Below, in pieces: positions 1 through 64,000 of a stretch of DNA of 64,000 bases. The position numbers were made by a program, and so were the translations under genes. Source of the DNA: Candidatus Hydrothermarchaeum profundi (lineage in GTDB: Archaea > Hydrothermarchaeota > Hydrothermarchaeia > Hydrothermarchaeales > Hydrothermarchaeaceae); assembly GCA_002011125.2 (NCBI GenBank), contig MTMF02000009.1, positions 124,001 through 188,000 on the forward strand. The letters run 5' to 3'. The stretch's first letter is position 1, and each line of letters begins with the position of its first letter. Below the pieces are notes generated by a model that was not told the origin of the DNA, searched no databases, and saw nothing but the letters and a program-made list of their open reading frames with translations.

Positions 1-21
1 TTCGAGTTCTATTTTTTTCAT
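1..21 (-). CDS. 5' end of an unidentified gene, cut by the window edge
   Basis: Reading leftward, an ATG at 21 follows a GGTGAT ribosome binding site (about 26-31) placed 14 bases after the norB stop. Only seven codons (M-K-K-I-E-L-E) are visible, so the product cannot be named. Its position suggests the third cistron of the norC-norB operon. Confidence 0.4.
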
Positions 22-34
22 TAAATCACCTGCA

Positions 35-1390
35 TTACATCTTGGGTCTTAACGTCAGTAGGTCTGTCACAGTTCTCAAGACTCCTATAAAGAACACTAT
101 CCCTATGCCTATGACGGCCTTGAACCAGAACTGCATCTGAGCTTGTGCTGTCATATATCCAAGTCCTAGCACTCTTTCAAGGTAAGTCTGTAAAATGCCC
201 GCTCCACTGAAAGCTAGTCCTATTCCAGTCATGCTGAATATCATTATCCAAAAGCCTAGTTTACCTCTACTATCATCGTAGATTCTGTATCCTTTAATCT
301 CCGGTATAGCGAAGTAGAAGAACATCAAATTAAACAAAGCATATGCCCCAAAGAAAGCCAAGTGCCCATGTGCTACCGTAACTTGGCTACCGTGAGTATA
401 GTAGTTAATCTGAGGTAAAGTATGCATGAAACCCCAAATACCTGCTCCAATGAAGTGGTATAAAGCTCCACCTCCCATGTAGGTCCAAGCTAGAGGGTTG
501 ACAAGCTCCATCTTCCTCTCTCTAGTCCACTTAAATACATCGATCACCATAAGCAGAATTGGCAAAGGCTCCAATGCGCTGAAGACTCCTCCAACATATA
601 GCCAGTACCGAGGGGCTCCAAGCCAATAGTAGTGATGACCCGTTCCTGCAATACCTGTAAATAAGAATAAACCGATCTCTATGTAGAGCCATTTTTCAAC
701 AACCTCTTTGTTAACTCCAGTCAACTTTATAAGCGCAAATGCCGTGAGTGATGCCACCACAAGCTCCCAAGCGCCTTCAACCCATAGATGGATTACCCAC
801 CACCAGTAGTACCAGTCTATGGTTTCATTTTCATAAACAGGTATCCCGAAGAGATACAGTAAGGAAAGGGTAATCAGTCCGGTTAATAGCATTGCCTGGG
901 TAACGGTCCAATGTTCGCCTTTTAAAATAGTCATCCCCACATTGAATAAGAAAATTAGTGCACCTACTACCACAAGTAAGTCTAGCCATCTAGGTATCTC
1001 AAGAAGAGGTCTACCCTGATTGAAATTGAACCAGGGATTATCAATGGTTATTCCCATGCCATTTATGAATATAGTTACTAATGCAGTTACGCCGACTAAT
1101 ACTAACGCTGCGAGTTGTATATACGCAAGCTTCTTACTATAGAGTTCTCTTTTCGATTCCTCTGGGATCATGTAGTATGTAGCACCCATAAAACCCAGAA
1201 GAGACCAGAGCACCAATAGATTAGTATGAAATGCTCTTGCGGTTGAGAATGGAAATACGTTCACTAGCCATTGAGGCAGAGTAAAGGCATAGTTTGTCGC
1301 TAGCCATAACCCCATTACCACTTGTAGAACGAACAATAATAAAGCGACAACAAAATAAGGATAGGCGATCTTTTGGCTTTCGTATTTCAT
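35..1390 (-). CDS. norB: Nitric oxide reductase large subunit (NorB, cNOR type)
   Basis: A 451-aa polytopic membrane protein of the heme-copper oxidase superfamily with about 12 hydrophobic segments, the usual NorB length. It would reduce 2 NO to N2O at a heme b3/FeB centre. Seen in the sequence: AFHTN (heme b ligand His), HLWVEGAWEL (FeB His plus the glutamate typical of NorB), GHHYYW (two FeB His) and VAHGHLAFFGAY (His-Gly-His for hemes b and b3). The Tyr-His crosslink motif of O2 reductases is absent. The ATG overlaps the norC stop (ATGA), so the two are translationally coupled. There is no N-terminal quinol-oxidising extension, so this is cNOR rather than qNOR. The role (respiration or detoxification) is inference. 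Confidence 0.93.
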   Translation of the reverse strand: MKYESQKIAYPYFVVALLLFVLQVVMGLWLATNYAFTLPQWLVNVFPFSTARAFHTNLLVLWSLLGFMGATYYMIPEESKRELYSKKLAYIQLAALVLVGVTALVTIFINGMGITIDNPWFNFNQGRPLLEIPRWLDLLVVVGALIFLFNVGMTILKGEHWTVTQAMLLTGLITLSLLYLFGIPVYENETIDWYYWWWVIHLWVEGAWELVVASLTAFALIKLTGVNKEVVEKWLYIEIGLFLFTGIAGTGHHYYWLGAPRYWLYVGGVFSALEPLPILLMVIDVFKWTRERKMELVNPLAWTYMGGGALYHFIGAGIWGFMHTLPQINYYTHGSQVTVAHGHLAFFGAYALFNLMFFYFAIPEIKGYRIYDDSRGKLGFWIMIFSMTGIGLAFSGAGILQTYLERVLGLGYMTAQAQMQFWFKAVIGIGIVFFIGVLRTVTDLLTLRPKM

Positions 1391-2085
1391 TTCCTACCCT
1401 CCTTTAAATTTGCAATATATTCAGCTATGGCTTCTGCCTCTTCTTCCGAGACTCTTTGTGCTGGCATAGTTGCATCGGGATTAATCGATCTTGGGTCAAG
1501 TATATAGTTCTTAATGTAATCTTTATCTCGCTTCACTTGCTCAAACTCTGGTCCCTGTAGTCCTCCTACACCTCCTAGAGAATGGCATGCTAAGCATCCA
1601 GCTTCCTTTATAAGAGCTGCTCCTTTGCTCATTCCTACTCCGGCTACAAGAATATTTACCCCTGGCTTATATTTTTGGTCTTGGGGTGGCCAATTATTGT
1701 TTTCAATCTCGCTTACCCATTTCAAAAAGGCTATTAGATTCTTCACCTCTTCCTCTGTTAGGTCATATTTCGGCATTTTTCTCATCGAGTTAGCAAAGAC
1801 CTTATCAGGACCTAAGACTCTAACTTTTATGCCCTCCGCTCCTAGTCTCCAATATGCTTTTGTCATGTCTGGAGCGTAATATCCTCCGAAACCAAGTATA
1901 GTATGGCAATCATTGCAGTTATACTTCTCCCATACAGCTTTTCCAGCAATGACTTGAGGAGTTAATTGGTCTGCGTGGGTTAATGCTGTAACTTGTCTAT
2001 GGGTATCTATAGTAAGACCTAAGAGTATCATTGCTGAAATCGAAGTTCCTATTATAAATATCCATTTAGCTGCTTTGAATTCCAT
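1387..2085 (-). CDS. norC: Nitric oxide reductase cytochrome c subunit (NorC) with an extra C-terminal heme domain
   Basis: A 232-aa, membrane-anchored c-type cytochrome that passes electrons to NorB. Residues about 7-27 form an N-terminal TM anchor. The first heme motif CNDCH, followed by GGYYAPDMTKAYW, is the canonical NorC domain. A second heme motif CLACH with a distal Met region (TMPAQR) follows in the last 85 residues. Ordinary NorC is about 150 aa with one heme, so this is a fusion to a second monoheme cytochrome c domain. The ATG at 2085 is chosen because GAAGGAGGGA lies five bases upstream; an in-frame start at 2103 lacks a site. First gene of the nor operon. Confidence 0.9.
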   Translation of the reverse strand: MEFKAAKWIFIIGTSISAMILLGLTIDTHRQVTALTHADQLTPQVIAGKAVWEKYNCNDCHTILGFGGYYAPDMTKAYWRLGAEGIKVRVLGPDKVFANSMRKMPKYDLTEEEVKNLIAFLKWVSEIENNNWPPQDQKYKPGVNILVAGVGMSKGAALIKEAGCLACHSLGGVGGLQGPEFEQVKRDKDYIKNYILDPRSINPDATMPAQRVSEEEAEAIAEYIANLKEGRK

Positions 2086-2235
2086 AATATCCCTCCTTCT
2101 CATTCATATGTAATTTCCTGAAATTTATGACTAAAATACATCTCTAATATAAAAAAATTACTACTATATATTAAATATTAATTATAATAAAAAGCTTTAT
2201 TTTATAGATATTTACTAAATATTCTTAAAGTTAAT

Positions 2236-3291
2236 CTACCAGTGAAAGCGGACATTAGATCTAACATTTCTTACCCCTCCCATCAAACCATCAACATGTT
2301 TAATTGTAGATGGCAATCCAGTCTTTTCAAAGAACTTTTCCCATCCAATTCTAGCAATCCAATCCCCAATTCTTTCGTCTCTACGAGCATCTTCCACCCA
2401 CGTATCGATTATATTCTTAACCGCAGTTACTACCTCAGGCCACTGCGGAGGATTATTTGGGATATATGGTATGACCATTTTTGCCCATGCAGGACCTGCA
2501 CCCGTATTTCCAGCCTTTCCGCCCACGACGATTGCTACTCCCGCAGTTTCAGGCCTCATAGTTAGTGCCTCGCAAGTCATGGTACAGTATGCACAGTATA
2601 TACATCTTTCAGGATTAATTTCTATGCTGTATTTGCCTTTTGGTCTAATTGCAGCCGTAGGACAAACTCTTATAGTGGTGGGTCTTTCACAAGCTTTGAC
2701 CTTTTCTTCATTTATAACAGGCGGCTCTCTATACACTCCAACAACACCTATGTTTGAAGTAGAACCCTCGCCACATTGGTTAATGCAACCTGAAACCGAG
2801 ATTTTGAGCTTAGCAGGATACACTTCATCGTCTGCAACAAATTCTCCATAAAGAGCATCGGAAATAGCCTTAGCGATACTTGGAGAATCAGCGGCTGCCA
2901 ATTGACAATGTAACCATCCAGTACAACAAGTGGTCTGATGAAATCTTCTTCCAGTACCACCTACTGGCAAACCTAATTCGTTGAGTTTAGTTATTAATTC
3001 GCTAATTTTTTCTTTTTCTACGCCCACGAACTCCACATGATTTCTAGTGGTAACCCTGAAATAACCCTCTGAATATTCATCCGCAAGATCGCATATTTTA
3101 TAAAGAGTAGAAGTACTCACTCTAGCATTTGTTGGCATTCCTACTCTAACAGTATAACACTCTTCTCCACCCTTAGATACATGCTTATACACTCCCGCCT
3201 TAACAAATTCATGACCAACCCACTTTCCATAGTTACGCATTATAATAGGGGGTAATACTTCCTCAAATGGAGGTATCCCTACACCGGGCAT
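2236..3291 (-). CDS. dsrB: Dissimilatory sulfite reductase beta subunit (DsrB)
   Basis: 351 aa. Partner of DsrA in the siroheme enzyme reducing sulfite (or working in reverse in sulfur oxidisers). Siroheme-[4Fe-4S] ligands: CTGWLHC (C-x5-C) and SGCINQCGE (C-x3-C). The inserted ferredoxin domain shows CIYCAYCTMTC preceded by VCPTAAIRP. The C-terminal Phe-His-Trp ending resembles other DsrB proteins. It starts two bases after dsrA, so it is the same transcript. Neither dsrC, dsrD nor the dsrMK membrane genes are in view. From memory, Desulfovibrio DsrB uses a CC-x3-C arrangement; here the first of those cysteines is Gly and an additional upstream Cys makes a C-x5-C pair. Confidence 0.95.
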   Translation of the reverse strand: MPGVGIPPFEEVLPPIIMRNYGKWVGHEFVKAGVYKHVSKGGEECYTVRVGMPTNARVSTSTLYKICDLADEYSEGYFRVTTRNHVEFVGVEKEKISELITKLNELGLPVGGTGRRFHQTTCCTGWLHCQLAAADSPSIAKAISDALYGEFVADDEVYPAKLKISVSGCINQCGEGSTSNIGVVGVYREPPVINEEKVKACERPTTIRVCPTAAIRPKGKYSIEINPERCIYCAYCTMTCEALTMRPETAGVAIVVGGKAGNTGAGPAWAKMVIPYIPNNPPQWPEVVTAVKNIIDTWVEDARRDERIGDWIARIGWEKFFEKTGLPSTIKHVDGLMGGVRNVRSNVRFHW

Positions 3292-3292
3292 A

Positions 3293-4435
3293 CTACATCA
3301 GCTCCTCTATCTTCCAATGATAAAAGAGGTTTTCTCTCGGAATAGTGAGTTCCCGTATATCAACTTCTACTCCAACCAATTTTATGAACTTGTCAAATCC
3401 AAATCTATGGAGAAACTCTCCCATACGTTCTTTAGGCATAGCATTCTCATCATAGACTTCTACAACTCTCTCTATAACATCCAAAATTTCCTTGAATTTA
3501 GGAGGAGAAGACTTAATGAACGGAACAAGGACCTTAGCCAATGTAGGGCCATATTTACTCCTGAACTTACCTCCAACCAGGATGGATGCCCCTCGATCTT
3601 CTCCAGGACTAATCGCAGGACACTGATTTATGCAATACATGCAATGAACACAGGCTTCTGAATCTATTGTAAGCTCATTTCCATCCCAACTCATAGCCCA
3701 GGTGGGGCACTTAGAGCAAATATAGTTAATGTCCCCGCCATTTTCAACCCAGCTCACTAATTTTTCCTGATCTACTAATGGCGCATCTCTAAAAGTTCCA
3801 CACACAAAGATCTCGCTTTTGTGGATTCCAAGCACACAATCATTTGGACAGCCCGCTGCTTTGGTTTTTATCTTATGAGGAAACCTAGGATACTGCATAT
3901 CATCTAACAAGTGCTTTGTGAATGCATTTCTAAATCCAATGGTATCGAACAACGCTACGTCACATCTCGCAGGACCAATACAAGCTTTAACCGTTCGAAG
4001 AGTGACATCCGTAGAGCCTACATCCAGACCAATTTTTTCCACTTCTTTTACGAGATCAGGAATCTTGTCATGCGGTACTTCGATAAGCTCTATATCGCTT
4101 GTAGTTGCAAATAGATGAATAAGGCTCCCACTATATTTTTCAGCGATTCTACATAGCTCTCGGCACATTTTCGTGGTGAAAAAAAGTCCTGGTGGAGGGA
4201 ATATGCGTACAACACTTGATTCCTTTATTATATCAGGTCTTTTGGATGCCCGGGCAATTATACCACTAGGTACTCCGAATATTGAAATGTACCCGCCTCC
4301 CCGCCACTGGCTAACTTTGTTCTGTAAGGCTTCTTCATACATCATTATAGAATACTGTGATTTCTTTAACTCCGATGCATGACTGGGCCATGGTCCTTTA
4401 CAAAGCTCGTCTACAAGAGGAGTATTTAATGTCAT
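3293..4435 (-). CDS. dsrA: Dissimilatory sulfite reductase alpha subunit (DsrA)
   Basis: 380 aa, somewhat shorter than the usual 400-440. Siroheme-cluster cysteines are present as CIGPARC (C-x5-C) and CPNDC (C-x3-C); the ferredoxin insert has CVHCMYCINQCP. It forms the alpha2beta2 enzyme with DsrB encoded immediately downstream. About 155 bases of AT-rich DNA upstream separate it from nrdG and should hold the dsr promoter. Whether the enzyme runs reductively or oxidatively cannot be decided from this window. Confidence 0.95.
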   Translation of the reverse strand: MTLNTPLVDELCKGPWPSHASELKKSQYSIMMYEEALQNKVSQWRGGGYISIFGVPSGIIARASKRPDIIKESSVVRIFPPPGLFFTTKMCRELCRIAEKYSGSLIHLFATTSDIELIEVPHDKIPDLVKEVEKIGLDVGSTDVTLRTVKACIGPARCDVALFDTIGFRNAFTKHLLDDMQYPRFPHKIKTKAAGCPNDCVLGIHKSEIFVCGTFRDAPLVDQEKLVSWVENGGDINYICSKCPTWAMSWDGNELTIDSEACVHCMYCINQCPAISPGEDRGASILVGGKFRSKYGPTLAKVLVPFIKSSPPKFKEILDVIERVVEVYDENAMPKERMGEFLHRFGFDKFIKLVGVEVDIRELTIPRENLFYHWKIEELM

Positions 4436-4590
4436 AATTCTTTCTCGACTTATTTACTCATTAATTTTTTAATAAAAATATATCTGCTTTAAATTAAATA
4501 TAAATAAAGTAAAATCGCTTTAAATTAAAATAGGTCTGTGCAGATTTTTTCACATCTGAATAAAAAGTAGCGTTTTTTAAACAGACTTTC

Positions 4591-5292
4591 TTATTTACCT
4601 CTAAAAAAAGCCTTATCTACATTGCAACTGATGATCTTAACCAGCTTTTTCATATCATCATCGCTTAAAACTCTCGAATTCCTAAGGCCCCTGTCCATAG
4701 CAAATCTCGGCTGGAATTTCTGTAATACGTAAAGTTTAGCTCCTTTTATATCCCTCGAAATTTGCTCTATGTCCCTAAAAGTATGTAAAGACGGAACTAC
4801 AGTCGTCCTAAACTCGTACTCTACTCCACTATTCTTTATTAAATTTACACTCTCTCTAATCTTATCAACTTCGCATCGCACTCCACTGACTTCAGAATAC
4901 TGCTCTTCATTTAAGGGAGCTTTTATGTCCATAGCAATATAGTCCACAAGGTCTTTTTCCAAAAGCCTTCTAACAACTGTAGGGTTAGTGCCATTCGTAT
5001 CGAGTTTTATCTTTATCCCCAGCTTCTTCACTCTCTCGCAAAACTTATCTAGTCCTTTTTGTAATGTTGGCTCACCGCCTGTAATACAAACTCCATCTAT
5101 AAAGTCATTATGCTTAGTGAGAAAATCAAAAATTTCCTCTTCTTTAACATCTTCATACTGCTCAGGGTTAAGAACTAACCCATGATTATGGCAAAAAGGA
5201 CATCGTAGGTTACATCCCGGAGTAAAGACTGTGCATGCTACCTTTCCATCCCAATCTAGGAAAGTTGTATCGATAAATCCTTTAATTTGCAT
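4591..5292 (-). CDS. nrdG: Anaerobic ribonucleotide reductase activating protein (NrdG, radical SAM)
   Basis: 233 aa. Radical SAM enzyme that installs the glycyl radical on NrdD. The cluster motif CNLRCPFC (C-x3-C-x2-C) lies at about residue 27, followed by CITGGEPTLQ, the SAM-binding GGE motif. The length fits the archaeal pyruvate-formate-lyase-activase-like branch. It overlaps the upstream thioredoxin-like gene by 37 bases and is the last cistron of the class III reductase cluster. Confidence 0.9.
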   Translation of the reverse strand: MQIKGFIDTTFLDWDGKVACTVFTPGCNLRCPFCHNHGLVLNPEQYEDVKEEEIFDFLTKHNDFIDGVCITGGEPTLQKGLDKFCERVKKLGIKIKLDTNGTNPTVVRRLLEKDLVDYIAMDIKAPLNEEQYSEVSGVRCEVDKIRESVNLIKNSGVEYEFRTTVVPSLHTFRDIEQISRDIKGAKLYVLQKFQPRFAMDRGLRNSRVLSDDDMKKLVKIISCNVDKAFFRGK

Positions 5293-5528
5293 ATCTCATT
5301 CCTGTCCGGTATCTCTCCTCTCCAAGAGCGAAGCTCATTATCATCATCATCAACTATAATTGTAGTAGGAGTTGAAAGCACGCTATAAAATGCTGCTTCT
5401 GCCATTCCATCCACGTCTTCAATGTTAAAGTACTCAACCGCGATTCCATCTTTCTCTAAACTTTTACAGATTTCTTTCGTAGGGGGACATTTAGAGCAAT
5501 TTTCTTGCCAGAATAGCTTGACTTTCAT
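5256..5528 (-). CDS. Thioredoxin/glutaredoxin-like protein of the class III RNR cluster
   Basis: 90 aa, a single thioredoxin fold: beta strand KVKLFWQ, redox motif CSKCPPTKEIC (C-x2-C), and a cis-proline segment LSTPTTIIVD. A GGAGGT site lies upstream of the ATG. Located between the NrdD glycyl-radical tail gene and nrdG, it probably supplies reducing equivalents to NrdD, whose class III relatives use either formate or a thioredoxin/NrdH-type donor. The donor role is inference. Confidence 0.8.
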   Translation of the reverse strand: MKVKLFWQENCSKCPPTKEICKSLEKDGIAVEYFNIEDVDGMAEAAFYSVLSTPTTIIVDDDDNELRSWRGEIPDRNEICKLKDLSIQLS

Positions 5529-5546
5529 TTCAGTTACCTCCGAACT

Positions 5547-5578
5547 AAAAAATTTGAGGGACCTCTCCTCCTCTCAAA
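5547..5578 (-). terminator. Possible stem-loop terminator or attenuator between the glycyl-radical tail gene and the thioredoxin-like gene
   Basis: On the minus strand a stem of TTTGAG (5578-5573) pairs with CTCAAA (5558-5553) and runs into six T residues (5552-5547). The loop is purine-rich. It lies inside the nrd cluster, so it may modulate rather than end transcription. Confidence 0.35.
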
Positions 5579-5590
5579 ACGCGGGGTTAC

Positions 5591-5740
5591 TTAGTTGGCG
5601 AAATGCCATCTATCCCTCGCCATCCGGTCCCTCAGTTCTCCTATTTTTCCCTTATTCCAACCTTCTACTTTTGAGAAAAACCCTGTCACTCTCGTGATGT
5701 GTTCTACGTTTTCTGAGCCACAGCATGGACATCTATCCAT
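5591..5740 (-). CDS. Free-standing glycyl-radical C-terminal domain of class III RNR (split NrdD, tail)
   Basis: 49 aa. It begins MDRCPCCGSENV (second zinc Cys pair, C-x2-C within CPCC) and carries RVTGFFS, the glycyl-radical loop found at the C-terminus of NrdD, followed by the typical WNKGK segment. The catalytic body ends 17 bases upstream just after the first zinc pair. Its own ribosome binding site AGGAGGTG (5747-5754) lies six bases before the ATG, between the body's stop codon and this start. This favours a genuine split gene over a sequencing error. The frame is also open upstream, so a +1 frameshift fusion remains possible. The Zn site and active enzyme would have to assemble from two polypeptides. 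Confidence 0.85.
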   Translation of the reverse strand: MDRCPCCGSENVEHITRVTGFFSKVEGWNKGKIGELRDRMARDRWHFAN

Positions 5741-5756
5741 CTTTTTCACCTCCTTT

Positions 5757-7688
5757 TTATAGTCCTCTTGTTGTACGCCCACAATCCAGGCAGCTTGTAA
5801 ACTCGGGGCTAAATGCGATTTGATCGTTTTGAGTATTTTTGAATGTTTTAACTACAAAACTCGCTATTCCGCCTGGATCAGGCCTCGCTTCACCAATCCA
5901 TATATGGGAGAGCGATCCTGCTTCTATTAATGGGTGAAACATTCCTTCTTTTTTAACTCTCTCAATCGGGCTTAGAGGCACTCCAACGTTAAGATAAGTC
6001 GAATTAGTATAATAAATTTCATTTTTTTCAACAATCCCTTTAACTACCGTAAGCGCTTCGTCTCTGTAATGCTCCAAATCTAGTTTGGCCATTCTATAAG
6101 CAGTACTTTCCGCGGGAGTTTGCTCTAGAACAAATCTAAGTCCATATTTCTCCCCAAGTCTTTCTGCCTCTTTTTTCATGAAAGCAATCACTCTTAGACC
6201 AAATTTCAAGGCTTGATTTGACTCATGCATCTCCTCTCCAGTATGGTATTGTACGAGCTCGTTTAAACCCACCATCCCAAAGAGGAAAGTTGCTCTGTGC
6301 AATCTATAATATGGTTCTCCATCTCTATTCATAGAGAGCAAGCTTAGGGGGCCCTGATTTTTCATGTCCAATAATTTCTTAATAAAGTTCCTCTTGTAGA
6401 CATGTGCTCTAGCCATAAGCTCCATTCTTTCAGTTATTATCTCGAAGAGCCTCTCATCACTTCCGCCCGCTTCATACGCCACTCTCGGGAGGTTGAGGGT
6501 TACATTTTGCATGGCTGAATAGCGCATCTTCCATGGAGTTTTTGCATCCTCAAAATCTGATTTCTCAAGCTTAAAGGAAAGCCGGCAGCACTCACTTATC
6601 TTTGCTGTTTCACCCCGGTCGAATACGTAATAAGTGTTACCTTTATCAGAAGAAACATCAGAGATTAGGTAAAGGAAATCCTCGTATCCTTCCGTTTTGA
6701 ATAATCTCTCTGTTATGTGTACCTGAGGTTTGGGGAAAAAGAAGGGTCTTCCAAGGCCATCACCTTCTTTGTATACTTTGAAAAGCGCTATAGCAAATTT
6801 CTGAGATTCTTCGATATAATCCTCATAGTTATTCCCCGTAAATTTTCCTCCAGGACCTATAGCAGGAACTCCAATAAAGTGTTTTGGTATTTCCCAATAT
6901 ATATTCAAATCAGAGAATATAGACTGCCCCCCACGAGCCACGCTTTGCTGAGCAAACTCAAAGATAAGCATCTGTGCTAACTGTTCTAGTTTCTCATTAT
7001 CCACTCCTACAAGATAAGGTGCAAAAAATAGGTTTACTGCGTCCCATCCGATAGCTCCCGCAAAATTGCCTTGAAGTGCTGCAGAAAACTTTATCATTTG
7101 CCCTATTAGAACTTCAGGATGTTTAGCTGGCTTTGATATAGATATTGCGTTAGGGAGGCTTAAACCAAACTTTTTTACATATTCTAGCGAGTTTCCAGAA
7201 CAGTATGGCCTATCTATCATTCCTAAATCATGTAAATGGAAATCCCCTTTCTCATGAGCTACAGCAATTTCTGGAGGAAATATTTTTAAAAGTGCATATT
7301 GCTTCTTTATTGACTCTGCCAAGGTTAGATTCGTAGCTTCAGGGCCATGAGGTACATTGGCGTTTTCTCTATTTCGTGATATAAGCATTTGATCTACATC
7401 ATATATTGGTAACCCTAACCGGGTATGCTGTTTTCTCTCCTCTTCCAATCCATATTCTATGAGTTTCCCATTTACAACTTCACGTATTAGAGGAGCCGTG
7501 ATAAACTTTATCTTAGATTTAATTATGGTTTCTTCGACTTCCTTACTTATTTTTTCAGCAAGTTCGGGGGATATGGTGGTTTCTCTAAGAAGTGCTTCCA
7601 CTATACTTTTTCTGTCCCATTTAACTACATCCTCTCTTGAAACCTTAACAAAGAGGGCAGCATCGGTTGAATCGTTTGAAACTATCAT
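5757..7688 (-). CDS. nrdD: Anaerobic class III ribonucleoside-triphosphate reductase, catalytic body (split NrdD)
   Basis: 643 aa. Reduces NTPs to dNTPs by glycyl-radical chemistry. An ATP-cone-like region (VSREDVVKWDRKSIVEALL) occupies residues about 10-85; then HLHDLG, the ten-stranded barrel with SECCRLSF (active-site Cys region) and QNVTLNLPRVAYEAGG. It stops at CLDCGRTTRGL, directly after the first zinc Cys pair. The second pair and radical Gly are in the next gene. ATG at 7688 is used; a GTG at 7697 is possible. First gene of the nrdD-tail-thioredoxin-nrdG cluster. Confidence 0.92.
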   Translation of the reverse strand: MIVSNDSTDAALFVKVSREDVVKWDRKSIVEALLRETTISPELAEKISKEVEETIIKSKIKFITAPLIREVVNGKLIEYGLEEERKQHTRLGLPIYDVDQMLISRNRENANVPHGPEATNLTLAESIKKQYALLKIFPPEIAVAHEKGDFHLHDLGMIDRPYCSGNSLEYVKKFGLSLPNAISISKPAKHPEVLIGQMIKFSAALQGNFAGAIGWDAVNLFFAPYLVGVDNEKLEQLAQMLIFEFAQQSVARGGQSIFSDLNIYWEIPKHFIGVPAIGPGGKFTGNNYEDYIEESQKFAIALFKVYKEGDGLGRPFFFPKPQVHITERLFKTEGYEDFLYLISDVSSDKGNTYYVFDRGETAKISECCRLSFKLEKSDFEDAKTPWKMRYSAMQNVTLNLPRVAYEAGGSDERLFEIITERMELMARAHVYKRNFIKKLLDMKNQGPLSLLSMNRDGEPYYRLHRATFLFGMVGLNELVQYHTGEEMHESNQALKFGLRVIAFMKKEAERLGEKYGLRFVLEQTPAESTAYRMAKLDLEHYRDEALTVVKGIVEKNEIYYTNSTYLNVGVPLSPIERVKKEGMFHPLIEAGSLSHIWIGEARPDPGGIASFVVKTFKNTQNDQIAFSPEFTSCLDCGRTTRGL

Positions 7689-7904
7689 TCCAATCACTTC
7701 GGTATTCTAACAAAATATCATTTATGTGTTAATGTAATAAACAAATTTTGATTATATAAGCTTTTCTATGTGATGATGTTAACATATTACTGCATATTTA
7801 TTTATAAAATTAACTAAATTTCCTTGGAAGTAAAATACTATTTTTAAAAATAGTTTGAAAGTCTAACATATGAGCTACCCAAAAACACATTTAATAAAAA
7901 ATTT

Positions 7905-8618
7905 TTATTCTCCTTCCAACTTATACTTCAAAAAAAGTTCTTTTAACCGAGGTATCAACTCACAATTCTTTTTAATGTACAATACATATCGGGGGTGATA
8001 GATATTTCTCTCTCTATCCCGCATTATAAAAGGTTCAAAAGGAAAAGTTAAATGGGCTTCTTTTACTTCTTTATCTTCGCCTATATCAATCATTTTAAAA
8101 GACACATCTTCTTTAATATCGCAATAAATAGGAGGAACTACTTTTTCTTTTCCCTTGGTGCTAGCAATTTTGGGGGCTGCTTCTTCATCCCAAGCTTTCT
8201 TAAACTCGGGCCTAAGTATAAAATAGATTTTTTTAGTCTTAGAACTCTCTATGGCTGGCTTTAAAAGTTTTTCATACATCTCAGGTCTCCTAAATCCAAG
8301 GGGAGTATTGAACCACCACATCTCCCCCCTATTTCTAAGAGCAAATTCTTCGCCTTCTTTCAGTAAATCTGATGGCCCAATCAGTTCAATTTCCAGCTCT
8401 TTGCCTAGTCGCTCTTCAATTCTTAACAATTTTTTAGATTCTTCTTCATCTCTTACAGCCTGATGAAGAGCATGCAATGCTAGTAATAGCAAGATAAGGG
8501 ATATAAGATATTTTTCAGGTAGCATTCCTACGTGATGTAGGATTATCCCTAAAAAACTAGCTGCCACTAAAATAAGTACATCCAGATTCTTTTCTAGATT
8601 AGAAAGCCATTTTATCAT
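7905..8618 (-). CDS. Unknown membrane-anchored protein with a soluble C-terminal domain
   Basis: 237 aa. Two N-terminal hydrophobic helices (about residues 12-30 and 38-54) are followed by a charged linker and a soluble domain with FNTPLGFRRPEMYEKLL and KKIYFILRPEF, then an HPRYVLYIKK segment. The alternation resembles the fold of phospholipase-D-like domains, but no HKD motif is present. I do not recognise the family. It stands alone, separated by about 290 bases from nrdD. Confidence 0.7.
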   Translation of the reverse strand: MIKWLSNLEKNLDVLILVAASFLGIILHHVGMLPEKYLISLILLLLALHALHQAVRDEEESKKLLRIEERLGKELEIELIGPSDLLKEGEEFALRNRGEMWWFNTPLGFRRPEMYEKLLKPAIESSKTKKIYFILRPEFKKAWDEEAAPKIASTKGKEKVVPPIYCDIKEDVSFKMIDIGEDKEVKEAHLTFPFEPFIMRDRERNIYHPRYVLYIKKNCELIPRLKELFLKYKLEGE

Positions 8619-8666
8619 ACTATGAGTATTGTTTCCCTTTACATAAATATGATTACATAAAATCCA

Positions 8667-9341
8667 CTAAAACATTAGGGACAACCATTTTGTAAAGAAG
8701 TCTGTGGAGCTTTCCTTTATATAAGTCAAATGCTCCGAGGTCTTAGATAGCCCTCTTACTCTAATTCCACTTTTATCACTCCAAGCATTTATCATCTCAT
8801 CTGTCATTTCTAAATGAAATTGAAGCGCATAAATGTTGCCTACCTTAAATGCCTGATTTTTATATAGAGTTGACGTTGCAAGCCGTATTGCTTTTTTAGG
8901 CAGATCAAAAGTATCACCGTGCCATTGAAATACTGGAAAACTTTGATGAAAACTACGAAAGAGAAAATCTTTTTGGCCTTCTTTCGTTAGTCTAACTCGA
9001 TACCACCCTATTTCTTTTTTATGCCCGGCATAGACTTTCGCCCCAAATGCTTTAGCAATAAGCTGGCACCCTAGACAAATACCAAGTAAAGGTTTACCTT
9101 GTAAAAAAGCTTCTTTAATTATCGAAATCTCTTCTTTCAAAAAAGGATATTTTTTATCATCATACACCCCCATAGGTCCCCCCAGAATGAGTATACCTCT
9201 ATAATTATCAAGAGAGGGGATCTTCTCTCCTTTGAATATTTTTACATAGCGATAATTAAAACCTTCATCTACTATTATGTCTTCCAGTATACCCAGAGTT
9301 TCTCCATTAGCATTTTGAAGAGCTAGAATCTTATAAGCCAC
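8667..9341 (-). CDS. Class I glutamine amidotransferase domain protein (GMP-synthase-like)
   Basis: 224 aa, a stand-alone class I amidotransferase. Motifs: LILGGPMGVYDD (oxyanion strand), GICLGCQLIAKA (nucleophile Cys), FQWHGDTFDLP, and LQFHLEMTDE (catalytic His and Glu). Such proteins are often annotated as GMP-synthase-like and hydrolyse glutamine or gamma-glutamyl compounds; the acceptor substrate is unknown here. It is not next to guaA. Start taken at 9341. Confidence 0.85.
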   Translation of the reverse strand: MAYKILALQNANGETLGILEDIIVDEGFNYRYVKIFKGEKIPSLDNYRGILILGGPMGVYDDKKYPFLKEEISIIKEAFLQGKPLLGICLGCQLIAKAFGAKVYAGHKKEIGWYRVRLTKEGQKDFLFRSFHQSFPVFQWHGDTFDLPKKAIRLATSTLYKNQAFKVGNIYALQFHLEMTDEMINAWSDKSGIRVRGLSKTSEHLTYIKESSTDFFTKWLSLMF

Positions 9342-9403
9342 TTCTAACCCTCTATAACCTACAACTTGGAACCGTTTGCGGAAAAACAGCGGTATGAGTA
9401 AGC

Positions 9404-9685
9404 TTATTTCTTTTTTAACAGCTCGTTGAGTTGCTTTTCTTGGACATATCCTTCAACTTTTATATCGACGTTTTCTATACCTTTGATCTCTTTTATCTTC
9501 TCTTTAATAGCAAAAGCAAGCTGTGTACCCAACGGGCAGTAGGGGCTTGAGGGAATGAAAGTTAAACTGACATTACCATCTTTGACGGAGAGGTCCTTTA
9601 TTAATCCCATATCATAAACATTCATATTGGTATGTGGGTCCATAACCTTTTTGAGACTTTGAATAACTTCATCCTCAGAAACCAT
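9404..9685 (-). CDS. MIP18/SufT-type metal-sulfur cluster assembly factor (DUF59)
   Basis: 93 aa. DUF59 domain: VMDPHTNMNVYDMGLIKDL near the N-terminus and SSPYCPLGTQLA containing the conserved cysteine. Members help mature Fe-S proteins. Co-transcribed with the small zinc-ribbon-like protein nine bases upstream, and preceded by a GGTGAC site. Confidence 0.88.
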   Translation of the reverse strand: MVSEDEVIQSLKKVMDPHTNMNVYDMGLIKDLSVKDGNVSLTFIPSSPYCPLGTQLAFAIKEKIKEIKGIENVDIKVEGYVQEKQLNELLKKK

Positions 9686-9694
9686 ATTGTCACC

Positions 9695-9919
9695 TCACTT
9701 TTTTTTAAGTTCTTTTAACTTTTCTTCTCCTACGCATTTCTCTGCAAATGAGCACCACTGAACACATGAACTAAGATCCCGGTATACAACTCCCCCACAT
9801 TCACATTCAGCTTTTGTCTCGTCAGTAAAGATCTCAACATCCTTGCCGCATTTTGGACAAGGCAACAATTCTATAGTTGGCCTCAATACACCAGAACTGC
9901 CTGGACATCTCATCTCCAT
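9695..9919 (-). CDS. Small Cys-rich zinc-ribbon-like protein
   Basis: 74 aa with nine cysteines: LPCPKCGKD (C-x2-C), AECECGG, then SCVQWCSFAEKC. The first part looks like a zinc ribbon. The tail C-x3-C-x5-C could bind a second metal or an Fe-S cluster. It heads a two-gene operon with the DUF59 assembly factor, which hints at a metallocluster role. The WC-aromatic-AEK tail recurs in the protein at 19328. Confidence 0.75.
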   Translation of the reverse strand: MEMRCPGSSGVLRPTIELLPCPKCGKDVEIFTDETKAECECGGVVYRDLSSCVQWCSFAEKCVGEEKLKELKKK

Positions 9920-10100
9920 TTTTATCCCCTATATTTATCCATTACTCCTAAGATTTATTTTTGGCTAAATAGATTTTTAATTAATAAGATTTAGTTAACA
10001 TATATAAAGTTAATTGCTATAAAATATAATGATTAATTAGATATGTATTTGTTTTAAAAGAAAAAGATTTATAAAGTAGAATAATATATAGGCTATAAAT

Positions 10101-10679
10101 ATGCTAAAAGAAAAACCTGATTTCGATAAAAAAGATAGACAAATATTATCGCTTTTTAGAGAGAATCCTGAAATTTCACAGAGCGAAATTGCCGAGAAAA
10201 TAGGTATTTCTCAGCCATCTGTAGGGGTTAGGTTGAAGAAATTAAGGAATAAGGGAGCTATTTCTCATGTTGTTGGGATGAATTTCAAACGAGTTGGGCT
10301 TTATTTAGCAAAAGTCGACCTTACAACAAAAGATACATCTAAAGTATTAAATTTCTTTAGAGACTGTCCTTATTTCCTAAATGGGCTAATAACCTCCGGA
10401 AAGTATAATTTATGCCTCTTTTTTATGAGCGAGGATATTATATCGCTGGAAGCAATAGTAGACGCTCATTTAAGGCAAAACCCAGATGTAACAGATATCG
10501 ACTTTAACATTGTTATAAGTCCTGTAAGTGACCTTGTATTTCCGGTAAGAATGAATTTTGAGAAAAAGTCTGTACCTCCCTGTGGTTATAAAAAAACCTG
10601 TGCAAAATGCTCATATTATACTCCTGAGCACTGCCTTGGTTGTCCAGTAACGGGCCATTATCGTGGGAAGTTGTGGTAA
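10101..10679 (+). CDS. Lrp/AsnC-type HTH regulator with a C-terminal Cys cluster
   Basis: 192 aa. N-terminal winged helix (DFDKKDRQILSLFREN; SQSEIAEKIGISQPSVGVRL) and an AsnC/RAM-like central domain. An appended tail has Cys in the pattern C-x5-C-x2-C-x7-C-x2-C (PCGYKKTCAKCSYY... HCLGCP). The tail could hold an Fe-S cluster or zinc and make the regulator redox- or metal-responsive (inference). The ATG is leaderless: a TTTATAAA TATA box lies about 25 bases upstream. Confidence 0.85.
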   Translation: MLKEKPDFDKKDRQILSLFRENPEISQSEIAEKIGISQPSVGVRLKKLRNKGAISHVVGMNFKRVGLYLAKVDLTTKDTSKVLNFFRDCPYFLNGLITSGKYNLCLFFMSEDIISLEAIVDAHLRQNPDVTDIDFNIVISPVSDLVFPVRMNFEKKSVPPCGYKKTCAKCSYYTPEHCLGCPVTGHYRGKLW

Positions 10680-10691
10680 AAAAAGGGGAGA

Positions 10692-10734
10692 GGACTCCTC
10701 AAGGAAGGAGAGGAGGAGAGAATTTTCGGAGTCC
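10692..10734 (+). terminator. Stem-loop after the Lrp-like gene
   Basis: GGACTCC (10692-10698) and GGAGTCC (10728-10734) can form a 7-bp stem around a purine-rich loop just after the Lrp-like stop codon. It could act as a 3' hairpin or a small structured RNA; there is no strong T run. Confidence 0.35.
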
Positions 10735-10870
10735 CCATAATAAAACAATATTAGATAGCTTATATATTTTTCTGTTATAAAATATATGTAATATATCATA
10801 TTTGATTATAAAAAATTGTAAAATTGCCTAGAGAATTTATTTACTAAAATTTAGCATTATTAAAAAAGTT

Positions 10871-11398
10871 TTAAAACTCTATGCCCTCCTGAGCCTCAAT
10901 ACCTTTTTCATACGGATGCTTCACAAAACACATTTCTGTAACCAAATCAGCCTTCTCGATAAACTCTTTTGGTGCCCTTCTACCAGTTAACACTACGACA
11001 GTCTCCTCTGGGATTTCTTCAAGCAAGGCTAGAACCTCTTCTTTTTTAACGATATTAAAGTGGGCTGCGAGATTAATTTCATCTAATATCAAAAGTCTAG
11101 GTTTCATCTTCAGGATTTTTCTAGCAAATTTAAGTCCTTCCGAAGCAAGTTCAAAGTCTTTTGGTGACGGATTCCTAAAATCAATAAACTCCTTACGCCC
11201 AAACTGATAAATTTCGTATTCTGGAGCTAGTCTTTCTTTTATCTTATATTCACCTACAAATTTCCTACCTTTCATAAACTGGACTATTATGACTTTATAT
11301 CCATGCCCTACCGCCCTTAAGGCCATACCTAATGCATTGGTAGTTTTTCCTTCCCCTTCACCGGTATAAAGATAAATTAAGCCTCTTCTCATATTCAA
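10871..11398 (-). CDS. cobO: Cob(I)yrinic acid a,c-diamide adenosyltransferase (CobO/CobA type)
   Basis: 175 aa. P-loop TGEGEGKTTNALG at the N-terminus and LLILDEINLA (Walker B), the CobA/CobO/BtuR family signature. It transfers the adenosyl group from ATP to cob(I)alamin precursors, producing the cofactor of the class II ribonucleotide reductase encoded three bases upstream. The two form an operon linking cofactor and enzyme. Confidence 0.92.
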   Translation of the reverse strand: MNMRRGLIYLYTGEGEGKTTNALGMALRAVGHGYKVIIVQFMKGRKFVGEYKIKERLAPEYEIYQFGRKEFIDFRNPSPKDFELASEGLKFARKILKMKPRLLILDEINLAAHFNIVKKEEVLALLEEIPEETVVVLTGRRAPKEFIEKADLVTEMCFVKHPYEKGIEAQEGIEF

Positions 11399-11401
11399 GC
11401 C

Positions 11402-13486
11402 TCATAGTGGGCATTCCCCAGTAATGCAGCCACCAGAGAATTCAGAGTCCGCCACTATCCCCTCCCCCGTTTCTTTTTTTAGACCGCCAACTACTAACAC
11501 CTGTTTTTCTTTACTGCCATAGCGATATACTGTAATGCCCTTGCATTTCATCTTATAAGCCATCATAAAGATTTTCCTGATATCTTCTAAAGTAGCATTA
11601 GCAGGTAAATTAACAGTTTTAGAAACAGCATTATCTACATATTTTTGGAAGGCTGCCTGCATCTTAACATGCCACTCAGGCGCAACATCTAGAGAGGTAA
11701 CAAATACTCTTTTAATATCTTCAGGTATTCCTTGAATGCCTTGGATGGTTCCATAGCGAGAAATCTTTATCATTAGATCATTGCTGTAAAATCCCCTCTC
11801 TTTAGCCACTTCCTCGAATACTGGGTTCACCTCCAACAGCTGGGTTCCCATAACGTTTCTCATAAAGCTCAGTGCAAAGATGGGTTCAATACTGGATGTG
11901 GTGCCAGCAATTATGCTTATAGTCCCAGTCGGTGCAATGCTATTCACAGTCGCATTCCTCATTCCTTTATATTTCCCCTTCCAAATGCTTTTTTCAAAAT
12001 TGGGAAAAGATCCGCGCTCTTCAGCAAGCTCTAATGACTTTTTTCTGGACTCCTCGCTTATGAATTTCATTATCTTCTCAGCGGTCTTTAAAGCTTCCTT
12101 AGAGTCATAAGGGATAGAGAGCTTCGCCAGCATCTCAGCAAGCCCCATAACTCCTAGACCTATTTTCCGATTATTCTTAGTGGTTATCTCTATTTGTTTG
12201 ATGGGATACTTGTTCGCATCAATAACGTTATCCAGAAAATGAATTCCAAGCCTAATGGTTTCTCTTAGTTTCTCCCAATCTATCTCTCCATCCTTCACCA
12301 TCTTAGAGAGATTAACTGAACCTAGATTACATGACTCATAGGGTAAAAGGGGAACCTCCCCACAGGGGTTAGTGCTTTCTATAACACCAAGTTTTCTCAA
12401 TGGATGCCTCCGATTAATTTCATCCAAAAAAACTAAACCTGGGTCACCAGTGCGCCAAGCCATGGTCACTATTAGGTCAAAAACATCTCGCGCCCTCAAT
12501 TTTCCTACAGGCTTCCCAGTTCTAGGATTAATTAATTCATATTCCTCATCTTTTTTTACTGCCTCCATAAATACGTCAGTTACCCCCACCGATATGTTAA
12601 AGTTGTCCAAAAATCCTTCTTTCTCCTTAGCTGTTATAAACTCTATAATATCAGGGTGGTCCACTCTAAGAATACCCATATTAGCTCCTCTTCGTCTACC
12701 TCCCTGCTTTATCACCTCAGTTGCCTGATCAAATACACGCATAAATGAGACCGGTCCTGAAGCGACTCCTTTGGTTGTACGTACAATGTCTCCTCTAGGT
12801 CTTAGCCTAGAAAACGAAAAACCTGTTCCCCCACCAGACTGGTGTATTAGACTCATATCCCTCAATGTCTCAAATATGCTCTTCAAAGAATCTTCAATTG
12901 GGAGGACAAAACAAGCACTTAACTGCCCAAGATCCGTACCTGCATTCATGAGAGTCGGAGAATTTGGTAGAAAATTAAGAGATGCCATGGCATTATAGAA
13001 ACTCTCTTCAGACTTCTCTACGTCCCCACCATATCTCTTATCTATTGCTGCGATAGCCTTAGCTACCCTCCTAAACATCCCAGAAGGAGTTTCTATTATA
13101 TTTCCGTTTTCATCCTTTAAGAGATAACGCCTTTCCAGTACCCTAATCGCATTTAGGTTTAGCTTAAGTTCGTCTTTTTCAACTCCCAAAAGTTTTTTAG
13201 CTTCTCTTACCTCAGTTCGCTTTTGTCTATAAAGAATGTATGCCTTAGCTACTCTTGCATGGCCATTCTTAATTAATACCTCCTCAACTATGTCCTGAAC
13301 ATCCTCAACGCTGGGGATAGCATTCTTGAATCTCTCTTTGAGAATTTCAACTACTTGTTGAGACATCTCCCTAGCAAGGTCTCCATCCCTTTCTTTAACA
13401 GCTAGGATAGCTTTTTGTATTGCAATAGTTATCTTTTGCGAATCAAACGGGACTAGTCTTCCATCTCTCTTGCGTATTTTTTCCAT
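11402..13486 (-). CDS. nrdJ: Adenosylcobalamin-dependent (class II) ribonucleotide reductase
   Basis: 694 aa. N-terminal ATP-cone ([12 protein letters not shown]), then [12 protein letters not shown] (first active-site Cys), [18 protein letters not shown] (radical Cys and the second redox Cys), the [12 protein letters not shown] loop, and a C-terminal [10 protein letters not shown] redox pair (C-x4-C). ATG at 13486 is chosen over a TTG at 13492. Followed immediately by cobO. A second RNR besides class III NrdD, giving oxygen-independent and oxygen-tolerant dNTP supply. Confidence 0.95.
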
Positions 13487-13492
13487 TTTCAA

Positions 13493-13635
13493 GTCAACTT
13501 TAGGATTGTCATATTTTCTTTAAATATTTAATCCTTAAACTAATAAAAAAAAGAAATATTTATATATTATAAGATTTTTTATTTTTTCCTTATATATTAT
13601 AGTTGTTAATATTATAAATTTATTAGGGCAGACCT
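13493..13635. promoter_or_regulatory. Divergent promoter region with repeated ATATATTATA elements
   Basis: Very AT-rich gap between nrdJ (leftward) and the HTH gene (rightward). TATATATTATAAG (from about 13560) and TATATATTATAG (from about 13591) occur as near-identical copies roughly 30 bases apart. They could be operators, TATA elements for the two directions, or both. Confidence 0.4.
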
Positions 13636-15165
13636 ATGAATGAGAAGATATGTCTCAGGGATTTTCCAGAATTCGTGAGGCTTGAGGTCTCTAGAGACTT
13701 ATCTTCAAAAATTTTTAATACCGTTTTAGAAAATATTAAAGAAGAAACTGTCGACGCTGATTGTTACGAAGAATGGCCCTCAAATTTCTTTTATGGTAAG
13801 ATTGGAGGAAAAATTTTAGAGGCTTTAAAACAAGGAACGCTAACAGGGCGGGAGATTATAGAAAAAACAGGGATATCAAAAAATACCTTTTACCATAAGA
13901 TAGCTGAACTTAAGAAGGAAGGGATAGTAAAAGGACGCTATGAAATAACTGGACTCAGACCAAAATTTTCTTATCTCTACAGCTTTGAAAGTCTTTCTCC
14001 CAACGAACGCCGGAGTAAAGGAATTTCAAAGGAAGATGTAATCATCGCTCTTTATCTATGGCCAAAGTACAAAGAGGCATGTTTAAAGGAGAGAATAAGT
14101 CCTAGCACTAACAGATACTCGGTTGGATACCGTGACCTCTTTAGCCTTGCACAGGCTATTAAGACATGGAAAAAAGGAGACCACATGATACCAAAGTGGG
14201 TTCTCATTGCTCTTGCTGAAGCTTCCAACCAATTAAATTTGGTAGAATCAGAAGGAGCTATACTAAGTTATTCTTTGCCTCCAGGTATAAAGGTTGCCCC
14301 CTACTATGAAGGTAAATATAAAATACCGATAGATGTAGGAGTGGAACTCGATATAGCCACAATCCAGTTTCTAGTTAAAGGCACAGAATCTAGGAGATAT
14401 AATCACAAGAATAAAGAACATTTCTTTGAAAAACTCTTTAAAACCTTTGGAGTGTTTCCACAGAATGATGGCAGAGTTCCAGGAGTGATATTGGAAATAA
14501 TAAAGAAACATTACAATGTTTGTATTTCTAAGGAAAATGCTAGGATACCAGAACTAATATTCAAAAAGCTAGAGGAACTAAAAGACCCTGAAAAAATGCA
14601 GAAAGAGATAGAATTATTAGAGGGAATATTAGAGTTAGGCAGCCATTCTAATGGATATGTAGAAATTACCTGTAGGTCAGAGAATTTTTTCAAAGATCTG
14701 TCACAGATAACTGAATCAGTAGGAATAGGAGAGCTAAATATTAGAAATAGAAGGGATAGACCGCATTTTAGAAGTGAGCTATCTATAAAAAAATTTGAGA
14801 ATGCAAAAAAAAGATTAGAACATATAAAAGAGATCTACGCTAAAATTGACCAAATATATCCCGACATTAGGGTATGGGAAAATATCCCTTTAAACAAAAT
14901 AAGAGAGAAGATAAGGACGATAGATGGGGATATCAAAAAGTTAGAAGAGATATGTAAAGAAGAACTTGCCACTCATTTAAACTCGGCTTTAGAGAGCATT
15001 TATAGAAACAAGCCGATTTATCGGAGGGTAGTCCAGTCCTCTTATCTCAAACAAGAGATGATGGAGTATTTCTGGACTAATAAGAAGATTCCCAGCACTA
15101 GGAATGTCCAAGAATTTTTATCAAATAAACTTGCAGAAACTCCATTTATCCATCGAGTTATTTAG
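13636..15165 (+). CDS. Large HTH-domain protein of unknown function, divergent from the class II RNR
   Basis: 509 aa. A winged-helix segment at residues about 55-100 (LKQGTLTGREIIEKTGISKNTF) follows a short N-terminal domain. The remainder is not recognised; the stretch around residues 345-400 (IGELNIRNRRD... RSELSIKKFENAKKRL) vaguely recalls archaeal proteins with endonuclease-like or intein-associated folds, but no catalytic motif is clear. Divergence from nrdJ-cobO suggests it regulates that operon (inference). Confidence 0.75.
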   Translation: MNEKICLRDFPEFVRLEVSRDLSSKIFNTVLENIKEETVDADCYEEWPSNFFYGKIGGKILEALKQGTLTGREIIEKTGISKNTFYHKIAELKKEGIVKGRYEITGLRPKFSYLYSFESLSPNERRSKGISKEDVIIALYLWPKYKEACLKERISPSTNRYSVGYRDLFSLAQAIKTWKKGDHMIPKWVLIALAEASNQLNLVESEGAILSYSLPPGIKVAPYYEGKYKIPIDVGVELDIATIQFLVKGTESRRYNHKNKEHFFEKLFKTFGVFPQNDGRVPGVILEIIKKHYNVCISKENARIPELIFKKLEELKDPEKMQKEIELLEGILELGSHSNGYVEITCRSENFFKDLSQITESVGIGELNIRNRRDRPHFRSELSIKKFENAKKRLEHIKEIYAKIDQIYPDIRVWENIPLNKIREKIRTIDGDIKKLEEICKEELATHLNSALESIYRNKPIYRRVVQSSYLKQEMMEYFWTNKKIPSTRNVQEFLSNKLAETPFIHRVI

Positions 15166-15221
15166 CGGCCCTCTGCTTTTGGATAAATTTTTAATTACTA
15201 AAAGATTCTTGGAGTAATAGG

Positions 15222-15995
15222 GTGAGCACTACGCATATCAGATTCAAGGTATATCGTAGCTCAGGCAAACAAAAAAAATATGACGTATATGAGCTAAAAG
15301 CAGAATCGGGGATGACTGTTCTCGACGCTCTTCTAAAAATAAAAGAGGAACAAGATGGAACCCTAGGCGTAAGATATTCTTGCCGGTGGTCGGTCTGTGG
15401 CTCTTGCGGGATGTTAATTAATAAGATTCCCCGTCTTGCATGTAGAACTATGGTTAGCGAGGTGGAAAATGAAACTGTGCTTAGAATTGAAGGCTGGGGG
15501 CCTATTGCTAAGCCCGTTTTCCGGAAAGCAAAAGGTGAGATATTGCTTGAGCCTTTGCCTAATCTCCCAGTAGTGAAGGACCTAATAGTTGACTGGCGGC
15601 CATTCTTCGAGAAATTAAAAAAAGTCGAACCATGGTTGGTAGGAGGAGAAGTTCAACCTGATAAAGAGCGGTTAATGAATAATGAAAGAAGTCTTGAACT
15701 TGGGGTATATGCAAACTGTATACTTTGTGCCGTATGCTATGGCTCTTGCCCTGTAGTGGAGAGAGATAGGGAATATCTTGGTCCAGCTGCATTATCCCAA
15801 GCTTGGAGATTCTTTAACGATCCTCGTCACATTGAAAAGAAAAAAATATTAGATCTAGTTGACTCACAGCAGGGCATCTGGGGATGTGACGGGGTTTATA
15901 ATTGCACTGAAGTCTGCCCTAAATCTGTTAAGCCAACTCAGGCAATCATGGCACTTAGGAGAAACGCATTTAAGTATAAATTAATGAGGAGATAA
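15222..15995 (+). CDS. sdhB: Succinate dehydrogenase/fumarate reductase iron-sulfur subunit
   Basis: 257 aa. [2Fe-2S] domain SCRWSVCGSCGM with a downstream RLAC; [4Fe-4S] and [3Fe-4S] ligands in CILCAVCYGSCP and CDGVYNCTEVCP. It transfers electrons between the flavoprotein and the membrane anchor. GTG start at 15222 preceded by GGAGTAATAGG. First gene of the B-C-A operon. Direction of catalysis cannot be told from sequence. Confidence 0.93.
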   Translation: MSTTHIRFKVYRSSGKQKKYDVYELKAESGMTVLDALLKIKEEQDGTLGVRYSCRWSVCGSCGMLINKIPRLACRTMVSEVENETVLRIEGWGPIAKPVFRKAKGEILLEPLPNLPVVKDLIVDWRPFFEKLKKVEPWLVGGEVQPDKERLMNNERSLELGVYANCILCAVCYGSCPVVERDREYLGPAALSQAWRFFNDPRHIEKKKILDLVDSQQGIWGCDGVYNCTEVCPKSVKPTQAIMALRRNAFKYKLMRR

Positions 15996-15996
15996 T

Positions 15997-16323
15997 ATGA
16001 GTCAAAAACCTGGAAACTCGGGTATGATAGCTTGGCTTCTTCAAAGAATCACTGGCTTATTACTCGTCGCTTACCTCGCCACGCATCTATGGGTAAATCA
16101 TTTTTCACATATCACAACCCCTCTAGACGACTTCTTTCTTTTTTTACTTGGAGATAAGTTTTTGCCTGTGCTACTTGCTCTACTCACTTATCATGCGTTA
16201 AATGGCTTCCGAGTTTTTGCTATCGATTTTGGGATAGGCGCCAGAGGTCAAAAACTGCTATTTTGGGGTCTTGTAGTGTTAGGGGGCGCAATTTTTTTCT
16301 TCTGGGTGTTTGACTTTGGCTAG
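15997..16323 (+). CDS. sdhC: Small membrane anchor of succinate dehydrogenase/fumarate reductase
   Basis: 108 aa with three TM helices. [15 protein letters not shown] matches the SdhC R-x-TG motif (quinone site) and TYHALNGFR carries the likely heme b ligand His. Typical enzymes have either two such anchors or one anchor of about 200 aa. Only this single small one is present between B and A, so a second anchor may lie elsewhere or the anchor may work as a dimer. Confidence 0.85.
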
Positions 16324-16355
16324 ACATCAAAAATTGGGGAAGGAGATTTGATAAC

Positions 16356-18032
16356 TTGCTAAAACATGATATTGTAATTATAGGTGGAGGTCTCACAGGC
16401 CTTAGAGCAGCACTTGAAGCAAGCGGTAAGGCCAATGTAGCACTAATCTCAAAAGTTCATCCTCTCAGATCACATTCTGTAGCAGCTCAAGGAGGAATAA
16501 ACGCTGCACTAGGTCCGGAGGATAGTTGGGAGAAGCACGCCTTCGACACCATAAAAGGGAGCGACTATTTAGCTGATCAAGACGCTGTGGAAGTTCTATG
16601 CAAAGAAGCGCCACAGGCAGTGATAGAACTCGAACATCTCGGGGTTTTGTTTAGCAGAGATGAATATGATAAGATTGCTCTTCGCCCTTTTGGGGGAGGT
16701 ATGTATCCAAGGACGTGTTATGTTGGGGATATGACTGGACATGCCTTAATGCATACTCTATATCAACAGCTATTAAAAGAAGGAGTCAAAATCTATGAGG
16801 AATGGTTTATTACTTCCTTAGTGGTTTCGGATGGAAGATGCGTGGGATTAACCGCCTTGGAAATACCTACTGGGAAACTGCATGCAATTCAAGCTAAATC
16901 GGTTATTATAGCAACTGGTGGATATGGAAGAGTTTACGCTAACAGCACCAACGCTCATATAAATACAGGAGATGGAATTGCAATAGCCTATAGAGCTGGT
17001 GCTCCCTTAATGGATATGGAGTTTGTTCAGTTCCACCCTACTACGCTTTTCGGAAGCAATATTTTGATAACTGAGGGTGCTAGAGGGGAGGGTGCTTACT
17101 TGCTTAATAAAAAGGGCGAGAGGTTTATGAAACGGTATGCGCCTGATAAGATGGAGTTAGCTCCTAGAGATATAGTAGCACGCTCAATCGTCACAGAGAT
17201 AAAAGAAGGTAGAGCATATGAGGAAGGATACGTCTTGTTGGATATGCGGCATCTGGGTGGAAAGAAGATTAGGGAAAGGCTGCCGCAGGTGAGGGATATA
17301 ATAATAAATTTTTATGGCGCTGATCCAGAGACTGAACCTATAAAAGTGCAGCCTGGACAACATTACTCTATGGGTGGTATAAAAGTTGACGTCACTGCAG
17401 CTAGCCCAATTAAGGGGCTCTATGCCGCAGGAGAATGCGCATGTGTAAGCGTCCATGGTGCAAACCGTTTAGGAGGAAACTCCCTTTTAGAGACTATCGT
17501 ATTTGGCAAAATAGCTGCAAAAAGCTCTTTGAAATATATTGAAGAGATAGATTTTGTTGGAGAAGAAGTCCTCGCTTCTAAGTTTGAGGAAGAAAATAAA
17601 CGAATTAATGAAATAAAAGCAAGAAAAAGAGGTATTAGACATTCTAAGATTAGAAAAGAACTTAAAAATCTTATGATGAATAATGTTGGGATATTTAGAG
17701 AAAAGGAGAGTCTACAGAGAGCCTTAGATAGAATCTCAGAGCTAAAAAAGCTGTACAATAATATATTTTTAGACGATAAAGGGGATATATACAATCAAGA
17801 TTTAATAAATGCTTTTGAACTAGGCTTTCTCCTTGATATTGCAGAAACTATATGCATAGGTGCTCTTAGAAGGGAGGAGAGTAGAGGCTCCCATTATAGG
17901 GTTGACTTTCCGAAAAGAGATGACAAAAATTGGCTTAAACATTCCCTATTCTACTATACACCAGAAGGCCCTCGAGTAGAATATTGCGATGTCACTATAA
18001 CCCGATTCCCCCCCAAAGAGAGGGAATACTGA
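16356..18032 (+). CDS. sdhA: Succinate dehydrogenase/fumarate reductase flavoprotein subunit
   Basis: 558 aa. Rossmann FAD motif [14 protein letters not shown], the covalent-FAD His in [12 protein letters not shown], substrate region [11 protein letters not shown], catalytic Arg area [11 protein letters not shown], and [16 protein letters not shown] start preceded by GGAGATTTG. Third gene of the operon; it ends one base before the convergent RuBisCO gene ends, with no spacer. Confidence 0.95.
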
Positions 18033-19268
18033 TCATCTCAATTTCTCAGGGGCCCACTTTTCTAAAGCTATTTTGAGTTCTCTATGATTTTCCGCATATT
18101 CTTTGAGAGATATTCCTTCTACTACTGCGCTAACTGCCTGCCGCATAGCGGTAGCACCAGCCCTCGTTCCTTCATCATGCCCATGGATCCCTCCGCCAGC
18201 CTGAATTACAACATTTATGCCAGATATTTTTATAAGATCGTCAACTATTCCTGGATGTAAGCCGCCTGAAGCAACACTCAACACCTTCCTCAATCCAATC
18301 TCTTCTTCTAGAACTGCTTTGTACTGTAAGTCCTCATCAGGCGAGCCCTTCATCTTTCCGACACCAAACGAGCCTATATGGAGCTGGTCTACTCCTATTA
18401 AACGAGCTATTTTTGCTATTACTTTCATCGATATACCATGCCGCTTATGTCTAGTTAAAGCCGCATGCCCTGCCCTATGGGCATGTATTACCCTATCAAG
18501 GCCTGCATTTCTAATTGTTTGAAGAGAGGCCCAGCCCGAGGTCAGGATATCGACCATTATGTATTCCCCGCCGTTTTCCTTAACCAGTCTGGCTCTTTCA
18601 AGCATCTCGAGAGTTTCAGCAGTTATGTTTGGCATATAGATCTTCTTTTCTCCTGTTTCCTCCTCAGCTTTATCTCTCATCCTTAGAGTTTCCTTAATTC
18701 TCTTCGAGAAGGGATTGAACTTCATATTAGCTAGGTTTTCATCATCTTTAACTATATCAACGCCCCCTACCCAAGCTTCATATGCAACCTTAGCATGCTC
18801 TTTCGCGTTTAATCCAAGCTTTGGTTTTATTATGGTTCCAATAAAAGGCCTATTTTTAATCCCAGTGAGATCTCGAATACCTTCAATCCCAAATTTAGGG
18901 CCTTTAAAAGATCTTACGATACCCTCTGGGAATATGACATCTAAAAGCCTAAGATGAGTCACTTCCTTAAGTCCAAAAATGTTTCCAGCTATTGAACTCA
19001 GTATCTGAGGCATATTGGCTTCTTCAAAAAGTACTTGAGGATATGCGATTTTGGCTGTTTTTGATTCAAGGTCATGATAAAATACCTTCGGGGCTAATTT
19101 CCTTTTTATTTCATCCTTCATCGTAGTAAGTGCAGTCCAAGTGCCTATAGAACTCTCCGCGGCAATCCTCTCGGCCGCCTCTAAATGGGGAATCCCTTCT
19201 ACTTCGTAATAAAACTCGCAAACTAAATCGCCAGACGAAGGAGTATAATTTAAGTCAAGATAGCTCAC
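18033..19268 (-). CDS. rbcL: Ribulose-1,5-bisphosphate carboxylase, archaeal form III
   Basis: 411 aa. All catalytic elements are visible: IIKPKLGL (catalytic Lys about 148), VDIVKDDENL (carbamylated Lys about 174 with metal-binding Asp/Glu), HAHRAGHAA, the loop-6 Lys in GVGKMKG, SGGLHPG and QAGGGIHGH. The length and archaeal context indicate form III, which in archaea typically works in the AMP/nucleoside salvage route or in a ribose-bisphosphate pathway. GTG start preceded by GGAGGTGC. No phosphoribulokinase or AMP phosphorylase is in the window. Confidence 0.93.
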   Translation of the reverse strand: MSYLDLNYTPSSGDLVCEFYYEVEGIPHLEAAERIAAESSIGTWTALTTMKDEIKRKLAPKVFYHDLESKTAKIAYPQVLFEEANMPQILSSIAGNIFGLKEVTHLRLLDVIFPEGIVRSFKGPKFGIEGIRDLTGIKNRPFIGTIIKPKLGLNAKEHAKVAYEAWVGGVDIVKDDENLANMKFNPFSKRIKETLRMRDKAEEETGEKKIYMPNITAETLEMLERARLVKENGGEYIMVDILTSGWASLQTIRNAGLDRVIHAHRAGHAALTRHKRHGISMKVIAKIARLIGVDQLHIGSFGVGKMKGSPDEDLQYKAVLEEEIGLRKVLSVASGGLHPGIVDDLIKISGINVVIQAGGGIHGHDEGTRAGATAMRQAVSAVVEGISLKEYAENHRELKIALEKWAPEKLR

Positions 19269-19327
19269 TAGAGCACCTCCCCAGAAATATTAGAGTGCAT
19301 GTTTAAAAATGTTATCCAGCTAATGAT

Positions 19328-19516
19328 TTATAACTTTTCAGCGTAGTGACACCATTCTACTCCTTCTATCCCATTTTCAAAACACGCTGGCTCAAGTTGA
19401 TATCTATTCTTTTTCTTTGGACAATTATGTTTTGCGCTACATACTGCAATTGCTTTATCTGCCGTGAAAGTGGATATCCGGCAACTGGGGTGCAAAAGTT
19501 GTAGTGCTTTCGTCAT
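19328..19516 (-). CDS. Small Cys-rich protein, unknown
   Basis: 62 aa with five cysteines (HPSC, AVCSAKHNC, EPAC, EWC) and a C-terminal WCHYAEK that resembles WCSFAEK in the protein at 9695. Probable metal-binding peptide. It lies upstream of rbcL, about 60 bases away, in the same direction. Confidence 0.6.
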   Translation of the reverse strand: MTKALQLLHPSCRISTFTADKAIAVCSAKHNCPKKKNRYQLEPACFENGIEGVEWCHYAEKL

Positions 19517-19623
19517 TCCTATTCACCTTAGCCCATAATGCTCGAGTCTCATTTGAAAATATTATTATAATTTATAGGGTTTTTATGTTTAAATTAAAAA
19601 AAATAGTCATAAAATATTATAAT

Positions 19624-21024
19624 TTATTTCCTCCATCTCCATCTAGTACCCTCTGGAGTATCTTCTAAAATTATTCCTTTATCATAAAGCTCAGATCTAA
19701 TTTTATCGGCCTTCGCATAATCTTTCCTACCCCTAGCCATCTCTCGCTCTTTTATCAATTTTTTAAATTCTAATGGTAACTCTTTTTTTTCAAGTCTCAA
19801 TACTCCTAAAACCTCATTAAATTTAGACATAAGATTATAAACTTCTTCTAGATTTTCTTTAGAAACCCTGCCTTCTTTCATAACCCTATTCGTCTCTCTA
19901 ACCAATTCAAAAAGCGTCACTAAAGCCTTTCTAATATTAAGGTCATCATCCATGTACTCCTCAAATTTTTTCTCTGCCTCCTTTACCTTTTTATGAAACT
20001 CTTCATTCCAAACTCCCAAAGGATTGGCTTTTTCTAATCTATCCATAAAATCTTCTAGACTAAGAACTGTATTCTTAGCCATCTCAAGGCCCCTGAAAGT
20101 GAAATTCAACTTCTGCCTATAGTGGGTTGAAATGAGCAAATAGCGTATTGCCAGGGGATCATGCCCTCTCTCCAAGAGGTCCCTTAAGGTATAAAAATTA
20201 CCGAGAGACTTAGACATTTTCTTATTCTCCACCAAAAGATGCTCATTGTGCACCCAGTAATTCACAAATCTCCTACCGGTAGCTGCTTCAGACTGAGCGA
20301 TCTCATTCTGATGGTGGGGAAATATCAAGTCTACACCGCCCGCATGAATATCCAAGGTTTCCCCTAAGTATTTCATGCTCATGGCAGAGCATTCAAGATG
20401 CCATCCGGGCCGTCCTTTCCCTAGCTCAGTGTCCCAGTATACTTCTCCGTCCTCCTCAGTATATGCTTTCCATAAAGCAAAGTCTTTTGCCTCGTCCTTG
20501 CCATATTCATCCGAGCTAACTCTAGCTCCTTCTTTTAACTCTTTGAGTTTTATCTGTGCAAGTTTCCCGTAGTCTTTAAATTTTGATATATCAAAATAGA
20601 TAGAACCGTCTGAACCTCTATATGCATAACCCTTTTCTAACAGCTTTTTTACAAGAGCCACCATCTCAGGGATATGCTTGGTGGCCCTTGGATAGTACTC
20701 CACCCGCTCTATATTAAGAGTGTCAATATCCTCAAAAAAAGCCTTAATATAACGATCAGTAAATTCCTTTAAAGAAATCCCCTCTTCCCTAGACCTCTTT
20801 ATAGTCTTATCATCAACATCAGTAAGATTCATAACCTGCGTTACTTTGAAACCTTTATATTTGAGGTACCTTCTCAAAAGGTCTTGGAATACATAGGCCC
20901 TGAAGTTACCTATATGGGCATAGTCGTATACCGTTGGTCCACAGGTGTAGATTTTTACTCTGCCTTCCTCCAGTGGGACAAACTTTTCCTTTCTCCTCGA
21001 AAGAGTATTGTAGATCTTTAACAT
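19624..21024 (-). CDS. cysS: Cysteinyl-tRNA synthetase
   Basis: 466 aa class I synthetase. HIGH-type motif in VYDYAHIGNFRAYVF, zinc Cys in YTCGPTVYD, KMSKSLGN signature, and a C-terminal helical domain with a short WRWRK tail. It charges tRNA-Cys, whose gene is also in this window at 34.1 kb. Its presence means the indirect SepRS/SepCysS route is not required. Confidence 0.97.
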   Translation of the reverse strand: MLKIYNTLSRRKEKFVPLEEGRVKIYTCGPTVYDYAHIGNFRAYVFQDLLRRYLKYKGFKVTQVMNLTDVDDKTIKRSREEGISLKEFTDRYIKAFFEDIDTLNIERVEYYPRATKHIPEMVALVKKLLEKGYAYRGSDGSIYFDISKFKDYGKLAQIKLKELKEGARVSSDEYGKDEAKDFALWKAYTEEDGEVYWDTELGKGRPGWHLECSAMSMKYLGETLDIHAGGVDLIFPHHQNEIAQSEAATGRRFVNYWVHNEHLLVENKKMSKSLGNFYTLRDLLERGHDPLAIRYLLISTHYRQKLNFTFRGLEMAKNTVLSLEDFMDRLEKANPLGVWNEEFHKKVKEAEKKFEEYMDDDLNIRKALVTLFELVRETNRVMKEGRVSKENLEEVYNLMSKFNEVLGVLRLEKKELPLEFKKLIKEREMARGRKDYAKADKIRSELYDKGIILEDTPEGTRWRWRK

Positions 21025-21045
21025 GAAAGTAAATCTTAAATTCCC

Positions 21046-21150
21046 TTAAAATTTGTTTTCCTCAATTTCCTTCTGTTTGTCAAATACCCATAAGATCCTT
21101 TGACTCCAATTCATCTTGTCCCAGTCTTTAGGCATTTTTACATTTTCCAT
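21046..21150 (-). CDS. Possible 34-aa protein upstream of cysS
   Basis: A short frame begins MENVKMPKDWDKMNWSQRIL and ends before cysS. Amphipathic and Trp-rich, with a weak ribosome site. It could be a leader peptide or small protein; support is limited to codon composition and position. Confidence 0.35.
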   Translation of the reverse strand: MENVKMPKDWDKMNWSQRILWVFDKQKEIEENKF

Positions 21151-21354
21151 AGTCTCAAGGCATAATAATAGTGCTTATATAAACCTTTCCAATTGACTAG
21201 TTTTATAGAACCATTAACCAAATAAAAGACTCCTTTTCTCATTCAAAATGAAAAGATTTTGATAATAAAAGCCTTAATGCTAAAACCCAGAATTATTTTA
21301 TATGACATTAAAAGCATGAAATCGGATATTATTAATGGAGTGTTTTTGATCTAT

Positions 21355-21543
21355 TTATTCTAATTCTGCACCTAGCTTGTTATTATACCTTACTTTTTCA
21401 AGCTCAAAAAGTCTCTCAACCCCTTTCAACTTTGTATCATCTAACTCCAAGCTCTGAATCACTCCTAGCTTAATTGGAGCAAAAATAGCATATAAGCATG
21501 AAACCTTTAGCCTCCTTTTGGCGTGAAATATTTCATTTTTAGA
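21355..21543 (-). pseudogene. Possible degenerate coding remnant in the cysS-kinase gap
   Basis: A minus-strand frame without ATG, GTG or TTG near its 5' end reads FHAKRRLKVSCLYAIF, then LGVIQSLELDDTKLKGVERL and FELEKVRYNNKL. The composition looks protein-like, but no start is evident. The rest of 21151-21696 is AT-rich with nothing else recognisable. Confidence 0.3.
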
Positions 21544-21696
21544 TTAAACTATATCGAAAGAAACCCAAGCTAAGATAAAATTAGAGAATACCTTTTAATA
21601 TTTCGTTTACCCTTTTTATTGGTTATATTTACCTAAGGATTATTTCTCCAAACCTCATATTTTTATATTTATTTACAAAAAAAAGAAGGGAGCACA

Positions 21697-23379
21697 ATGC
21701 CGGGAAAAAATAATAGCCAAAAAAAAGATGCTTGTAGAGAAATGTTTGAAGCCATAGTTGATAATATAAGTGAGGGTATTATGCTCATTGATACAGACTA
21801 TACTATTAGAGAGGTAAACCCTGCGACATGTAAGATGCTTGAGCGCTCTAAGGATGAAATAATAGGAGAACCATGTTACAAAGTAAGCCATGGATTAAGC
21901 CAGCCTTGCTCAGAGAGGTGCCCACTAAGGAAAGTATTGCAAACCGGCAAGTCAGCAAAAGTGATACATGAACATTTTACTAAGGAGGGTTTTAAAATAT
22001 ATGTAGAGATAATTGCTTCCCCGATAAAAGATAAAGAAGGCAAAGTTGCTCAAATAATACAGATTTCCAAAGATATAACAGAAGACATTGTAGTAAAACT
22101 AGAGTCTGATTTACTATCTAAGGTAAATGATCTGCTAGATGCAGGAGTAAAAAGAGAGAAAGTCTTCAATATTATCACTCAAGGACTGACTTCCCTATTT
22201 GGATATAAGTTAGCAGCAATAAATCTATTGAGCGAGGACAAAAATTCACTGGTATGTAAGAGTATTTCATTGGACCCATACATAGTCGCAGAGATAGAAA
22301 GATTGACAGGGTTAAAGGCTGTAGGCTATAAGATACCCTTATTGGAAGGAAGTCCTCTAGCAAAAGTTGTAAAAACAAAAGAAGCAGTAATCGTTGATGA
22401 TATTATTAAACTTATAAAGAGTCACACAAAGGAAAAGCACCTTAGAGCTCTTGCACCTATGATAAAGAAGCTTCTTGGAATAAAGTGGGGACTCGGAGTG
22501 CCTCTGCTTGCGGGAGACAAGCTAGTAGGAAGTATAGGCGTTGGAAGCGGATGGAAGCTTACCAAGCGAGATGCCGACCGCTTGGCCCGGTTTGGTAAAC
22601 AAGCGGGCTTAGCTGTAGAAAGGGCAATGTTATATGAAGACTTGGAAAAGGCTTATGAGGAGTTAAAAAGCTTGGACGAAATTAAAACCAATATTATTTC
22701 TAATGTGAGCCATGAACTCCGCACTCCACTCACAATTGCAAAAGGGGCTATAGAGATAGCTGAAGAGGAAAATAACGAGGAAGAACGTAAAAAACTTCTT
22801 GCAATGGCCAAAGCTGCACTCATTAGGCAGAATTCAGTTATAGGAGATTTAATGGACATCTCAAAAATTTCAAAAGGCTCTTTGAAACCTCAGATAAGAA
22901 AAGTTGATCTAAAGCTGGTAATTACTTCATCAGTAAAAGAGATGGAGCCTTTGGCTCTTAAAAAGAAAATAAAAATAAAGACCTCGCTGGAAGAGGGATT
23001 ACCTGAAGTCGCTGCAGACTTTAAAGAACTTCGCCATGTTCTTATTAATCTCCTTAGCAATGCGATAAAGTTTAATAAAGAAGGAGGAAAAGTTCTAATT
23101 GAAGCGGAGAGAAAAGGAGAATTCGTTGAAGTATGTATTGCAGATACCGGCATAGGAATACCTCAAAAATACCTACCAAAGATCTTTGACAGATTCTATC
23201 AGATAGATTCGGGTGTTACTAGAAAGTATGGAGGTACCGGCTTAGGCTTAGCTATAGTTAAAGAAATCATAGAACTTTATGGAGGTCAAGTTAAAGTTGA
23301 AAGCGAAGTTGGGAAGGGAAGTAAGTTTACATTTACAGTGCCGATGTGGAAGAAGGGGAATAGTACCATATGTAAGTAA
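21697..23379 (+). CDS. PAS-GAF sensor histidine kinase (orphan)
   Basis: 560 aa, soluble. PAS domain (residues about 15-130, with a Cys-rich SQPCSERCPL stretch), GAF domain (about 150-310), HisKA with NVSHELRTPLT (phospho-His), then HATPase: NLLSNAIKFN (N box), DTGIGIP (G1), FDRFYQ (F) and GTGLGLAIV (G2). No TM segments, so it senses a cytoplasmic signal, perhaps through the PAS/GAF pockets. No response regulator gene is adjacent. It ends 52 bases before the left boundary of the integrated element. Confidence 0.92.
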   Translation: MPGKNNSQKKDACREMFEAIVDNISEGIMLIDTDYTIREVNPATCKMLERSKDEIIGEPCYKVSHGLSQPCSERCPLRKVLQTGKSAKVIHEHFTKEGFKIYVEIIASPIKDKEGKVAQIIQISKDITEDIVVKLESDLLSKVNDLLDAGVKREKVFNIITQGLTSLFGYKLAAINLLSEDKNSLVCKSISLDPYIVAEIERLTGLKAVGYKIPLLEGSPLAKVVKTKEAVIVDDIIKLIKSHTKEKHLRALAPMIKKLLGIKWGLGVPLLAGDKLVGSIGVGSGWKLTKRDADRLARFGKQAGLAVERAMLYEDLEKAYEELKSLDEIKTNIISNVSHELRTPLTIAKGAIEIAEEENNEEERKKLLAMAKAALIRQNSVIGDLMDISKISKGSLKPQIRKVDLKLVITSSVKEMEPLALKKKIKIKTSLEEGLPEVAADFKELRHVLINLLSNAIKFNKEGGKVLIEAERKGEFVEVCIADTGIGIPQKYLPKIFDRFYQIDSGVTRKYGGTGLGLAIVKEIIELYGGQVKVESEVGKGSKFTFTVPMWKKGNSTICK

Positions 23380-23431
23380 ATAGAAACAAAGATAACCTTA
23401 TTTGATTATAATTTTGGTTTTCGCTACTTCA

Positions 23432-23444
23432 AGCCGAGGAGGGG
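23432..23444 (+). repeat. Left attachment repeat of the integrated element
   Basis: AGCCGAGGAGGGG, an exact 13-bp direct copy of the tRNA-Cys 3' end at 34068-34080. It lies just after the host histidine kinase and before the first element gene. Confidence 0.75.
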
Positions 23445-23539
23445 CCGACCGTGGCCATGTCAGAAGCCTATGCTTTTCCTGTGTTTTCCTGGTATATAAA
23501 CGTTAGGCTTTAATACCTATAAACCTATCTATTCTTATC

Positions 23540-23692
23540 ATGGCTAAGGAAAAGACCTACACGGTTTATGAGAATAAGGGGCAGCTACGGGTGACTATAC
23601 CGAGGGTGCTTGCCGATGCCTTGGGGATAAAGAAGGGCGACCAGGTGAGGTGGATAGTCGACAGAGGCGACCTAATTTTGCGCAAGGTATAG
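23540..23692 (+). CDS. AbrB/SpoVT-type DNA-binding protein
   Basis: 50 aa. Swapped-hairpin AbrB domain: LRVTIPRVLADALGIKKGDQ, then VRWIVDRGDLILRKV. Leaderless start; a TATATAAA box lies about 45 bases upstream and a second CTATAAA is nearer. First gene after the left attachment repeat, probably an autoregulator or antitoxin-like transcription factor. Confidence 0.8.
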   Translation: MAKEKTYTVYENKGQLRVTIPRVLADALGIKKGDQVRWIVDRGDLILRKV

Positions 23693-23866
23693 GTCATCTG
23701 AGATAAATGTCGAAGCCCTAAAGCCATTAAGATGATCAAACATACTAAAATATAGAATCTACTTTATTTCATTTAACTTATGAAGAGGGTTTAGGAATGA
23801 ATCTGGTAGTAATATCACTTTTTTCATGCTCTCGTTAAGTTTAAATATTAATATAGACTCATAAAA

Positions 23867-24526
23867 ATGACCGAGCCTATGACCCTTTTACAGAAAAAAA
23901 CCCGTGAAGAAGTTATATCTGATCGCTTGCTTTTTATCTATTTGATTGATCAGGCTACAAAAAAGGGAAAAATTGAAGGTCAAAAGAAATTATTGAAACT
24001 TATTTTTTACTCCGAATATTTTATGTTAACTAGAGGTCTTAAGGGATTTAATTATAATTTTTTTAAATATATGAACGGTCCTTTTAGTAAAGAAGTTTAT
24101 GCGGATAGAGATATATTGATTGAGAACGATGTTTTAGATGATCAAGAAGGCTTTAAATTAACTGAGAAAGGTAAAAAAATCCTCAAAGTTTTCAAACCTA
24201 TTATTGAAAATAATAAACCCTTTAAGGAATTAATCGACTCTGTTGTCAACGAATTTGGAAAATTGAAGCCATGGCAGATAGAAGACTCCGCATATGACGT
24301 AAAGATTAATGGTATAAAGATCAGAGATTTGCCTTTACATTACCCGTTACTCAATAAAATTCCTACACATCAAGCTAAGTTAATTTTTGATGTAGGCGAT
24401 GAAAATTTCAAAGAAACATTTGAAATAATGACTGACAAAGAAGATTATGAATCACTTAAACAATCGATAGAAAGTGCCAGGACTGGAAGATTTTTTACGT
24501 TTGAGGAGATTTTTAAGTGTGTATAA
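23867..24526 (+). CDS. Panacea-domain (SocA/DUF4065-like) antitoxin
   Basis: 219 aa. The central part (GQKKLLKLIFYSEYF, NGPFSKEVYADRDIL, FKLTEKGKKIL) fits the Panacea/SocA-like fold used by antitoxins that neutralise unrelated toxins. The C-terminal tail SIESARTGRFFTFEEIFK resembles the toxin-binding tails of RelB/Phd-type antitoxins. Leaderless, with a TTTAAATA box about 27 bases upstream. It overlaps the next gene by eight bases. Antitoxin assignment is by family and context. Confidence 0.7.
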   Translation: MTEPMTLLQKKTREEVISDRLLFIYLIDQATKKGKIEGQKKLLKLIFYSEYFMLTRGLKGFNYNFFKYMNGPFSKEVYADRDILIENDVLDDQEGFKLTEKGKKILKVFKPIIENNKPFKELIDSVVNEFGKLKPWQIEDSAYDVKINGIKIRDLPLHYPLLNKIPTHQAKLIFDVGDENFKETFEIMTDKEDYESLKQSIESARTGRFFTFEEIFKCV

Positions 24527-24848
24527 ACCATTCTTTACTGAATATTTTAACGAAAAAATTAAAAAATGGCTGAAGAAAGATAGAAACGCGGTAATAAAGG
24601 TTAAAAAGAAGATTGAGGATGATTTGTTTTTAAGTGACCCTCAAAGAAAAGCTATTTTAATAAAAGATCCTGACCTACTTGGAATGAGAAGGACAAAGTT
24701 CAGTAATATAAGACTTTCTTTTAATATCTGCAAAGAATGTAAGGAAACCGGGGAGAAGGAAATTTATAATTGTAATTTTTGTGATCAATTACCAGAGAAT
24801 GCAATAGTGATATTTGACTTTGATTATAGGAAGAGTTTTTATAAATAA
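24519..24848 (+). CDS. RelE/ParE-like toxin candidate with a Cys-rich insertion
   Basis: 109 aa from the GTG at 24519, chosen because GAGGAG lies 11 bases upstream and the overlap with the antitoxin stop suggests coupling. FTEYFNEKIKKWLKK, AVIKVKKKIEDDLF, GMRRTKFSNIRLSFNI and AIVIFDFDYRKSFYK follow the RelE/ParE order (helices, then the RRxRxGxYRI-like strand and the final HRKxVY-like strand). A C-x2-C ... C-x2-C insert (ICKECKET, NCNFCDQ) between the last strands suggests a zinc-binding hairpin, unusual for the family. Confidence 0.65.
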   Translation: MYKPFFTEYFNEKIKKWLKKDRNAVIKVKKKIEDDLFLSDPQRKAILIKDPDLLGMRRTKFSNIRLSFNICKECKETGEKEIYNCNFCDQLPENAIVIFDFDYRKSFYK

Positions 24849-24873
24849 TGATACAAAAGATAATAGAAAGAAT

Positions 24874-25464
24874 ATGAACTTTATAACGCTTGATATTGAA
24901 GTCGTACCAATTGATTTTGAAGATAAAATGGTCATAGATTATCTAATATCAAAGCAATTTACTGTAGGATTAAATCCACTTTTTGCTAAAATCATCGTTA
25001 TTGGATTAAAAGAGAATAAACAAGATCCTATATGTTACTACGGAGACAATGAGAAAGAGATCCTGCAAAAGTTTTGGGACTATTATTATGAAAAAAAACC
25101 CGAAAAAATAGTAACTTTCAACGGATATAAATTCGATGTTCCTTTTATTTATGTAAGATCGGCAATCAACGGATTGAAAAAGAAACCACTTATTGGGATT
25201 AATAGAAACAAATGGTATATGGAGGGTTCTAATCATTTTGACTGTATGTTGTTTCTTTCTGGAATGGAGAATTTCCAATGGGTTGCGAAAGATATTGCTT
25301 GTAAAATGTTAGGAATCTCCGTACCTGAAAATAGGTTAACCATAGATGAATTGTTACTAAATTACAGGAAGGGAAATTGGGATCCCATTATCCAATATAA
25401 CAAAGAAGATTTGACAATGACAGAACAATTGTATGAAAAATTATTGTATTTCGACATGAAATGA
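24874..25464 (+). CDS. DEDDy-family 3'-5' exonuclease (PolB-exonuclease-like)
   Basis: 196 aa from the ATG at 24874. ExoI TLDIEVV (Asp, Glu), ExoII FNGYKFDVPFIYVR (Asp), ExoIII YNKEDLTMTEQLY (Tyr-x3-Asp). This is a stand-alone exonuclease domain of the DNA polymerase B proofreading type with no polymerase attached. It follows the Panacea and RelE-like genes in the same direction, so the three probably share a transcript. The substrate (DNA or RNA) is unknown. Confidence 0.8.
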   Translation: MNFITLDIEVVPIDFEDKMVIDYLISKQFTVGLNPLFAKIIVIGLKENKQDPICYYGDNEKEILQKFWDYYYEKKPEKIVTFNGYKFDVPFIYVRSAINGLKKKPLIGINRNKWYMEGSNHFDCMLFLSGMENFQWVAKDIACKMLGISVPENRLTIDELLLNYRKGNWDPIIQYNKEDLTMTEQLYEKLLYFDMK

Positions 25465-25722
25465 TGAACATGCCGAATCTTTTTATTGAATTTTTAAAAG
25501 ATTTTTTTAAGCCTCCTTAAATATTTCGAAAAACGTGTAGGCGAATTTTATCCGAATTTCAAAAACAAGATAAGCTTTCACCGTTTAACATTTGGGGTAT
25601 GAGATGTCCAAGGCATCCCCGGGTAAGCCTCTTGGTCAAGCTCTAGCTTTTCTTAGGCCTCGGCCACCTAGAAAGCGGCGAGGTTATTATACACTGCGGA
25701 GCTAAGAGAAGATAAAGGGGAA

Positions 25723-26031
25723 TTACTGAATCTCTTTGTACCAGGTAGAGGCCTTGTTAGGGTCTTCCTTCTCTTCCTGGCTTAGAACCTCGTCTAGGGC
25801 CCGGTATAGCTTGGCCGCCTCCCTCGGAGTCATGTGTATCCTTAATGGAGGAGGGCACAAAATCAGGCCGGATTTCATCTCTATTGAGGCAAGCTTCAAT
25901 ATGATCGTTCCCAGGTCTGAAGTCTCGTCCCTCTCAGCCTTTGCGTCCTCCACTTCTACAAAGATCATTTGCTCCACCATGTTACCTTCTCCTTGTACTT
26001 CATTATCTATTATCAATTTCCTCACCTCCAC
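25723..26031 (-). CDS. Hypothetical element protein
   Basis: 102 aa. It has an acidic N-terminal half and a segment PPPLRIHMTPREAAKLYRALDE resembling small proteins of archaeal plasmids and viruses. Start at 26031 is preceded by GGAGGTGAGG, which is persuasive. It shares an AT-rich divergent promoter region (26032-26118) with the RHH gene. Confidence 0.7.
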   Translation of the reverse strand: MEVRKLIIDNEVQGEGNMVEQMIFVEVEDAKAERDETSDLGTIILKLASIEMKSGLILCPPPLRIHMTPREAAKLYRALDEVLSQEEKEDPNKASTWYKEIQ

Positions 26032-26118
26032 TAATATCTTTCTACTTTATTATAAACTAATAATAAAGTAGTAAATTATTTAAATGTTTCTATCTAAAAA
26101 CTAAGAAAGGTGATAGAA

Positions 26119-26286
26119 ATGGGGAAGAAAGAAGTAAAGAAAATCATGGTAACACTAGACATGGAGCAATACAAGCTCCTGCAAAGGCTCAAAGGCTTCG
26201 GGGTCAAGGACGCTGAAAAGCTGCGTAACGTGTTTATCGCATATCTATCTGAGAAGAGCTACCTCAAAGAGGCAAGCAAAAAATAA
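26119..26286 (+). CDS. Small ribbon-helix-helix-like DNA-binding protein
   Basis: 55 aa. VKKIMVTLDMEQYKLLQRL gives the beta strand and first helix, and DAEKLRNVFIAYLSEKSYL the second helix of a CopG-like RHH. Ribosome site AGGTGAT six bases upstream. Probably a copy-number or autoregulatory repressor of the element. Confidence 0.75.
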   Translation: MGKKEVKKIMVTLDMEQYKLLQRLKGFGVKDAEKLRNVFIAYLSEKSYLKEASKK

Positions 26287-26315
26287 AAAAAGAATCACCA
26301 CTAAAACCGATTCCT

Positions 26316-26486
26316 ATGTTTGGGAAGATACCCTCCAAGATACTCGGCCTAATACTTTCAACAATGGGCCTAGGCGTGATCCTACTTGTCCTTGCGCCAG
26401 AGATCTATGGAGAAATGGCCGACCTTGTAACAGGCATTATTGGAATAATCATCTTGCTTATAGGAATCTTCAAACTACTAAAATAA
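26316..26486 (+). CDS. Small two-helix membrane protein
   Basis: 56 aa. Two hydrophobic segments (LGLILSTMGLGVILLVLA and LVTGIIGIIILLIGIF) form a helical hairpin with a basic N-terminus and C-terminus. Similar short hairpin proteins occur in archaeal viruses and plasmids. Directly follows the RHH gene. Confidence 0.65.
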   Translation: MFGKIPSKILGLILSTMGLGVILLVLAPEIYGEMADLVTGIIGIIILLIGIFKLLK

Positions 26487-26779
26487 AGTTCCTTTTTTAC
26501 AATAATGTTTATAAAGCTATATATATTAATTAAAAAATATTTGTAAAAGGCTGTATTATGTCAAGAATAATGTAGGATAAAATTACAGAACTATAGGAAT
26601 TTGCTGGTAACAGGCTAACAGCTGAAAACCCTACTATAATATAAATATATAGTGGGCTATGGGTTCCTGCATGCTAACAAGATAAAACAATTCTATAATA
26701 TTTTGTTAACCAATGTGCCCTAGTATTTTACAAAATGGTTAACGGATAAGGCTCTTACCGTTCACTCTGGTTATTTCTT
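26487..26779. other. AT-rich gap with GTTAAC inverted repeats; possible replication origin
   Basis: No credible gene. The motif GTTAAC occurs at 26705-26710, 26738-26743 and 26787-26792, the first two forming an inverted repeat GTTAACCA/TGGTTAAC. The sequence is far richer in A+T than the operons on either side and lies between convergent genes, as expected for an origin or a partition site. Speculative. Confidence 0.3.
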
Positions 26780-26923
26780 CTAACTTGTTAACTTGTGGAT
26801 GTAGCGTTTAACCGTGCTTGGCGAGACACCCGCCTTACGGGCGGTCGAGTGGAAGCCATAGCCCCTGCTATAGTACCTGAGGATCTCCACAAGCTGCTTG
26901 GCCGTTATGGGATGGTTGGGCAA
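26780..26923 (-). CDS. Small helix-turn-helix protein
   Basis: 47 aa from a TTG at 26923 with AAAGGTGG upstream. The segment ITAKQLVEILRYYSRG, then FHSTARKAGVSPSTVKRYIH, is a resolvase/homeodomain-like HTH. It overlaps the preceding Cys-rich gene and is the last gene of the element's leftward operon. Confidence 0.6.
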   Translation of the reverse strand: MPNHPITAKQLVEILRYYSRGYGFHSTARKAGVSPSTVKRYIHKLTS

Positions 26924-27051
26924 GGCTTCCCACCTTTCTTAGCCCGGCATAGCTCAGGAAACCCGATGCAATGTTTAACTCCTCCTCTGGGTGGCGTGAG
27001 CATGCAGCCCCTGCAATGGCTTGGTATCAGGCTTGGCTCACAAATCTCCAA
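26905..27051 (-). CDS. Small Cys-rich protein of the element operon
   Basis: 48 aa from a TTG at 27051 with GGTGGTGA upstream. Six cysteines (ICEP, SHCRGCM, HCIGF, LCRA, PCP) suggest a compact zinc-binding peptide. The frame also extends upstream to 27210, but the ribosome site and the stop of the preceding gene argue for the short form. Low certainty. Confidence 0.4.
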   Translation of the reverse strand: MEICEPSLIPSHCRGCMLTPPRGGVKHCIGFPELCRAKKGGKPCPTIP

Positions 27052-27058
27052 GGATATT

Positions 27059-27310
27059 TCACCACCATGCCCTAGAATGCACCAGGAAGCTAACGAGCCC
27101 TGGAGCCATGATGATCCTAGGAAGCCGTTTAAGCCGGTAACCAGTCGGCCCAGGCATGACAAGAGCAACCAGGCTTGGAGCCAGCAAGTAGTAGCATGAC
27201 AGCAGGCCAAAGGGGAAAGAAAAAGGATAGGGTGAAAGCCAAGCGAAGAACAACGAGGCCGGAAGAAGAACCCGCTTGTGTGAATGAAGGGCTACCAGGA
27301 TCGTCTTCAT
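27059..27310 (-). CDS. Hydrophobic protein of the element operon
   Basis: 83 aa. Two likely TM stretches (LLPASLFFAWL and LLSCYYLLAPSLVALVM) with basic termini. ATG preceded by GGAGGGGAGG and overlapping the stop of the 43-aa gene (ATGA), consistent with coupled translation. No recognised family. Confidence 0.5.
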   Translation of the reverse strand: MKTILVALHSHKRVLLPASLFFAWLSPYPFSFPFGLLSCYYLLAPSLVALVMPGPTGYRLKRLPRIIMAPGLVSFLVHSRAWW

Positions 27311-27438
27311 ATCCTCCCCTCCTTCTTCAGCTCCTTGAGCCTGGCCTTTATCTCACGCCTATACGCCTCTATCTCCCTTTTCCTCTCCTCAAGGGTAGAC
27401 GGCTTACGCTTTCTCTTGAACAACCTTGGAATCTTCAA
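27307..27438 (-). CDS. Small basic helical protein
   Basis: 43 aa from a TTG at 27438 that overlaps the upstream stop (ATTGA) and has GGGAGGTTGAT nearby. Lys/Arg/Glu-rich helix: LEERKREIEAYRREIKARL. It may be a coiled-coil or nucleic-acid-binding peptide. Confidence 0.55.
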   Translation of the reverse strand: MKIPRLFKRKRKPSTLEERKREIEAYRREIKARLKELKKEGRI

Positions 27439-27899
27439 TTTCTATCAACCTCCCTCTTGATAAGTCTTTCAAGCCATGAAGATATCGGCCTGTACTCTTG
27501 GATCCTAGTATAGGTCTCCCTGTCAACCCTGCAGGCTACCACGAAGGGCTTACTCCTAGCATTGGTGCAGCGGATGCAGTACTTGGCGTTACCATGTCTA
27601 TCGCTGATGTCTTCTCCACATCTCAGGCAGCGTCTAAAAGTCAGAGGTTTACCGTGATTTCTGGTAGGGGTTAATCTATTTCTATTCGCTTCCTCTAAAC
27701 CTTGCCTACAGTTGCCTGTAGCTGACGAAATTTGACCTGTAGATGCAGCTTCTTCATCTTCCACGAGACACTTTGACAGCGGCGGCCTTCTTTGATGCTT
27801 TGGTTGCCATAGTAGGCCGCATTTCCTACATCGCAGCCTATTATTATGCTCGGCGAAGTCATTCTCCACGGGTACCAGCCTCCTTAAGCTCCTTCTCAA
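27435..27899 (-). CDS. Double zinc-finger protein with an RHH-like tail
   Basis: 154 aa. N-terminal LRCRKCGLLW (C-x2-C), a Ser/Thr-rich linker, then RRCLRCGEDI and AKYCIRCTNAR (two C-x2-C pairs, a zinc ribbon), and a C-terminal VACRVDRETYTRIQEY then SSWLERLIKREVD that looks like a ribbon-helix-helix. Probable DNA-binding regulator downstream of the replication ATPase. Confidence 0.75.
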   Translation of the reverse strand: MRRSLRRLVPVENDFAEHNNRLRCRKCGLLWQPKHQRRPPLSKCLVEDEEAASTGQISSATGNCRQGLEEANRNRLTPTRNHGKPLTFRRCLRCGEDISDRHGNAKYCIRCTNARSKPFVVACRVDRETYTRIQEYRPISSWLERLIKREVDRN

Positions 27900-27911
27900 A
27901 ACAGTAAAGTC

Positions 27912-29861
27912 TCATACAGCCCTCCATGTATCCGGCCCTCTGGGATTGTAAAGCTCTCCTTGAGTTTTCAGATATTGCAGGTCTCTATCCAACTGCTCAG
28001 AGTCTACGCCTTTTTCCACGGCCCAGTCTAACAAGTCTTGGGTTGTGAGGTAGTCGATCTTCTGTTTTCTACACTCTGACTCAATGAATATTTTAATCGA
28101 CCTATGTCTTTCCAGAGCCTCCTCATCCAACAAGCTTAAATCAGGCTTGTTTTCATCTTTTACATCTTTTCTATTCGGTTTAACTCGGTTCCAAGTTTCA
28201 CCGCTTCCATCACCGCTATCAGAGGATGGTTTACCCCCTAATTCGATGTTCTCGTTTTCGGTTACCGGTGTATAGATATATTTTTTTAAATCTTCATAAG
28301 CTAGTCTTGGATTTGAAAAATTGTTATTCTCTACATAACCAACCGAAACCGAATAGATGCTATTCAGCCATTCCTTGAACTCCTTTTCTCCAAATCTCTC
28401 CGCTAAACTCTGAAACCGAATCAAACCGAATTCATTACCGTTGTTTTCAGATTTCGGACTTAATTCATAGATATTCCTCCTTCCCTCCTTATCAACGTAC
28501 AAATAACCCCAGTCAACAAGCAAGTTAAGTTTCCGGTAAACATTATCCTGGCCAAGTCTTAATCCCAGTTCATTTGCCTTCTTAGTTACCTCTTTAACCG
28601 TGCCCTCCCCCGATTCTTTAACAGCTTTCAATAGCGTTTCAAACTCCTCATCAAGGCCGGTTATAGTAGGCTTGATCGAGTTGAGTATTGCAGACCTCAC
28701 GATCCTATAGTCCGCGAAAGTAGCGACCAGGTACTCCTCTCCCTCAATCTCTATAATGGGCCTATTCCTCTGATGCAGCAAAGCACAGGCCTGTATCAAG
28801 GCGCCTATCTTCCGAAAGTCTCTTCTAATCCTAACGTCCTGCTTTGGTATAGTCTCCTTAAGGACCCCCATATAGGGCACGAGAACCCTGTAAGGCTTCA
28901 GCGATTTCAGGGCATAGCGGATAACCCTTAGCTCTTCATCACTATTATTAGATGAACCTGGGAACATAAAGTCTCTAGCCTCGAACTCCAGTATCCTCTC
29001 GGTTTGTTCTTTAGATTCATCTAGGGTTATCGTCCACACCCTAGTTTTGAGCTCAGGATCGATTTTTTTCTCCACCTGGGTTGTAATGAAAACAGGCTTG
29101 CCCACGGTCTCGATCTCTTGGGTCTCAAGCCTCCCGTCCTCTGTCTTAACATTTGTAAGCAGCCTCAGTTTGCCCTCGGATATCCATTGTCTTAGGATCT
29201 CCACAGCCTCTTTGGCTCCCACTCCCTCACCAATCCACAGAATTTTACCGGTGATATCCTTGCCGATCCTATCAAGTGCCTTTTCTGTCACCCTAGTGTA
29301 GTATAAAACATCTTCTTCGAAGAGGCACTTGATATTGTTTACAAGATATGATTTGCCTGTACTGCTTTGAGCCAACAGGAAGCACGCCTGCGGATCAGTA
29401 TTCTTGGTTAAAAAGATAAGAAACAGCAGCAGCTTATTTTGGTCTTCTCCGACTATCTTTTTATCCAAGTACTCCTTGATTTCTCTTAGAATATAGGGAT
29501 CGTCTAGCAGTTCTTCGGCTTTGGCTTCGATCCAGTCGTCAACGTCCTCACTTTCTCCGGTGCTCTTGTTTTTTGTTTTGAATATCTGATTATACTCTGC
29601 AATTATTTCCCTTGCAATTCTTTCAGCCTCTTTTCCTCCTTCACGGCCTTTGAGGTCGAAAAGACTTTTTAAAATCTTCCGGAATTTATCTTGTACTGAG
29701 GGACGGGAGATATCGCCTAGGACGGTTTCGCCATGGACGATTTTATCCTCTTCGCCTCGGGTTACTTCGAAGGTGAACTTACCGTTGCTGTTCCAGTACC
29801 AAACTGAAAAATCTCCAAAGCTATACTCGGCTGCACCCCTATATCTTTCGCTAAGCGTCAT
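27912..29861 (-). CDS. AAA+ replication ATPase/helicase-like protein of the element
   Basis: 649 aa. Walker A QSSTGKS at residues about 165-171, a Walker-B-like ILWIGEG near 207, and a sensor-like PVFITTQVE. A winged-helix domain follows near residues 400-470 (TVKEVTKKANELGLRLGQDNV), then a Ser/Gly-rich linker and a helical C-terminus. The layout fits plasmid or viral replication initiators that couple an ATPase to DNA binding. ATG overlaps the stop of the upstream wHTH frame. Confidence 0.75.
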   Translation of the reverse strand: MTLSERYRGAAEYSFGDFSVWYWNSNGKFTFEVTRGEEDKIVHGETVLGDISRPSVQDKFRKILKSLFDLKGREGGKEAERIAREIIAEYNQIFKTKNKSTGESEDVDDWIEAKAEELLDDPYILREIKEYLDKKIVGEDQNKLLLFLIFLTKNTDPQACFLLAQSSTGKSYLVNNIKCLFEEDVLYYTRVTEKALDRIGKDITGKILWIGEGVGAKEAVEILRQWISEGKLRLLTNVKTEDGRLETQEIETVGKPVFITTQVEKKIDPELKTRVWTITLDESKEQTERILEFEARDFMFPGSSNNSDEELRVIRYALKSLKPYRVLVPYMGVLKETIPKQDVRIRRDFRKIGALIQACALLHQRNRPIIEIEGEEYLVATFADYRIVRSAILNSIKPTITGLDEEFETLLKAVKESGEGTVKEVTKKANELGLRLGQDNVYRKLNLLVDWGYLYVDKEGRRNIYELSPKSENNGNEFGLIRFQSLAERFGEKEFKEWLNSIYSVSVGYVENNNFSNPRLAYEDLKKYIYTPVTENENIELGGKPSSDSGDGSGETWNRVKPNRKDVKDENKPDLSLLDEEALERHRSIKIFIESECRKQKIDYLTTQDLLDWAVEKGVDSEQLDRDLQYLKTQGELYNPRGPDTWRAV

Positions 29862-30119
29862 TTCCCCTCTCCTCCTATGATCCGTATGCCGTGAAAAGGC
29901 ACGATCTCAATCAGCCCGGCCTCTTCAAGCTCCCTCAACAGTCTTTTGGCATCCGCCTTAGGTAAGTGATACTTCCATGCTAGCAAGCGAAAAACCTCAG
30001 GGAACCGGACTATGCCACCGCTAGTGCGGGGCAGCTTTTTAAGGTCCTCGAGAATCCGGTAGTGTAGAACTGTTAGGGGGTTTTCCTTCGTCTTTATGAG
30101 TTAGCAACGTGCTACACAT
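29858..30119 (-). pseudogene. Winged-helix protein gene interrupted by a one-base frameshift
   Basis: An ATG at 30119 with a perfect GGAGGTGATC site encodes MCSTLLTHKDEGKP, then hits a run of five C (plus-strand G at 30076-30080). The frame goes out and ends early. In the +1 frame the protein continues LTVLHYRILEDLKKL and then a winged helix (PKADAKRLLRELEEAGLIEI) up to the helicase start. Removing one C gives a coherent protein of about 86 aa. It could be a real mutation, a sequencing slip in the homopolymer, or programmed +1 frameshifting at CCC-C. Confidence 0.6.
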
Positions 30120-30237
30120 TCTTGATCACCTCCTGAACCTCCTTCGCTCGGTGGTGCTGGCCCCTCCCCACTGGGGCCTCCTCTTCAGCTTCTCTGAGCC
30201 AGCTGGCTAGAAGTGACCTCACCCTTTCCACAGTCAT
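30112..30237 (-). CDS. 41-aa basic helical protein of the element operon
   Basis: ATG at 30237 with GGGAGGGCG upstream. Reads MTVERVRSLLASWLREAEEE and ends KEVQEVIKNV. Its stop overlaps the start of the next gene. It overlaps the AbrB-like gene upstream by about 50 bases. No known family. Confidence 0.5.
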   Translation of the reverse strand: MTVERVRSLLASWLREAEEEAPVGRGQHHRAKEVQEVIKNV

Positions 30238-30373
30238 CGCCCTCCCTAATCGGCTTAAGTGATACTAGATAAACCCCTCCTAAGTCAACCATTTCAAATA
30301 AGGCGAAGGGCACGTTTATGACCCGTTTATTCCCCATTTTTGCGATTTTTCCCTTGAATTTCACAGTCGTCAT
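30185..30373 (-). CDS. AbrB-like DNA-binding protein (second copy)
   Basis: 62 aa. VKFKGKIAKMGNKRVINVPF, then VYLVSLKPI, matches the AbrB/MazE swapped-hairpin core. First gene of the leftward replication operon and divergent from the winged-helix regulator at 30505, so a candidate repressor of both. Confidence 0.65.
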   Translation of the reverse strand: MTTVKFKGKIAKMGNKRVINVPFALFEMVDLGGVYLVSLKPIREGDDCGKGEVTSSQLAQRS

Positions 30374-30504
30374 CTTTTACCACAACCTTTTATATGTTAA
30401 CTTTCTATTATACACGTATGGAATCATCTATGTATGTTTACCATTTAAATAAGTTTCCATTACGTATTCATTACGTATTTAAAAATTAGGAGGAGAAGCA
30501 AGAC
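30374..30504. promoter_or_regulatory. Divergent promoter with TACGTAT repeats
   Basis: Between the leftward replication operon and the rightward regulator. CATTACGTATT occurs twice in tandem (about 30458-30479), with a related ACACGTATG copy nearer the leftward gene. TTTAAATA (about 30445) and TTTATATG (about 30388) could be TATA boxes for the two directions. Confidence 0.5.
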
Positions 30505-31311
30505 ATGGCTGGTTTAAGTGAAACCCGGAGAAAGATTCTCGAGCTAATATCCCAGGGAGAGGCTAAGAGGGTTAAAGACTTGGAGGAAGCCCTACAGATG
30601 ACCCGGCCAGCAGTTATCAGGCATTTAAACGAGTCAGAGGCCAAGGGCTGGATTGTTAGAGAGAAACACGGGAGGGAGACCTACTTGAGGGCCACGCCTG
30701 AGGGCCTTATCGCCTTGGGGATCCCACCTGAGGAGACATATAACGACCTGCTGAAGAAGCCCCACGCCAAGCTGGTTATACAGGAGCTGCTAATGGCTGC
30801 TAGGGTGATGACGCCAGAGGAGCTGGTGAAAAACGTCGTGGACAGGCATGGAGGCGTCATAAAAGAGGAAGCAGTAAGAGGAGCCATTGAAGACCTAGAA
30901 AAGGAGAGGATAATAGTTAAGAGAGAAGACGGCAAATTGGATATAAGTTATCTTGGCTTAGTGCTTATATCCAAGGAAGAGAACGGTTATAGCAGCCTCT
31001 TATCCATGTATTTTAAAAGACTCCTAGCTGAGGGATTCAAGTTTTACCAGGACCTGCTTAAGGGAATTATACCTCTGACTGAGAAGGCACTGGTTGTCAG
31101 CCCTGTGGATATAGTGGATGTTTTGAAAAACATGGATAAGGACCTGGCCTTATTCTTACGGAAACACGAAGCAACTATAAGCGCAGTCAAGGCCGATGAC
31201 AGTCTCTTTAACAAGCTAGAAGAGTCATTAAAGGAGTCCTTGTTCAAAAACCTATTAACCCTAGCTATCAAGAAACTACCCTCAGAGCTTCTTAAACGTG
31301 TCTGGAAATAG
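30505..31311 (+). CDS. Winged-helix transcriptional regulator of the element
   Basis: 268 aa. N-terminal MarR/ArsR-type winged helix (ETRRKILELISQ, VKDLEEALQMTRPAVIRHL) and a second winged-helix-like stretch at residues 90-150 (MTPEELVKNVVD... AIEDLEKERIIV), then a helical effector domain. Strong GGAGGAG site. Divergent from the replication operon and likely its controller. Confidence 0.75.
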   Translation: MAGLSETRRKILELISQGEAKRVKDLEEALQMTRPAVIRHLNESEAKGWIVREKHGRETYLRATPEGLIALGIPPEETYNDLLKKPHAKLVIQELLMAARVMTPEELVKNVVDRHGGVIKEEAVRGAIEDLEKERIIVKREDGKLDISYLGLVLISKEENGYSSLLSMYFKRLLAEGFKFYQDLLKGIIPLTEKALVVSPVDIVDVLKNMDKDLALFLRKHEATISAVKADDSLFNKLEESLKESLFKNLLTLAIKKLPSELLKRVWK

Positions 31312-31394
31312 ATCAAGCAAACCCTGACCCCTAGATATCTTAATAATAAGGGGTTCGAGGTCCCTATACGCTAACGTCTCAAAAAGAAGCTCTT

Positions 31395-31523
31395 TTAGGC
31401 TTTCCTTGGCGTCTTCTTCTTTACCACTGACTCAACCACCAGCGGCTCCGTGAACTCGACCTCCGTCCACTCCCCCGTGTCCGGCAACTCCTCCAAGCTC
31501 CTAGCCTTAACCTTCTTCATCAT
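31395..31523 (-). CDS. 42-aa acidic/basic small protein
   Basis: ATG-ATG start with a GGAGGG site 12 bases upstream. Reads MMKKVKARSLEELPDTGEWT and ends with the basic tail KKKTPRKA. Likely real from its coding composition; function unknown. Confidence 0.5.
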   Translation of the reverse strand: MMKKVKARSLEELPDTGEWTEVEFTEPLVVESVVKKKTPRKA

Positions 31524-31645
31524 AATACTACTTCGCCCTCCTAACGTATAAATCCTCCTCAAAAAGAATTAGGAAGAGGCACACTAGAGAACTCCTTTGA
31601 CGGATAAGCTTTAAACGCTGAAAAAAACCACTTATTTTCTCGTAA

Positions 31646-31984
31646 ATGAAAGAAAAAAACTATAAGGATACGGTAAAAAAGAAACTGAAGAAATACCAGA
31701 AATCTGATATAATAATCACTAAACATGCAAAAATACAAGCCGAAAGGAGGGGGATTAGCTTAGAGGAGGTAATAGAGAATGTTACAAACCCCAAGAGGCT
31801 GGTCTTTGCTGGGAAACAAGTAGCAATGAGACCTAATGAAGAAAAATATGATTGCTATTTCGGTTATAGCAAAACCCAAGCACACCGATATATTTTAGTA
31901 TTAAGTGATAAGGTTATTATACCTACTGTGATAAAAATTAATAGAAGATGGCAACATAAGGTTGAGAAACATGCGAGATTTTGA
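31646..31984 (+). CDS. DUF4258-family putative toxin
   Basis: 112 aa. DIIITKHAKIQAERRGISLEEV, then NPKRLVFAG and a C-terminal PTVIKINRRW, is the DUF4258 layout (a compact RelE/BrnT-like fold). Its end overlaps the next gene, which encodes a DUF2283 protein, the usual antitoxin-like partner. Probably a type II toxin-antitoxin pair. Confidence 0.75.
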   Translation: MKEKNYKDTVKKKLKKYQKSDIIITKHAKIQAERRGISLEEVIENVTNPKRLVFAGKQVAMRPNEEKYDCYFGYSKTQAHRYILVLSDKVIIPTVIKINRRWQHKVEKHARF

Positions 31985-32333
31985 ATTTAGTTATGATGAA
32001 GAAAATGATGACCTTTTTTTATTTAGAAAAGATGTTAAATCTAAGGGTAGCATAGAATTCGGGAACCTAGTATTAGACTTTGACAATAAAAAGAACCTAG
32101 TAGGGATACAGATAATGGAGGCGACTGAGTTCATATGTGAAATAACCGGCTGTGATAAGAAACTGGCTAGGAATATATTGGTTAATTTGAAAAAGAGCCA
32201 AGTTGAGATAAAGCTGCATAGAAATATGATAATATTCAAGATCTTTCTTTTTAGTAAGTTCGAGGAGAAAATGCAGATCCCTATAACATTACCAAATATT
32301 ACCTCGCCAAGCCCTGCACTAATCTATACTTGA
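31971..32333 (+). CDS. DUF2283-family putative antitoxin
   Basis: 120 aa. MRDFEFSYDEENDDLFLF, then IEFGNLVLDFDNKKNLVGIQ, is DUF2283. ATG at 31971 overlaps the toxin gene by 14 bases. The C-terminal half is longer than the usual DUF2283 protein and hydrophobic near its end (NMIIFKIFLFSKF). Confidence 0.75.
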   Translation: MRDFEFSYDEENDDLFLFRKDVKSKGSIEFGNLVLDFDNKKNLVGIQIMEATEFICEITGCDKKLARNILVNLKKSQVEIKLHRNMIIFKIFLFSKFEEKMQIPITLPNITSPSPALIYT

Positions 32334-32387
32334 TTTTGGCGCTATTTCAAGAATTGCATAAAGCTTTATGGAGGTTAGGATTCCCCG

Positions 32388-32609
32388 ATGTCTAGCATGA
32401 GGTTTGACGTCGAGCTAACCCCCGAGCCGGAGGGCGGCTACACAGTCGTCTGTCCTCTAGTAAAAGGCGCTGTCTCCTACGGTAAAACCGTAGAGGAAGC
32501 CCTAGACATGATAAAAGACGCCATCGAAGGCATCCTAGAGGTCAGGGGCGAATTAGAGAAGTACGCCCCAATAGAGATAGGTGAATACAAGGTTAAAACC
32601 ACTGTCTAG
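32388..32609 (+). CDS. hicB: HicB-like antitoxin
   Basis: 73 aa. RFDVELTPEPEGGYTVVCP, then KTVEEALDMIKDAIEGILE, is the partial RNase-H fold of HicB. It is convergent with hicA: the stop codons overlap in a CTAG, an arrangement unlike the usual hicA-hicB operon. HicB neutralises HicA by direct binding. Confidence 0.85.
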   Translation: MSSMRFDVELTPEPEGGYTVVCPLVKGAVSYGKTVEEALDMIKDAIEGILEVRGELEKYAPIEIGEYKVKTTV

Positions 32610-32818
32610 GGGTCGTGTTCAAGGAACTCTCTGACGCTTATCCCCGCCTCTCTTATTATCGCCTTGATCGTGCCCCTCGGTATCTCTCTATGATATGGCA
32701 CCGGCACTATCACGCCTCCTCTCCGCATGATGTAGTGCTTCCCTACCCTTGCTATCGTGAAGCCCAGCCGCCTGAGGGTTGCCACGATGTCCTTGCCTGA
32801 CTTGGATTTAAGTTTCAC
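32606..32818 (-). CDS. hicA: HicA-like mRNA interferase toxin
   Basis: 70 aa, dsRBD-like fold. GKDIVATLRRLGFTIARVGKHYIMRR includes the GSHxxxRR-like active-site region (GKHYIMRR) with the catalytic His, then VPVPYHREIPRGTIKAIIREAG. GTG start overlaps the integrase stop (GTGA), so translation is coupled to the integrase rather than to the antitoxin. Confidence 0.85.
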   Translation of the reverse strand: MKLKSKSGKDIVATLRRLGFTIARVGKHYIMRRGGVIVPVPYHREIPRGTIKAIIREAGISVREFLEHDP

Positions 32819-34008
32819 GTGAACAGCTCCCTAGCACCTTTCTCCTCGACAATCCTTCTAAACCTCTCCCTCACGCTTGGGAACTCCTCTGCAACTGCTT
32901 TGAGGAAGTCTATCATGAGCTCCTCGAACCTGTCCACATCAAACCCCGCCCTATCACCCAATGGCAACCCGCATTTTCTGCAAAACAAGCTGGCCGGGTC
33001 TGTCTTCTCCTTGCACCTTGGGCACTCCATTACCCTGATAACTGGATCCTGGGCCTCCTTGGCTTCCTTGTATCCGTAGACCGCAAGTAGGCTCCCGTCC
33101 ACGTCACGGCCGGATAGGTGCACGTATATGCTGGGCATCTCGCTGTCCCTTCCCCAGCCGAAGAACTCCCGCATCTCAGGCTCCTTCAAATGCCTAGCCA
33201 AAAACGTGGCCCGGGCATGCCGAAACGCATGAGGGTTAACCCTCTTCTTTACCCCTGCTTTAACAGCCAGCTCCCTCAACAGGCGACAGGTGAAGCCATA
33301 GGACAAGTGGTTGTTCTTCCACTTCGGGTTGTTCGGCGTGGGCGTCTTACACCAGAGGTAGGCGTCGGGGTCATCCTTCCGGGGGTGCTCCTCGATCCAC
33401 CTCTCCAAGGACAAGGAGCTGGCAACGAGCCTTACACGCCTGTCCCCCGTCTTACCGCTGACCCTGAGCACGGCCCCGTACCTGTCAAAGCTGACATGCC
33501 TTAGTCTAAGTGGGAGGAACTCGCCGATCCTGCAGCCAGACTCATAGAGAGCCAGCACCAGGGCCCTATCACGGGTAGTATAAGCAACAGCTGCCAGCTT
33601 CTTTATGTCTTCCTCGGTCAAGACCTCCTCAGGCGTGGTGCCGTTCTTAGGCTGCTTAACCTTGATCCAGTCAACCGCTTCGCCTTTGCCAAGCCAGCGC
33701 ATGTAGCGCCTGAGGATCACCTTGTGGTCGTGCTTGGTCCAGCCGCTGTAGCTGCTTCTCTCCAGGCCCGCCACGTATGCCTTAACGTCCTCCATCGTGA
33801 GATCCTTGAATGGCTTACCCAGCCTCCGGCTTATACTGCTTAGAGCTGAAACGTATTTCATTACCCTGCTTGTGCTGTAGCCCTCAGCCAGCAGGTCGTT
33901 GCAGAAGCGCTCAACGTCCCCTCTATCCTCGGGGTGCAGCCTGGATATACATCTCCCGGCATATTTCTCCAGGTTGTCATCTCTCTTATATAGGTCCTCG
34001 GAAGCCAT
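32815..34008 (-). CDS. int: Tyrosine-family site-specific integrase with a C-terminal zinc ribbon
   Basis: 397 aa. SAM-like N-terminal domain (residues 1-105), catalytic domain with Arg in YESGCRIGEFLPL, Lys in VSGKTGDRRV, HxxR in HAFRHARATFL, and Tyr in SIYVHLSGRD. A zinc ribbon (MECPRCKE... LFCRKCGLPLG, two C-x2-C) follows, then a helical tail. It sits next to the tRNA-Cys 3' end and should catalyse integration and excision at the 13-bp repeat. Not split by integration, unlike SSV-type integrases. Confidence 0.9.
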   Translation of the reverse strand: MASEDLYKRDDNLEKYAGRCISRLHPEDRGDVERFCNDLLAEGYSTSRVMKYVSALSSISRRLGKPFKDLTMEDVKAYVAGLERSSYSGWTKHDHKVILRRYMRWLGKGEAVDWIKVKQPKNGTTPEEVLTEEDIKKLAAVAYTTRDRALVLALYESGCRIGEFLPLRLRHVSFDRYGAVLRVSGKTGDRRVRLVASSLSLERWIEEHPRKDDPDAYLWCKTPTPNNPKWKNNHLSYGFTCRLLRELAVKAGVKKRVNPHAFRHARATFLARHLKEPEMREFFGWGRDSEMPSIYVHLSGRDVDGSLLAVYGYKEAKEAQDPVIRVMECPRCKEKTDPASLFCRKCGLPLGDRAGFDVDRFEELMIDFLKAVAEEFPSVRERFRRIVEEKGARELFT

Positions 34009-34067
34009 GTCTTAAACCTCCTTTTCAACGGCTAATAAATTCTAAGGCTTAAGACATGGCCCCAGAC

Positions 34068-34080
34068 AGCCGAGGAGGGG
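34068..34080 (+). repeat. Right attachment repeat, within tRNA-Cys
   Basis: AGCCGAGGAGGGG, identical to 23432-23444. It covers the discriminator, acceptor 3' strand and part of the T stem, the usual target for tRNA-directed integrases. Confidence 0.75.
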
Positions 34081-34138
34081 AGTCGAACCCCTGTAAACCG
34101 ATCTGCAGTCGGTCACATAGCCTCTCTGTCACCTCGGC
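34068..34138 (-). tRNA. tRNA-Cys (anticodon GCA)
   Basis: 71 nt. Acceptor GCCGAGG pairs with CCTCGGC. The anticodon arm ACCGA-CTGCAGA-TCGGT gives anticodon GCA, and the T arm AGGGG-TTCGACT-CCCCT is perfect. Discriminator U73 is the tRNA-Cys identity base. No intron and no encoded CCA. The 3' end is the integration target of the adjacent element and remains intact. Confidence 0.95.
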
Positions 34139-34326
34139 ATAATACTAATAAACTTTTAACATTGTTATACCAAATCCTCTTTTCAAAAGAATTTACTGCA
34201 AGAGAGAAAAAGACATTTACACTTGCATTCTTCAGAAAAGTAGAATCACGGCCTTATTTTTCATTGCTCTAATCCCAGCATAGCTCTAATGAAAATTTAT
34301 TATATAATGAAATTACAAGTTAAAGC

Positions 34327-34830
34327 ATGAGCGCAATATTATTGGAAGGACTTAAAACCGGAATAACAATCGAAGAGGATGGTATAAAATTTTATTCTAA
34401 TGCGGCTGAAAAAACCCAAGACCCGGCTGGAAAAAGGACTCTAGAGTTCTTGGCTAAAGAAGAGAAAAGGCATAAAGAATTTTTAGAATCCCTCTTGAAA
34501 TCCGTAGAAGATAAAGAAAACCCTGAGAAGATCATAGAGAAGCACATCGGCAAACCGAAAATATTCCCGAAAGAAGAAGAATTCTCTGAAAAAATAAAAG
34601 CTGGCAGACAGGACAAAGAAATCCTAGAAGAAGCCAAAAAAGTTGAAGAGAGGTCTATAAACTACTATGCAGGATTATCAAATAAAGTAGGAGAAAAAGA
34701 GAAGAAGATTTTTGAAATCTTAGTTGGTGAAGAAAGGAAGCATAAAGAATGGATCGAGTATATGGAGGAAGCCCTAGAAATCCACGGATACTGGCAAGGA
34801 GTAGAGAAGTACTTTGAACTAGAAGGTTAA
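34327..34830 (+). CDS. Rubrerythrin-like ferritin-fold diiron protein
   Basis: 167 aa. Helical bundle with two E...ExxH motifs (EEDGIKFYSNAAEK... EEKRHKEFLE and EERSINYYAGLSNK... EERKHKEWIEY) that bind a diiron site. It lacks the rubredoxin tail of classical rubrerythrin. Probably a peroxide-scavenging erythrin or a related oxidase, facing the divergent oxygen-defence operon. Confidence 0.85.
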   Translation: MSAILLEGLKTGITIEEDGIKFYSNAAEKTQDPAGKRTLEFLAKEEKRHKEFLESLLKSVEDKENPEKIIEKHIGKPKIFPKEEEFSEKIKAGRQDKEILEEAKKVEERSINYYAGLSNKVGEKEKKIFEILVGEERKHKEWIEYMEEALEIHGYWQGVEKYFELEG

Positions 34831-34837
34831 AGGCAAA

Positions 34838-35068
34838 CTAATCCCTGAACTCACCAACAACCGGAAAGACTTCTAATCTATCCTCTCCATGTGGGGCGTC
34901 TTCAAATTCCTCTGTAAGGTCATGGCCAGCTAGATGGTCGCCCATATGAACACCAGTCTCCCACATAAGGCTGTCAGACACATCATATACCTTCCCTTTA
35001 TAGGCTACATAAGCAGGCTTATTTACACCATCGTATTCTTTTAGCTCTTCTTTAGTAAAAACCTTCAT
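34838..35068 (-). CDS. Cytochrome b5-like heme/steroid-binding domain protein
   Basis: 76 aa. FTKEELKEYDGVNKPAYVAYKGKVYDVS is the opening of the cytochrome-b5 fold, and HMGDHLAGHDLTEEFEDAPHG retains several candidate His ligands. ATG overlaps the stop of the flavodiiron gene upstream, so it is co-translated and may exchange electrons with it or bind heme (inference). Confidence 0.85.
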   Translation of the reverse strand: MKVFTKEELKEYDGVNKPAYVAYKGKVYDVSDSLMWETGVHMGDHLAGHDLTEEFEDAPHGEDRLEVFPVVGEFRD

Positions 35069-36252
35069 TTATCCTCACCTCTTATCATAGCCGCAATGTC
35101 TTCTCCAAATCTATAGCACTCTTCGATATCTTTTTTTCCAGGCGCATACTTCACTTCCAAGGTATCTATCACCTGAAATCTTCCTCTACTCAGCTCTTCC
35201 TTTATAGCTTTTACTGCTCCTCCGCCCCATCCATACGAGCTAAAAGCAAACCACATCTTGTTCCGTGGCCTTAGTCCTCTTATGTAATGCAGGAACCCAG
35301 CTACAGTCGGATACATTCCTGAGTTAAGAGCAGGAGAGCCTACTAAAACCGCCTTTGATTCCATAACCTCTTTTGCAATTTCAGTCCAGTCGGAATTCCT
35401 TAAGTTAAAAAGCCTAACTTGGATGTTATTCTTCTCCATGCCTCGGGAGATCAACTTCGCCATCTCTGCAGTACTAGACCACATAGTATCGTATATGATG
35501 ACCGCCTTATTTTCAGCCTCCCCACTTGCCCACTTTGCATATGCTTCTATTATCTTTTCAGGGGCTTTCCTCCATATCAGCCCGTGTGCTGGAGCAATAG
35601 CATTAATGCGTATACCCATATTTTTTATTTCTCCTATTTTTTTAAGTACCACGGCTGAATAGGGCATTACAATAGCCGCAAAATATCTTGCAGCATGCTC
35701 CATTAATTTCTCGCTTGGAATCTCGTCATCGAAGCGCTCACTGCTAGCAATATGTTGACCAAATGGATCATTAGAAAAAAGAATTCCCTCTTTCTCCGAG
35801 TATGTGCACATATTATCCGGCCAATGAAGCATTTGGGCCTTGATAAATGTTAGAGTCCTTTCGCCTATTTTCAATGCGTCCCCTGTGTCTACAGCCCTCG
35901 CAGGCCAAGCACCATAATATTTCAATAGGCTCTCTTTCCCCTTATCAGATATAACAATCTCTGCGTCTTTTGATTCTCTCATAACTTCAAGTAATGCGCC
36001 AGCATGATCCTTCTCAGTATGATTAACTATCACATAGTCAATTTCCGAGGGATCTATTATGTTCCTAATCCTTTCGAGTAACTCGGAGTGAAATCCCGTC
36101 TTAACGGTGTCTATAAGGACATTTTTTTCATCTAAAATTAGATAGGCGTTATATGTGGTTCCAATCGGAGTAGTGTAGGAACCGCAAAAACGTATATCCC
36201 AGTCAATAGCTCCGACCCAATATATCCCATCAGCTAGCTTGACATCTTTCAT
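35065..36252 (-). CDS. fprA: Flavodiiron protein (FprA, O2/NO reductase)
   Basis: 395 aa. Metallo-beta-lactamase diiron domain with NHTEKDHAGAL (HxExDH), MLHWPDNM, SNDPFGQH and AHGLIWR, then a flavodoxin domain from about residue 250 (IIYDTMWSSTAEMAKL, FSSYGWGGGAV). Reduces O2 to water or NO to N2O; archaeal forms commonly use F420H2 as donor. It complements the membrane NorB for NO removal. Confidence 0.93.
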   Translation of the reverse strand: MKDVKLADGIYWVGAIDWDIRFCGSYTTPIGTTYNAYLILDEKNVLIDTVKTGFHSELLERIRNIIDPSEIDYVIVNHTEKDHAGALLEVMRESKDAEIVISDKGKESLLKYYGAWPARAVDTGDALKIGERTLTFIKAQMLHWPDNMCTYSEKEGILFSNDPFGQHIASSERFDDEIPSEKLMEHAARYFAAIVMPYSAVVLKKIGEIKNMGIRINAIAPAHGLIWRKAPEKIIEAYAKWASGEAENKAVIIYDTMWSSTAEMAKLISRGMEKNNIQVRLFNLRNSDWTEIAKEVMESKAVLVGSPALNSGMYPTVAGFLHYIRGLRPRNKMWFAFSSYGWGGGAVKAIKEELSRGRFQVIDTLEVKYAPGKKDIEECYRFGEDIAAMIRGEDK

Positions 36253-36274
36253 ATGAGCTACCTCGATTTAATAC

Positions 36275-36379
36275 TTAAACCTTTGAGAAGGAATTTTTAG
36301 AACCGCATTCGGGACACTTTCTTGGTTTACATCTACTCTCCTTCTCAAAGCCGCAGTTTTCACATTTCCAAGTTGCCAT
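36275..36379 (-). CDS. RCKP-type rubredoxin-like small protein
   Basis: 34 aa. Two C-x2-C knuckles: MATWKCENCGFEKESRC and PRKCPECGSK, with RCKP between. Binds one iron or zinc. It lies between superoxide reductase and the flavodiiron gene, two bases after the former's stop, and may carry electrons to either. Confidence 0.8.
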   Translation of the reverse strand: MATWKCENCGFEKESRCKPRKCPECGSKNSFSKV

Positions 36380-36381
36380 CT

Positions 36382-36744
36382 TTACTCAACCCTTATTTCC
36401 GAGGTGTTCTCCCACATACCATGGAGATTGCAACTCTCAATTGCCCTAAGAGTAGTGGACCCATCTAGTGAAACTTTAAAAGTTACCTCAGGTTCACTTT
36501 TAACAGGCGATAAATCAGCTCTACCTATAAAGGCCTCACCCGCATAGAGTTCGATCCACTGGATAAAGTGTCCATATTCATTAGGATGTTTTAATAATTC
36601 TCCAACCTTAACTGTAACGCTAAAGGCTTCATTTGCCTTCACAACTTCCGGAGCATAAAGTACCGGCAGATGCTTCTTTTCAAGATCGCTTAGATTTTCT
36701 GGGTCTCCCGGCCTATTTATAGATTTTAAAGAAAACTCGGTCAT
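36382..36744 (-). CDS. sor: Superoxide reductase (neelaredoxin/desulfoferrodoxin centre II)
   Basis: 120 aa. The Fe(His)4Cys site is visible as KKHLPVLYAP, HPNEYGHFIQWIELY and CNLHGMWE. No N-terminal desulforedoxin domain, so a one-iron neelaredoxin-type enzyme. Reduces superoxide to peroxide, which ferritin-like neighbours could remove. Strong GGAGGTAG ribosome site. Confidence 0.92.
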   Translation of the reverse strand: MTEFSLKSINRPGDPENLSDLEKKHLPVLYAPEVVKANEAFSVTVKVGELLKHPNEYGHFIQWIELYAGEAFIGRADLSPVKSEPEVTFKVSLDGSTTLRAIESCNLHGMWENTSEIRVE

Positions 36745-36759
36745 TTTTTCTACCTCCCT

Positions 36760-37173
36760 TCATTTTGATAATAAGCTGTTCCAAGTATGAAGATGCTCTT
36801 CTTCATCAGCCAAAACTTCTTCGTAAATTCTTCTCGTAACATAGTCGTTTTCCTCTATACAAATCTTTATATGCTTGTTATACATCTCAACGGCACCTTC
36901 TTCAAGCTCCAAGTCATCTCTAATCATTTTTTCAAGATTACCTCCCACTTTAATAGGGTTAGGCTTTATTGTAGGTACTCCTCCAAGATAGTTTAATCTC
37001 TTTGCAAAGGCTTCAGCATGCTTCATCTCAGTTATAGAGATATTTCTAAAAATTTCTTTTATTTTTAGGCTCTCCATGCCAGTTGCCATGACATTATGCC
37101 ACATATACTGAGTTATAGCTGTTAACTCCCGAGCTATAGCTTGGTTTAACGCCTCTTTTATTTTTTCAGACAT
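36760..37173 (-). CDS. bfr: Bacterioferritin-like protein (copy 2)
   Basis: 137 aa. Ferritin-fold helices with ELTAITQYMWHNVMA, ITEMKHAEAFAKRL and EEVLADEEEHLHTW (diiron Glu/His ligands). Paralogue of the next gene upstream, three bases away; the pair probably arose by tandem duplication. Iron storage or peroxide-consuming ferroxidase. Confidence 0.88.
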   Translation of the reverse strand: MSEKIKEALNQAIARELTAITQYMWHNVMATGMESLKIKEIFRNISITEMKHAEAFAKRLNYLGGVPTIKPNPIKVGGNLEKMIRDDLELEEGAVEMYNKHIKICIEENDYVTRRIYEEVLADEEEHLHTWNSLLSK

Positions 37174-37175
37174 TG

Positions 37176-37619
37176 TTATAACCCCTCCTCTCCGAGAGTC
37201 TTGATATCAAGCACTGAACTCCAAAAATCGTCATGTTCTTGTTCATCAGCTATTATTTTTTCGAGCATACGTTTTGTGACAAAATCCCCTTCCTCATCAC
37301 ATAGTCTTACATGCTCAGTGTATTGTTTAATAGCTATACGCTCGCCCTTAAGATCATCCTTAATCATCTTTTTTAAATCCCCCCCAACTCTAATTTCAGC
37401 TGGTTTTGTAGTAGGGGTGCCCCCAAGATAGGTTATCCTATTAGCAATAGCCTCTGCATGTTTCATCTCTACAATGGAAATTTCTTTGAACTTTTGCTGT
37501 ATATGCGGACTCTCTAAACCCGTAGCCATTACGTGATGCCACATATACTGAGTTATAGCACTAAGTTCAAGCGCTAAATCTGAGTTTAATGCTTCCACTA
37601 TTTTCTTATTCAAAACCAC
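37176..37619 (-). CDS. bfr: Bacterioferritin-like protein (copy 1)
   Basis: 147 aa. Same layout as copy 2: ELSAITQYMWHHVMATG, IVEMKHAEAIANRI and MLEKIIADEQEHDDFW. First gene of the leftward oxygen-defence operon (two bacterioferritins, superoxide reductase, rubredoxin-like, flavodiiron, cytochrome b5-like). The upstream gap 37620-37857 is AT-rich and should carry promoters in both directions. Confidence 0.88.
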   Translation of the reverse strand: MVLNKKIVEALNSDLALELSAITQYMWHHVMATGLESPHIQQKFKEISIVEMKHAEAIANRITYLGGTPTTKPAEIRVGGDLKKMIKDDLKGERIAIKQYTEHVRLCDEEGDFVTKRMLEKIIADEQEHDDFWSSVLDIKTLGEEGL

Positions 37620-37857
37620 TCGCCTCCAACGGTGCTCATTCGCGATATTTATCTTCTAAAATACGGTTAATTAACTTGATTACGAATAATAAAAAAAATA
37701 GGACATTAAATTATTGAATCACTACTTCAATCCTATTATAAAAAGACAAATATAGCAACGGCCCTAAAATTACTCTTTTTTAATCATAAAATAATGAAAT
37801 ATTGAAATATGAAAATACCATTTTTTTAATTCGATTTTCTTAAGAGGTGGTTACTCC

Positions 37858-38307
37858 ATGACTTGGAAGACATTAGTAACTAAAAATTTTATTTTTCTAT
37901 CATTGCTCCTTGCAGTTATCTTAATCGCAGGATGTGTTACGTCACAGCCTGAGGAAAACATACTAGCCCTTCCTAATGAAGCAATAAAGCTAAGCGAAGT
38001 TGTACCTGGGATGGGAGAGCACTGGGCGATTCCTTCTGATCTTCCTTTCGGACCGATATACCTAGTTCATGAAGGAAAGATCATTGGGATCGAGTATATG
38101 ATTCACGAAGATGAGTTAGAGAGCAACCCTATTACATTACCATCAGGCGAAGTAATAGGCAGGCCTTTCATTATGTCAACACTAGGCCAGAAAATCAATC
38201 ATGTAGAACTAAATTACCTGCCACAAGGACATGCAGGCGACGAAGAGCCTCATTATGACTTGCACATGTATTTCATATCGAAAGAAGGGCGGGAACAAAT
38301 AAAATAA
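37858..38307 (+). CDS. Secreted lipoprotein with a His-rich domain (TTHB210/DUF5602-like)
   Basis: 149 aa. Signal peptide with lipobox LIAGC (Cys about 26). The mature part has GEHWAIP, MIHEDE, NHVELNYLPQGHAGDEEPHY and DLHMYF, a cluster of His/Glu suggesting metal binding. Resembles small extracytoplasmic proteins of the TTHB210 type. Role unknown. Confidence 0.75.
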   Translation: MTWKTLVTKNFIFLSLLLAVILIAGCVTSQPEENILALPNEAIKLSEVVPGMGEHWAIPSDLPFGPIYLVHEGKIIGIEYMIHEDELESNPITLPSGEVIGRPFIMSTLGQKINHVELNYLPQGHAGDEEPHYDLHMYFISKEGREQIK

Positions 38308-38377
38308 CCACAACCACTACATCTAAATTCAAATGATGCCCTACAATTATTTAATTGAAAAACAAAATATTTAATTT

Positions 38378-39094
38378 GTGAATAGAGGAATAGATAAAAA
38401 TCATCACGAAGTTTCTGTTGTAGTTCCAGCATACAACGAGGAAAAACTTTTAAAAAGCTGCCTAGAATCCCTAAGAAACCAGAGCCTTGAAGCACATGAA
38501 ATAATTGTAGTGGACAATGCAAGCACAGATGATACAGCCAAAATAGCAAAAGAATACGCAGATAAAGTAGTATATGAGCCTAGAAAAGGAGTTGCTTTCG
38601 CTAGGCAAAGAGGGTTTAAAGAGGCAAAGGGAGATCTAATAGCTTCTACCGATGCAGACACCATCGTTACTGAAAACTGGATAAGAGAGATACAGAAAAG
38701 TTTTCATAAAAATATAGTCTGCGTATATGGTCCAGTATATCTTGCTGACGCCACAGTATTTGAAAAATATTTAGCTAAGTTTGGATTTACTTTTTTTCTC
38801 ATAGCGAGTCATTACCTAGGGGTCCCAAATATAACAGGTATGAATTTTGCAGTATCTAAAAGGGCCTTCGAGCATGTAGGAGGTTTCGATTTAACTGTGA
38901 AATCTGCTGAAGATGTTACTCTTGCCCTGAAGCTTAAAAAAATTGGAAAGATGCATTTTAATTCGAAGATGCTGGTTTATACCTCTGCCAGAAGACTTCA
39001 AGCGGGAAGGAGAGATTTCTTAACCCATCATGCCTTAAATTACTTGTCTATATTATTCCATGGTAAAACGAGGGGATTTGAAGATATTAGATAA
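38378..39094 (+). CDS. Family 2 glycosyltransferase
   Basis: 238 aa. GT-A fold: VVVPAYNEEKLLKSCLESL, IIVVDNASTDDT, and a DxD-type STDADTIV. GTG start, apparently leaderless. It may glycosylate lipids or S-layer protein; the acceptor is unknown. A late hydrophobic stretch near residue 130 suggests membrane association. Confidence 0.85.
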   Translation: MNRGIDKNHHEVSVVVPAYNEEKLLKSCLESLRNQSLEAHEIIVVDNASTDDTAKIAKEYADKVVYEPRKGVAFARQRGFKEAKGDLIASTDADTIVTENWIREIQKSFHKNIVCVYGPVYLADATVFEKYLAKFGFTFFLIASHYLGVPNITGMNFAVSKRAFEHVGGFDLTVKSAEDVTLALKLKKIGKMHFNSKMLVYTSARRLQAGRRDFLTHHALNYLSILFHGKTRGFEDIR

Positions 39095-39277
39095 ATGCAT
39101 AGACCTATATAAAAAGTATTCTAACAAATCGTTACTAAAATATTTTAAGATGTTATCCAACTCCCGTTTTCGTGTTAGAACTTAGAAATGGAGGTGCCGT
39201 GTAGGAGATTGGCAGAAAATCTACATGGAACCTTATTTCTGATTATTACCAAAAACTAAAATCAAGGAGGTGTGAAA

Positions 39278-40921
39278 TTGGCAGCACAGCTTGGTGGACA
39301 ACCGATACTAATATTGTCGGATAAGACTCAAAGAACTATTGGGAGAGATGCCCAACGGATGAATATTTTAGCGGCTAGAGTAATCGCCGAAAGCGTAAAA
39401 ACCACCTTGGGCCCGCGGGGAATGGATAAGATGCTTGTTGATAGCTTAGGCGACGTGGTGGTAACGAATGATGGTGTGACCATACTAAAGGAAATGGATG
39501 TTGAGCATCCCGCGGCTAAAATGATGGTGGAGATAGCAAAAACACAGGATGACGAGGTCGGCGATGGCACTACTACAGCGGTAGTAATCGGAGGAGAACT
39601 TCTCAAGCGAGCAGAAGAGTTGCTCGACCAAGACGTTCATCCAACGGTCGTGGCTAATGGCTACAGAATGGCTGCCGAGAAGGCTGAAGAAATTATAAAA
39701 GATATTTCCATCGAAGTGAAAAAAGATGATATCAAGACTCTGAAAAAAGTTGCAATAACTGCAATGACGGGTAAAGGAGCCGAGAAGTCCAAAGAATACT
39801 TAGCTGATCTAGTGGTCAAAGCCGTACTGGCGGTCGCAGAGGAAGAGGACGGAAAGATCATGGTCGACACTGACAATATAAAACTTGAGAAGAAAGAAGG
39901 AGGAGGAATCGAGGATACAGAGCTGGTACAGGGTATTGTAATAGACAAGGAAAGAGTACATCCTGGAATGCCCCGAAAGATTGAAAACGCCAAGATTGCC
40001 TTACTCAATACATCTATAGAAATAGAGAAGACCGAGATAGATGCGGAGATCAGAATCACAGATCCAAATCAACTCAAGGCGTTTATAGATGAAGAAGAGA
40101 GAATGCTTAAGGATATGGTAATGAAGATCAAAGAATCCGGTGCAAACGTGCTTATATGCCAGAAAGGCATCGACGACCTAGCCCAGCACTATCTAGCAAA
40201 AGAAGGAATCTTCGCCGTACGTAGAGCTAAGAAGAGTGATATGGAAAAGCTTGCCAGAGCTACTGGAGCGAAAATCGTAACTAATATCGAAGACCTAAGC
40301 CCTGACGACTTAGGATACGCTGGAGTAGTCGAAGAGATAAAAATTGGAGATGACGAGATGACCTTTGTCAGAGACTGCAAAGACCCGAAAGCGGTGACGA
40401 TACTTATACGTGGAGGTACTGAGCATATTGTAGATGAAGTAGAGAGAGCTTTAGAGGACTGCCTTGGTGTAGTGCCTGCAGCCTTAGAGGACGAGAGTAT
40501 AGTACCTGGTGGCGGAGCAGCTGAAGTTGAAATTGCAAAGAGACTCAGAGACTATGCTAAGACGGTTGGGGGCAGAGAGCAGTTAGCTATAGAAGCCTTC
40601 GCTGATTCTCTAGAAGTCATCCCACGCGCCCTCTCCGAGAATGCCGGACTAGACCCAATAGATATGATCGTAGAACTGAGAGCGAAACATGAGCAAGAGA
40701 AAAACGGAGTAAGATTCGGACTAGACGTTATCGAAGGTAAAGTGAAGGACATGTTCAAAGACGGCGTGGTAGAACCAGCACGAGTGAAAACCCAAGCGAT
40801 ATCAAGCGCAAGCGAAGTGGCTGTGATGATACTACGAATAGACGATGTAATCGCGGCCTCTAAGTTAGAAAAGGAATCGCCACCAACGCCTCCTGAAGGC
40901 GGAGAAGGTGGTGAATTCTAA
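39278..40921 (+). CDS. ths: Thermosome subunit (group II chaperonin)
   Basis: 547 aa. ATP-binding [28 protein letters not shown] and [13 protein letters not shown]-terminal Gly/Pro/Glu-rich tail GGEGGEF. Forms the double-ring protein-folding chamber. TTG at 39278 is taken as start because AAGGAGGTG ends six bases before it; a GTG at 39272 is too close to that site. Confidence 0.96.
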
Positions 40922-40950
40922 GGGTGGATAATCCACCCATCTTATTTTTT
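40922..40950 (+). terminator. Hairpin plus T-run after the thermosome gene
   Basis: GGGTGGAT pairs with ATCCACCC around one A (40922-40938), immediately after the stop and followed by TTATTTTTTG. A textbook intrinsic-terminator shape. Confidence 0.75.
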
Positions 40951-40995
40951 GTTTGATTAATTGCTCAGAAAAATTTTTGAGGGGGAGATTTAAAC

Positions 40996-41127
40996 ATGCC
41001 TCAGAAATGTTTTTGTGGAGTAGAATTAGAAATTATTAAAAAAGGTCGTATTTTAAGGTGCCCTGTGGAAGGAATAATTTATGAATATCCAAATAGAGTA
41101 AGTAGTGGAGAAGGTGCAAAGTCTTAA
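40996..41127 (+). CDS. Small zinc-finger-like protein
   Basis: 43 aa. QKCFCGVELEIIKKGRILRC has three Cys that could bind metal. ATG preceded by GGGGGAGATTT. No known family; downstream of the thermosome terminator, so probably its own transcript. The gap 41128-41364 shows nothing else. Confidence 0.55.
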   Translation: MPQKCFCGVELEIIKKGRILRCPVEGIIYEYPNRVSSGEGAKS

Positions 41128-41364
41128 AAAATATCTAATCTTTCTTCAAGTAGAAGTAAATCTTATGCTGGAGAGATTGATTAGGTATTTAGAGAATTAA
41201 TGCATCAATGCTAAGCTTTGAAAAAACATGAATTCTATTGGCTCCTCTCGTAGATTGATTACTAGGTGACTTATGCTAATAAAATCCGAAAAGGTCCAAA
41301 CAGCCTTATAGAAGTTTCTTCAATCCCCCCCAATATGAGGATAACCCATAATCCTTAAATCGAA

Positions 41365-41907
41365 TTATAAAATAAAAACTGCGGCGGCTACTACGGTTGT
41401 CCATCGACCGTCTTTTCCAACTACTGCCGACTGAGTAACGTTTGTGGTCCTCACGATTTTGCCGCTGATCTTCCAAAGTTCTCTCCTTTCATCATAGTCT
41501 TTTTCAGGATCAAAATCTATCCCAAGCGTAGTAGCCAGCATGCTCGCTGCCAGGTCCTCAGCATAATCTCCTGCCTTTGTTTCGTTTTCTCCAAACGAAT
41601 GATGCTCACTGAGATACCCGTATAATCCTTTTTCCGCGGGGATAGCACATCCAACTGAAGCGGCTAGAAGACGCCTAGGCTCATTACTAGAATTAACACT
41701 CATAACGCAGTGTACTATCTGTCCAGGTAGCAACTCTTTTAAACCTTTTTCCCTAGGAATAACCTTACAATTTGGAGGCAGTATGCTGGAGACCTTCACT
41801 AGATTGTATTTTTCAATTTTAGCATTTCTTAGAGCTAACTCAAAGGATTCTAATTTTTCTTTGTGCCTTCCTACACCTTTTGTAAAAAAGACTTTCCTAG
41901 GAATCAT
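41365..41907 (-). CDS. pdaD: Pyruvoyl-dependent arginine decarboxylase
   Basis: 180 aa. Self-cleavage site in [12 protein letters not shown] (Ser-Ser, the second Ser becoming the pyruvoyl group) and [22 protein letters not shown] near the active site. Makes agmatine from arginine, the first step of archaeal polyamine synthesis. Co-transcribed with deoxyhypusine synthase, which uses spermidine. Confidence 0.92.
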
Positions 41908-41909
41908 TA

Positions 41910-42947
41910 TTACACCGCGTATGATAAGCTAAGATTTCCGTTCCAATCGTATTTTGGCTTTTTCCTTTTTTTTGCTGTTTTTAAAGATTTCTCCAAGAGA
42001 GCATGAGAAACTATAGGCAAAGCGATAGTAGCATCGACATGAACTTGAATTTTACTAGCTACAGAATCAATCTTCCCCCAAGAAACCGCCTCCTCAAAAG
42101 TGCTCCCACTTAAACCTCCCCACTGAGGCATATCGGTCGTAAACTGGATCGCATAACTATGCCCCCCAAGATCGGTACCGGTATTCCTAGCTATAACCTC
42201 GGTTTGCTGAATAAAGTTTTTAGGTACACCTCCTCCGATATAAATTACTCCAGTTTTTTCTGCCTTCTCCACTATCTGAGTGACCTCCTCTACATCCTTC
42301 ATCTGATTAATGTTAGGGCATTCACCATGCTCTCTTGATAACATCGCCAATGCGATACCAATAGAGCTATCTCCCAAGGCAGGAACGAATAATGGGACAC
42401 CAGCTTCATATGCGCTTACTATTATGGAATCCTTAGCGCCCCCATTTTTTTTAATCTCTTCGCCTAAAAGATAAAGGAATTCCCTAGAAGAGTACTCCTT
42501 CTTATCCAATTTCTTCGCAAATCCTCCTATTAATCTGTCAGTTTCTGCAAATTTATCTTCATCGGCGAATATATCGTACATTCTATCGATTTTATATCTA
42601 TAAAGTTCAGCATCATTAACAACTGGAGTACCCACATAGTGTTTCTCGCCTATCGCTTCATAAATATCATGAAAAATATTTGCCCCAGTTGAAACCAAGC
42701 AATCTACCATTCTCTCCCTTATAAAAAAAGAGATTATGCGCCTCATGCCAGCAGGCACCATTGCCCCACTAAGGCCCATCAATATAACTATCTTATCCTC
42801 ATGTAACATAGAATCCCATATTTCTATACTTTCTGCAAGTTTTCTACCTTGGAAACCGGTATAGAGCATAGACTCAAGTAGACTAGAAATCTTTCTTTCT
42901 TTTACTATTATAGGCTCAGTAGGTCTTCTTAAAAAATCTCGCTTCAC
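41910..42947 (-). CDS. dys: Deoxyhypusine synthase
   Basis: 345 aa. [13 protein letters not shown], the NAD-binding region, and the active-site Lys in [10 protein letters not shown]. Transfers the aminobutyl group of spermidine to the hypusine Lys of aIF5A. The operon with pdaD couples polyamine supply and use. GTG start. Confidence 0.93.
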
Positions 42948-43053
42948 GAAATCTCACATAAGGGAAGATTATATTTAAAATTTCTGTAATTATTAGTAAT
43001 TTTTACCTAAAAATTTATTACGAAAATAAAAAGAATGTAAAGTAGGTGTAGAT

Positions 43054-43707
43054 ATGGTATACGAACTCGATGAATCAAAGCTTAAAAATATTAAAAAAGA
43101 ATTCGAAAAGTTAAGAGAGGATGTGAAATTAATTCTTTTTACCGGTGATAAGGACTCCTGTATTAACTGTAAGGAAATTGAAGAAATGATAGAGCAAATC
43201 GCAGCTCTATCAGACAAAATAAAGATTGCTAAAGGGCTCACACTTAAGTCAGAAGAGGCTAAAAAATATAAGATTGATAAACACCCTGCAATTGTGATTG
43301 AGGGCTCCAAAGGAAAGATAAGATACTTCGGCATACCTATTGCAAAAGAATTTATGCCGTTCATATATACGCTCGTAGATGTTTCCTCCGGCACCCCTAA
43401 ACTAAGCCCTACAACTGTTAAGAGAATTTCAAAAGTAAAAACCCCAGTTCATCTAAAGGTATTTACAACTCCAACCTGCCCATATTGCCCTACCATGGTG
43501 CGACTGACCCAAAAACTTGCTATGATTAATGAGAATATAATAGCTGATATGATTGATGCCCTGGAATTCCCAGAGTTAGCCCAGAAGTACCAAGTATTTT
43601 CAGTGCCAAAGATTATAATAAACGATAAATTAAACATTGACGGGGTTCAGCCTGAACCGGTAATAGTCGATAAGATCATAGAATCTACGCACTTAATAGA
43701 ATATTAG
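43054..43707 (+). CDS. pdo: Protein disulfide oxidoreductase (two thioredoxin folds)
   Basis: 217 aa. First fold has DSCINCKEIEEM (C-x2-C), second fold has TPTCPYCPTMVRL (CPYC) and cis-Pro in FSVPKII. Typical of the PDO family of hyperthermophiles that keep intracellular disulfides. AGGTG ribosome site. Confidence 0.9.
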   Translation: MVYELDESKLKNIKKEFEKLREDVKLILFTGDKDSCINCKEIEEMIEQIAALSDKIKIAKGLTLKSEEAKKYKIDKHPAIVIEGSKGKIRYFGIPIAKEFMPFIYTLVDVSSGTPKLSPTTVKRISKVKTPVHLKVFTTPTCPYCPTMVRLTQKLAMINENIIADMIDALEFPELAQKYQVFSVPKIIINDKLNIDGVQPEPVIVDKIIESTHLIEY

Positions 43708-43844
43708 AAAGATTTTAAAAATGAAAATCTAGCGATAAGTTGTATTATAGTTTGATTTATAATTATAATTTTAGATGATACGTTTAAAATTTATAGTAAA
43801 GTTTAAATATTAGTTCAATAAAGTTATGTGGTGGTGAAATAAAA

Positions 43845-44018
43845 TTGACCGTCTACAATGTAACCATATGGAAAGCAAAATGCCGTGTATGTGGTGAAAT
43901 CTTTTCTACTTGTCTAGAAGAAGAACTCAAACATTGTAATGAACCATGCGAAATAGCATTTGGTATTGAAAAAGAAATAGCTGTACCTAAGGTACCTTCC
44001 CGATTATTTCGTCCCTAA
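43845..44018 (+). CDS. Small Cys-rich protein overlapping mer
   Basis: 57 aa from a TTG with GTGGTGAAA upstream. AKCRVCGEIFSTC, then HCNEPCE, suggests a zinc knuckle. Its last 32 bases overlap the convergent mer gene. No family recognised. Confidence 0.55.
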   Translation: MTVYNVTIWKAKCRVCGEIFSTCLEEELKHCNEPCEIAFGIEKEIAVPKVPSRLFRP

Positions 44019-44964
44019 CGATTTCTAGAGACCTTTTTTTATTAGGACCTATAGGTGATCCTAATACTACTTGAGAAACACCAAGTTTCGAAATTTCTTC
44101 AATCCTCTGTAGGCAATCTGCTGGCGTTCCATAAATCGAGAAGCAATCCATCATCTGATCTGTGACAGATTCAAATGCTTTCTTAAATTTTCTTCTTTCG
44201 AGAAATTTCCTAATAGTTTCAGAATCTTCTTGAGATATATCATGCCTCTCTAATACAGCCTTGGGGGAACCTGCAACTATAAAGGCCACTATAGGCTCAG
44301 CTGCTCTTCTAGCTTTAATGGGATCAAAATCGACCGAAAAGCATGTGAAAGCAGATACATCGATTTCACCTCTATTACCTCTCCCTTTCTTTATCTGTTT
44401 TACCGCATATTCTAGGTCTCGCTTATGAGAGGCATTAACTAGAACTCCATCCCCTACACGACCAGCCATCTCAAGCATCTTAGGTCCTTGTGCACCTACA
44501 TATATTGGGATATCCCTATTAGCTTTGATATTTAAAGTAGCCCCTTGGATTTTAAAAATTTCACCATCAAAACTCACAGTTTCTCCTGCCAATAATCTTC
44601 TTATTATAGTAATGCTTTCTTCTACTGCGCTGACAGGGCTCTTCATCTCTATACCTAAGCAATTTAATGTAGCTCTGTCACCAGCCCCAATCCCTAGCAT
44701 AGCTCTTCCGCCTGAAACTCTATCAAGTGATAATAGTGCAGAAGCATTAAGGACCGGATTATATAAATAAGGATTTGTGACACCGGGACCTAGTAGAATC
44801 CTTTCAGTATAGTTTGCGATAGTAGTCAAAATTATATAAACGTCTTGATTGTTAAAGTGATGAGTCACCCAAATAGAATCAAAGCCAAACTTCTCTGCCA
44901 TTATGCCGTAACTTGCAATCTTCCAAAAATCCTCTCTAGGAACAAACTCAACTCCAAAGCGCAC
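43987..44964 (-). CDS. mer: F420-dependent 5,10-methylene-H4MPT reductase (Mer)
   Basis: 325 aa, luciferase-like F420 enzyme. RFGVEFVPREDF, WVTHHFNNQDVY, GPGVTNPYLYNP and LGIGAGDRATLNCLGI are the Mer signatures. It interconverts methylene- and methyl-tetrahydromethanopterin in the C1 branch. Works with Ftr encoded at 48.7-49.5 kb. Confidence 0.92.
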   Translation of the reverse strand: MRFGVEFVPREDFWKIASYGIMAEKFGFDSIWVTHHFNNQDVYIILTTIANYTERILLGPGVTNPYLYNPVLNASALLSLDRVSGGRAMLGIGAGDRATLNCLGIEMKSPVSAVEESITIIRRLLAGETVSFDGEIFKIQGATLNIKANRDIPIYVGAQGPKMLEMAGRVGDGVLVNASHKRDLEYAVKQIKKGRGNRGEIDVSAFTCFSVDFDPIKARRAAEPIVAFIVAGSPKAVLERHDISQEDSETIRKFLERRKFKKAFESVTDQMMDCFSIYGTPADCLQRIEEISKLGVSQVVLGSPIGPNKKRSLEIVRDEIIGKVP

Positions 44965-45007
44965 TCTAACCTAACTCCAATCTAACATAATATCCGCTTT
45001 GCGGAAT

Positions 45008-45316
45008 TTAGAACGGAGCGGAAATGATTTTTCTAGTTTCAGAGACCTCTTCTATGGCTTCAATCGTTTTTTCAGGTTCGAGAATCATGCTAGCTTTAAT
45101 AAGTTGAGTTACTCCGAATTTAGAACCAAGCATATCATGAGCTTCAAGGTAAAGGATCGTTCTAGCGAGACGGCTATCCAATCTAGCTTCCGTCTTGGAA
45201 TCGAGAAGGATTCCTAGAAGTTTATCCGCAAAGGCCTTCTTTTCTTCTGGAGATAACCCTTCAGCTATCTCCTCACACATTTTATCGAGGTCTTTCTCAG
45301 TACGTATTTTTTCCAA
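45008..45316 (-). CDS. Unknown helical protein
   Basis: 102 aa from a TTG preceded by GGGGTGAG; earlier in-frame starts at 45325, 45355 and 45367 are possible. Mostly alpha-helical (KDLDKMCEEIAEGLSPEEKK; LDSRLARTILYLEAHDMLG). It follows mer's promoter region and is transcribed in the same direction. No function assigned. Confidence 0.6.
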   Translation of the reverse strand: MEKIRTEKDLDKMCEEIAEGLSPEEKKAFADKLLGILLDSKTEARLDSRLARTILYLEAHDMLGSKFGVTQLIKASMILEPEKTIEAIEEVSETRKIISAPF

Positions 45317-45401
45317 ATTTCTCACCCCCTCACCCACTAATAAGGGGTTATTCATATATTTGCACAACTTTGTATTTATATTTTTTGGGTTCCCATAAAA
45401 C

Positions 45402-45515
45402 TTAGTCTGAGACCCCCCCTTTTCTAGACTTAATTTTGTCGATTTCCATCACTAATATTATTCCCAGCATTATACTCGCTAACGCCAAGTACATCGTTAG
45501 AAGCTCTTCACTCAT
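45402..45515 (-). CDS. 37-aa single-pass membrane peptide
   Basis: Reads MSEELLTMYLALASIMLGII and then LVMEIDKIKSRK, one TM helix with a basic cytoplasmic end. Plausible small membrane protein; only composition supports it. Confidence 0.4.
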   Translation of the reverse strand: MSEELLTMYLALASIMLGIILVMEIDKIKSRKGGVSD

Positions 45516-45620
45516 AAATTTAGATTTATTTTGTATTTATTTATAATTTTTCTTTAAACTATTCTATCTAAAACCAAAAATATAATGAAATTAGGAGTTT
45601 TATTGTTTTTAAATGTTTAT

Positions 45621-46532
45621 TTATGTTTCTTTAATTTTTTCAGTTAAATATATTTTGTTTCTTCTTCCATGCGGCTCTTTTCTAATAACTCCTCTTTTCT
45701 CTAACTCGGATAATATTTTGCTCACTTTAGCTTTTGAAAATCCGGTTTTCTTTTGAATATCTCTTTGATCTATTCCATCCTCCTCTATTATTAAGTTCAT
45801 TATCTTCTGTTCATCTTCCTTCAAAATATCAATCTTAGATTTAGCCCCTCTTCGCCTTTCCTTTATACGAGTATACAGGGAGACTGCCCCTCCTGTTAAA
45901 ACTATCAAAGCCACTAGCCCGTAGATATACTTCTCTTTCCCAACCCACCATGGTAGAAATAGTCTTTCGTATAAAACTATAACTTTAAATCCTCGGTAAA
46001 AAGTCGGGATAGGCTCTCTCAAATCCCAGCTAAGTATATGTCTCCTTCCATCAGAGACTATTTTGGTTGGACCTGGACTAGCCTCAACTAAACCGAAGCC
46101 CTCAGGAAGAGTGAGAGTCATATCAAAATTTACAACACTTGCTAGGAGAGAATAGCTCTCAGTTAAGATATAAGTATTTTCTTTCCTAGTTATAGCGCCT
46201 TCTCTCGTAAATTTATAAATGATCGTGAAATTCTCAGCTATCGGCAATGGTTTTGAAAAAAATACGGTAACATATGTATTGCCCCCTCGATAAGCAGATG
46301 AAAAGTTAAGCATATCCCCCCTAGCATCATAAACTGAAAGGCCTATCAAACTACCTGGAAAAGGATATGTAAATTCAGTAAGATCCTTACTATATGTATT
46401 TAAAAAAGTGATTGAAATACTCTCATACAGCGTCATTTCTTCAATCGAAGCATCAACGCTGTAGGAAACTATCTGTTGCGCCAACACAGGGCTTGCAATA
46501 AAACACAATAGCAAGATTATGAATTTAATCAT
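45621..46532 (-). CDS. Membrane-anchored winged-helix regulator
   Basis: 303 aa. Signal peptide (residues 1-18), extracytoplasmic beta-rich domain to about 190, one TM (YIYGLVALIVLTGGAVSLY), then a cytoplasmic MarR-like wHTH (DQRDIQKKTGFSKAKVSKILSELEKRG...). A one-component membrane regulator of the archaeal type. Its start overlaps the stop of the DUF1805 gene. Confidence 0.8.
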   Translation of the reverse strand: MIKFIILLLCFIASPVLAQQIVSYSVDASIEEMTLYESISITFLNTYSKDLTEFTYPFPGSLIGLSVYDARGDMLNFSSAYRGGNTYVTVFFSKPLPIAENFTIIYKFTREGAITRKENTYILTESYSLLASVVNFDMTLTLPEGFGLVEASPGPTKIVSDGRRHILSWDLREPIPTFYRGFKVIVLYERLFLPWWVGKEKYIYGLVALIVLTGGAVSLYTRIKERRRGAKSKIDILKEDEQKIMNLIIEEDGIDQRDIQKKTGFSKAKVSKILSELEKRGVIRKEPHGRRNKIYLTEKIKET

Positions 46533-46822
46533 TTCCCTACTAGTTTCTCCAATGCTTCTCTTCCTTTCATTCCCTTAAGAATTCCCAACTTCTCTGCCTC
46601 GGTTGTGACATCAGTTATCTCGCCATCAAGGATATCAACGAAATCAGAGACACCTTTTATCTTTGCAGCTACGTCTTTAAGCTTTTCAGCCGCCTTTATA
46701 TCCAAGTAGCCACACATTATAAAGCCCTTATCTCCTTTAATCATCAAGAAGGGGGCATTTGGGAGTTCAACTTTAATTCCCAAGGCTACACCATTCTTTA
46801 ATGAAATTTCTTTTATCTCCAC
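46529..46822 (-). CDS. DUF1805 family protein
   Basis: 97 aa. NAPFLMIKGDKGFIMCGYLD is the DUF1805 signature with its conserved Cys, found in many archaea and some bacteria. Function unknown. Translationally coupled (ATGA) with the membrane regulator downstream. Confidence 0.85.
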   Translation of the reverse strand: MEIKEISLKNGVALGIKVELPNAPFLMIKGDKGFIMCGYLDIKAAEKLKDVAAKIKGVSDFVDILDGEITDVTTEAEKLGILKGMKGREALEKLVGK

Positions 46823-46893
46823 GTTATACTACCCCCGATAAAATTTTGCCCCCAAGTTTATATTTTTTCTGGTAGATTCATAAAATTGAGAGT

Positions 46894-48651
46894 ATGCGCT
46901 ACTTACTCATCTTTGTTATCTTGTTGTATTTATTAAGCGATGTAGAAGTCACTGCCGGCAGTATTATGATTGTTAGTTGTAACCAAGACGAAGACATAGC
47001 CAAACTACTCTCCGAGTCACTACAGGCGCCCTACCTCATTATAGAATGCGGTAAGTTCACTCAGGAAGTTAAAAATGAAATAAGAAAAATTAATCCAGAG
47101 AGGCTAATCATAATCGGAGGGCGGTTCGCAGTACCTTATGATGCCGAAAAATTAGGAATCCGCTATGAGAGAATCGGAGGTAAAAACAGGATTGAAACGG
47201 CTCAAAACGTTCTAAACAGGTTTTTCAACTTTAGTATCCAAGAATCGTACATACTCCCTTCGACATCTGAAGTTCAAAACTTTTTGATAAACTCAAAAGC
47301 TTCAAAACTCCATGTCTTTATAGGGAATTCTTCTGTAAGTCACCGATGGGGAGCATATTATACAAAGAGATTAGAAGATTACTTTCAAACCATTATATCT
47401 CATGAAGAAAGCTCGCTTAATAGACCTGCATTACTAATAGGAAATACGGAGAATAATGGAATAATCAAGAATTACTGGAATATAACAGGACTACCAGAAG
47501 CTGCCTCGATGCTACCCCTCGTATATTTGAAAGATGACATTTTATTTATAACTGGAACAGACCAAAATATATTTTTTAACCAAAGAGCCTTCGAAAAAAT
47601 AGAACCCCGCGAATATAATATAAGAGAGTTGCTAGTTTTTTTCATTTTACTTGTAGGAATCCTAGCCTTCCTAACTTTTTTCTTAAAACAATATGAAAAG
47701 ATGCTCATAAGCGGGATAATCTTAGGATTTACCCTGTTTTATCTTTACTATATCCCTCCAAAAGGACAGTTAATCTGGGATAGTCTTTATCTATATTTTG
47801 ACGGAGCTATTTCTCTTTTATTCAATGGAAAATATGAAACTATACTTACCGGACGAGGCTTACCTGGAACAAGTTTCCTGACATATCTTTATTTTCTACT
47901 TTCAGGCCCTAGTGATATCAACGCCAATCTTCTGATACTCCTCTTGTCCATTTTTATCCTTTCAGCCACTTATATAATAACCTACAGAATGTTTGGTAGA
48001 AAGGCCGCAATAACAGCTTTAATTCTTCTTCTCTCTAATCCTCTTTTCAATAAGCAAACCCTTCTATATTCCTCCGATATTCCATTTACAGCCCTAACCC
48101 TAGCCACCATTCTAACGATTATTTTTAAAAGTAAGTATTCACCCCTAGCTTCAGGCATTTTTTTGGGATTTTCAATGCTTATAAGGCCCTCGGCAGCTAT
48201 TTTAATTCCACTACTCTTATACCACTATAAATCAGTTAAAGAAAAAATATCATTGCTGATTTCAATCCCCTTATTTATAGTAGGCATTCAAACACTCGGA
48301 GGTGTCTCAGGCTATCTAACAGAACTAACAGTAAAATCACCTATTATAACTGCCTACACTCTGGATTATATAAAATCATTCTTTCAGGAAACCGGCATAT
48401 TGGCAGCGCCCCTTCTCCTAATTGGAATGTATAAATATAGGAACATTCTATCACAATATACCCTCCTTCACCTAGTAGCTCTTTTATTTTGGGTTACATA
48501 CGATACCCGATATATATTACCTATAATACCTTTTGCAGCAATGCTTCAGAGTTCTATTTTCTCCCTTACCAAAACAAAGTTTCTAATAGTGCTGGTAATA
48601 GCAACTATTATACTTAACATAGCCGGACTAAAAATTATCTTTTTATCTTAA
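46894..48651 (+). CDS. Polytopic membrane protein with an N-terminal cell-wall-binding-type domain (GT39/PMT-like)
   Basis: 585 aa. Signal peptide, then a domain like cell-wall-binding repeat 2 (residues about 22-110: PERLIIIGGRFAVP, YERIGGKNRIETAQNVLNRF). About ten TM helices from residue 245 on, with LIRPSAAILIPLLLYH and YDTRYILPIIPF typical of dolichyl-phosphate-mannose-type glycosyltransferases. Probably transfers sugar from a lipid carrier outside the membrane. The domain combination is uncommon. Confidence 0.7.
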   Translation: MRYLLIFVILLYLLSDVEVTAGSIMIVSCNQDEDIAKLLSESLQAPYLIIECGKFTQEVKNEIRKINPERLIIIGGRFAVPYDAEKLGIRYERIGGKNRIETAQNVLNRFFNFSIQESYILPSTSEVQNFLINSKASKLHVFIGNSSVSHRWGAYYTKRLEDYFQTIISHEESSLNRPALLIGNTENNGIIKNYWNITGLPEAASMLPLVYLKDDILFITGTDQNIFFNQRAFEKIEPREYNIRELLVFFILLVGILAFLTFFLKQYEKMLISGIILGFTLFYLYYIPPKGQLIWDSLYLYFDGAISLLFNGKYETILTGRGLPGTSFLTYLYFLLSGPSDINANLLILLLSIFILSATYIITYRMFGRKAAITALILLLSNPLFNKQTLLYSSDIPFTALTLATILTIIFKSKYSPLASGIFLGFSMLIRPSAAILIPLLLYHYKSVKEKISLLISIPLFIVGIQTLGGVSGYLTELTVKSPIITAYTLDYIKSFFQETGILAAPLLLIGMYKYRNILSQYTLLHLVALLFWVTYDTRYILPIIPFAAMLQSSIFSLTKTKFLIVLVIATIILNIAGLKIIFLS

Positions 48652-48653
48652 AA

Positions 48654-49538
48654 CTACTCTAAAAGCTTCCTAAGATGAAAATGAACCTTCCCTAAAGTCC
48701 CGCCGTAATTGCCCGCCGTAATTTTTTTAACTCCATCAACTTCTGCGGCTGCCTTTATACCTTGCTTCATTGCTTCGCCTACTTTTTCCTCGGATATTCC
48801 ATCTATCACTATCTCTAATACTGCCCCAATTCCCTTAACTTTGCTGTCCTTTACTTTATCTGCGATAGTTGGACAGTATTTATCATTAGTAGACGCTATC
48901 ATAAACTTATATTTTGACCCGACTTTAGAGCCTGCTGCGCATACGCCTCCAGGGAATGGAGTTATAACCCCCTCTACTCCCTCTATAACACAAACAGCCT
49001 CCTCAGCTGCTCTTAGCGCAGATTTTTGATCTTTAGCTAGGATTATAAAATTACCGCCTGCAACGCCTTTAGCGATTCCAAGCTCTTTTTCAATAAGAAA
49101 ATCCCCCATCATAATGGGTATAGAAACCATCTCCCTACCCCCCACGCTCGTAGTGCTCTCATATCCGTCCCCAAAAAATCTCATCTTATATCCAACATCC
49201 AACTTCTCATCACTATCACAGTAATTGAAAACAGCTGCAGTCGGCGAAGTTAGTATGCATTGACCAATCCTTCCAATAAGTTCTTTAGTCATCTTTTTCT
49301 TAGATGCCCAAATCTGAATTACACAGCCAGGTCTACCGTCTGGAGTGCTCTCCGAGGGCAACATCCCCTCAATACCCGTCTCCGCAGAACATTCTATTAA
49401 AGAAGTTCCATAACCAACTGCCTCAGTAGCTGCGATTCTTGCCCATTTTTCATTTACAGCTGTTATCAAAATCCTAGAATAAAACCCAGTAAAAGCTTCC
49501 GCATACGTATCCTCAATCTCTACGCCATTTAATTTCAT
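48654..49538 (-). CDS. ftr: Formylmethanofuran:tetrahydromethanopterin formyltransferase (Ftr)
   Basis: 294 aa. EDTYAEAFTGFYSRILITA, then GCVIQIWASKK and ITPFPGGVCAAGSKVGSKYKF, match Ftr, which has about 297 aa. Moves the formyl group between methanofuran and H4MPT. It ends three bases from the convergent membrane-protein gene. Confidence 0.93.
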   Translation of the reverse strand: MKLNGVEIEDTYAEAFTGFYSRILITAVNEKWARIAATEAVGYGTSLIECSAETGIEGMLPSESTPDGRPGCVIQIWASKKKMTKELIGRIGQCILTSPTAAVFNYCDSDEKLDVGYKMRFFGDGYESTTSVGGREMVSIPIMMGDFLIEKELGIAKGVAGGNFIILAKDQKSALRAAEEAVCVIEGVEGVITPFPGGVCAAGSKVGSKYKFMIASTNDKYCPTIADKVKDSKVKGIGAVLEIVIDGISEEKVGEAMKQGIKAAAEVDGVKKITAGNYGGTLGKVHFHLRKLLE

Positions 49539-49562
49539 ACAGTAGAAGAAAATAGAAATACC

Positions 49563-50546
49563 TTAAAAAATCTTTCGTATGCCAAAAGTCTTTTCCCATC
49601 TTTCATCGACTTCAGCCTGTATTTTATTAATCAACTCATCGCTTAGATGCCTAAACCTCTTCTGCATCTTCAAATAATCCCTCACAGGCTTTTTAACTGT
49701 AGGCGTATAAGTTACCCTCATCTCTCCCTTCTCGACTTCATATAATAACCACATACCACAGTCTACCGCAAGACGAGCTACTTCAATACTTTTCTCCGAA
49801 GGAATACCCCACCCAGGAGTACATGGTGCAAGAACGTGAATATAAGCGGGCCCATCTATCGCTACAGCCTTTTTAACCTTCTCCATATAATCTAGAGGAA
49901 AAGCCACAGAGGCTGTCGCTACATAATCCACTCCATGAGCAACCATGATCGAAGGCATATCTTTCTTGGGTCTTTTATTTCCAAAAGATACCTTCCCAGC
50001 CGGAGAGGTTGTTGTTACCGCTCCAAAAGGCGTAGAACCGCTCCTCTGAATACCTGTATTCATATATGCCTCATTGTCATAGCAAATATAAGTCATATTA
50101 TGCCCCCTTTCCATAGCGCCACTAAGTGCTTGAAAACCTATATCAACGGTCCCCCCATCTCCACCAAAAGCTATGACATTAACCCCTTCCTTCTTCCCTA
50201 AAGCTTTCAAGGCAGCCTCAATACCACTTGCAACTGCTGCAGAGTTCTCGAATGCAACATGAATCCAAGGTATCTTCCACGCAGTTTGAGGATAGGGACT
50301 GGAGACTACTTCCATACATCCTGTGCACTGGGAAGCTACAGTATTAGCGCCGCTTGCTTTCAAAGCAAGCCGGAGAGCTATGGTGCCTCCACAGCCAGCG
50401 CAGGCTCTATGTCCGTAGGAAAACAGCTCCTCTTCGGATACTTCTTTTATATTCTGAGAAAACTTCCAACATCTATTGCTATACAAGTTTGCTCTGCAAA
50501 CGTGCCTACATTTTACATAAGCCGGGATATCTTCAACTATCTTCAT
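49563..50546 (-). CDS. porB: Pyruvate:ferredoxin oxidoreductase beta subunit
   Basis: 327 aa from the ATG at 50546 that overlaps the porA stop. TPP-binding [20 protein letters not shown], then [13 protein letters not shown], plus cluster cysteines in HRACAGCGG and SQCTGCMEV. Decarboxylates pyruvate with CoA to acetyl-CoA and reduced ferredoxin. Confidence 0.93.
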
Positions 50547-51706
50547 TCTTTCAACCCAATCCAATGCACTTCGTCAATATCTTCTTTAATCGCTTTTTTA
50601 CAGATTGAAATAATTTCCCTCACATTGTCCATAGAAATATCTCTGCCACCTAATCCTCCTACAAAGCCTAATAATTTAGGCCTATAGCTAGAGGGATACA
50701 GTGAAGCCTTAATCTCTGAGAAGAGCGCGCCTTCCCCAAGTCCTATAACTATATCTTTCTCTAATACGCCAACTACTTTAGCGTCCTTTAAAGCTTTTAA
50801 GACCTCTTCTTTTGGGAAAGGTCTGAAGACCCTAATCTTCAAGAGCCCCACTTTTTCATCTAAAGAATCGATTACCTCTTTAATCGTGCCTGCCACAGAG
50901 CCCATAGTAACAAGTAAAACTTCTGCATCGTCCGTATTGTACTCCTCAACAATGCCATAGCTCCTACCGGTAAGCTCGCCAAATTCTTCATCAACCCTCC
51001 TTATTACCTCAAAAGCCCTTTTCATAGCTTTTTCCTGCTCTATTCGGAATTCCATATAAGTTTCAGGATCTGCAAAAGCGCCTTGAGTCATAGGGTCAGA
51101 AGGGTCAAGATAAACCTGTGGCTCGTAAGGAGGTAAAAACTTCTCTACTTCTTCTTTATCTGGGATCTCTACTGGCTCAATTGTATGGGTTAGAACGAAT
51201 CCATCTAAGTTTACCATGACCGGAAGTAAGATATTTTTATCTTCAGCAATCTTATAGGCCTGCACAGTAGTATCCAACGCCTCCTGATTTGTCTCTACGT
51301 ACAATTGAATCCAACCAGTATCCCTCTCGGATATTGAGTCCTGCTGATCATTCCAAATGTTAATAGGGGCTGATAAGGCTCTATTGGCGTTAGCCATTAC
51401 GATAGGAAGCCTCATACCAGAGGCTATGAAAAGTACTTCATGCATTAGGGCCAGGCCTTGAGAAGAGGTAGCTGTAAAAACCCGGGCCCCGGTAGCACTA
51501 GCGCCAATACATGCACTCATCGCCGAATGCTCTGATTCAACCATTATATACTCCGCATTTAGTTCACCGTTTGCTATAAGTTCCGCTAGGTCTTCTACTA
51601 TATGCGTCTGAGGGGTAATAGGATATGCAGCAATAACTTGGACATCGCAAAGCCTTGCAGCTTCCGCAACACATCTACTTCCGTGGAGAACATCTCTAAC
51701 AGGCAT
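50543..51706 (-). CDS. porA: Pyruvate:ferredoxin oxidoreductase alpha subunit
   Basis: 387 aa from the ATG at 51706, which has GGAGGAGAAG upstream and overlaps the porD stop. [30 protein letters not shown] and [10 protein letters not shown] are typical PorA segments. Binds pyruvate and contributes to the TPP site. Confidence 0.93.
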
Positions 51707-51963
51707 TACTTCTCCTCCAATACCATTTTTATAGCCTCTGTAGGGCATTCATTTGCACAGATACCACACCCCTTACAATAATCATAATTGAAGCTGTACT
51801 CTCCATCTTTTCTTATTACAGACATATCAGGACAAAATATCCAACAACTTCCACAGTCTATACACTTCTCCATATCAATTACAGGCTTAAAAGTCCTCCA
51901 TCCACCTGTTTTAAGGTTCTTTGTACTGCCAATATCTTTTACATGCCCGCCAATAGGTCTCAT
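51706..51963 (-). CDS. porD: Pyruvate:ferredoxin oxidoreductase delta (ferredoxin) subunit
   Basis: 85 aa with two [4Fe-4S] motifs: [12 protein letters not shown] and [12 protein letters not shown]. Overlaps porG by four bases and porA by one. Confidence 0.93.
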
Positions 51964-52505
51964 ACCGACCCTCCAGCAACTTCATAAGCTACCTCTACAG
52001 CTTTAGAATTCTTAGTAGCTAGTTTTTCAGGGAACCTCTTAACTACGGCTCTTTTTAATGAATCTAAGGTTACCTCCCCCGTAATCGCTGCAAATGCACC
52101 AAGCATAGCTGTATTCACTATTGGAACCCCCAGCACATCTAAAGCTATCTTAGTTGCATTTATCGTGTAAACCTCCGCACTAGTATTCAGATTAATTTCG
52201 CCAGGCTTCTTCTCTGTGTTGACTATAGCTTTCCCATTATTGCTCAGACCTTCTGCTACATTTATAACTTCTAATAAAGTAGGGTCTTGAACTACGATGT
52301 AATCCGGCTTATATATTTGGTTCCTTCTTCTTATAAAGTGGTCATCTATTCTTGCGAAAGCGGTTACTGGCGCGCCTCTTCTTTCAACGCCAAAAAAAGG
52401 GAATGCCTGTGAATACTTTCCATCATAAAATGCAGCTATTGCTAGTATTTCCGCCGCAGTAACTGCTCCTTGACCACCTCGTCCGTGAAACCTTATTTCT
52501 TTCAT
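51960..52505 (-). CDS. porG: Pyruvate:ferredoxin oxidoreductase gamma subunit
   Basis: 181 aa. [20 protein letters not shown] and [15 protein letters not shown] are the gamma-domain signatures. ATG overlaps the stop of the permuted FrhB gene. The por order is G-D-A-B, with the four genes packed by overlaps. Confidence 0.93.
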
Positions 52506-53611
52506 TCTTTATACCTCAGTTTCGGAATTGATGTTGAGTGAGAATAAATTGTTCCACTATGTCTCTTTAAATCATTGGCTACCGTTGAAACATAAGGAGT
52601 TGGTTTCCAAGGCTCAGGTCCCTTCCCAACAGAAATTACTTCGTCTATAATCCCTTTATCCAATGCGTATGTTAACAAAGCCGTAACCACACCGCCATCC
52701 TGGCCTTTTTCATGTATATGCGTATCCGCGGCCCTTGCAGCATAGATATTTAAACACTTACCAATTCCTTGAACTAATTTTGTTCCATTAAAAATCATCT
52801 CCTCAAACAGAAGCTGAGGGAGAGATGTTCTGGGACAAGCAAGATAACATTCAAAACATTTTTCTTTTGAACACTCATTAGATAACTCGGGTCTTTGGTC
52901 AATTACTTTTACGCAATGATCAGGACATACCGCTTCACATGCACCACAGGATATACATGCACCAGCATCAATTACATCACGCTCCAAAGCGAAGAAGTCT
53001 TTGCCCTCCGCCGCTTTTTTTATCTTCTCCAAGTTTTTTTCTCCTAATGTCTTAATATGAAGCGGCGTTATTCCTATTTTGTTTCTCCGATTGGCCTCGG
53101 CGAGATTCTCTTTTTTCTTCTCATCAGCGATTTTTCTGATTAGAGATACCCCTGGCTTGACTTCCTCGATAGGCTTCAACTCGATATATCCCTCTTTCGC
53201 AGCCTTATCAACTAACTCTTGTCCTTTTTTAGATCTAGTTATCACAGTACTCCATTTCGGGGGGGTTCCAACGGCTCCAATCGAAACATCCGCTAACTCC
53301 GCAGTAAAATCTATACAAACCTGACAGCCTATCCTGACATATGGCTTAGATTTCTCTAACGGAATTTCTCTCTTTTCTCCATTTATGTAGGCAATTATGT
53401 TTTTCTTTTTAATATCAAATTTATCCACATCATTGAGCTTAACACCGAAATCGTCCTCTACAAGAGCTCTAAAACATGTATACGCCCAGTTTTCTCTGCA
53501 GAATAAGCCGATTTGTAGATTTAGATTTTTTTTCCACTCTTGATCTACTAATGCTTCGATTTTTCTTAGAGCTTCTATATCACAGGGGAGTCCTACGAAA
53601 GCAGTTTTCAT
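52502..53611 (-). CDS. F420-type FrhB/FdhB-like oxidoreductase with circularly permuted domain order
   Basis: 369 aa from the ATG at 53611, which has GAGGTAGATC before it. Residues 1-190 match the C-terminal half of FrhB ([61 protein letters not shown]). A two-cluster ferredoxin follows ([26 protein letters not shown]). The N-terminal half of FrhB comes last ([35 protein letters not shown]). Normal order is ferredoxin, N half, C half. As first gene of the por operon it may link pyruvate or ferredoxin electrons to F420. Confidence 0.88.
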
Positions 53612-53662
53612 TTGATCTACCTCGATTGTCATAATTGATAATGCTAATTTATAAAAAGATTT

Positions 53663-54622
53663 CTAAAAATCTACTTCAATGCCCAGAAAGTCTCTTCTAC
53701 CTCTTAAAATATCCCTTGCAATTTCAGCGCTACCCATCGCAGCAGCATAGCCATTAATTCTATAAACTGGAGCAAACTTACTTAAAGTCTCTTTCAAAGG
53801 AATAAAAACCGAATCTTTGAATCCTGCAGAACCCGTTATAACAAATGCGTCCGGTGCTACCTCAGAAAGAAACCCAAATATCTCCATTTTTACGCTCATA
53901 ATTAATGATTTCAAACTTAATTCAGCTCTGCCTTCCCCTCTTAAGATTTCATTTGGCGATAATCGTGAAATTTTAATAGCCCCAGAAGAATAAAAAGCTT
54001 CATTCGCCGTTATCTCGCCGTTATCAATTCTTCTTATTGCCTCAAGATCCAAAGGCCCATGCTCAAGACCTATAGCCCCTATACATGCATCCATAGCCCC
54101 AAAAAAACGTCCATCTTTTATAACAATAGTTACTGTGTTAGAACTAATATCCGAAATAATCAAGTTCCTAGCATCTAAGTCCTTATTCGCCCTTAAATAT
54201 GCATGATAACTTAAACTTACTTTCTCAGAACTGGCACAATGCGAGTAAAGAGCCCGAAATCTCTCATCTAACACTTCTAACCCTCTATGTAACCCAGGAA
54301 TAACTACCGCCCTGAGACCTGAATTAGCTATTTCATCATATACCCTCGTGCCACCACCTATGTATTTTCCAACTTTCTTTTCAAGAACCCCCCGATTCTT
54401 AACCTTCCGAATATCAGTTATTTTAGTTATAGCGTCCCCCATCGAATATGTTATCCCAACTAATTCTATATCTTTTAAAGAGAAATGCTTCTCGATTTCT
54501 TTTAAAATAGAAACATTAAGAACCTCTTCTCTACGAAGTTCAAACATTATATTGTCTGGTATAATGCAAAATCTTACTGCTTGCGTACCATGATCCACGC
54601 CTAGTGTGGCTAATACATTCAC
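53663..54622 (-). CDS. Methanogenesis marker protein 12-like ASKHA ATPase (DUF1464-like)
   Basis: 319 aa. Actin/acetate-kinase-like nucleotide fold: GVDHGTQAVRFCI (phosphate 1), LIISDISSNTVTIVIKDG (phosphate 2), DAFVITGSAGF (adenosine) and GYAAAMGSAEIA. Best fits the marker-12 family, conserved in methanogens and some relatives, whose role is unsettled. It ends next to alba, with the stop two bases before alba's end. Confidence 0.75.
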   Translation of the reverse strand: MNVLATLGVDHGTQAVRFCIIPDNIMFELRREEVLNVSILKEIEKHFSLKDIELVGITYSMGDAITKITDIRKVKNRGVLEKKVGKYIGGGTRVYDEIANSGLRAVVIPGLHRGLEVLDERFRALYSHCASSEKVSLSYHAYLRANKDLDARNLIISDISSNTVTIVIKDGRFFGAMDACIGAIGLEHGPLDLEAIRRIDNGEITANEAFYSSGAIKISRLSPNEILRGEGRAELSLKSLIMSVKMEIFGFLSEVAPDAFVITGSAGFKDSVFIPLKETLSKFAPVYRINGYAAAMGSAEIARDILRGRRDFLGIEVDF

Positions 54623-54624
54623 CC

Positions 54625-54894
54625 CTACTTCTCAAGCGTAATTTCAATCGTCGACAGTCGGATAGGTGTACCCTCTTCACCAGTAATCTCTTCTGTGCCT
54701 ATTTGAATATCCTTAACCTTGACTTCCGGCATAAACCGATTTCTAACTATTTCCACTACATCTACTGCACGGCTTATCGCCTTACCTCTAGCCTTGACTA
54801 CCACTTGATTAGCGTTGTTAAACTGAGTAACCACTGAAAGAACGTAGCTCATTACCATTTTGTTACCTATGTAAACAACATTTTCGTCTGCCAT
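54625..54894 (-). CDS. alba: Alba chromatin protein
   Basis: 89 aa. [40 protein letters not shown] and IQIGTEEI are Alba signatures (IF3-C-like fold). Binds DNA and RNA; acetylatable Lys region conserved. No ribosome site before the ATG, so leaderless. Confidence 0.95.
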
Positions 54895-54999
54895 AACCAA
54901 CAATTTCTTATTGAGTTATATAAATCTGATGGGAATTACATACCACTCTCCAAAATTTATTTATGGAAGAAATTGCAAAACCCGGCTTGAGTGGTTAGT

Positions 55000-55419
55000 A
55001 TGACAGTGAAAGAAATAATGCATGGGATTACCCTTGTAGAACCCGGCACGTCTATCAGAGAGATCGGCCGAATAATGAGGGACAAAAATATAGGTTCGGT
55101 ACTAATAAAGGTAGATCCTCTACATTGGGGAATAGTAACCGAACGAGATATAGTAACCAAAGTGGTAGCTAAAGGATTAGACCCTAGAGATGTTAAAGCC
55201 TCTGACATTATGACTGAACTCAGGTATACCATAGATGCTGGTGCTAGTGTACAAAAAGCGAGCGAGATTTTTAATTTACACCATATTAGAAGGTTACCTG
55301 TAATGGAAGACGGAGAAATCATAGGAATGATAACAGCAAGAGATGTGGCAAAATACTGTGCCTTTAAGTCATTAAAATATAAAAGAGAATATGGCAGAGG
55401 TTCCTCTAGCCTTAGGTGA
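55000..55419 (+). CDS. CBS-domain pair protein
   Basis: 139 aa. Two CBS motifs: VKEIMHGITLVEPGTSIREI ... WGIVTERDIVTKV and ASDIMTELRYTID ... IIGMITARDVAKY. Binds adenine nucleotides as an energy sensor. GTG at 54991 is an alternative start. Overlaps the next gene. Confidence 0.88.
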   Translation: MTVKEIMHGITLVEPGTSIREIGRIMRDKNIGSVLIKVDPLHWGIVTERDIVTKVVAKGLDPRDVKASDIMTELRYTIDAGASVQKASEIFNLHHIRRLPVMEDGEIIGMITARDVAKYCAFKSLKYKREYGRGSSSLR

Positions 55420-55424
55420 TCGTC

Positions 55425-55790
55425 ATGAAAATGCGGATAAGAGACTTGGTAAATAAAGCATTTGAAGTTTCAGCGGAAGTAAGGCCTACAGAAGTAAAAA
55501 GAGTAGTCTATAGCCTCATTTCCGCTGAAAACAAAGAAGTAAAAAAAAGCCAGACTATCTTATTAGAGGTAAATCCTGTAGATGTACCCCCCTACGGTCT
55601 GATCATCGTAGGAGGATATGCAAGACATCCTCTCGGCAATGTTATTACTGTGCTGGAAGATAAACCTAGGTTAATCGAGCAGCCTAGAAAGATTACAAAA
55701 GCGGCCTTCCATGCATGGGAAGATGGAAAAGTAGAAAAAGGAGAGGTAGTGGGTGTAGTTGATATGATGCTGACTAAGGTTGTAAGGTGA
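55425..55790 (+). CDS. Conserved archaeal protein (possibly DUF22)
   Basis: 121 aa from the ATG at 55425 after AGGTGATC. LEVNPVDVPPYGLIIVGGYARHPLGNVI is a beta-rich conserved core reminiscent of the DUF22 family; the assignment is from memory. Sits between a CBS protein and ATPase subunit C. Confidence 0.7.
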   Translation: MKMRIRDLVNKAFEVSAEVRPTEVKRVVYSLISAENKEVKKSQTILLEVNPVDVPPYGLIIVGGYARHPLGNVITVLEDKPRLIEQPRKITKAAFHAWEDGKVEKGEVVGVVDMMLTKVVR

Positions 55791-55801
55791 GGTTTTGATA
55801 G

Positions 55802-56923
55802 ATGTCAATATCAGAGTATGCTTATGTAAACGCCAGAGTTGGCGGGATGAGATCTTACTTATTAAGTGTAGCTGATCTAAAGTCCCTAATGGAAGTCCAG
55901 AGTTACGAAGACTGTATCTCACTTTTGAAAAATACTGTATATGGTAAAGACATCTCAAAACTTTCATCTCTAACGCTAATGGAGATTGAAAACGTATTCA
56001 CGAAGTCTCTTTTGATAGATTATGATAAGATAGCAAAATCCCTGATGAGCGCTTATCCTAAAATGTTAGTTGAGGAGTTGCAGAAGAAATTTGAAGTCTC
56101 TGCCCTGAAGACTATAATAGAAATGAAGATAGCCGGATTCACAGAGAAAGAAATGAAAGGATATCCATGGATTTTAACAGAGATACTAACTGAACAGCTT
56201 ATAGAAAAGCTAATGCAGTTAGAATCAGTTGAAGAGCTAATAGAGATATTAAAGTTCACAGAGTATTATAAAGCTTTAAAGGAAGCCATTCCAAAATATC
56301 AAGAAACTGGAGTAGCAACACCGTTTATAATAGCTTTGGACAAACATCACTATACCGAAGTTGGCAAAGCCCTTGATAGACTCTCTGGTCTAGACCAAGA
56401 TAGGGCTAGGTTATTAGTGGGAACTGAAATAGATGCTAAGAATATCATTATAGCTATTAGAGCAAGAGGACTTCCTGAAGAAGATGTTTGGGACAGCTTT
56501 ATCCCCTACAGATATCGAGTGACAGACGATCTTCTTAGGAGCATTTTAACTGTTTCAAACCTAAATCAACTTTCCACAGAACTCCCGCAGTTCCGGTATA
56601 CCAAAGTAATTTCTTCTGCTCTCAAAGAGTACGAAAAAATTGGAGAAACCTTACCATATGACGCAGCATATGTTCCACTCATTATAGAAGCTGCAGAGGA
56701 ATATGAGAAAACCGAGTCTTTTCTTCCATTCGAGCTATCTCTTAGGAGATTTCTATATGTATTAAACAAACAGGAATTCGGAGGAAATAGATTCCATTTG
56801 GGAGTCCCGCTTGCCTACCTACATTTAAAAGAAAATGAGGTGAAAAATCTTATAGCAATTCTAAAGGCTAAAGAGGTAGGTCTTTCCGCTGCAGAAATCG
56901 AAGGCCTAGTAGTATACGGATAA
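55802..56923 (+). CDS. atpC: A-type ATP synthase subunit C
   Basis: 373 aa. YAYVNARVGGMRSYLLS and the three-fold helical repeats (LTEQLIEKLMQLESVEELIEI; EIDAKNIIIAIRARGLPEED) identify the stalk subunit that links the K ring to the rotor. It stands apart from the other subunits instead of in a single H-I-K-E-C-F-A-B-D operon. Confidence 0.92.
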   Translation: MSISEYAYVNARVGGMRSYLLSVADLKSLMEVQSYEDCISLLKNTVYGKDISKLSSLTLMEIENVFTKSLLIDYDKIAKSLMSAYPKMLVEELQKKFEVSALKTIIEMKIAGFTEKEMKGYPWILTEILTEQLIEKLMQLESVEELIEILKFTEYYKALKEAIPKYQETGVATPFIIALDKHHYTEVGKALDRLSGLDQDRARLLVGTEIDAKNIIIAIRARGLPEEDVWDSFIPYRYRVTDDLLRSILTVSNLNQLSTELPQFRYTKVISSALKEYEKIGETLPYDAAYVPLIIEAAEEYEKTESFLPFELSLRRFLYVLNKQEFGGNRFHLGVPLAYLHLKENEVKNLIAILKAKEVGLSAAEIEGLVVYG

Positions 56924-56983
56924 TTCCCCCTGCTTTTTTACACCAAAAATATATTACGAAGTGAAAGAAAAAATAATTTTCCA

Positions 56984-57565
56984 ATGTCAAGAAATATCGA
57001 ATTACTAGGTTACTTTCTTGGAGCCGGGTTCTTAGCAACTCTGCTAGTTGCGCTTGCCCCAATCACCACGGCGATAATAGGCAGAACAGGTTTCATAGAG
57101 GTAGTATTGCTTCTGATAGTACTCTATATTGCAAGTTATCTTGCTCTACGGGGGGGTGATATTCATCAAAGATTTCACCGAGTCACTAGGATAACTATAA
57201 TAGCAATTTTCCTAGAATTAATTCTAATTGGAGGAGGCATTTTTGTGAGACTACTAAAGCTATCTGACGTTAAAGCATTCTTAGCACCGCTAGCTGTAAT
57301 CTTCATATATGAATCCTTTAAGTTAGGTAAGAGGCTAAGGATAAAGAGGGGCAAAGTAACGGTAGTAGTTACTCAGAAACCTGAAAAGATAGAGAAAGAA
57401 GAAGAAGCTGCATACAAGTCATGGCGTATTCCCGACCTGAAGGAAAAAGTTCCTAGTACAGAATATTTTCCAACAGTGAAGAGGAGAAAGAAAAGGGCTC
57501 ATCGAACCTCCCTAGTATCATCCCTTAAAAGGAGATCGGAGTTTATTAAAAAGGAGAAAGATTAA
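56984..57565 (+). CDS. Membrane protein of the MoxR cluster, unknown
   Basis: 193 aa. Four TM helices (residues 8-28, 35-53, 68-90, 95-112) and a basic cytoplasmic tail (KRRKKRAHRTSL). Immediately upstream of moxR, with stop and start adjacent. No domain recognised. Confidence 0.75.
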   Translation: MSRNIELLGYFLGAGFLATLLVALAPITTAIIGRTGFIEVVLLLIVLYIASYLALRGGDIHQRFHRVTRITIIAIFLELILIGGGIFVRLLKLSDVKAFLAPLAVIFIYESFKLGKRLRIKRGKVTVVVTQKPEKIEKEEEAAYKSWRIPDLKEKVPSTEYFPTVKRRKKRAHRTSLVSSLKRRSEFIKKEKD

Positions 57566-58549
57566 ATGATACCTCAGACATTTTCGGACTTTGAAATAAA
57601 AAAAATGGAAAAATTGAAACTAGTTTTGAGCGAGATTAAGAAAGTAATAGTAGGACAAGACTATGTACTAAATAGACTACTCCTAGGATTATTATCCGAT
57701 GGGCATATACTTCTAGAAGGAGTACCGGGCTTAGCAAAAACTATGATGGTTAGATCCCTAGCAAAAAGTGTAAAAAGCGACTTTAGGAGAATACAATTTA
57801 CCCCTGACCTTTTACCAGCTGATCTAATAGGAACTAAAGTATTCGATCCAAAAAAAACAGAGTTCGTAACTAAAAAAGGTCCAATTTTTGCTAATTTTGT
57901 TTTAGCTGACGAGATAAATAGGGCCCCTCCAAAAGTTCAGAGTGCCTTGCTTGAAGCTATGCAAGAGCGGAGAGTAACAATAGGGGGGGAGACATATTCT
58001 CTACCAAAACCCTTCTTAGTTCTTGCCACTCAGAACCCTATCGAAATAGAGGGAACGTATCCCCTGCCAGAAGCCCAAATTGACAGATTCATGTTCAAAA
58101 TAAATGTGGACTACCCAAATAAGGAAGAAGAAAAAGCTATAATCGATAGAATGGCCTCCGGAAGCCGGAGCGAAGTTGAATATGTATTAACTCCTAGAGA
58201 GCTTCTAGAGCTTCAACGACTAGTATATAAGGTGTATGTAGATGAGAAAGTGAAAAATTATATTGTCGACATAGTGTTTGCAAGTAGAAAACCCGCAGAT
58301 TATGGCCTGGATGAATTGAATGATATTATAGAGTATGGAGCCAGTCCCCGGGCCTCTATATATATGACTCTGGCAGCTAAGGCAAATGCTCTCATGGAAG
58401 GTAGAAGCTACACTATCCCAGACGACGTAAAAGAGGTCGCGCCAGATATACTGCGACATAGGATAATACTCAGCTATGAAGCTCTAGTCGAAGAGCTATC
58501 GGTAGAATCGGTACTAAATAAGATCTTTGAGGCCATAGAGGTTCCATAG
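57566..58549 (+). CDS. moxR: MoxR-family AAA+ ATPase
   Basis: 327 aa. Walker [12 protein letters not shown], Walker [21 protein letters not shown], sensor [18 protein letters not shown], and lid [10 protein letters not shown]. MoxR proteins act with von Willebrand factor A partners in maturation or insertion of protein complexes, as encoded downstream. Confidence 0.92.
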
Positions 58550-58551
58550 AA

Positions 58552-59460
58552 ATGGCCCCAGCGGAAGTTTCTGAGATAGTTAAAAAAGTCAGAGAGATAG
58601 AAATAAAAACTAAGTATTTCGTAGAAAGTCTTTTTCAAAGTGCTTATGTAAGCGTGTTTAAGGGGCGGGGGTTAGAGTTCTCTGAAGTTCGGGAATACCA
58701 ATATGGAGACGAAATGCGCATTATAGATTGGACTGTTTCTGCAAGGATGGGAAAACTATACGTAAAGAAGTTTGTCGAAGAAAGAGACTTAACGGTATTT
58801 ATCCTCCTTGATGTTTCAGAAAGTTTAGAAACCGGTACGGCAACTCTGCTTAAAAAAGAACTCCTGATTCGAATATGCGCTACGATAGCATATAGTGCAT
58901 TAAAAAATAATGACCGAGCAGGACTAATTATATTCACCGACCGGATTGAGAAATTTATTCCGCCCAGAAAGAGAAGAGATCAACTATATAGAATTATCAG
59001 AGAAACAGTTGCATCAGATTTTAACAGTAAGCGAACCGACTTTAAGGTTGCAGTAGATTACCTAATGAAGGTCAATAAAGAAAGAGCTATAGTCTTTATC
59101 CTTTCTGACTTCCAGTTTCCCTCCTTAGATGAAGCAGTGAAATTGATAGCACGAGTTTCAAAAAAAAATGATACTATAGGAATAAGGATTATAGACCCGT
59201 CTGATTTTGAACTTCCTCCAGCGGGATTTGTACACTTTATTGACCCCGAAACCCAAGAGGCATTAATCATCGATACTTCAGACCCAAACATTAGGGAGAG
59301 ATATAGAAGACTCGCATTTCAAAAAAATATGCAAATAAAAAACGCATTAAACATTAAAAACTTCGAATTAATAGAGATATCAACCGCAGAAGATTACGTG
59401 AAGCCGTTGCTAAGATTCTTTAAACTCAGAGAAAAGCGGTTAGGGAGGGCAAGGTATTGA
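58552..59460 (+). CDS. DUF58 domain protein
   Basis: 302 aa. RGLEFSEVREYQYGDEMRII and DWTVSARMGKLYVKKF is the DUF58 core, then a vWA-like strand VFILLDVSESLET. Standard partner of MoxR; overlaps the vWA gene by four bases. Confidence 0.9.
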   Translation: MAPAEVSEIVKKVREIEIKTKYFVESLFQSAYVSVFKGRGLEFSEVREYQYGDEMRIIDWTVSARMGKLYVKKFVEERDLTVFILLDVSESLETGTATLLKKELLIRICATIAYSALKNNDRAGLIIFTDRIEKFIPPRKRRDQLYRIIRETVASDFNSKRTDFKVAVDYLMKVNKERAIVFILSDFQFPSLDEAVKLIARVSKKNDTIGIRIIDPSDFELPPAGFVHFIDPETQEALIIDTSDPNIRERYRRLAFQKNMQIKNALNIKNFELIEISTAEDYVKPLLRFFKLREKRLGRARY

Positions 59461-60389
59461 AATTCGAAGAACCCATGAGGCTTCTGCTCTTGATATTAAT
59501 ACCTATGCTGATATATTTATATCATATCTCCCTGAAGAGAAAAAAAATAATTGCAATAAAATTTGGAAATTTTGATACCCTTAAAAAAGCTACTGTTGGC
59601 ACATTACCTTATAAAAACTATGTGCCCTTAATACTTAAGTCTCTTATTTTAGTAAGTCTAATTATCACACTAGCAGGGCCACAGACAGAAACTACTATAA
59701 AGACGACTTCAACTGATGTAGTACTCACAATAGATGTTTCAGGTAGCATGTTGGCAAAAGATTTTCCGCCCAATAGGCTCGAGGCAGCAAAGGAATCAGC
59801 TAAAGTTTTTTTAAAAGAACTCGGTAGGGGAGATAGAGTAGGGATAGTAACTTTTTCAGGCGCAAGTTATGTGATCAGCCCAATAGGTGAAGACATAGAA
59901 GAAGCTGAAGAAAAAATAGATTCTATAGACATAGGAGCAGAGGACGGTACAGCGATTGGCGACGGCATAATAACGTCAGTAAGTCTTTTAGGCGGCTCTA
60001 TAGGGAAGAAGAAAGTAATTGTGCTCTTAAGTGATGGCGAAAATAATAGAGGGAGTTCTCCGAGAGAAGCAGCGGTTTTTGCAAAGAATTCAGGCGTAAC
60101 AATTTATACCATTGGGATAGGAACTACTAAAGGTGGATTTATACCTGGAACTAACGAAGTCGTAGGATTAGATGAAGAACTTTTGAAAGATATCGCTGAA
60201 AGTACAGGAGGTGAATATTCAAGAGCCACAACTCAAGAAGCTCTTAAGAAAATTTATTCTGAGATAGGCAAGAAGATCACTCTGGAAACAGGAACTGAAG
60301 ACATATCCATATATTTTGTTGTAATTGCAACATTTCTCCTGTTAACAGACTTTATACTTATGTCCACTAAATATAGAGCGTTACCATGA
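59457..60389 (+). CDS. von Willebrand factor A membrane protein (BatA-like)
   Basis: 310 aa. N-terminal TMs, MIDAS motif LTIDVSGSMLAKDF (DxSxS), VLLSDGENNRG, and a C-terminal TM. TTG start overlapping the previous stop. Probably the metal-dependent adhesion or scaffold partner of the MoxR system. Confidence 0.9.
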   Translation: MKFEEPMRLLLLILIPMLIYLYHISLKRKKIIAIKFGNFDTLKKATVGTLPYKNYVPLILKSLILVSLIITLAGPQTETTIKTTSTDVVLTIDVSGSMLAKDFPPNRLEAAKESAKVFLKELGRGDRVGIVTFSGASYVISPIGEDIEEAEEKIDSIDIGAEDGTAIGDGIITSVSLLGGSIGKKKVIVLLSDGENNRGSSPREAAVFAKNSGVTIYTIGIGTTKGGFIPGTNEVVGLDEELLKDIAESTGGEYSRATTQEALKKIYSEIGKKITLETGTEDISIYFVVIATFLLLTDFILMSTKYRALP

Positions 60390-60398
60390 GGCGAAAAA

Positions 60399-61343
60399 AT
60401 GAAGAAAATTTTGATCTTTCTGCTTTTAATACCCCTCATACAGGGGGCGACGCCAAAAATTATATTTCAAAAGACCATTGATAAAGATACATTACTCTTA
60501 GGAGAACCAGTAGTTGTTTATCTTATCCTAGAAAATAAAGGTGACATCCCCATAAAGGATATAAGGATCATCGATACCATGGATATGCCGGGGATTCAAG
60601 AATATCAACAGAACATTAGTGAATTACCTCCAAAATCTTCGATTCGCTTAGAATATAGCAGAGTTATACCAAAGAAAGAGGGAAACTATACACTTCCTCC
60701 AGCAAAGCTAGAATATTATGACCCAGAAATTGGCAGAACAATAGAGATAGAAACAGAATCATTAAAGTTTAGCGTCATATCTGCTATTTATAATGCCACA
60801 GGAAATGTTTCAACCAAATATAGCGTGGTTAGTGATGTAAGAAATGAAAGCGAAGAAAAGGTTCTCTATCAAAAAGTTGTTACTGAGAAAAAAACAAAGA
60901 TAGATTTCGTGGCGTTCTCGATATTGGGAGTTGGATTTCTGGGTTTTATTGGATTAGTTGCATATGCCTATTCAAGACGAAATAGATTAAAATCAACGCT
61001 TCCTAAAACGCCGCAGGAGGATGATAATATAAAAGAAAAACTAATTGAAGCCAAAACTCTCTATTACTCTGACGAAGACCCTGTAAAGGCGTTTAGCATA
61101 ATATCAGATGAACTAAGAAATCTCATAAAAAATAAATTTTCCATTAAAGGCACGCTTACAAATAAAGAGTATATCAATTTATTAAAAAATAAAAAAATAA
61201 ATGAAGACGTTACCAGCAAGGTTAAATATATTCTCGACTTTTGCGACCAAGTGAAATTCGCTAGACTTACACCAAGCGGCGAGGAATTCTATGACGTTGT
61301 CTACCAGTTCGAAGAAGTCAGAAGATATCTCATAAGCCTTTAG
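60399..61343 (+). CDS. BatD-like secreted or membrane protein
   Basis: 314 aa. Signal peptide (1-17), beta-sandwich DUF11/BatD-like ectodomain (GEPVVVYLILENKGDIPIKD...), one TM (residues about 173-193), and a helical cytoplasmic tail. Last gene of the moxR cluster; it runs into a convergent terminator. Confidence 0.8.
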   Translation: MKKILIFLLLIPLIQGATPKIIFQKTIDKDTLLLGEPVVVYLILENKGDIPIKDIRIIDTMDMPGIQEYQQNISELPPKSSIRLEYSRVIPKKEGNYTLPPAKLEYYDPEIGRTIEIETESLKFSVISAIYNATGNVSTKYSVVSDVRNESEEKVLYQKVVTEKKTKIDFVAFSILGVGFLGFIGLVAYAYSRRNRLKSTLPKTPQEDDNIKEKLIEAKTLYYSDEDPVKAFSIISDELRNLIKNKFSIKGTLTNKEYINLLKNKKINEDVTSKVKYILDFCDQVKFARLTPSGEEFYDVVYQFEEVRRYLISL

Positions 61344-61359
61344 AAATAAAAGCTAAGCT

Positions 61360-61380
61360 GCCCAGAATATTTAACTGGGC
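61360..61380. terminator. Bidirectional hairpin between the moxR cluster and atpK
   Basis: GCCCAG (61360-61365) pairs with CTGGGC (61375-61380) over an AT-rich loop. It spans the end of the leftward atpK gene and the end of the rightward BatD-like gene, so could end transcription both ways. Confidence 0.45.
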
Positions 61381-61715
61381 AACTTTCCTATAAACATAAA
61401 GGCTATAACTAACCCGTACAGTGCAATTCCTTCAGCGAGAGCTACGATAATCAAACCCCAAGTTGAAACCTCGGGTTTCTCAGCAATAGCTCCCATAGCC
61501 GCTGACCCAGCATGGCCAATAGCGTATCCTGCGCCCAATGCTGCTAGGCCCATTGTTAGGGCTGCCGCCAATGCAATGCCAAAGACCCTAATATCCTGCT
61601 GGTAACTTATTCCACTTAATACTTCTCCTGTCTCCCCTTGCGGAAGCTCTTCTTGAGCAAATGCTAAACCGGCCGACAGGGTTAATAACAGAACGGTCCA
61701 TGCAACAATCTTCAT
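61371..61715 (-). CDS. atpK: A-type ATP synthase subunit K (proteolipid ring)
   Basis: 114 aa. Signal-like leader (ends AFA), then a helical hairpin: GIALAAALTMGLAALGAGYAI and TWGLIIVALAEGIALYGLVI, with the ion-binding Glu in ALAEGIALYG. Q/E pattern does not show clear Na+ specificity. ATG at 61715 chosen because AGGTGATC precedes it. Confidence 0.92.
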   Translation of the reverse strand: MKIVAWTVLLLTLSAGLAFAQEELPQGETGEVLSGISYQQDIRVFGIALAAALTMGLAALGAGYAIGHAGSAAMGAIAEKPEVSTWGLIIVALAEGIALYGLVIAFMFIGKLPS

Positions 61716-61749
61716 ACCGATCACCTGTCCAAAATTTCTATTTGGATAT

Positions 61750-63747
61750 TTAAAGTTTTTGTTCTATATAAGTATATCTCCTAATCGCTTTAAATGGATT
61801 AAAGCTTTTTCCTTCTCCTGAATAGAATTTTGAGAAAATCTCATAGTAATGCAACCTTAGAGTCTGAATAAATGAAACAAACATCTCTATACCAAGAATA
61901 AATAGGTTCCCAAGAACAAAAACAAAAGCTTTTCCGGCAAATCCCACAATAGTTGGAGGCATCGAATCCATAACTAAAACCATCATAGAACTTAAGGCTT
62001 CATGAATGATAGCGAGAATGACGATCCTTATGAATGATATACTATTAACCAAATATCTAAAGAGATTCTCATATGTCTCGAAGAGGGACCATACGAGGCT
62101 AATTTTCGTAACCCTCCATTCACCGATCACCATCACCAGTAGCGGAAGAGCTAGTAAAGGGAAAATTAAAGGATCGTCTATAAGCGAGAAAATATCTGTC
62201 CCATGCTTTGTGACTAAAATTGTTCCTCCAAGAAGAAGCCAGATCCCCGCTACACCATAAGGCCCAACGAATGCATCAGCGTACTTTTTATGCATAATTT
62301 CATTTGCCATATTCAGTATGCATGAAAGGATCAATATTCCTATTCCCACCCTTAATGAAAATTTAATAGCCTCTGGTATATGATGCAACGGACTTTTCCA
62401 TAAGGGGTGAATCACTCCTTCAAGACCAAACACTGAACCGTAAATTGCGCCTGCTATTATTGAAAAAAATCCGCAGAGTATTATAGTCCTACCTAGCCTC
62501 TTTACCTGAATATTCGGCGTTTCAAGTCTTACCCCTAGATAATACCCTAAAGCCATCAGTATTAACCCCTGACCTACGTCACCAAACATTAATCCAAAGA
62601 TCAATGGGAAAGTCAATGCAATAACGCTTGTTGGATCGATTTCATGATAATTTGGTGCCCCATAGGTCATCGTAATTAATTCTAGACTTTCAGTGGGTTT
62701 TGGATTTTTAAGTAACGTAGGCGGCTCTTCATCTTCCTCAGGGTCACTAATCCAAACTACAGAATAGCCATCTGATGCTCTTTCGATGATCTCCCTCGCC
62801 TCATTAACTAGATGAAGAGGCACCCAGCCTCTTAATAGATACGTCCGAGAGGTCCTGCCAAAAAAGGTATTAGCCTCATCCATAAATTTTTCAATCTGAA
62901 GAGTTTCTTTCATTAAAAGAAGATTCCCGTATTCAGCGTCTGAGAGCTTCTTAAGTTCCTTATATAGATTCTCTTCCTCTTTCTTTATCGATGCTAATTC
63001 TGAGTCCGCTTTTTCTTTAGCACTATTTAAGTCTAGAAGGGATATATTAAACGGAATACTTATCTCCTCAAACCTCCGTAATCGTAGAGCCCTCCCAATA
63101 TCTACTTCAAATTTTCTTGGATAAATTACTAATATAAGCGAGTTCTTTTTGTCAAGTTCTACTGACTGATAAGCAAATAAATCTGTAATCTCTTTTATAT
63201 TTTCATCTAATTTTTCAATTTCTTTTGTAGGTATCACTCCAAAAACTGCAAGCATGGTCTTAAAGCCTTTTAGATCTCTAGGTCCAACCCCAAGTTTTTC
63301 CAGCTTACTTAACACGTCTTTAGCGTTCTCCCACTCCTCTTTTTCCTTTTTAAGCTTCTCAAGTTCTGATGATATCCTATTAACTTTTTCTTCTAAGAAG
63401 TATATCTTATCCTCAATTTCATCAAAAAGTTTCTCAACAGGGACTTCCTCAACCTTTTTCTTATTTACCTGTTCTCCCAAGAATTGGCTTACAATAGACT
63501 GATCCTTTCTTTCTCGAACAAGGTTAAAAACTTCAAGTATTCCATCGATCTTTGAGAGGAGTTCAGAAGAATTAACTTTTACCCAACTACTTTTTCCAGC
63601 ACTTAAATTAAGAGACTTATATAACGGAGTCTCTTTTATATCAATTAACTGTATTACCCCCCTCTCCTTTAGTTCTCGTAGAATGTCTTCTCTTTTTTCC
63701 TCAAGTATTACCGCATCTAATCTCTTCATCCTTACCGGTTTTAACAT
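61750..63747 (-). CDS. atpI: A-type ATP synthase subunit I (a-subunit)
   Basis: 665 aa. N-terminal coiled-coil soluble half (residues about 1-360), then seven or eight TM helices with the half-channel GLMFGDVGQGLILM and the essential Arg in ETYENLFRYLVNSISFIRI. Static partner of the K ring. ATG overlaps the stop of the upstream CbiA-family gene. Confidence 0.95.
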   Translation of the reverse strand: MLKPVRMKRLDAVILEEKREDILRELKERGVIQLIDIKETPLYKSLNLSAGKSSWVKVNSSELLSKIDGILEVFNLVRERKDQSIVSQFLGEQVNKKKVEEVPVEKLFDEIEDKIYFLEEKVNRISSELEKLKKEKEEWENAKDVLSKLEKLGVGPRDLKGFKTMLAVFGVIPTKEIEKLDENIKEITDLFAYQSVELDKKNSLILVIYPRKFEVDIGRALRLRRFEEISIPFNISLLDLNSAKEKADSELASIKKEEENLYKELKKLSDAEYGNLLLMKETLQIEKFMDEANTFFGRTSRTYLLRGWVPLHLVNEAREIIERASDGYSVVWISDPEEDEEPPTLLKNPKPTESLELITMTYGAPNYHEIDPTSVIALTFPLIFGLMFGDVGQGLILMALGYYLGVRLETPNIQVKRLGRTIILCGFFSIIAGAIYGSVFGLEGVIHPLWKSPLHHIPEAIKFSLRVGIGILILSCILNMANEIMHKKYADAFVGPYGVAGIWLLLGGTILVTKHGTDIFSLIDDPLIFPLLALPLLVMVIGEWRVTKISLVWSLFETYENLFRYLVNSISFIRIVILAIIHEALSSMMVLVMDSMPPTIVGFAGKAFVFVLGNLFILGIEMFVSFIQTLRLHYYEIFSKFYSGEGKSFNPFKAIRRYTYIEQKL

Positions 63748-64000
63748 TGCATCACTTCTTTTGCAGTGCTGAGGAAATTTTTAACCATTTCTGGATATGA
63801 AAGGACATGTACGTGCATATAATTGGCCAACGTGTTTTTAAGTAAGAGGCCGTCATGCAGTCCGTCTACCCCCTTACCCCTTTCTACTTTATAAACATAT
63901 CGGATGTTACTCAAAAATTCTATTTTTGAATAGTGGAACTCATGCCCGATTATCTGTGCTCCTTTCTTTGCAATTGGGCTATCACGAAAGGCTTTATTTT
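63741..64000 (-). CDS. CbiA/CobB-family cobyrinate a,c-diamide synthase, C-terminal part
   Basis: The last 85 residues of a glutamine amidotransferase domain, running off the right edge. IIGHEFHYSKIEF and GLLLKNTLANYMHVHVLSYPEMVKNFL are the CbiA C-terminal signature with the catalytic His. Either cobyrinate a,c-diamide synthase (B12) or its homologue CfbB (coenzyme F430). The nearby cobO and class II RNR make B12 more likely. Its stop overlaps the atpI start. Confidence 0.85.
   Translation of the reverse strand, partial: NKAFRDSPIAKKGAQIIGHEFHYSKIEFLSNIRYVYKVERGKGVDGLHDGLLLKNTLANYMHVHVLSYPEMVKNFLSTAKEVMQC

What the first reader, a model, noticed from the sequence alone, without database searches (positions are those of the whole stretch)
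5591..7688. Class III ribonucleotide reductase split between its two zinc Cys pairs, with the radical glycine on a 49-aa peptide
Seen: the body ends CLDCGRTTRGL and stops. A separate frame begins MDRCPCCGSENV and carries RVTGFFS. A full AGGAGGTG site lies exactly between stop and start. Known: in NrdD these four cysteines bind one zinc and hold the glycyl-radical loop. Inference: the enzyme is built from two polypeptides joined by an inter-chain zinc, and the small piece could be exchanged after radical damage, as YfiD does for pyruvate formate-lyase. I know of no described zinc-split NrdD.
Basis: partly seen in the sequence, partly recalled or inferred. Interest (0 to 1): 0.85.

Follow-up and report, generated by a model that had tools for sequence, protein, structure and literature searches.

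The report
Ribonucleotide reductase split at its zinc
In a group of deep-branching archaea the oxygen-sensitive enzyme that makes DNA building blocks is encoded as two proteins, with the tiny radical-carrying piece made separately and predicted to clip on through a shared zinc atom; the split is real and conserved, and even a virus carries just that piece.

Summary
On the minus strand a 643-aa class III RNR body ends CLDCGRTTRGL-TAA; 16 nt later, behind AGGAGGTGA, a 49-aa peptide MDRCPCCGS...RVTGFFS starts in another frame. The two tile the Pfam NRDD profile (1-517 and 522-560 of 562). It is not an artefact. Fifteen genomes (14 of the 23 held from the window's phylum, plus one other) break at the same loop, with the peptide in all three relative frames, Shine-Dalgarno sites, purifying selection, and in two genomes another ORF between the halves. 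Ten have the peptide fused to the operon's thioredoxin-like protein. The split bodies form one clade. In 85 of 86 unsplit relatives the loop between the zinc Cys pairs is 10 residues; here 7+3.

Best explanation: a two-chain class III RNR, activated by NrdG and reduced by the operon redoxin, with a zinc ribbon shared between chains (inferred). Exchange of the peptide is unproven, but a tailed-virus contig carries a 69%-identical peptide and no NrdD body. The genome's second NrdD has lost its radical cysteine, so the peptide is no spare part for it. Following this led to an independent split in methanogen-like genomes and about 30 viral loci with free-standing NrdD glycyl-radical domains. I found no description of either.

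The parts
5757..7688 (-). NrdD body: class III RNR catalytic subunit without glycyl-radical domain (643 aa; ATG at 7688, alternative GTG at 7697)
   Evidence: Pfam NRDD 1-517/562 and NCBIfam TIGR02487; HxHD, NxN, SECCR and TPAE motifs present (sequence)
7200..7202 (-). Codon for Cys163 (RPYCSGN), the conserved strand-A cysteine
   Evidence: alignment; T4 NrdD alignment
6585..6587 (-). Codon for Cys368, second Cys of the finger-loop motif SECCRL (thioredoxin-type, no Met)
5781..5792 (-). First zinc knuckle CLDC, at the C-terminus of the body
   Evidence: invariant in the 15 split bodies with an intact 3' end
5741..5756 (-). Junction between stop and start: AAAGGAGGTGAAAAAG; Shine-Dalgarno GGAGGTGA at 5753-5746, 5 nt before the ATG
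5591..5740 (-). Glycyl-radical-domain peptide (49 aa)
   Evidence: Pfam NRDD 522-560/562; 14 homologous detached peptides
5720..5731 (-). Second zinc knuckle CPCC of the peptide
   Evidence: C4, P5 and C7 invariant
5681..5692 (-). RVTG, radical glycine Gly20 of the peptide
   Evidence: equivalent to the RITG radical glycine of solved NrdDs
5256..5528 (-). Thioredoxin/glutaredoxin-like protein (90 aa, CSKC), fused to the peptide in 10 relatives
   Evidence: Pfam Thioredoxin_3 E 6.9e-8
4591..5292 (-). NrdG radical-SAM activase (233 aa)
   Evidence: NCBIfam TIGR02495 NrdG2, 215.9 bits, over cut-off

Best explanation
This is a working class III ribonucleotide reductase made of two gene products. 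The body carries the allosteric and catalytic barrel, the strand-A cysteine and the thiyl cysteine. A separately translated 49-aa peptide carries the radical glycine. The peptide docks on the body by completing a Cys4 zinc ribbon (CLDC from the body tail, CPCC from the peptide) and threading its RVTG loop into the barrel. NrdG, encoded in the same operon, makes the glycyl radical. The radical passes to the finger-loop cysteine, and the disulfide formed in turnover is reduced by the operon redoxin. Shown here by sequence comparison: two translation units, conservation, catalytic and radical motifs, operon. Inferred: shared zinc, docking, activity. More speculative: the peptide can be swapped, for example after oxidative cleavage at the glycine or for a viral copy.
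For: Two units tile one family profile. The same break occurs in 15 genomes at 72-82% body identity. The peptide lies in frames 0, +1 and +2 relative to the body, with GGAGGTGA or a close variant ahead of its start, and 77- and 41-aa ORFs lie between the halves in two genomes. Purifying selection on the peptide: pS 0.34-0.95 against pN 0.01-0.08 in all compared pairs but one nearly identical one. 24 of the peptide's positions are invariant, including both Cys and RVTG. The intact loop is 10 residues in 85/86 relatives and 7+3 in the window. Finger loop SECCR and TPAE Glu are kept. NrdG and a thioredoxin-like gene are adjacent, as in unsplit relatives. One origin: 87/79 support, 92% of bootstrap trees. 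The paralogue is catalytically dead. One 90%-complete genome with the split enzyme shows no class I/II RNR. Read-through models of relatives give a normal NrdD fold, VIA Z 33 to P. copri NrdD over residues 23-696, with low confidence at the junction. A virus carries the peptide alone.
Against: No biochemical or expression data exist. Zinc binding and chain association are not testable here. The models are single-chain read-throughs informed by unsplit relatives, so they could hardly have shown anything but docking. The window's genome and most relatives also encode a class II RNR, so the split enzyme is usually not the only source of dNTPs.
Confidence: 0.82

Rival explanations
1. The two chains form a tight, permanent complex and the split is neutral; the peptide is never exchanged.
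For: One origin, stable inheritance and an operonic position next to the body fit co-translational assembly. The 10-residue loop is merely interrupted.
Against: A viral record carries a window-type peptide without an NrdD body. The peptide has moved onto the redoxin in ten genomes and is separated by other ORFs in two. Detached domains are unlinked to the body in methanogen-like genomes.
Confidence: 0.45
2. The zinc site is lost; the C-terminal CxxC of the body now works as a redox-active tail, as in class I and II RNRs.
For: The body ends soon after CxxC. Some viral detached domains carry no zinc cysteines at all, so zinc is dispensable for some detached domains.
Against: The peptide's CPxC pair is invariant in all 15 split genomes and the total loop length is preserved in the window. 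Reduction already has a dedicated operon redoxin. Unsplit relatives carry the same four Cys in one chain.
Confidence: 0.1
3. The peptide is a spare part for the genome's second, unsplit-length NrdD.
For: The second NrdD has a degenerate glycyl-radical domain (NKIGYSS...) or none.
Against: That paralogue has lost the finger-loop cysteines (FTQYYRW) in the window genome, and the motif is also gone in its relatives in the order. It is unlinked, whereas the peptide travels with the split body.
Confidence: 0.03
4. A single chain is made by stop read-through or programmed frameshifting.
For: In three genomes the peptide is in frame with the body across one stop codon.
Against: The other genomes use frames +1 and +2, the distance varies from about 12 to 226 nt, a Shine-Dalgarno site precedes the peptide, and ORFs intervene in two genomes.
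Confidence: 0.02
5. Assembly error or decaying gene in this genome.
For: None found.
Against: Fifteen genomes share it, with purifying selection.
Confidence: 0.01

Closest known systems
Unsplit class III RNR (NrdD; T4, T. maritima, P. copri)
   Same: Fold, catalytic cysteines, radical glycine, four zinc ligands, NrdG activase
   Different: Here the C-terminal domain is cut between the two zinc Cys pairs and made as a separate 49-aa protein
YfiD/GrcA and Y06I, spare-part proteins of pyruvate formate-lyase (PMC8683613)
   Same: Small autonomous protein carrying a radical glycine that completes a glycyl radical enzyme in trans
   Different: They back up an intact enzyme after oxygen cleavage and belong to the PFL family; here the peptide is the only copy for its enzyme and belongs to NrdD
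Split class II RNR NrdJa/NrdJb (PMC9669993)
   Same: RNR encoded as two chains, zinc-finger region on the smaller chain
   Different: Class II, adenosylcobalamin-dependent; the cut leaves the whole zinc domain on one chain
Intron-, intein- or endonuclease-split nrdD of phages (PMC3653736)
   Same: nrdD in pieces
   Different: Those are caused by mobile elements or unexplained fragmentation; here a 16-nt ribosome-binding junction at a domain loop
Rad50 zinc hook (PMC5093744; details from general knowledge)
   Same: CxxC from each of two chains share one zinc
   Different: Homodimer of an unrelated protein; analogy of mechanism only

Membership tests
Class III RNR (NrdD) | Barrel with strand-A Cys and finger-loop thiyl Cys | tested here: met
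   Pfam/NCBIfam over cut-off for the body; RPYC and SECCR present
Class III RNR (NrdD) | Radical glycine in a C-terminal R(V/I)TG loop | tested here: met
   Present, but on a separate peptide
Class III RNR (NrdD) | Zn ribbon with four Cys | tested here: inconclusive
   All four Cys present and conserved, two per chain; metal not testable
Class III RNR (NrdD) | NrdG activase | tested here: met
   TIGR02495 over cut-off in the same operon
Class III RNR (NrdD) | Catalytic subunit is one polypeptide | tested here: not met
   Two ORFs in 15 genomes. It is therefore filed as a variant, not as an ordinary NrdD
Thioredoxin-dependent NrdD subtype | Double-Cys finger loop without Met, with active-site Glu | tested here: met
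   SECCR and TPAES in the sequence; criteria from PMC9669993
YfiD/GrcA spare part | Coexists with an intact, active copy of the same enzyme | tested here: not met
   Body beside it lacks the domain; the paralogue lacks the thiyl Cys
YfiD/GrcA spare part | Replaces an oxygen-cleaved C-terminus | not testable with these tools
   Needs biochemistry
Mobile-element-split nrdD | Intron, intein or endonuclease at the break | tested here: not met
   Junctions of about 12-20 nt in most genomes; the 77-aa ORF in L006 has no Pfam/NCBIfam match

The most novel reading that the evidence does not exclude
The glycyl-radical domain of class III RNR is a mobile, exchangeable radical cofactor protein. It has been detached at least twice in archaea, in one lineage through the middle of its zinc site so that the metal bridges two chains. 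Viruses carry only this small piece and plug it into the host's enzyme body during infection.
Probability: 0.42. Interest if true: 0.92.

Novelty: new variant of a known kind. Interest (0 to 1): 0.82.

Why it matters
Glycyl radical enzymes are destroyed by cleavage at their glycine. A ribonucleotide reductase whose radical glycine sits on a replaceable 5-kDa subunit would make repair-by-exchange testable for the DNA-precursor enzyme, which so far has been validated only for pyruvate formate-lyase (PMC8683613). It would be an RNR whose subunits share one zinc, and it offers a minimal peptide on which the glycyl radical could be studied. The free-standing domains in methanogen-like genomes and viruses suggest that the modularity is general.

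Tried and rejected
Artefact or pseudogene: rejected by conservation and pN/pS. Recoding: rejected by frames, spacing and intervening ORFs. Spare part for the paralogue: rejected, the thiyl Cys is gone. The phylum of G043 (36 genomes) shows no convincing detached domain; one 201-aa frame in G072 lies 482 bases from a contig end. Nearly all of the other named relatives are unsplit (three of the 80 had no motif hit there). Ten literature searches found no description of a detached NrdD glycyl-radical domain; subscription papers and preprints are not held, so this is weak evidence of novelty. Exact rooting of the unsplit Bathyarchaeota-titled sister L035 is uncertain: it may be an early branch or a re-fusion (support 87/79). 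My first regex pass over the methanogen bodies missed most of them; it was redone with phmmer.

Full report
Observation. The body, 7688..5757, ends TSCLDCGRTTRGL-TAA. Sixteen bases, AAAGGAGGTGAAAAAG, lead to the ATG of a 49-aa ORF, 5740..5591, in a different frame. The Pfam NRDD model is covered 1-517 by the body and 522-560 of 562 by the peptide, so nothing of the family's length is missing except about four loop positions.

It is not an error. The closest relatives of the body come from 15 other genomes at 72-82% identity. In 14 of them the 3' end is present and every one is broken at the same place; the fifteenth (L019) is cut off by its contig end. Record titles with matching contig lengths identify several of them as Hydrothermarchaeota, including Ca. 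Pyrohabitans JdFR-17, and one as archaeon BMS3Abin16. One genome, G044, lies outside the phylum and its body is 82% identical to the window's. The downstream peptide sits in all three frames relative to the body. The gap is about 12-20 nt in most genomes, 125 and 226 nt in two, and in those two an ORF of 41 or 77 aa fills it. GGAGGTGA (GGAGGT or GGGGTGA in three genomes) precedes the peptide's start; in L009 the start appears to be a GTG with the same site ahead of it. Synonymous changes far outnumber amino-acid changes in the peptide, pS 0.34-0.95 against pN 0.01-0.08 in six of seven pairs, the seventh being nearly identical. Read-through and frameshifting cannot account for this arrangement.

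Where the cut falls. In 85 of 86 unsplit NrdDs in my set the stretch between the two zinc Cys pairs is exactly ten residues; in the window it is seven plus three. The exception, 17 residues, is L035, the unsplit nearest relative of the split clade. The solved enzymes bind zinc with CxxC-x14-CxxC (T4, E. coli) or CxxxH-x6-CxxC (T. maritima) between the last barrel strand and the glycyl loop (PMC4493059). The cut therefore lies inside the zinc ribbon, and the body keeps one knuckle while the peptide keeps the other. Both are conserved in all split genomes with an intact 3' end. A shared zinc is the simplest reading, but it is an inference.

Working parts. The body has the strand-A cysteine (RPYC), a SECCRL finger loop without methionine, and TPAES with the glutamate. 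By the criteria of PMC9669993 this is the thioredoxin-dependent type. The operon continues with a thioredoxin-like protein (Thioredoxin_3) and NrdG. The redoxin also directly follows the gene in many unsplit relatives. In ten genomes the peptide is fused to that redoxin, so the radical domain has moved from the catalytic chain to the reductant's chain. Read-through models of two relatives, with the stop read as Gln only to make one chain, give normal class III folds: pLDDT 83.5 and 82.5, VIA Z 33 (rmsd 3.0, 540 residues) to P. copri NrdD over residues 23-696, and junction residues under 50. These models were informed by unsplit homologues and are anatomy, not proof of docking.

Ancestry and partners. 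Split bodies form one clade (87/79, 92% of bootstrap trees) nested among unsplit archaeal and bacterial NrdDs. The window genome's second NrdD has FTQYYRW in place of the finger-loop cysteines and a truncated radical domain. Its orthologues in the order have mostly lost the domain altogether. It looks like a pseudoenzyme, so the peptide is not its spare part. Class II RNR is present in the window and most relatives, but no class I or II RNR was found in the 90%-complete G010.

Beyond the window. In the rest of the window's phylum the radical domain in a small frame occurs only in the split genomes. The phylum of G043 gave one 201-aa frame, in G072, which lies near a contig end and was not followed up. 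In the 12 checked, the NrdD body stops before the zinc site (profile end at 510-516) and the domain lies on another contig or about 89 kb and more away. Six further genomes carry such a protein in addition to an unsplit NrdD, which is a better analogue of YfiD than the window peptide. Their cut lies elsewhere and their bodies carry a different finger loop (QCCA), so detachment most likely happened at least twice.

Viruses. Scans of viral contigs found about 30 loci with a free-standing NrdD radical domain. Twenty-two of the 26 records searched whole carry no recognisable NrdD body, although records may be incomplete. One, IMGVR_UViG_3300032046_000050, has the peptide among head and tail genes: a major head protein lies close by and large ORFs that look like portal and terminase lie further along. 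That peptide is 69% identical to the window's, with one CxxC. Such a peptide presumably works with a host body, which is the best hint that the subunit is exchangeable. Many other viral versions lack zinc cysteines altogether.

Literature. Spare-part proteins are validated only for pyruvate formate-lyase, and their existence for other glycyl radical enzymes was raised as a possibility (PMC8683613). In P. copri NrdD the domain is highly dynamic and is expected to move largely as a rigid body (PMC11226230), which fits detachability. Split nrdD genes in phages are attributed to introns, inteins or unexplained fragmentation (PMC3653736). No paper found describes a detached NrdD radical domain, within the limits of an open-access library.

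Verdict. Real, conserved, and a new variant of class III RNR. Two-chain enzyme: confidence about 0.9. Shared zinc: about 0.75. Physiological exchange: about 0.4.

Noticed in passing
L130-L139, L143, L144 (genomes G107, G098, G168, G215 and others): Independent split: NrdD bodies without the radical domain, and the domain on an unlinked 120-aa-class Cys-rich protein, in 23 of 147 genomes of one archaeal phylum.
   Followed up: partly
L134, L145 (G116, G142), L140, L141 (G212, G240): Extra free-standing NrdD radical domain in genomes that also have an unsplit NrdD: candidate spare part for class III RNR.
   Followed up: partly
L176/L285 (IMGVR_UViG_3300032046_000050): Tailed-virus contig with a 53-aa window-type radical peptide in its head-tail gene module and no NrdD body on the record.
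   Followed up: partly
L181-L185, L189, L198, L207, L217, L241, L298: Viral proteins of about 100-120 aa ending in an NrdD radical domain but without zinc cysteines, preceded by an unfamiliar N-terminal region.
   Followed up: no
L188: Radical domain in one open frame with a long C-terminal part that looks like a DNA polymerase.
   Followed up: no
L287 (IMGVR_UViG_3300004241_000001): Viral unsplit NrdD with a glutaredoxin-like domain fused after the radical domain.
   Followed up: no
L114-L121, L123-L127: Second NrdD paralogue in the window's order has lost the finger-loop cysteines and mostly the radical domain: a conserved pseudoenzyme; in several genomes it is followed by a radical-SAM-like protein.
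   Followed up: partly
L035:2979-5150: Unsplit nearest relative with a 17-residue loop, against 10 elsewhere, exactly at the split site: early branch or re-fusion.
   Followed up: partly
window 35-4435 (minus strand): ORFs downstream of the operon that by eye look like a nitric oxide reductase pair and dissimilatory sulfite reductase subunits; not searched.
   Followed up: no
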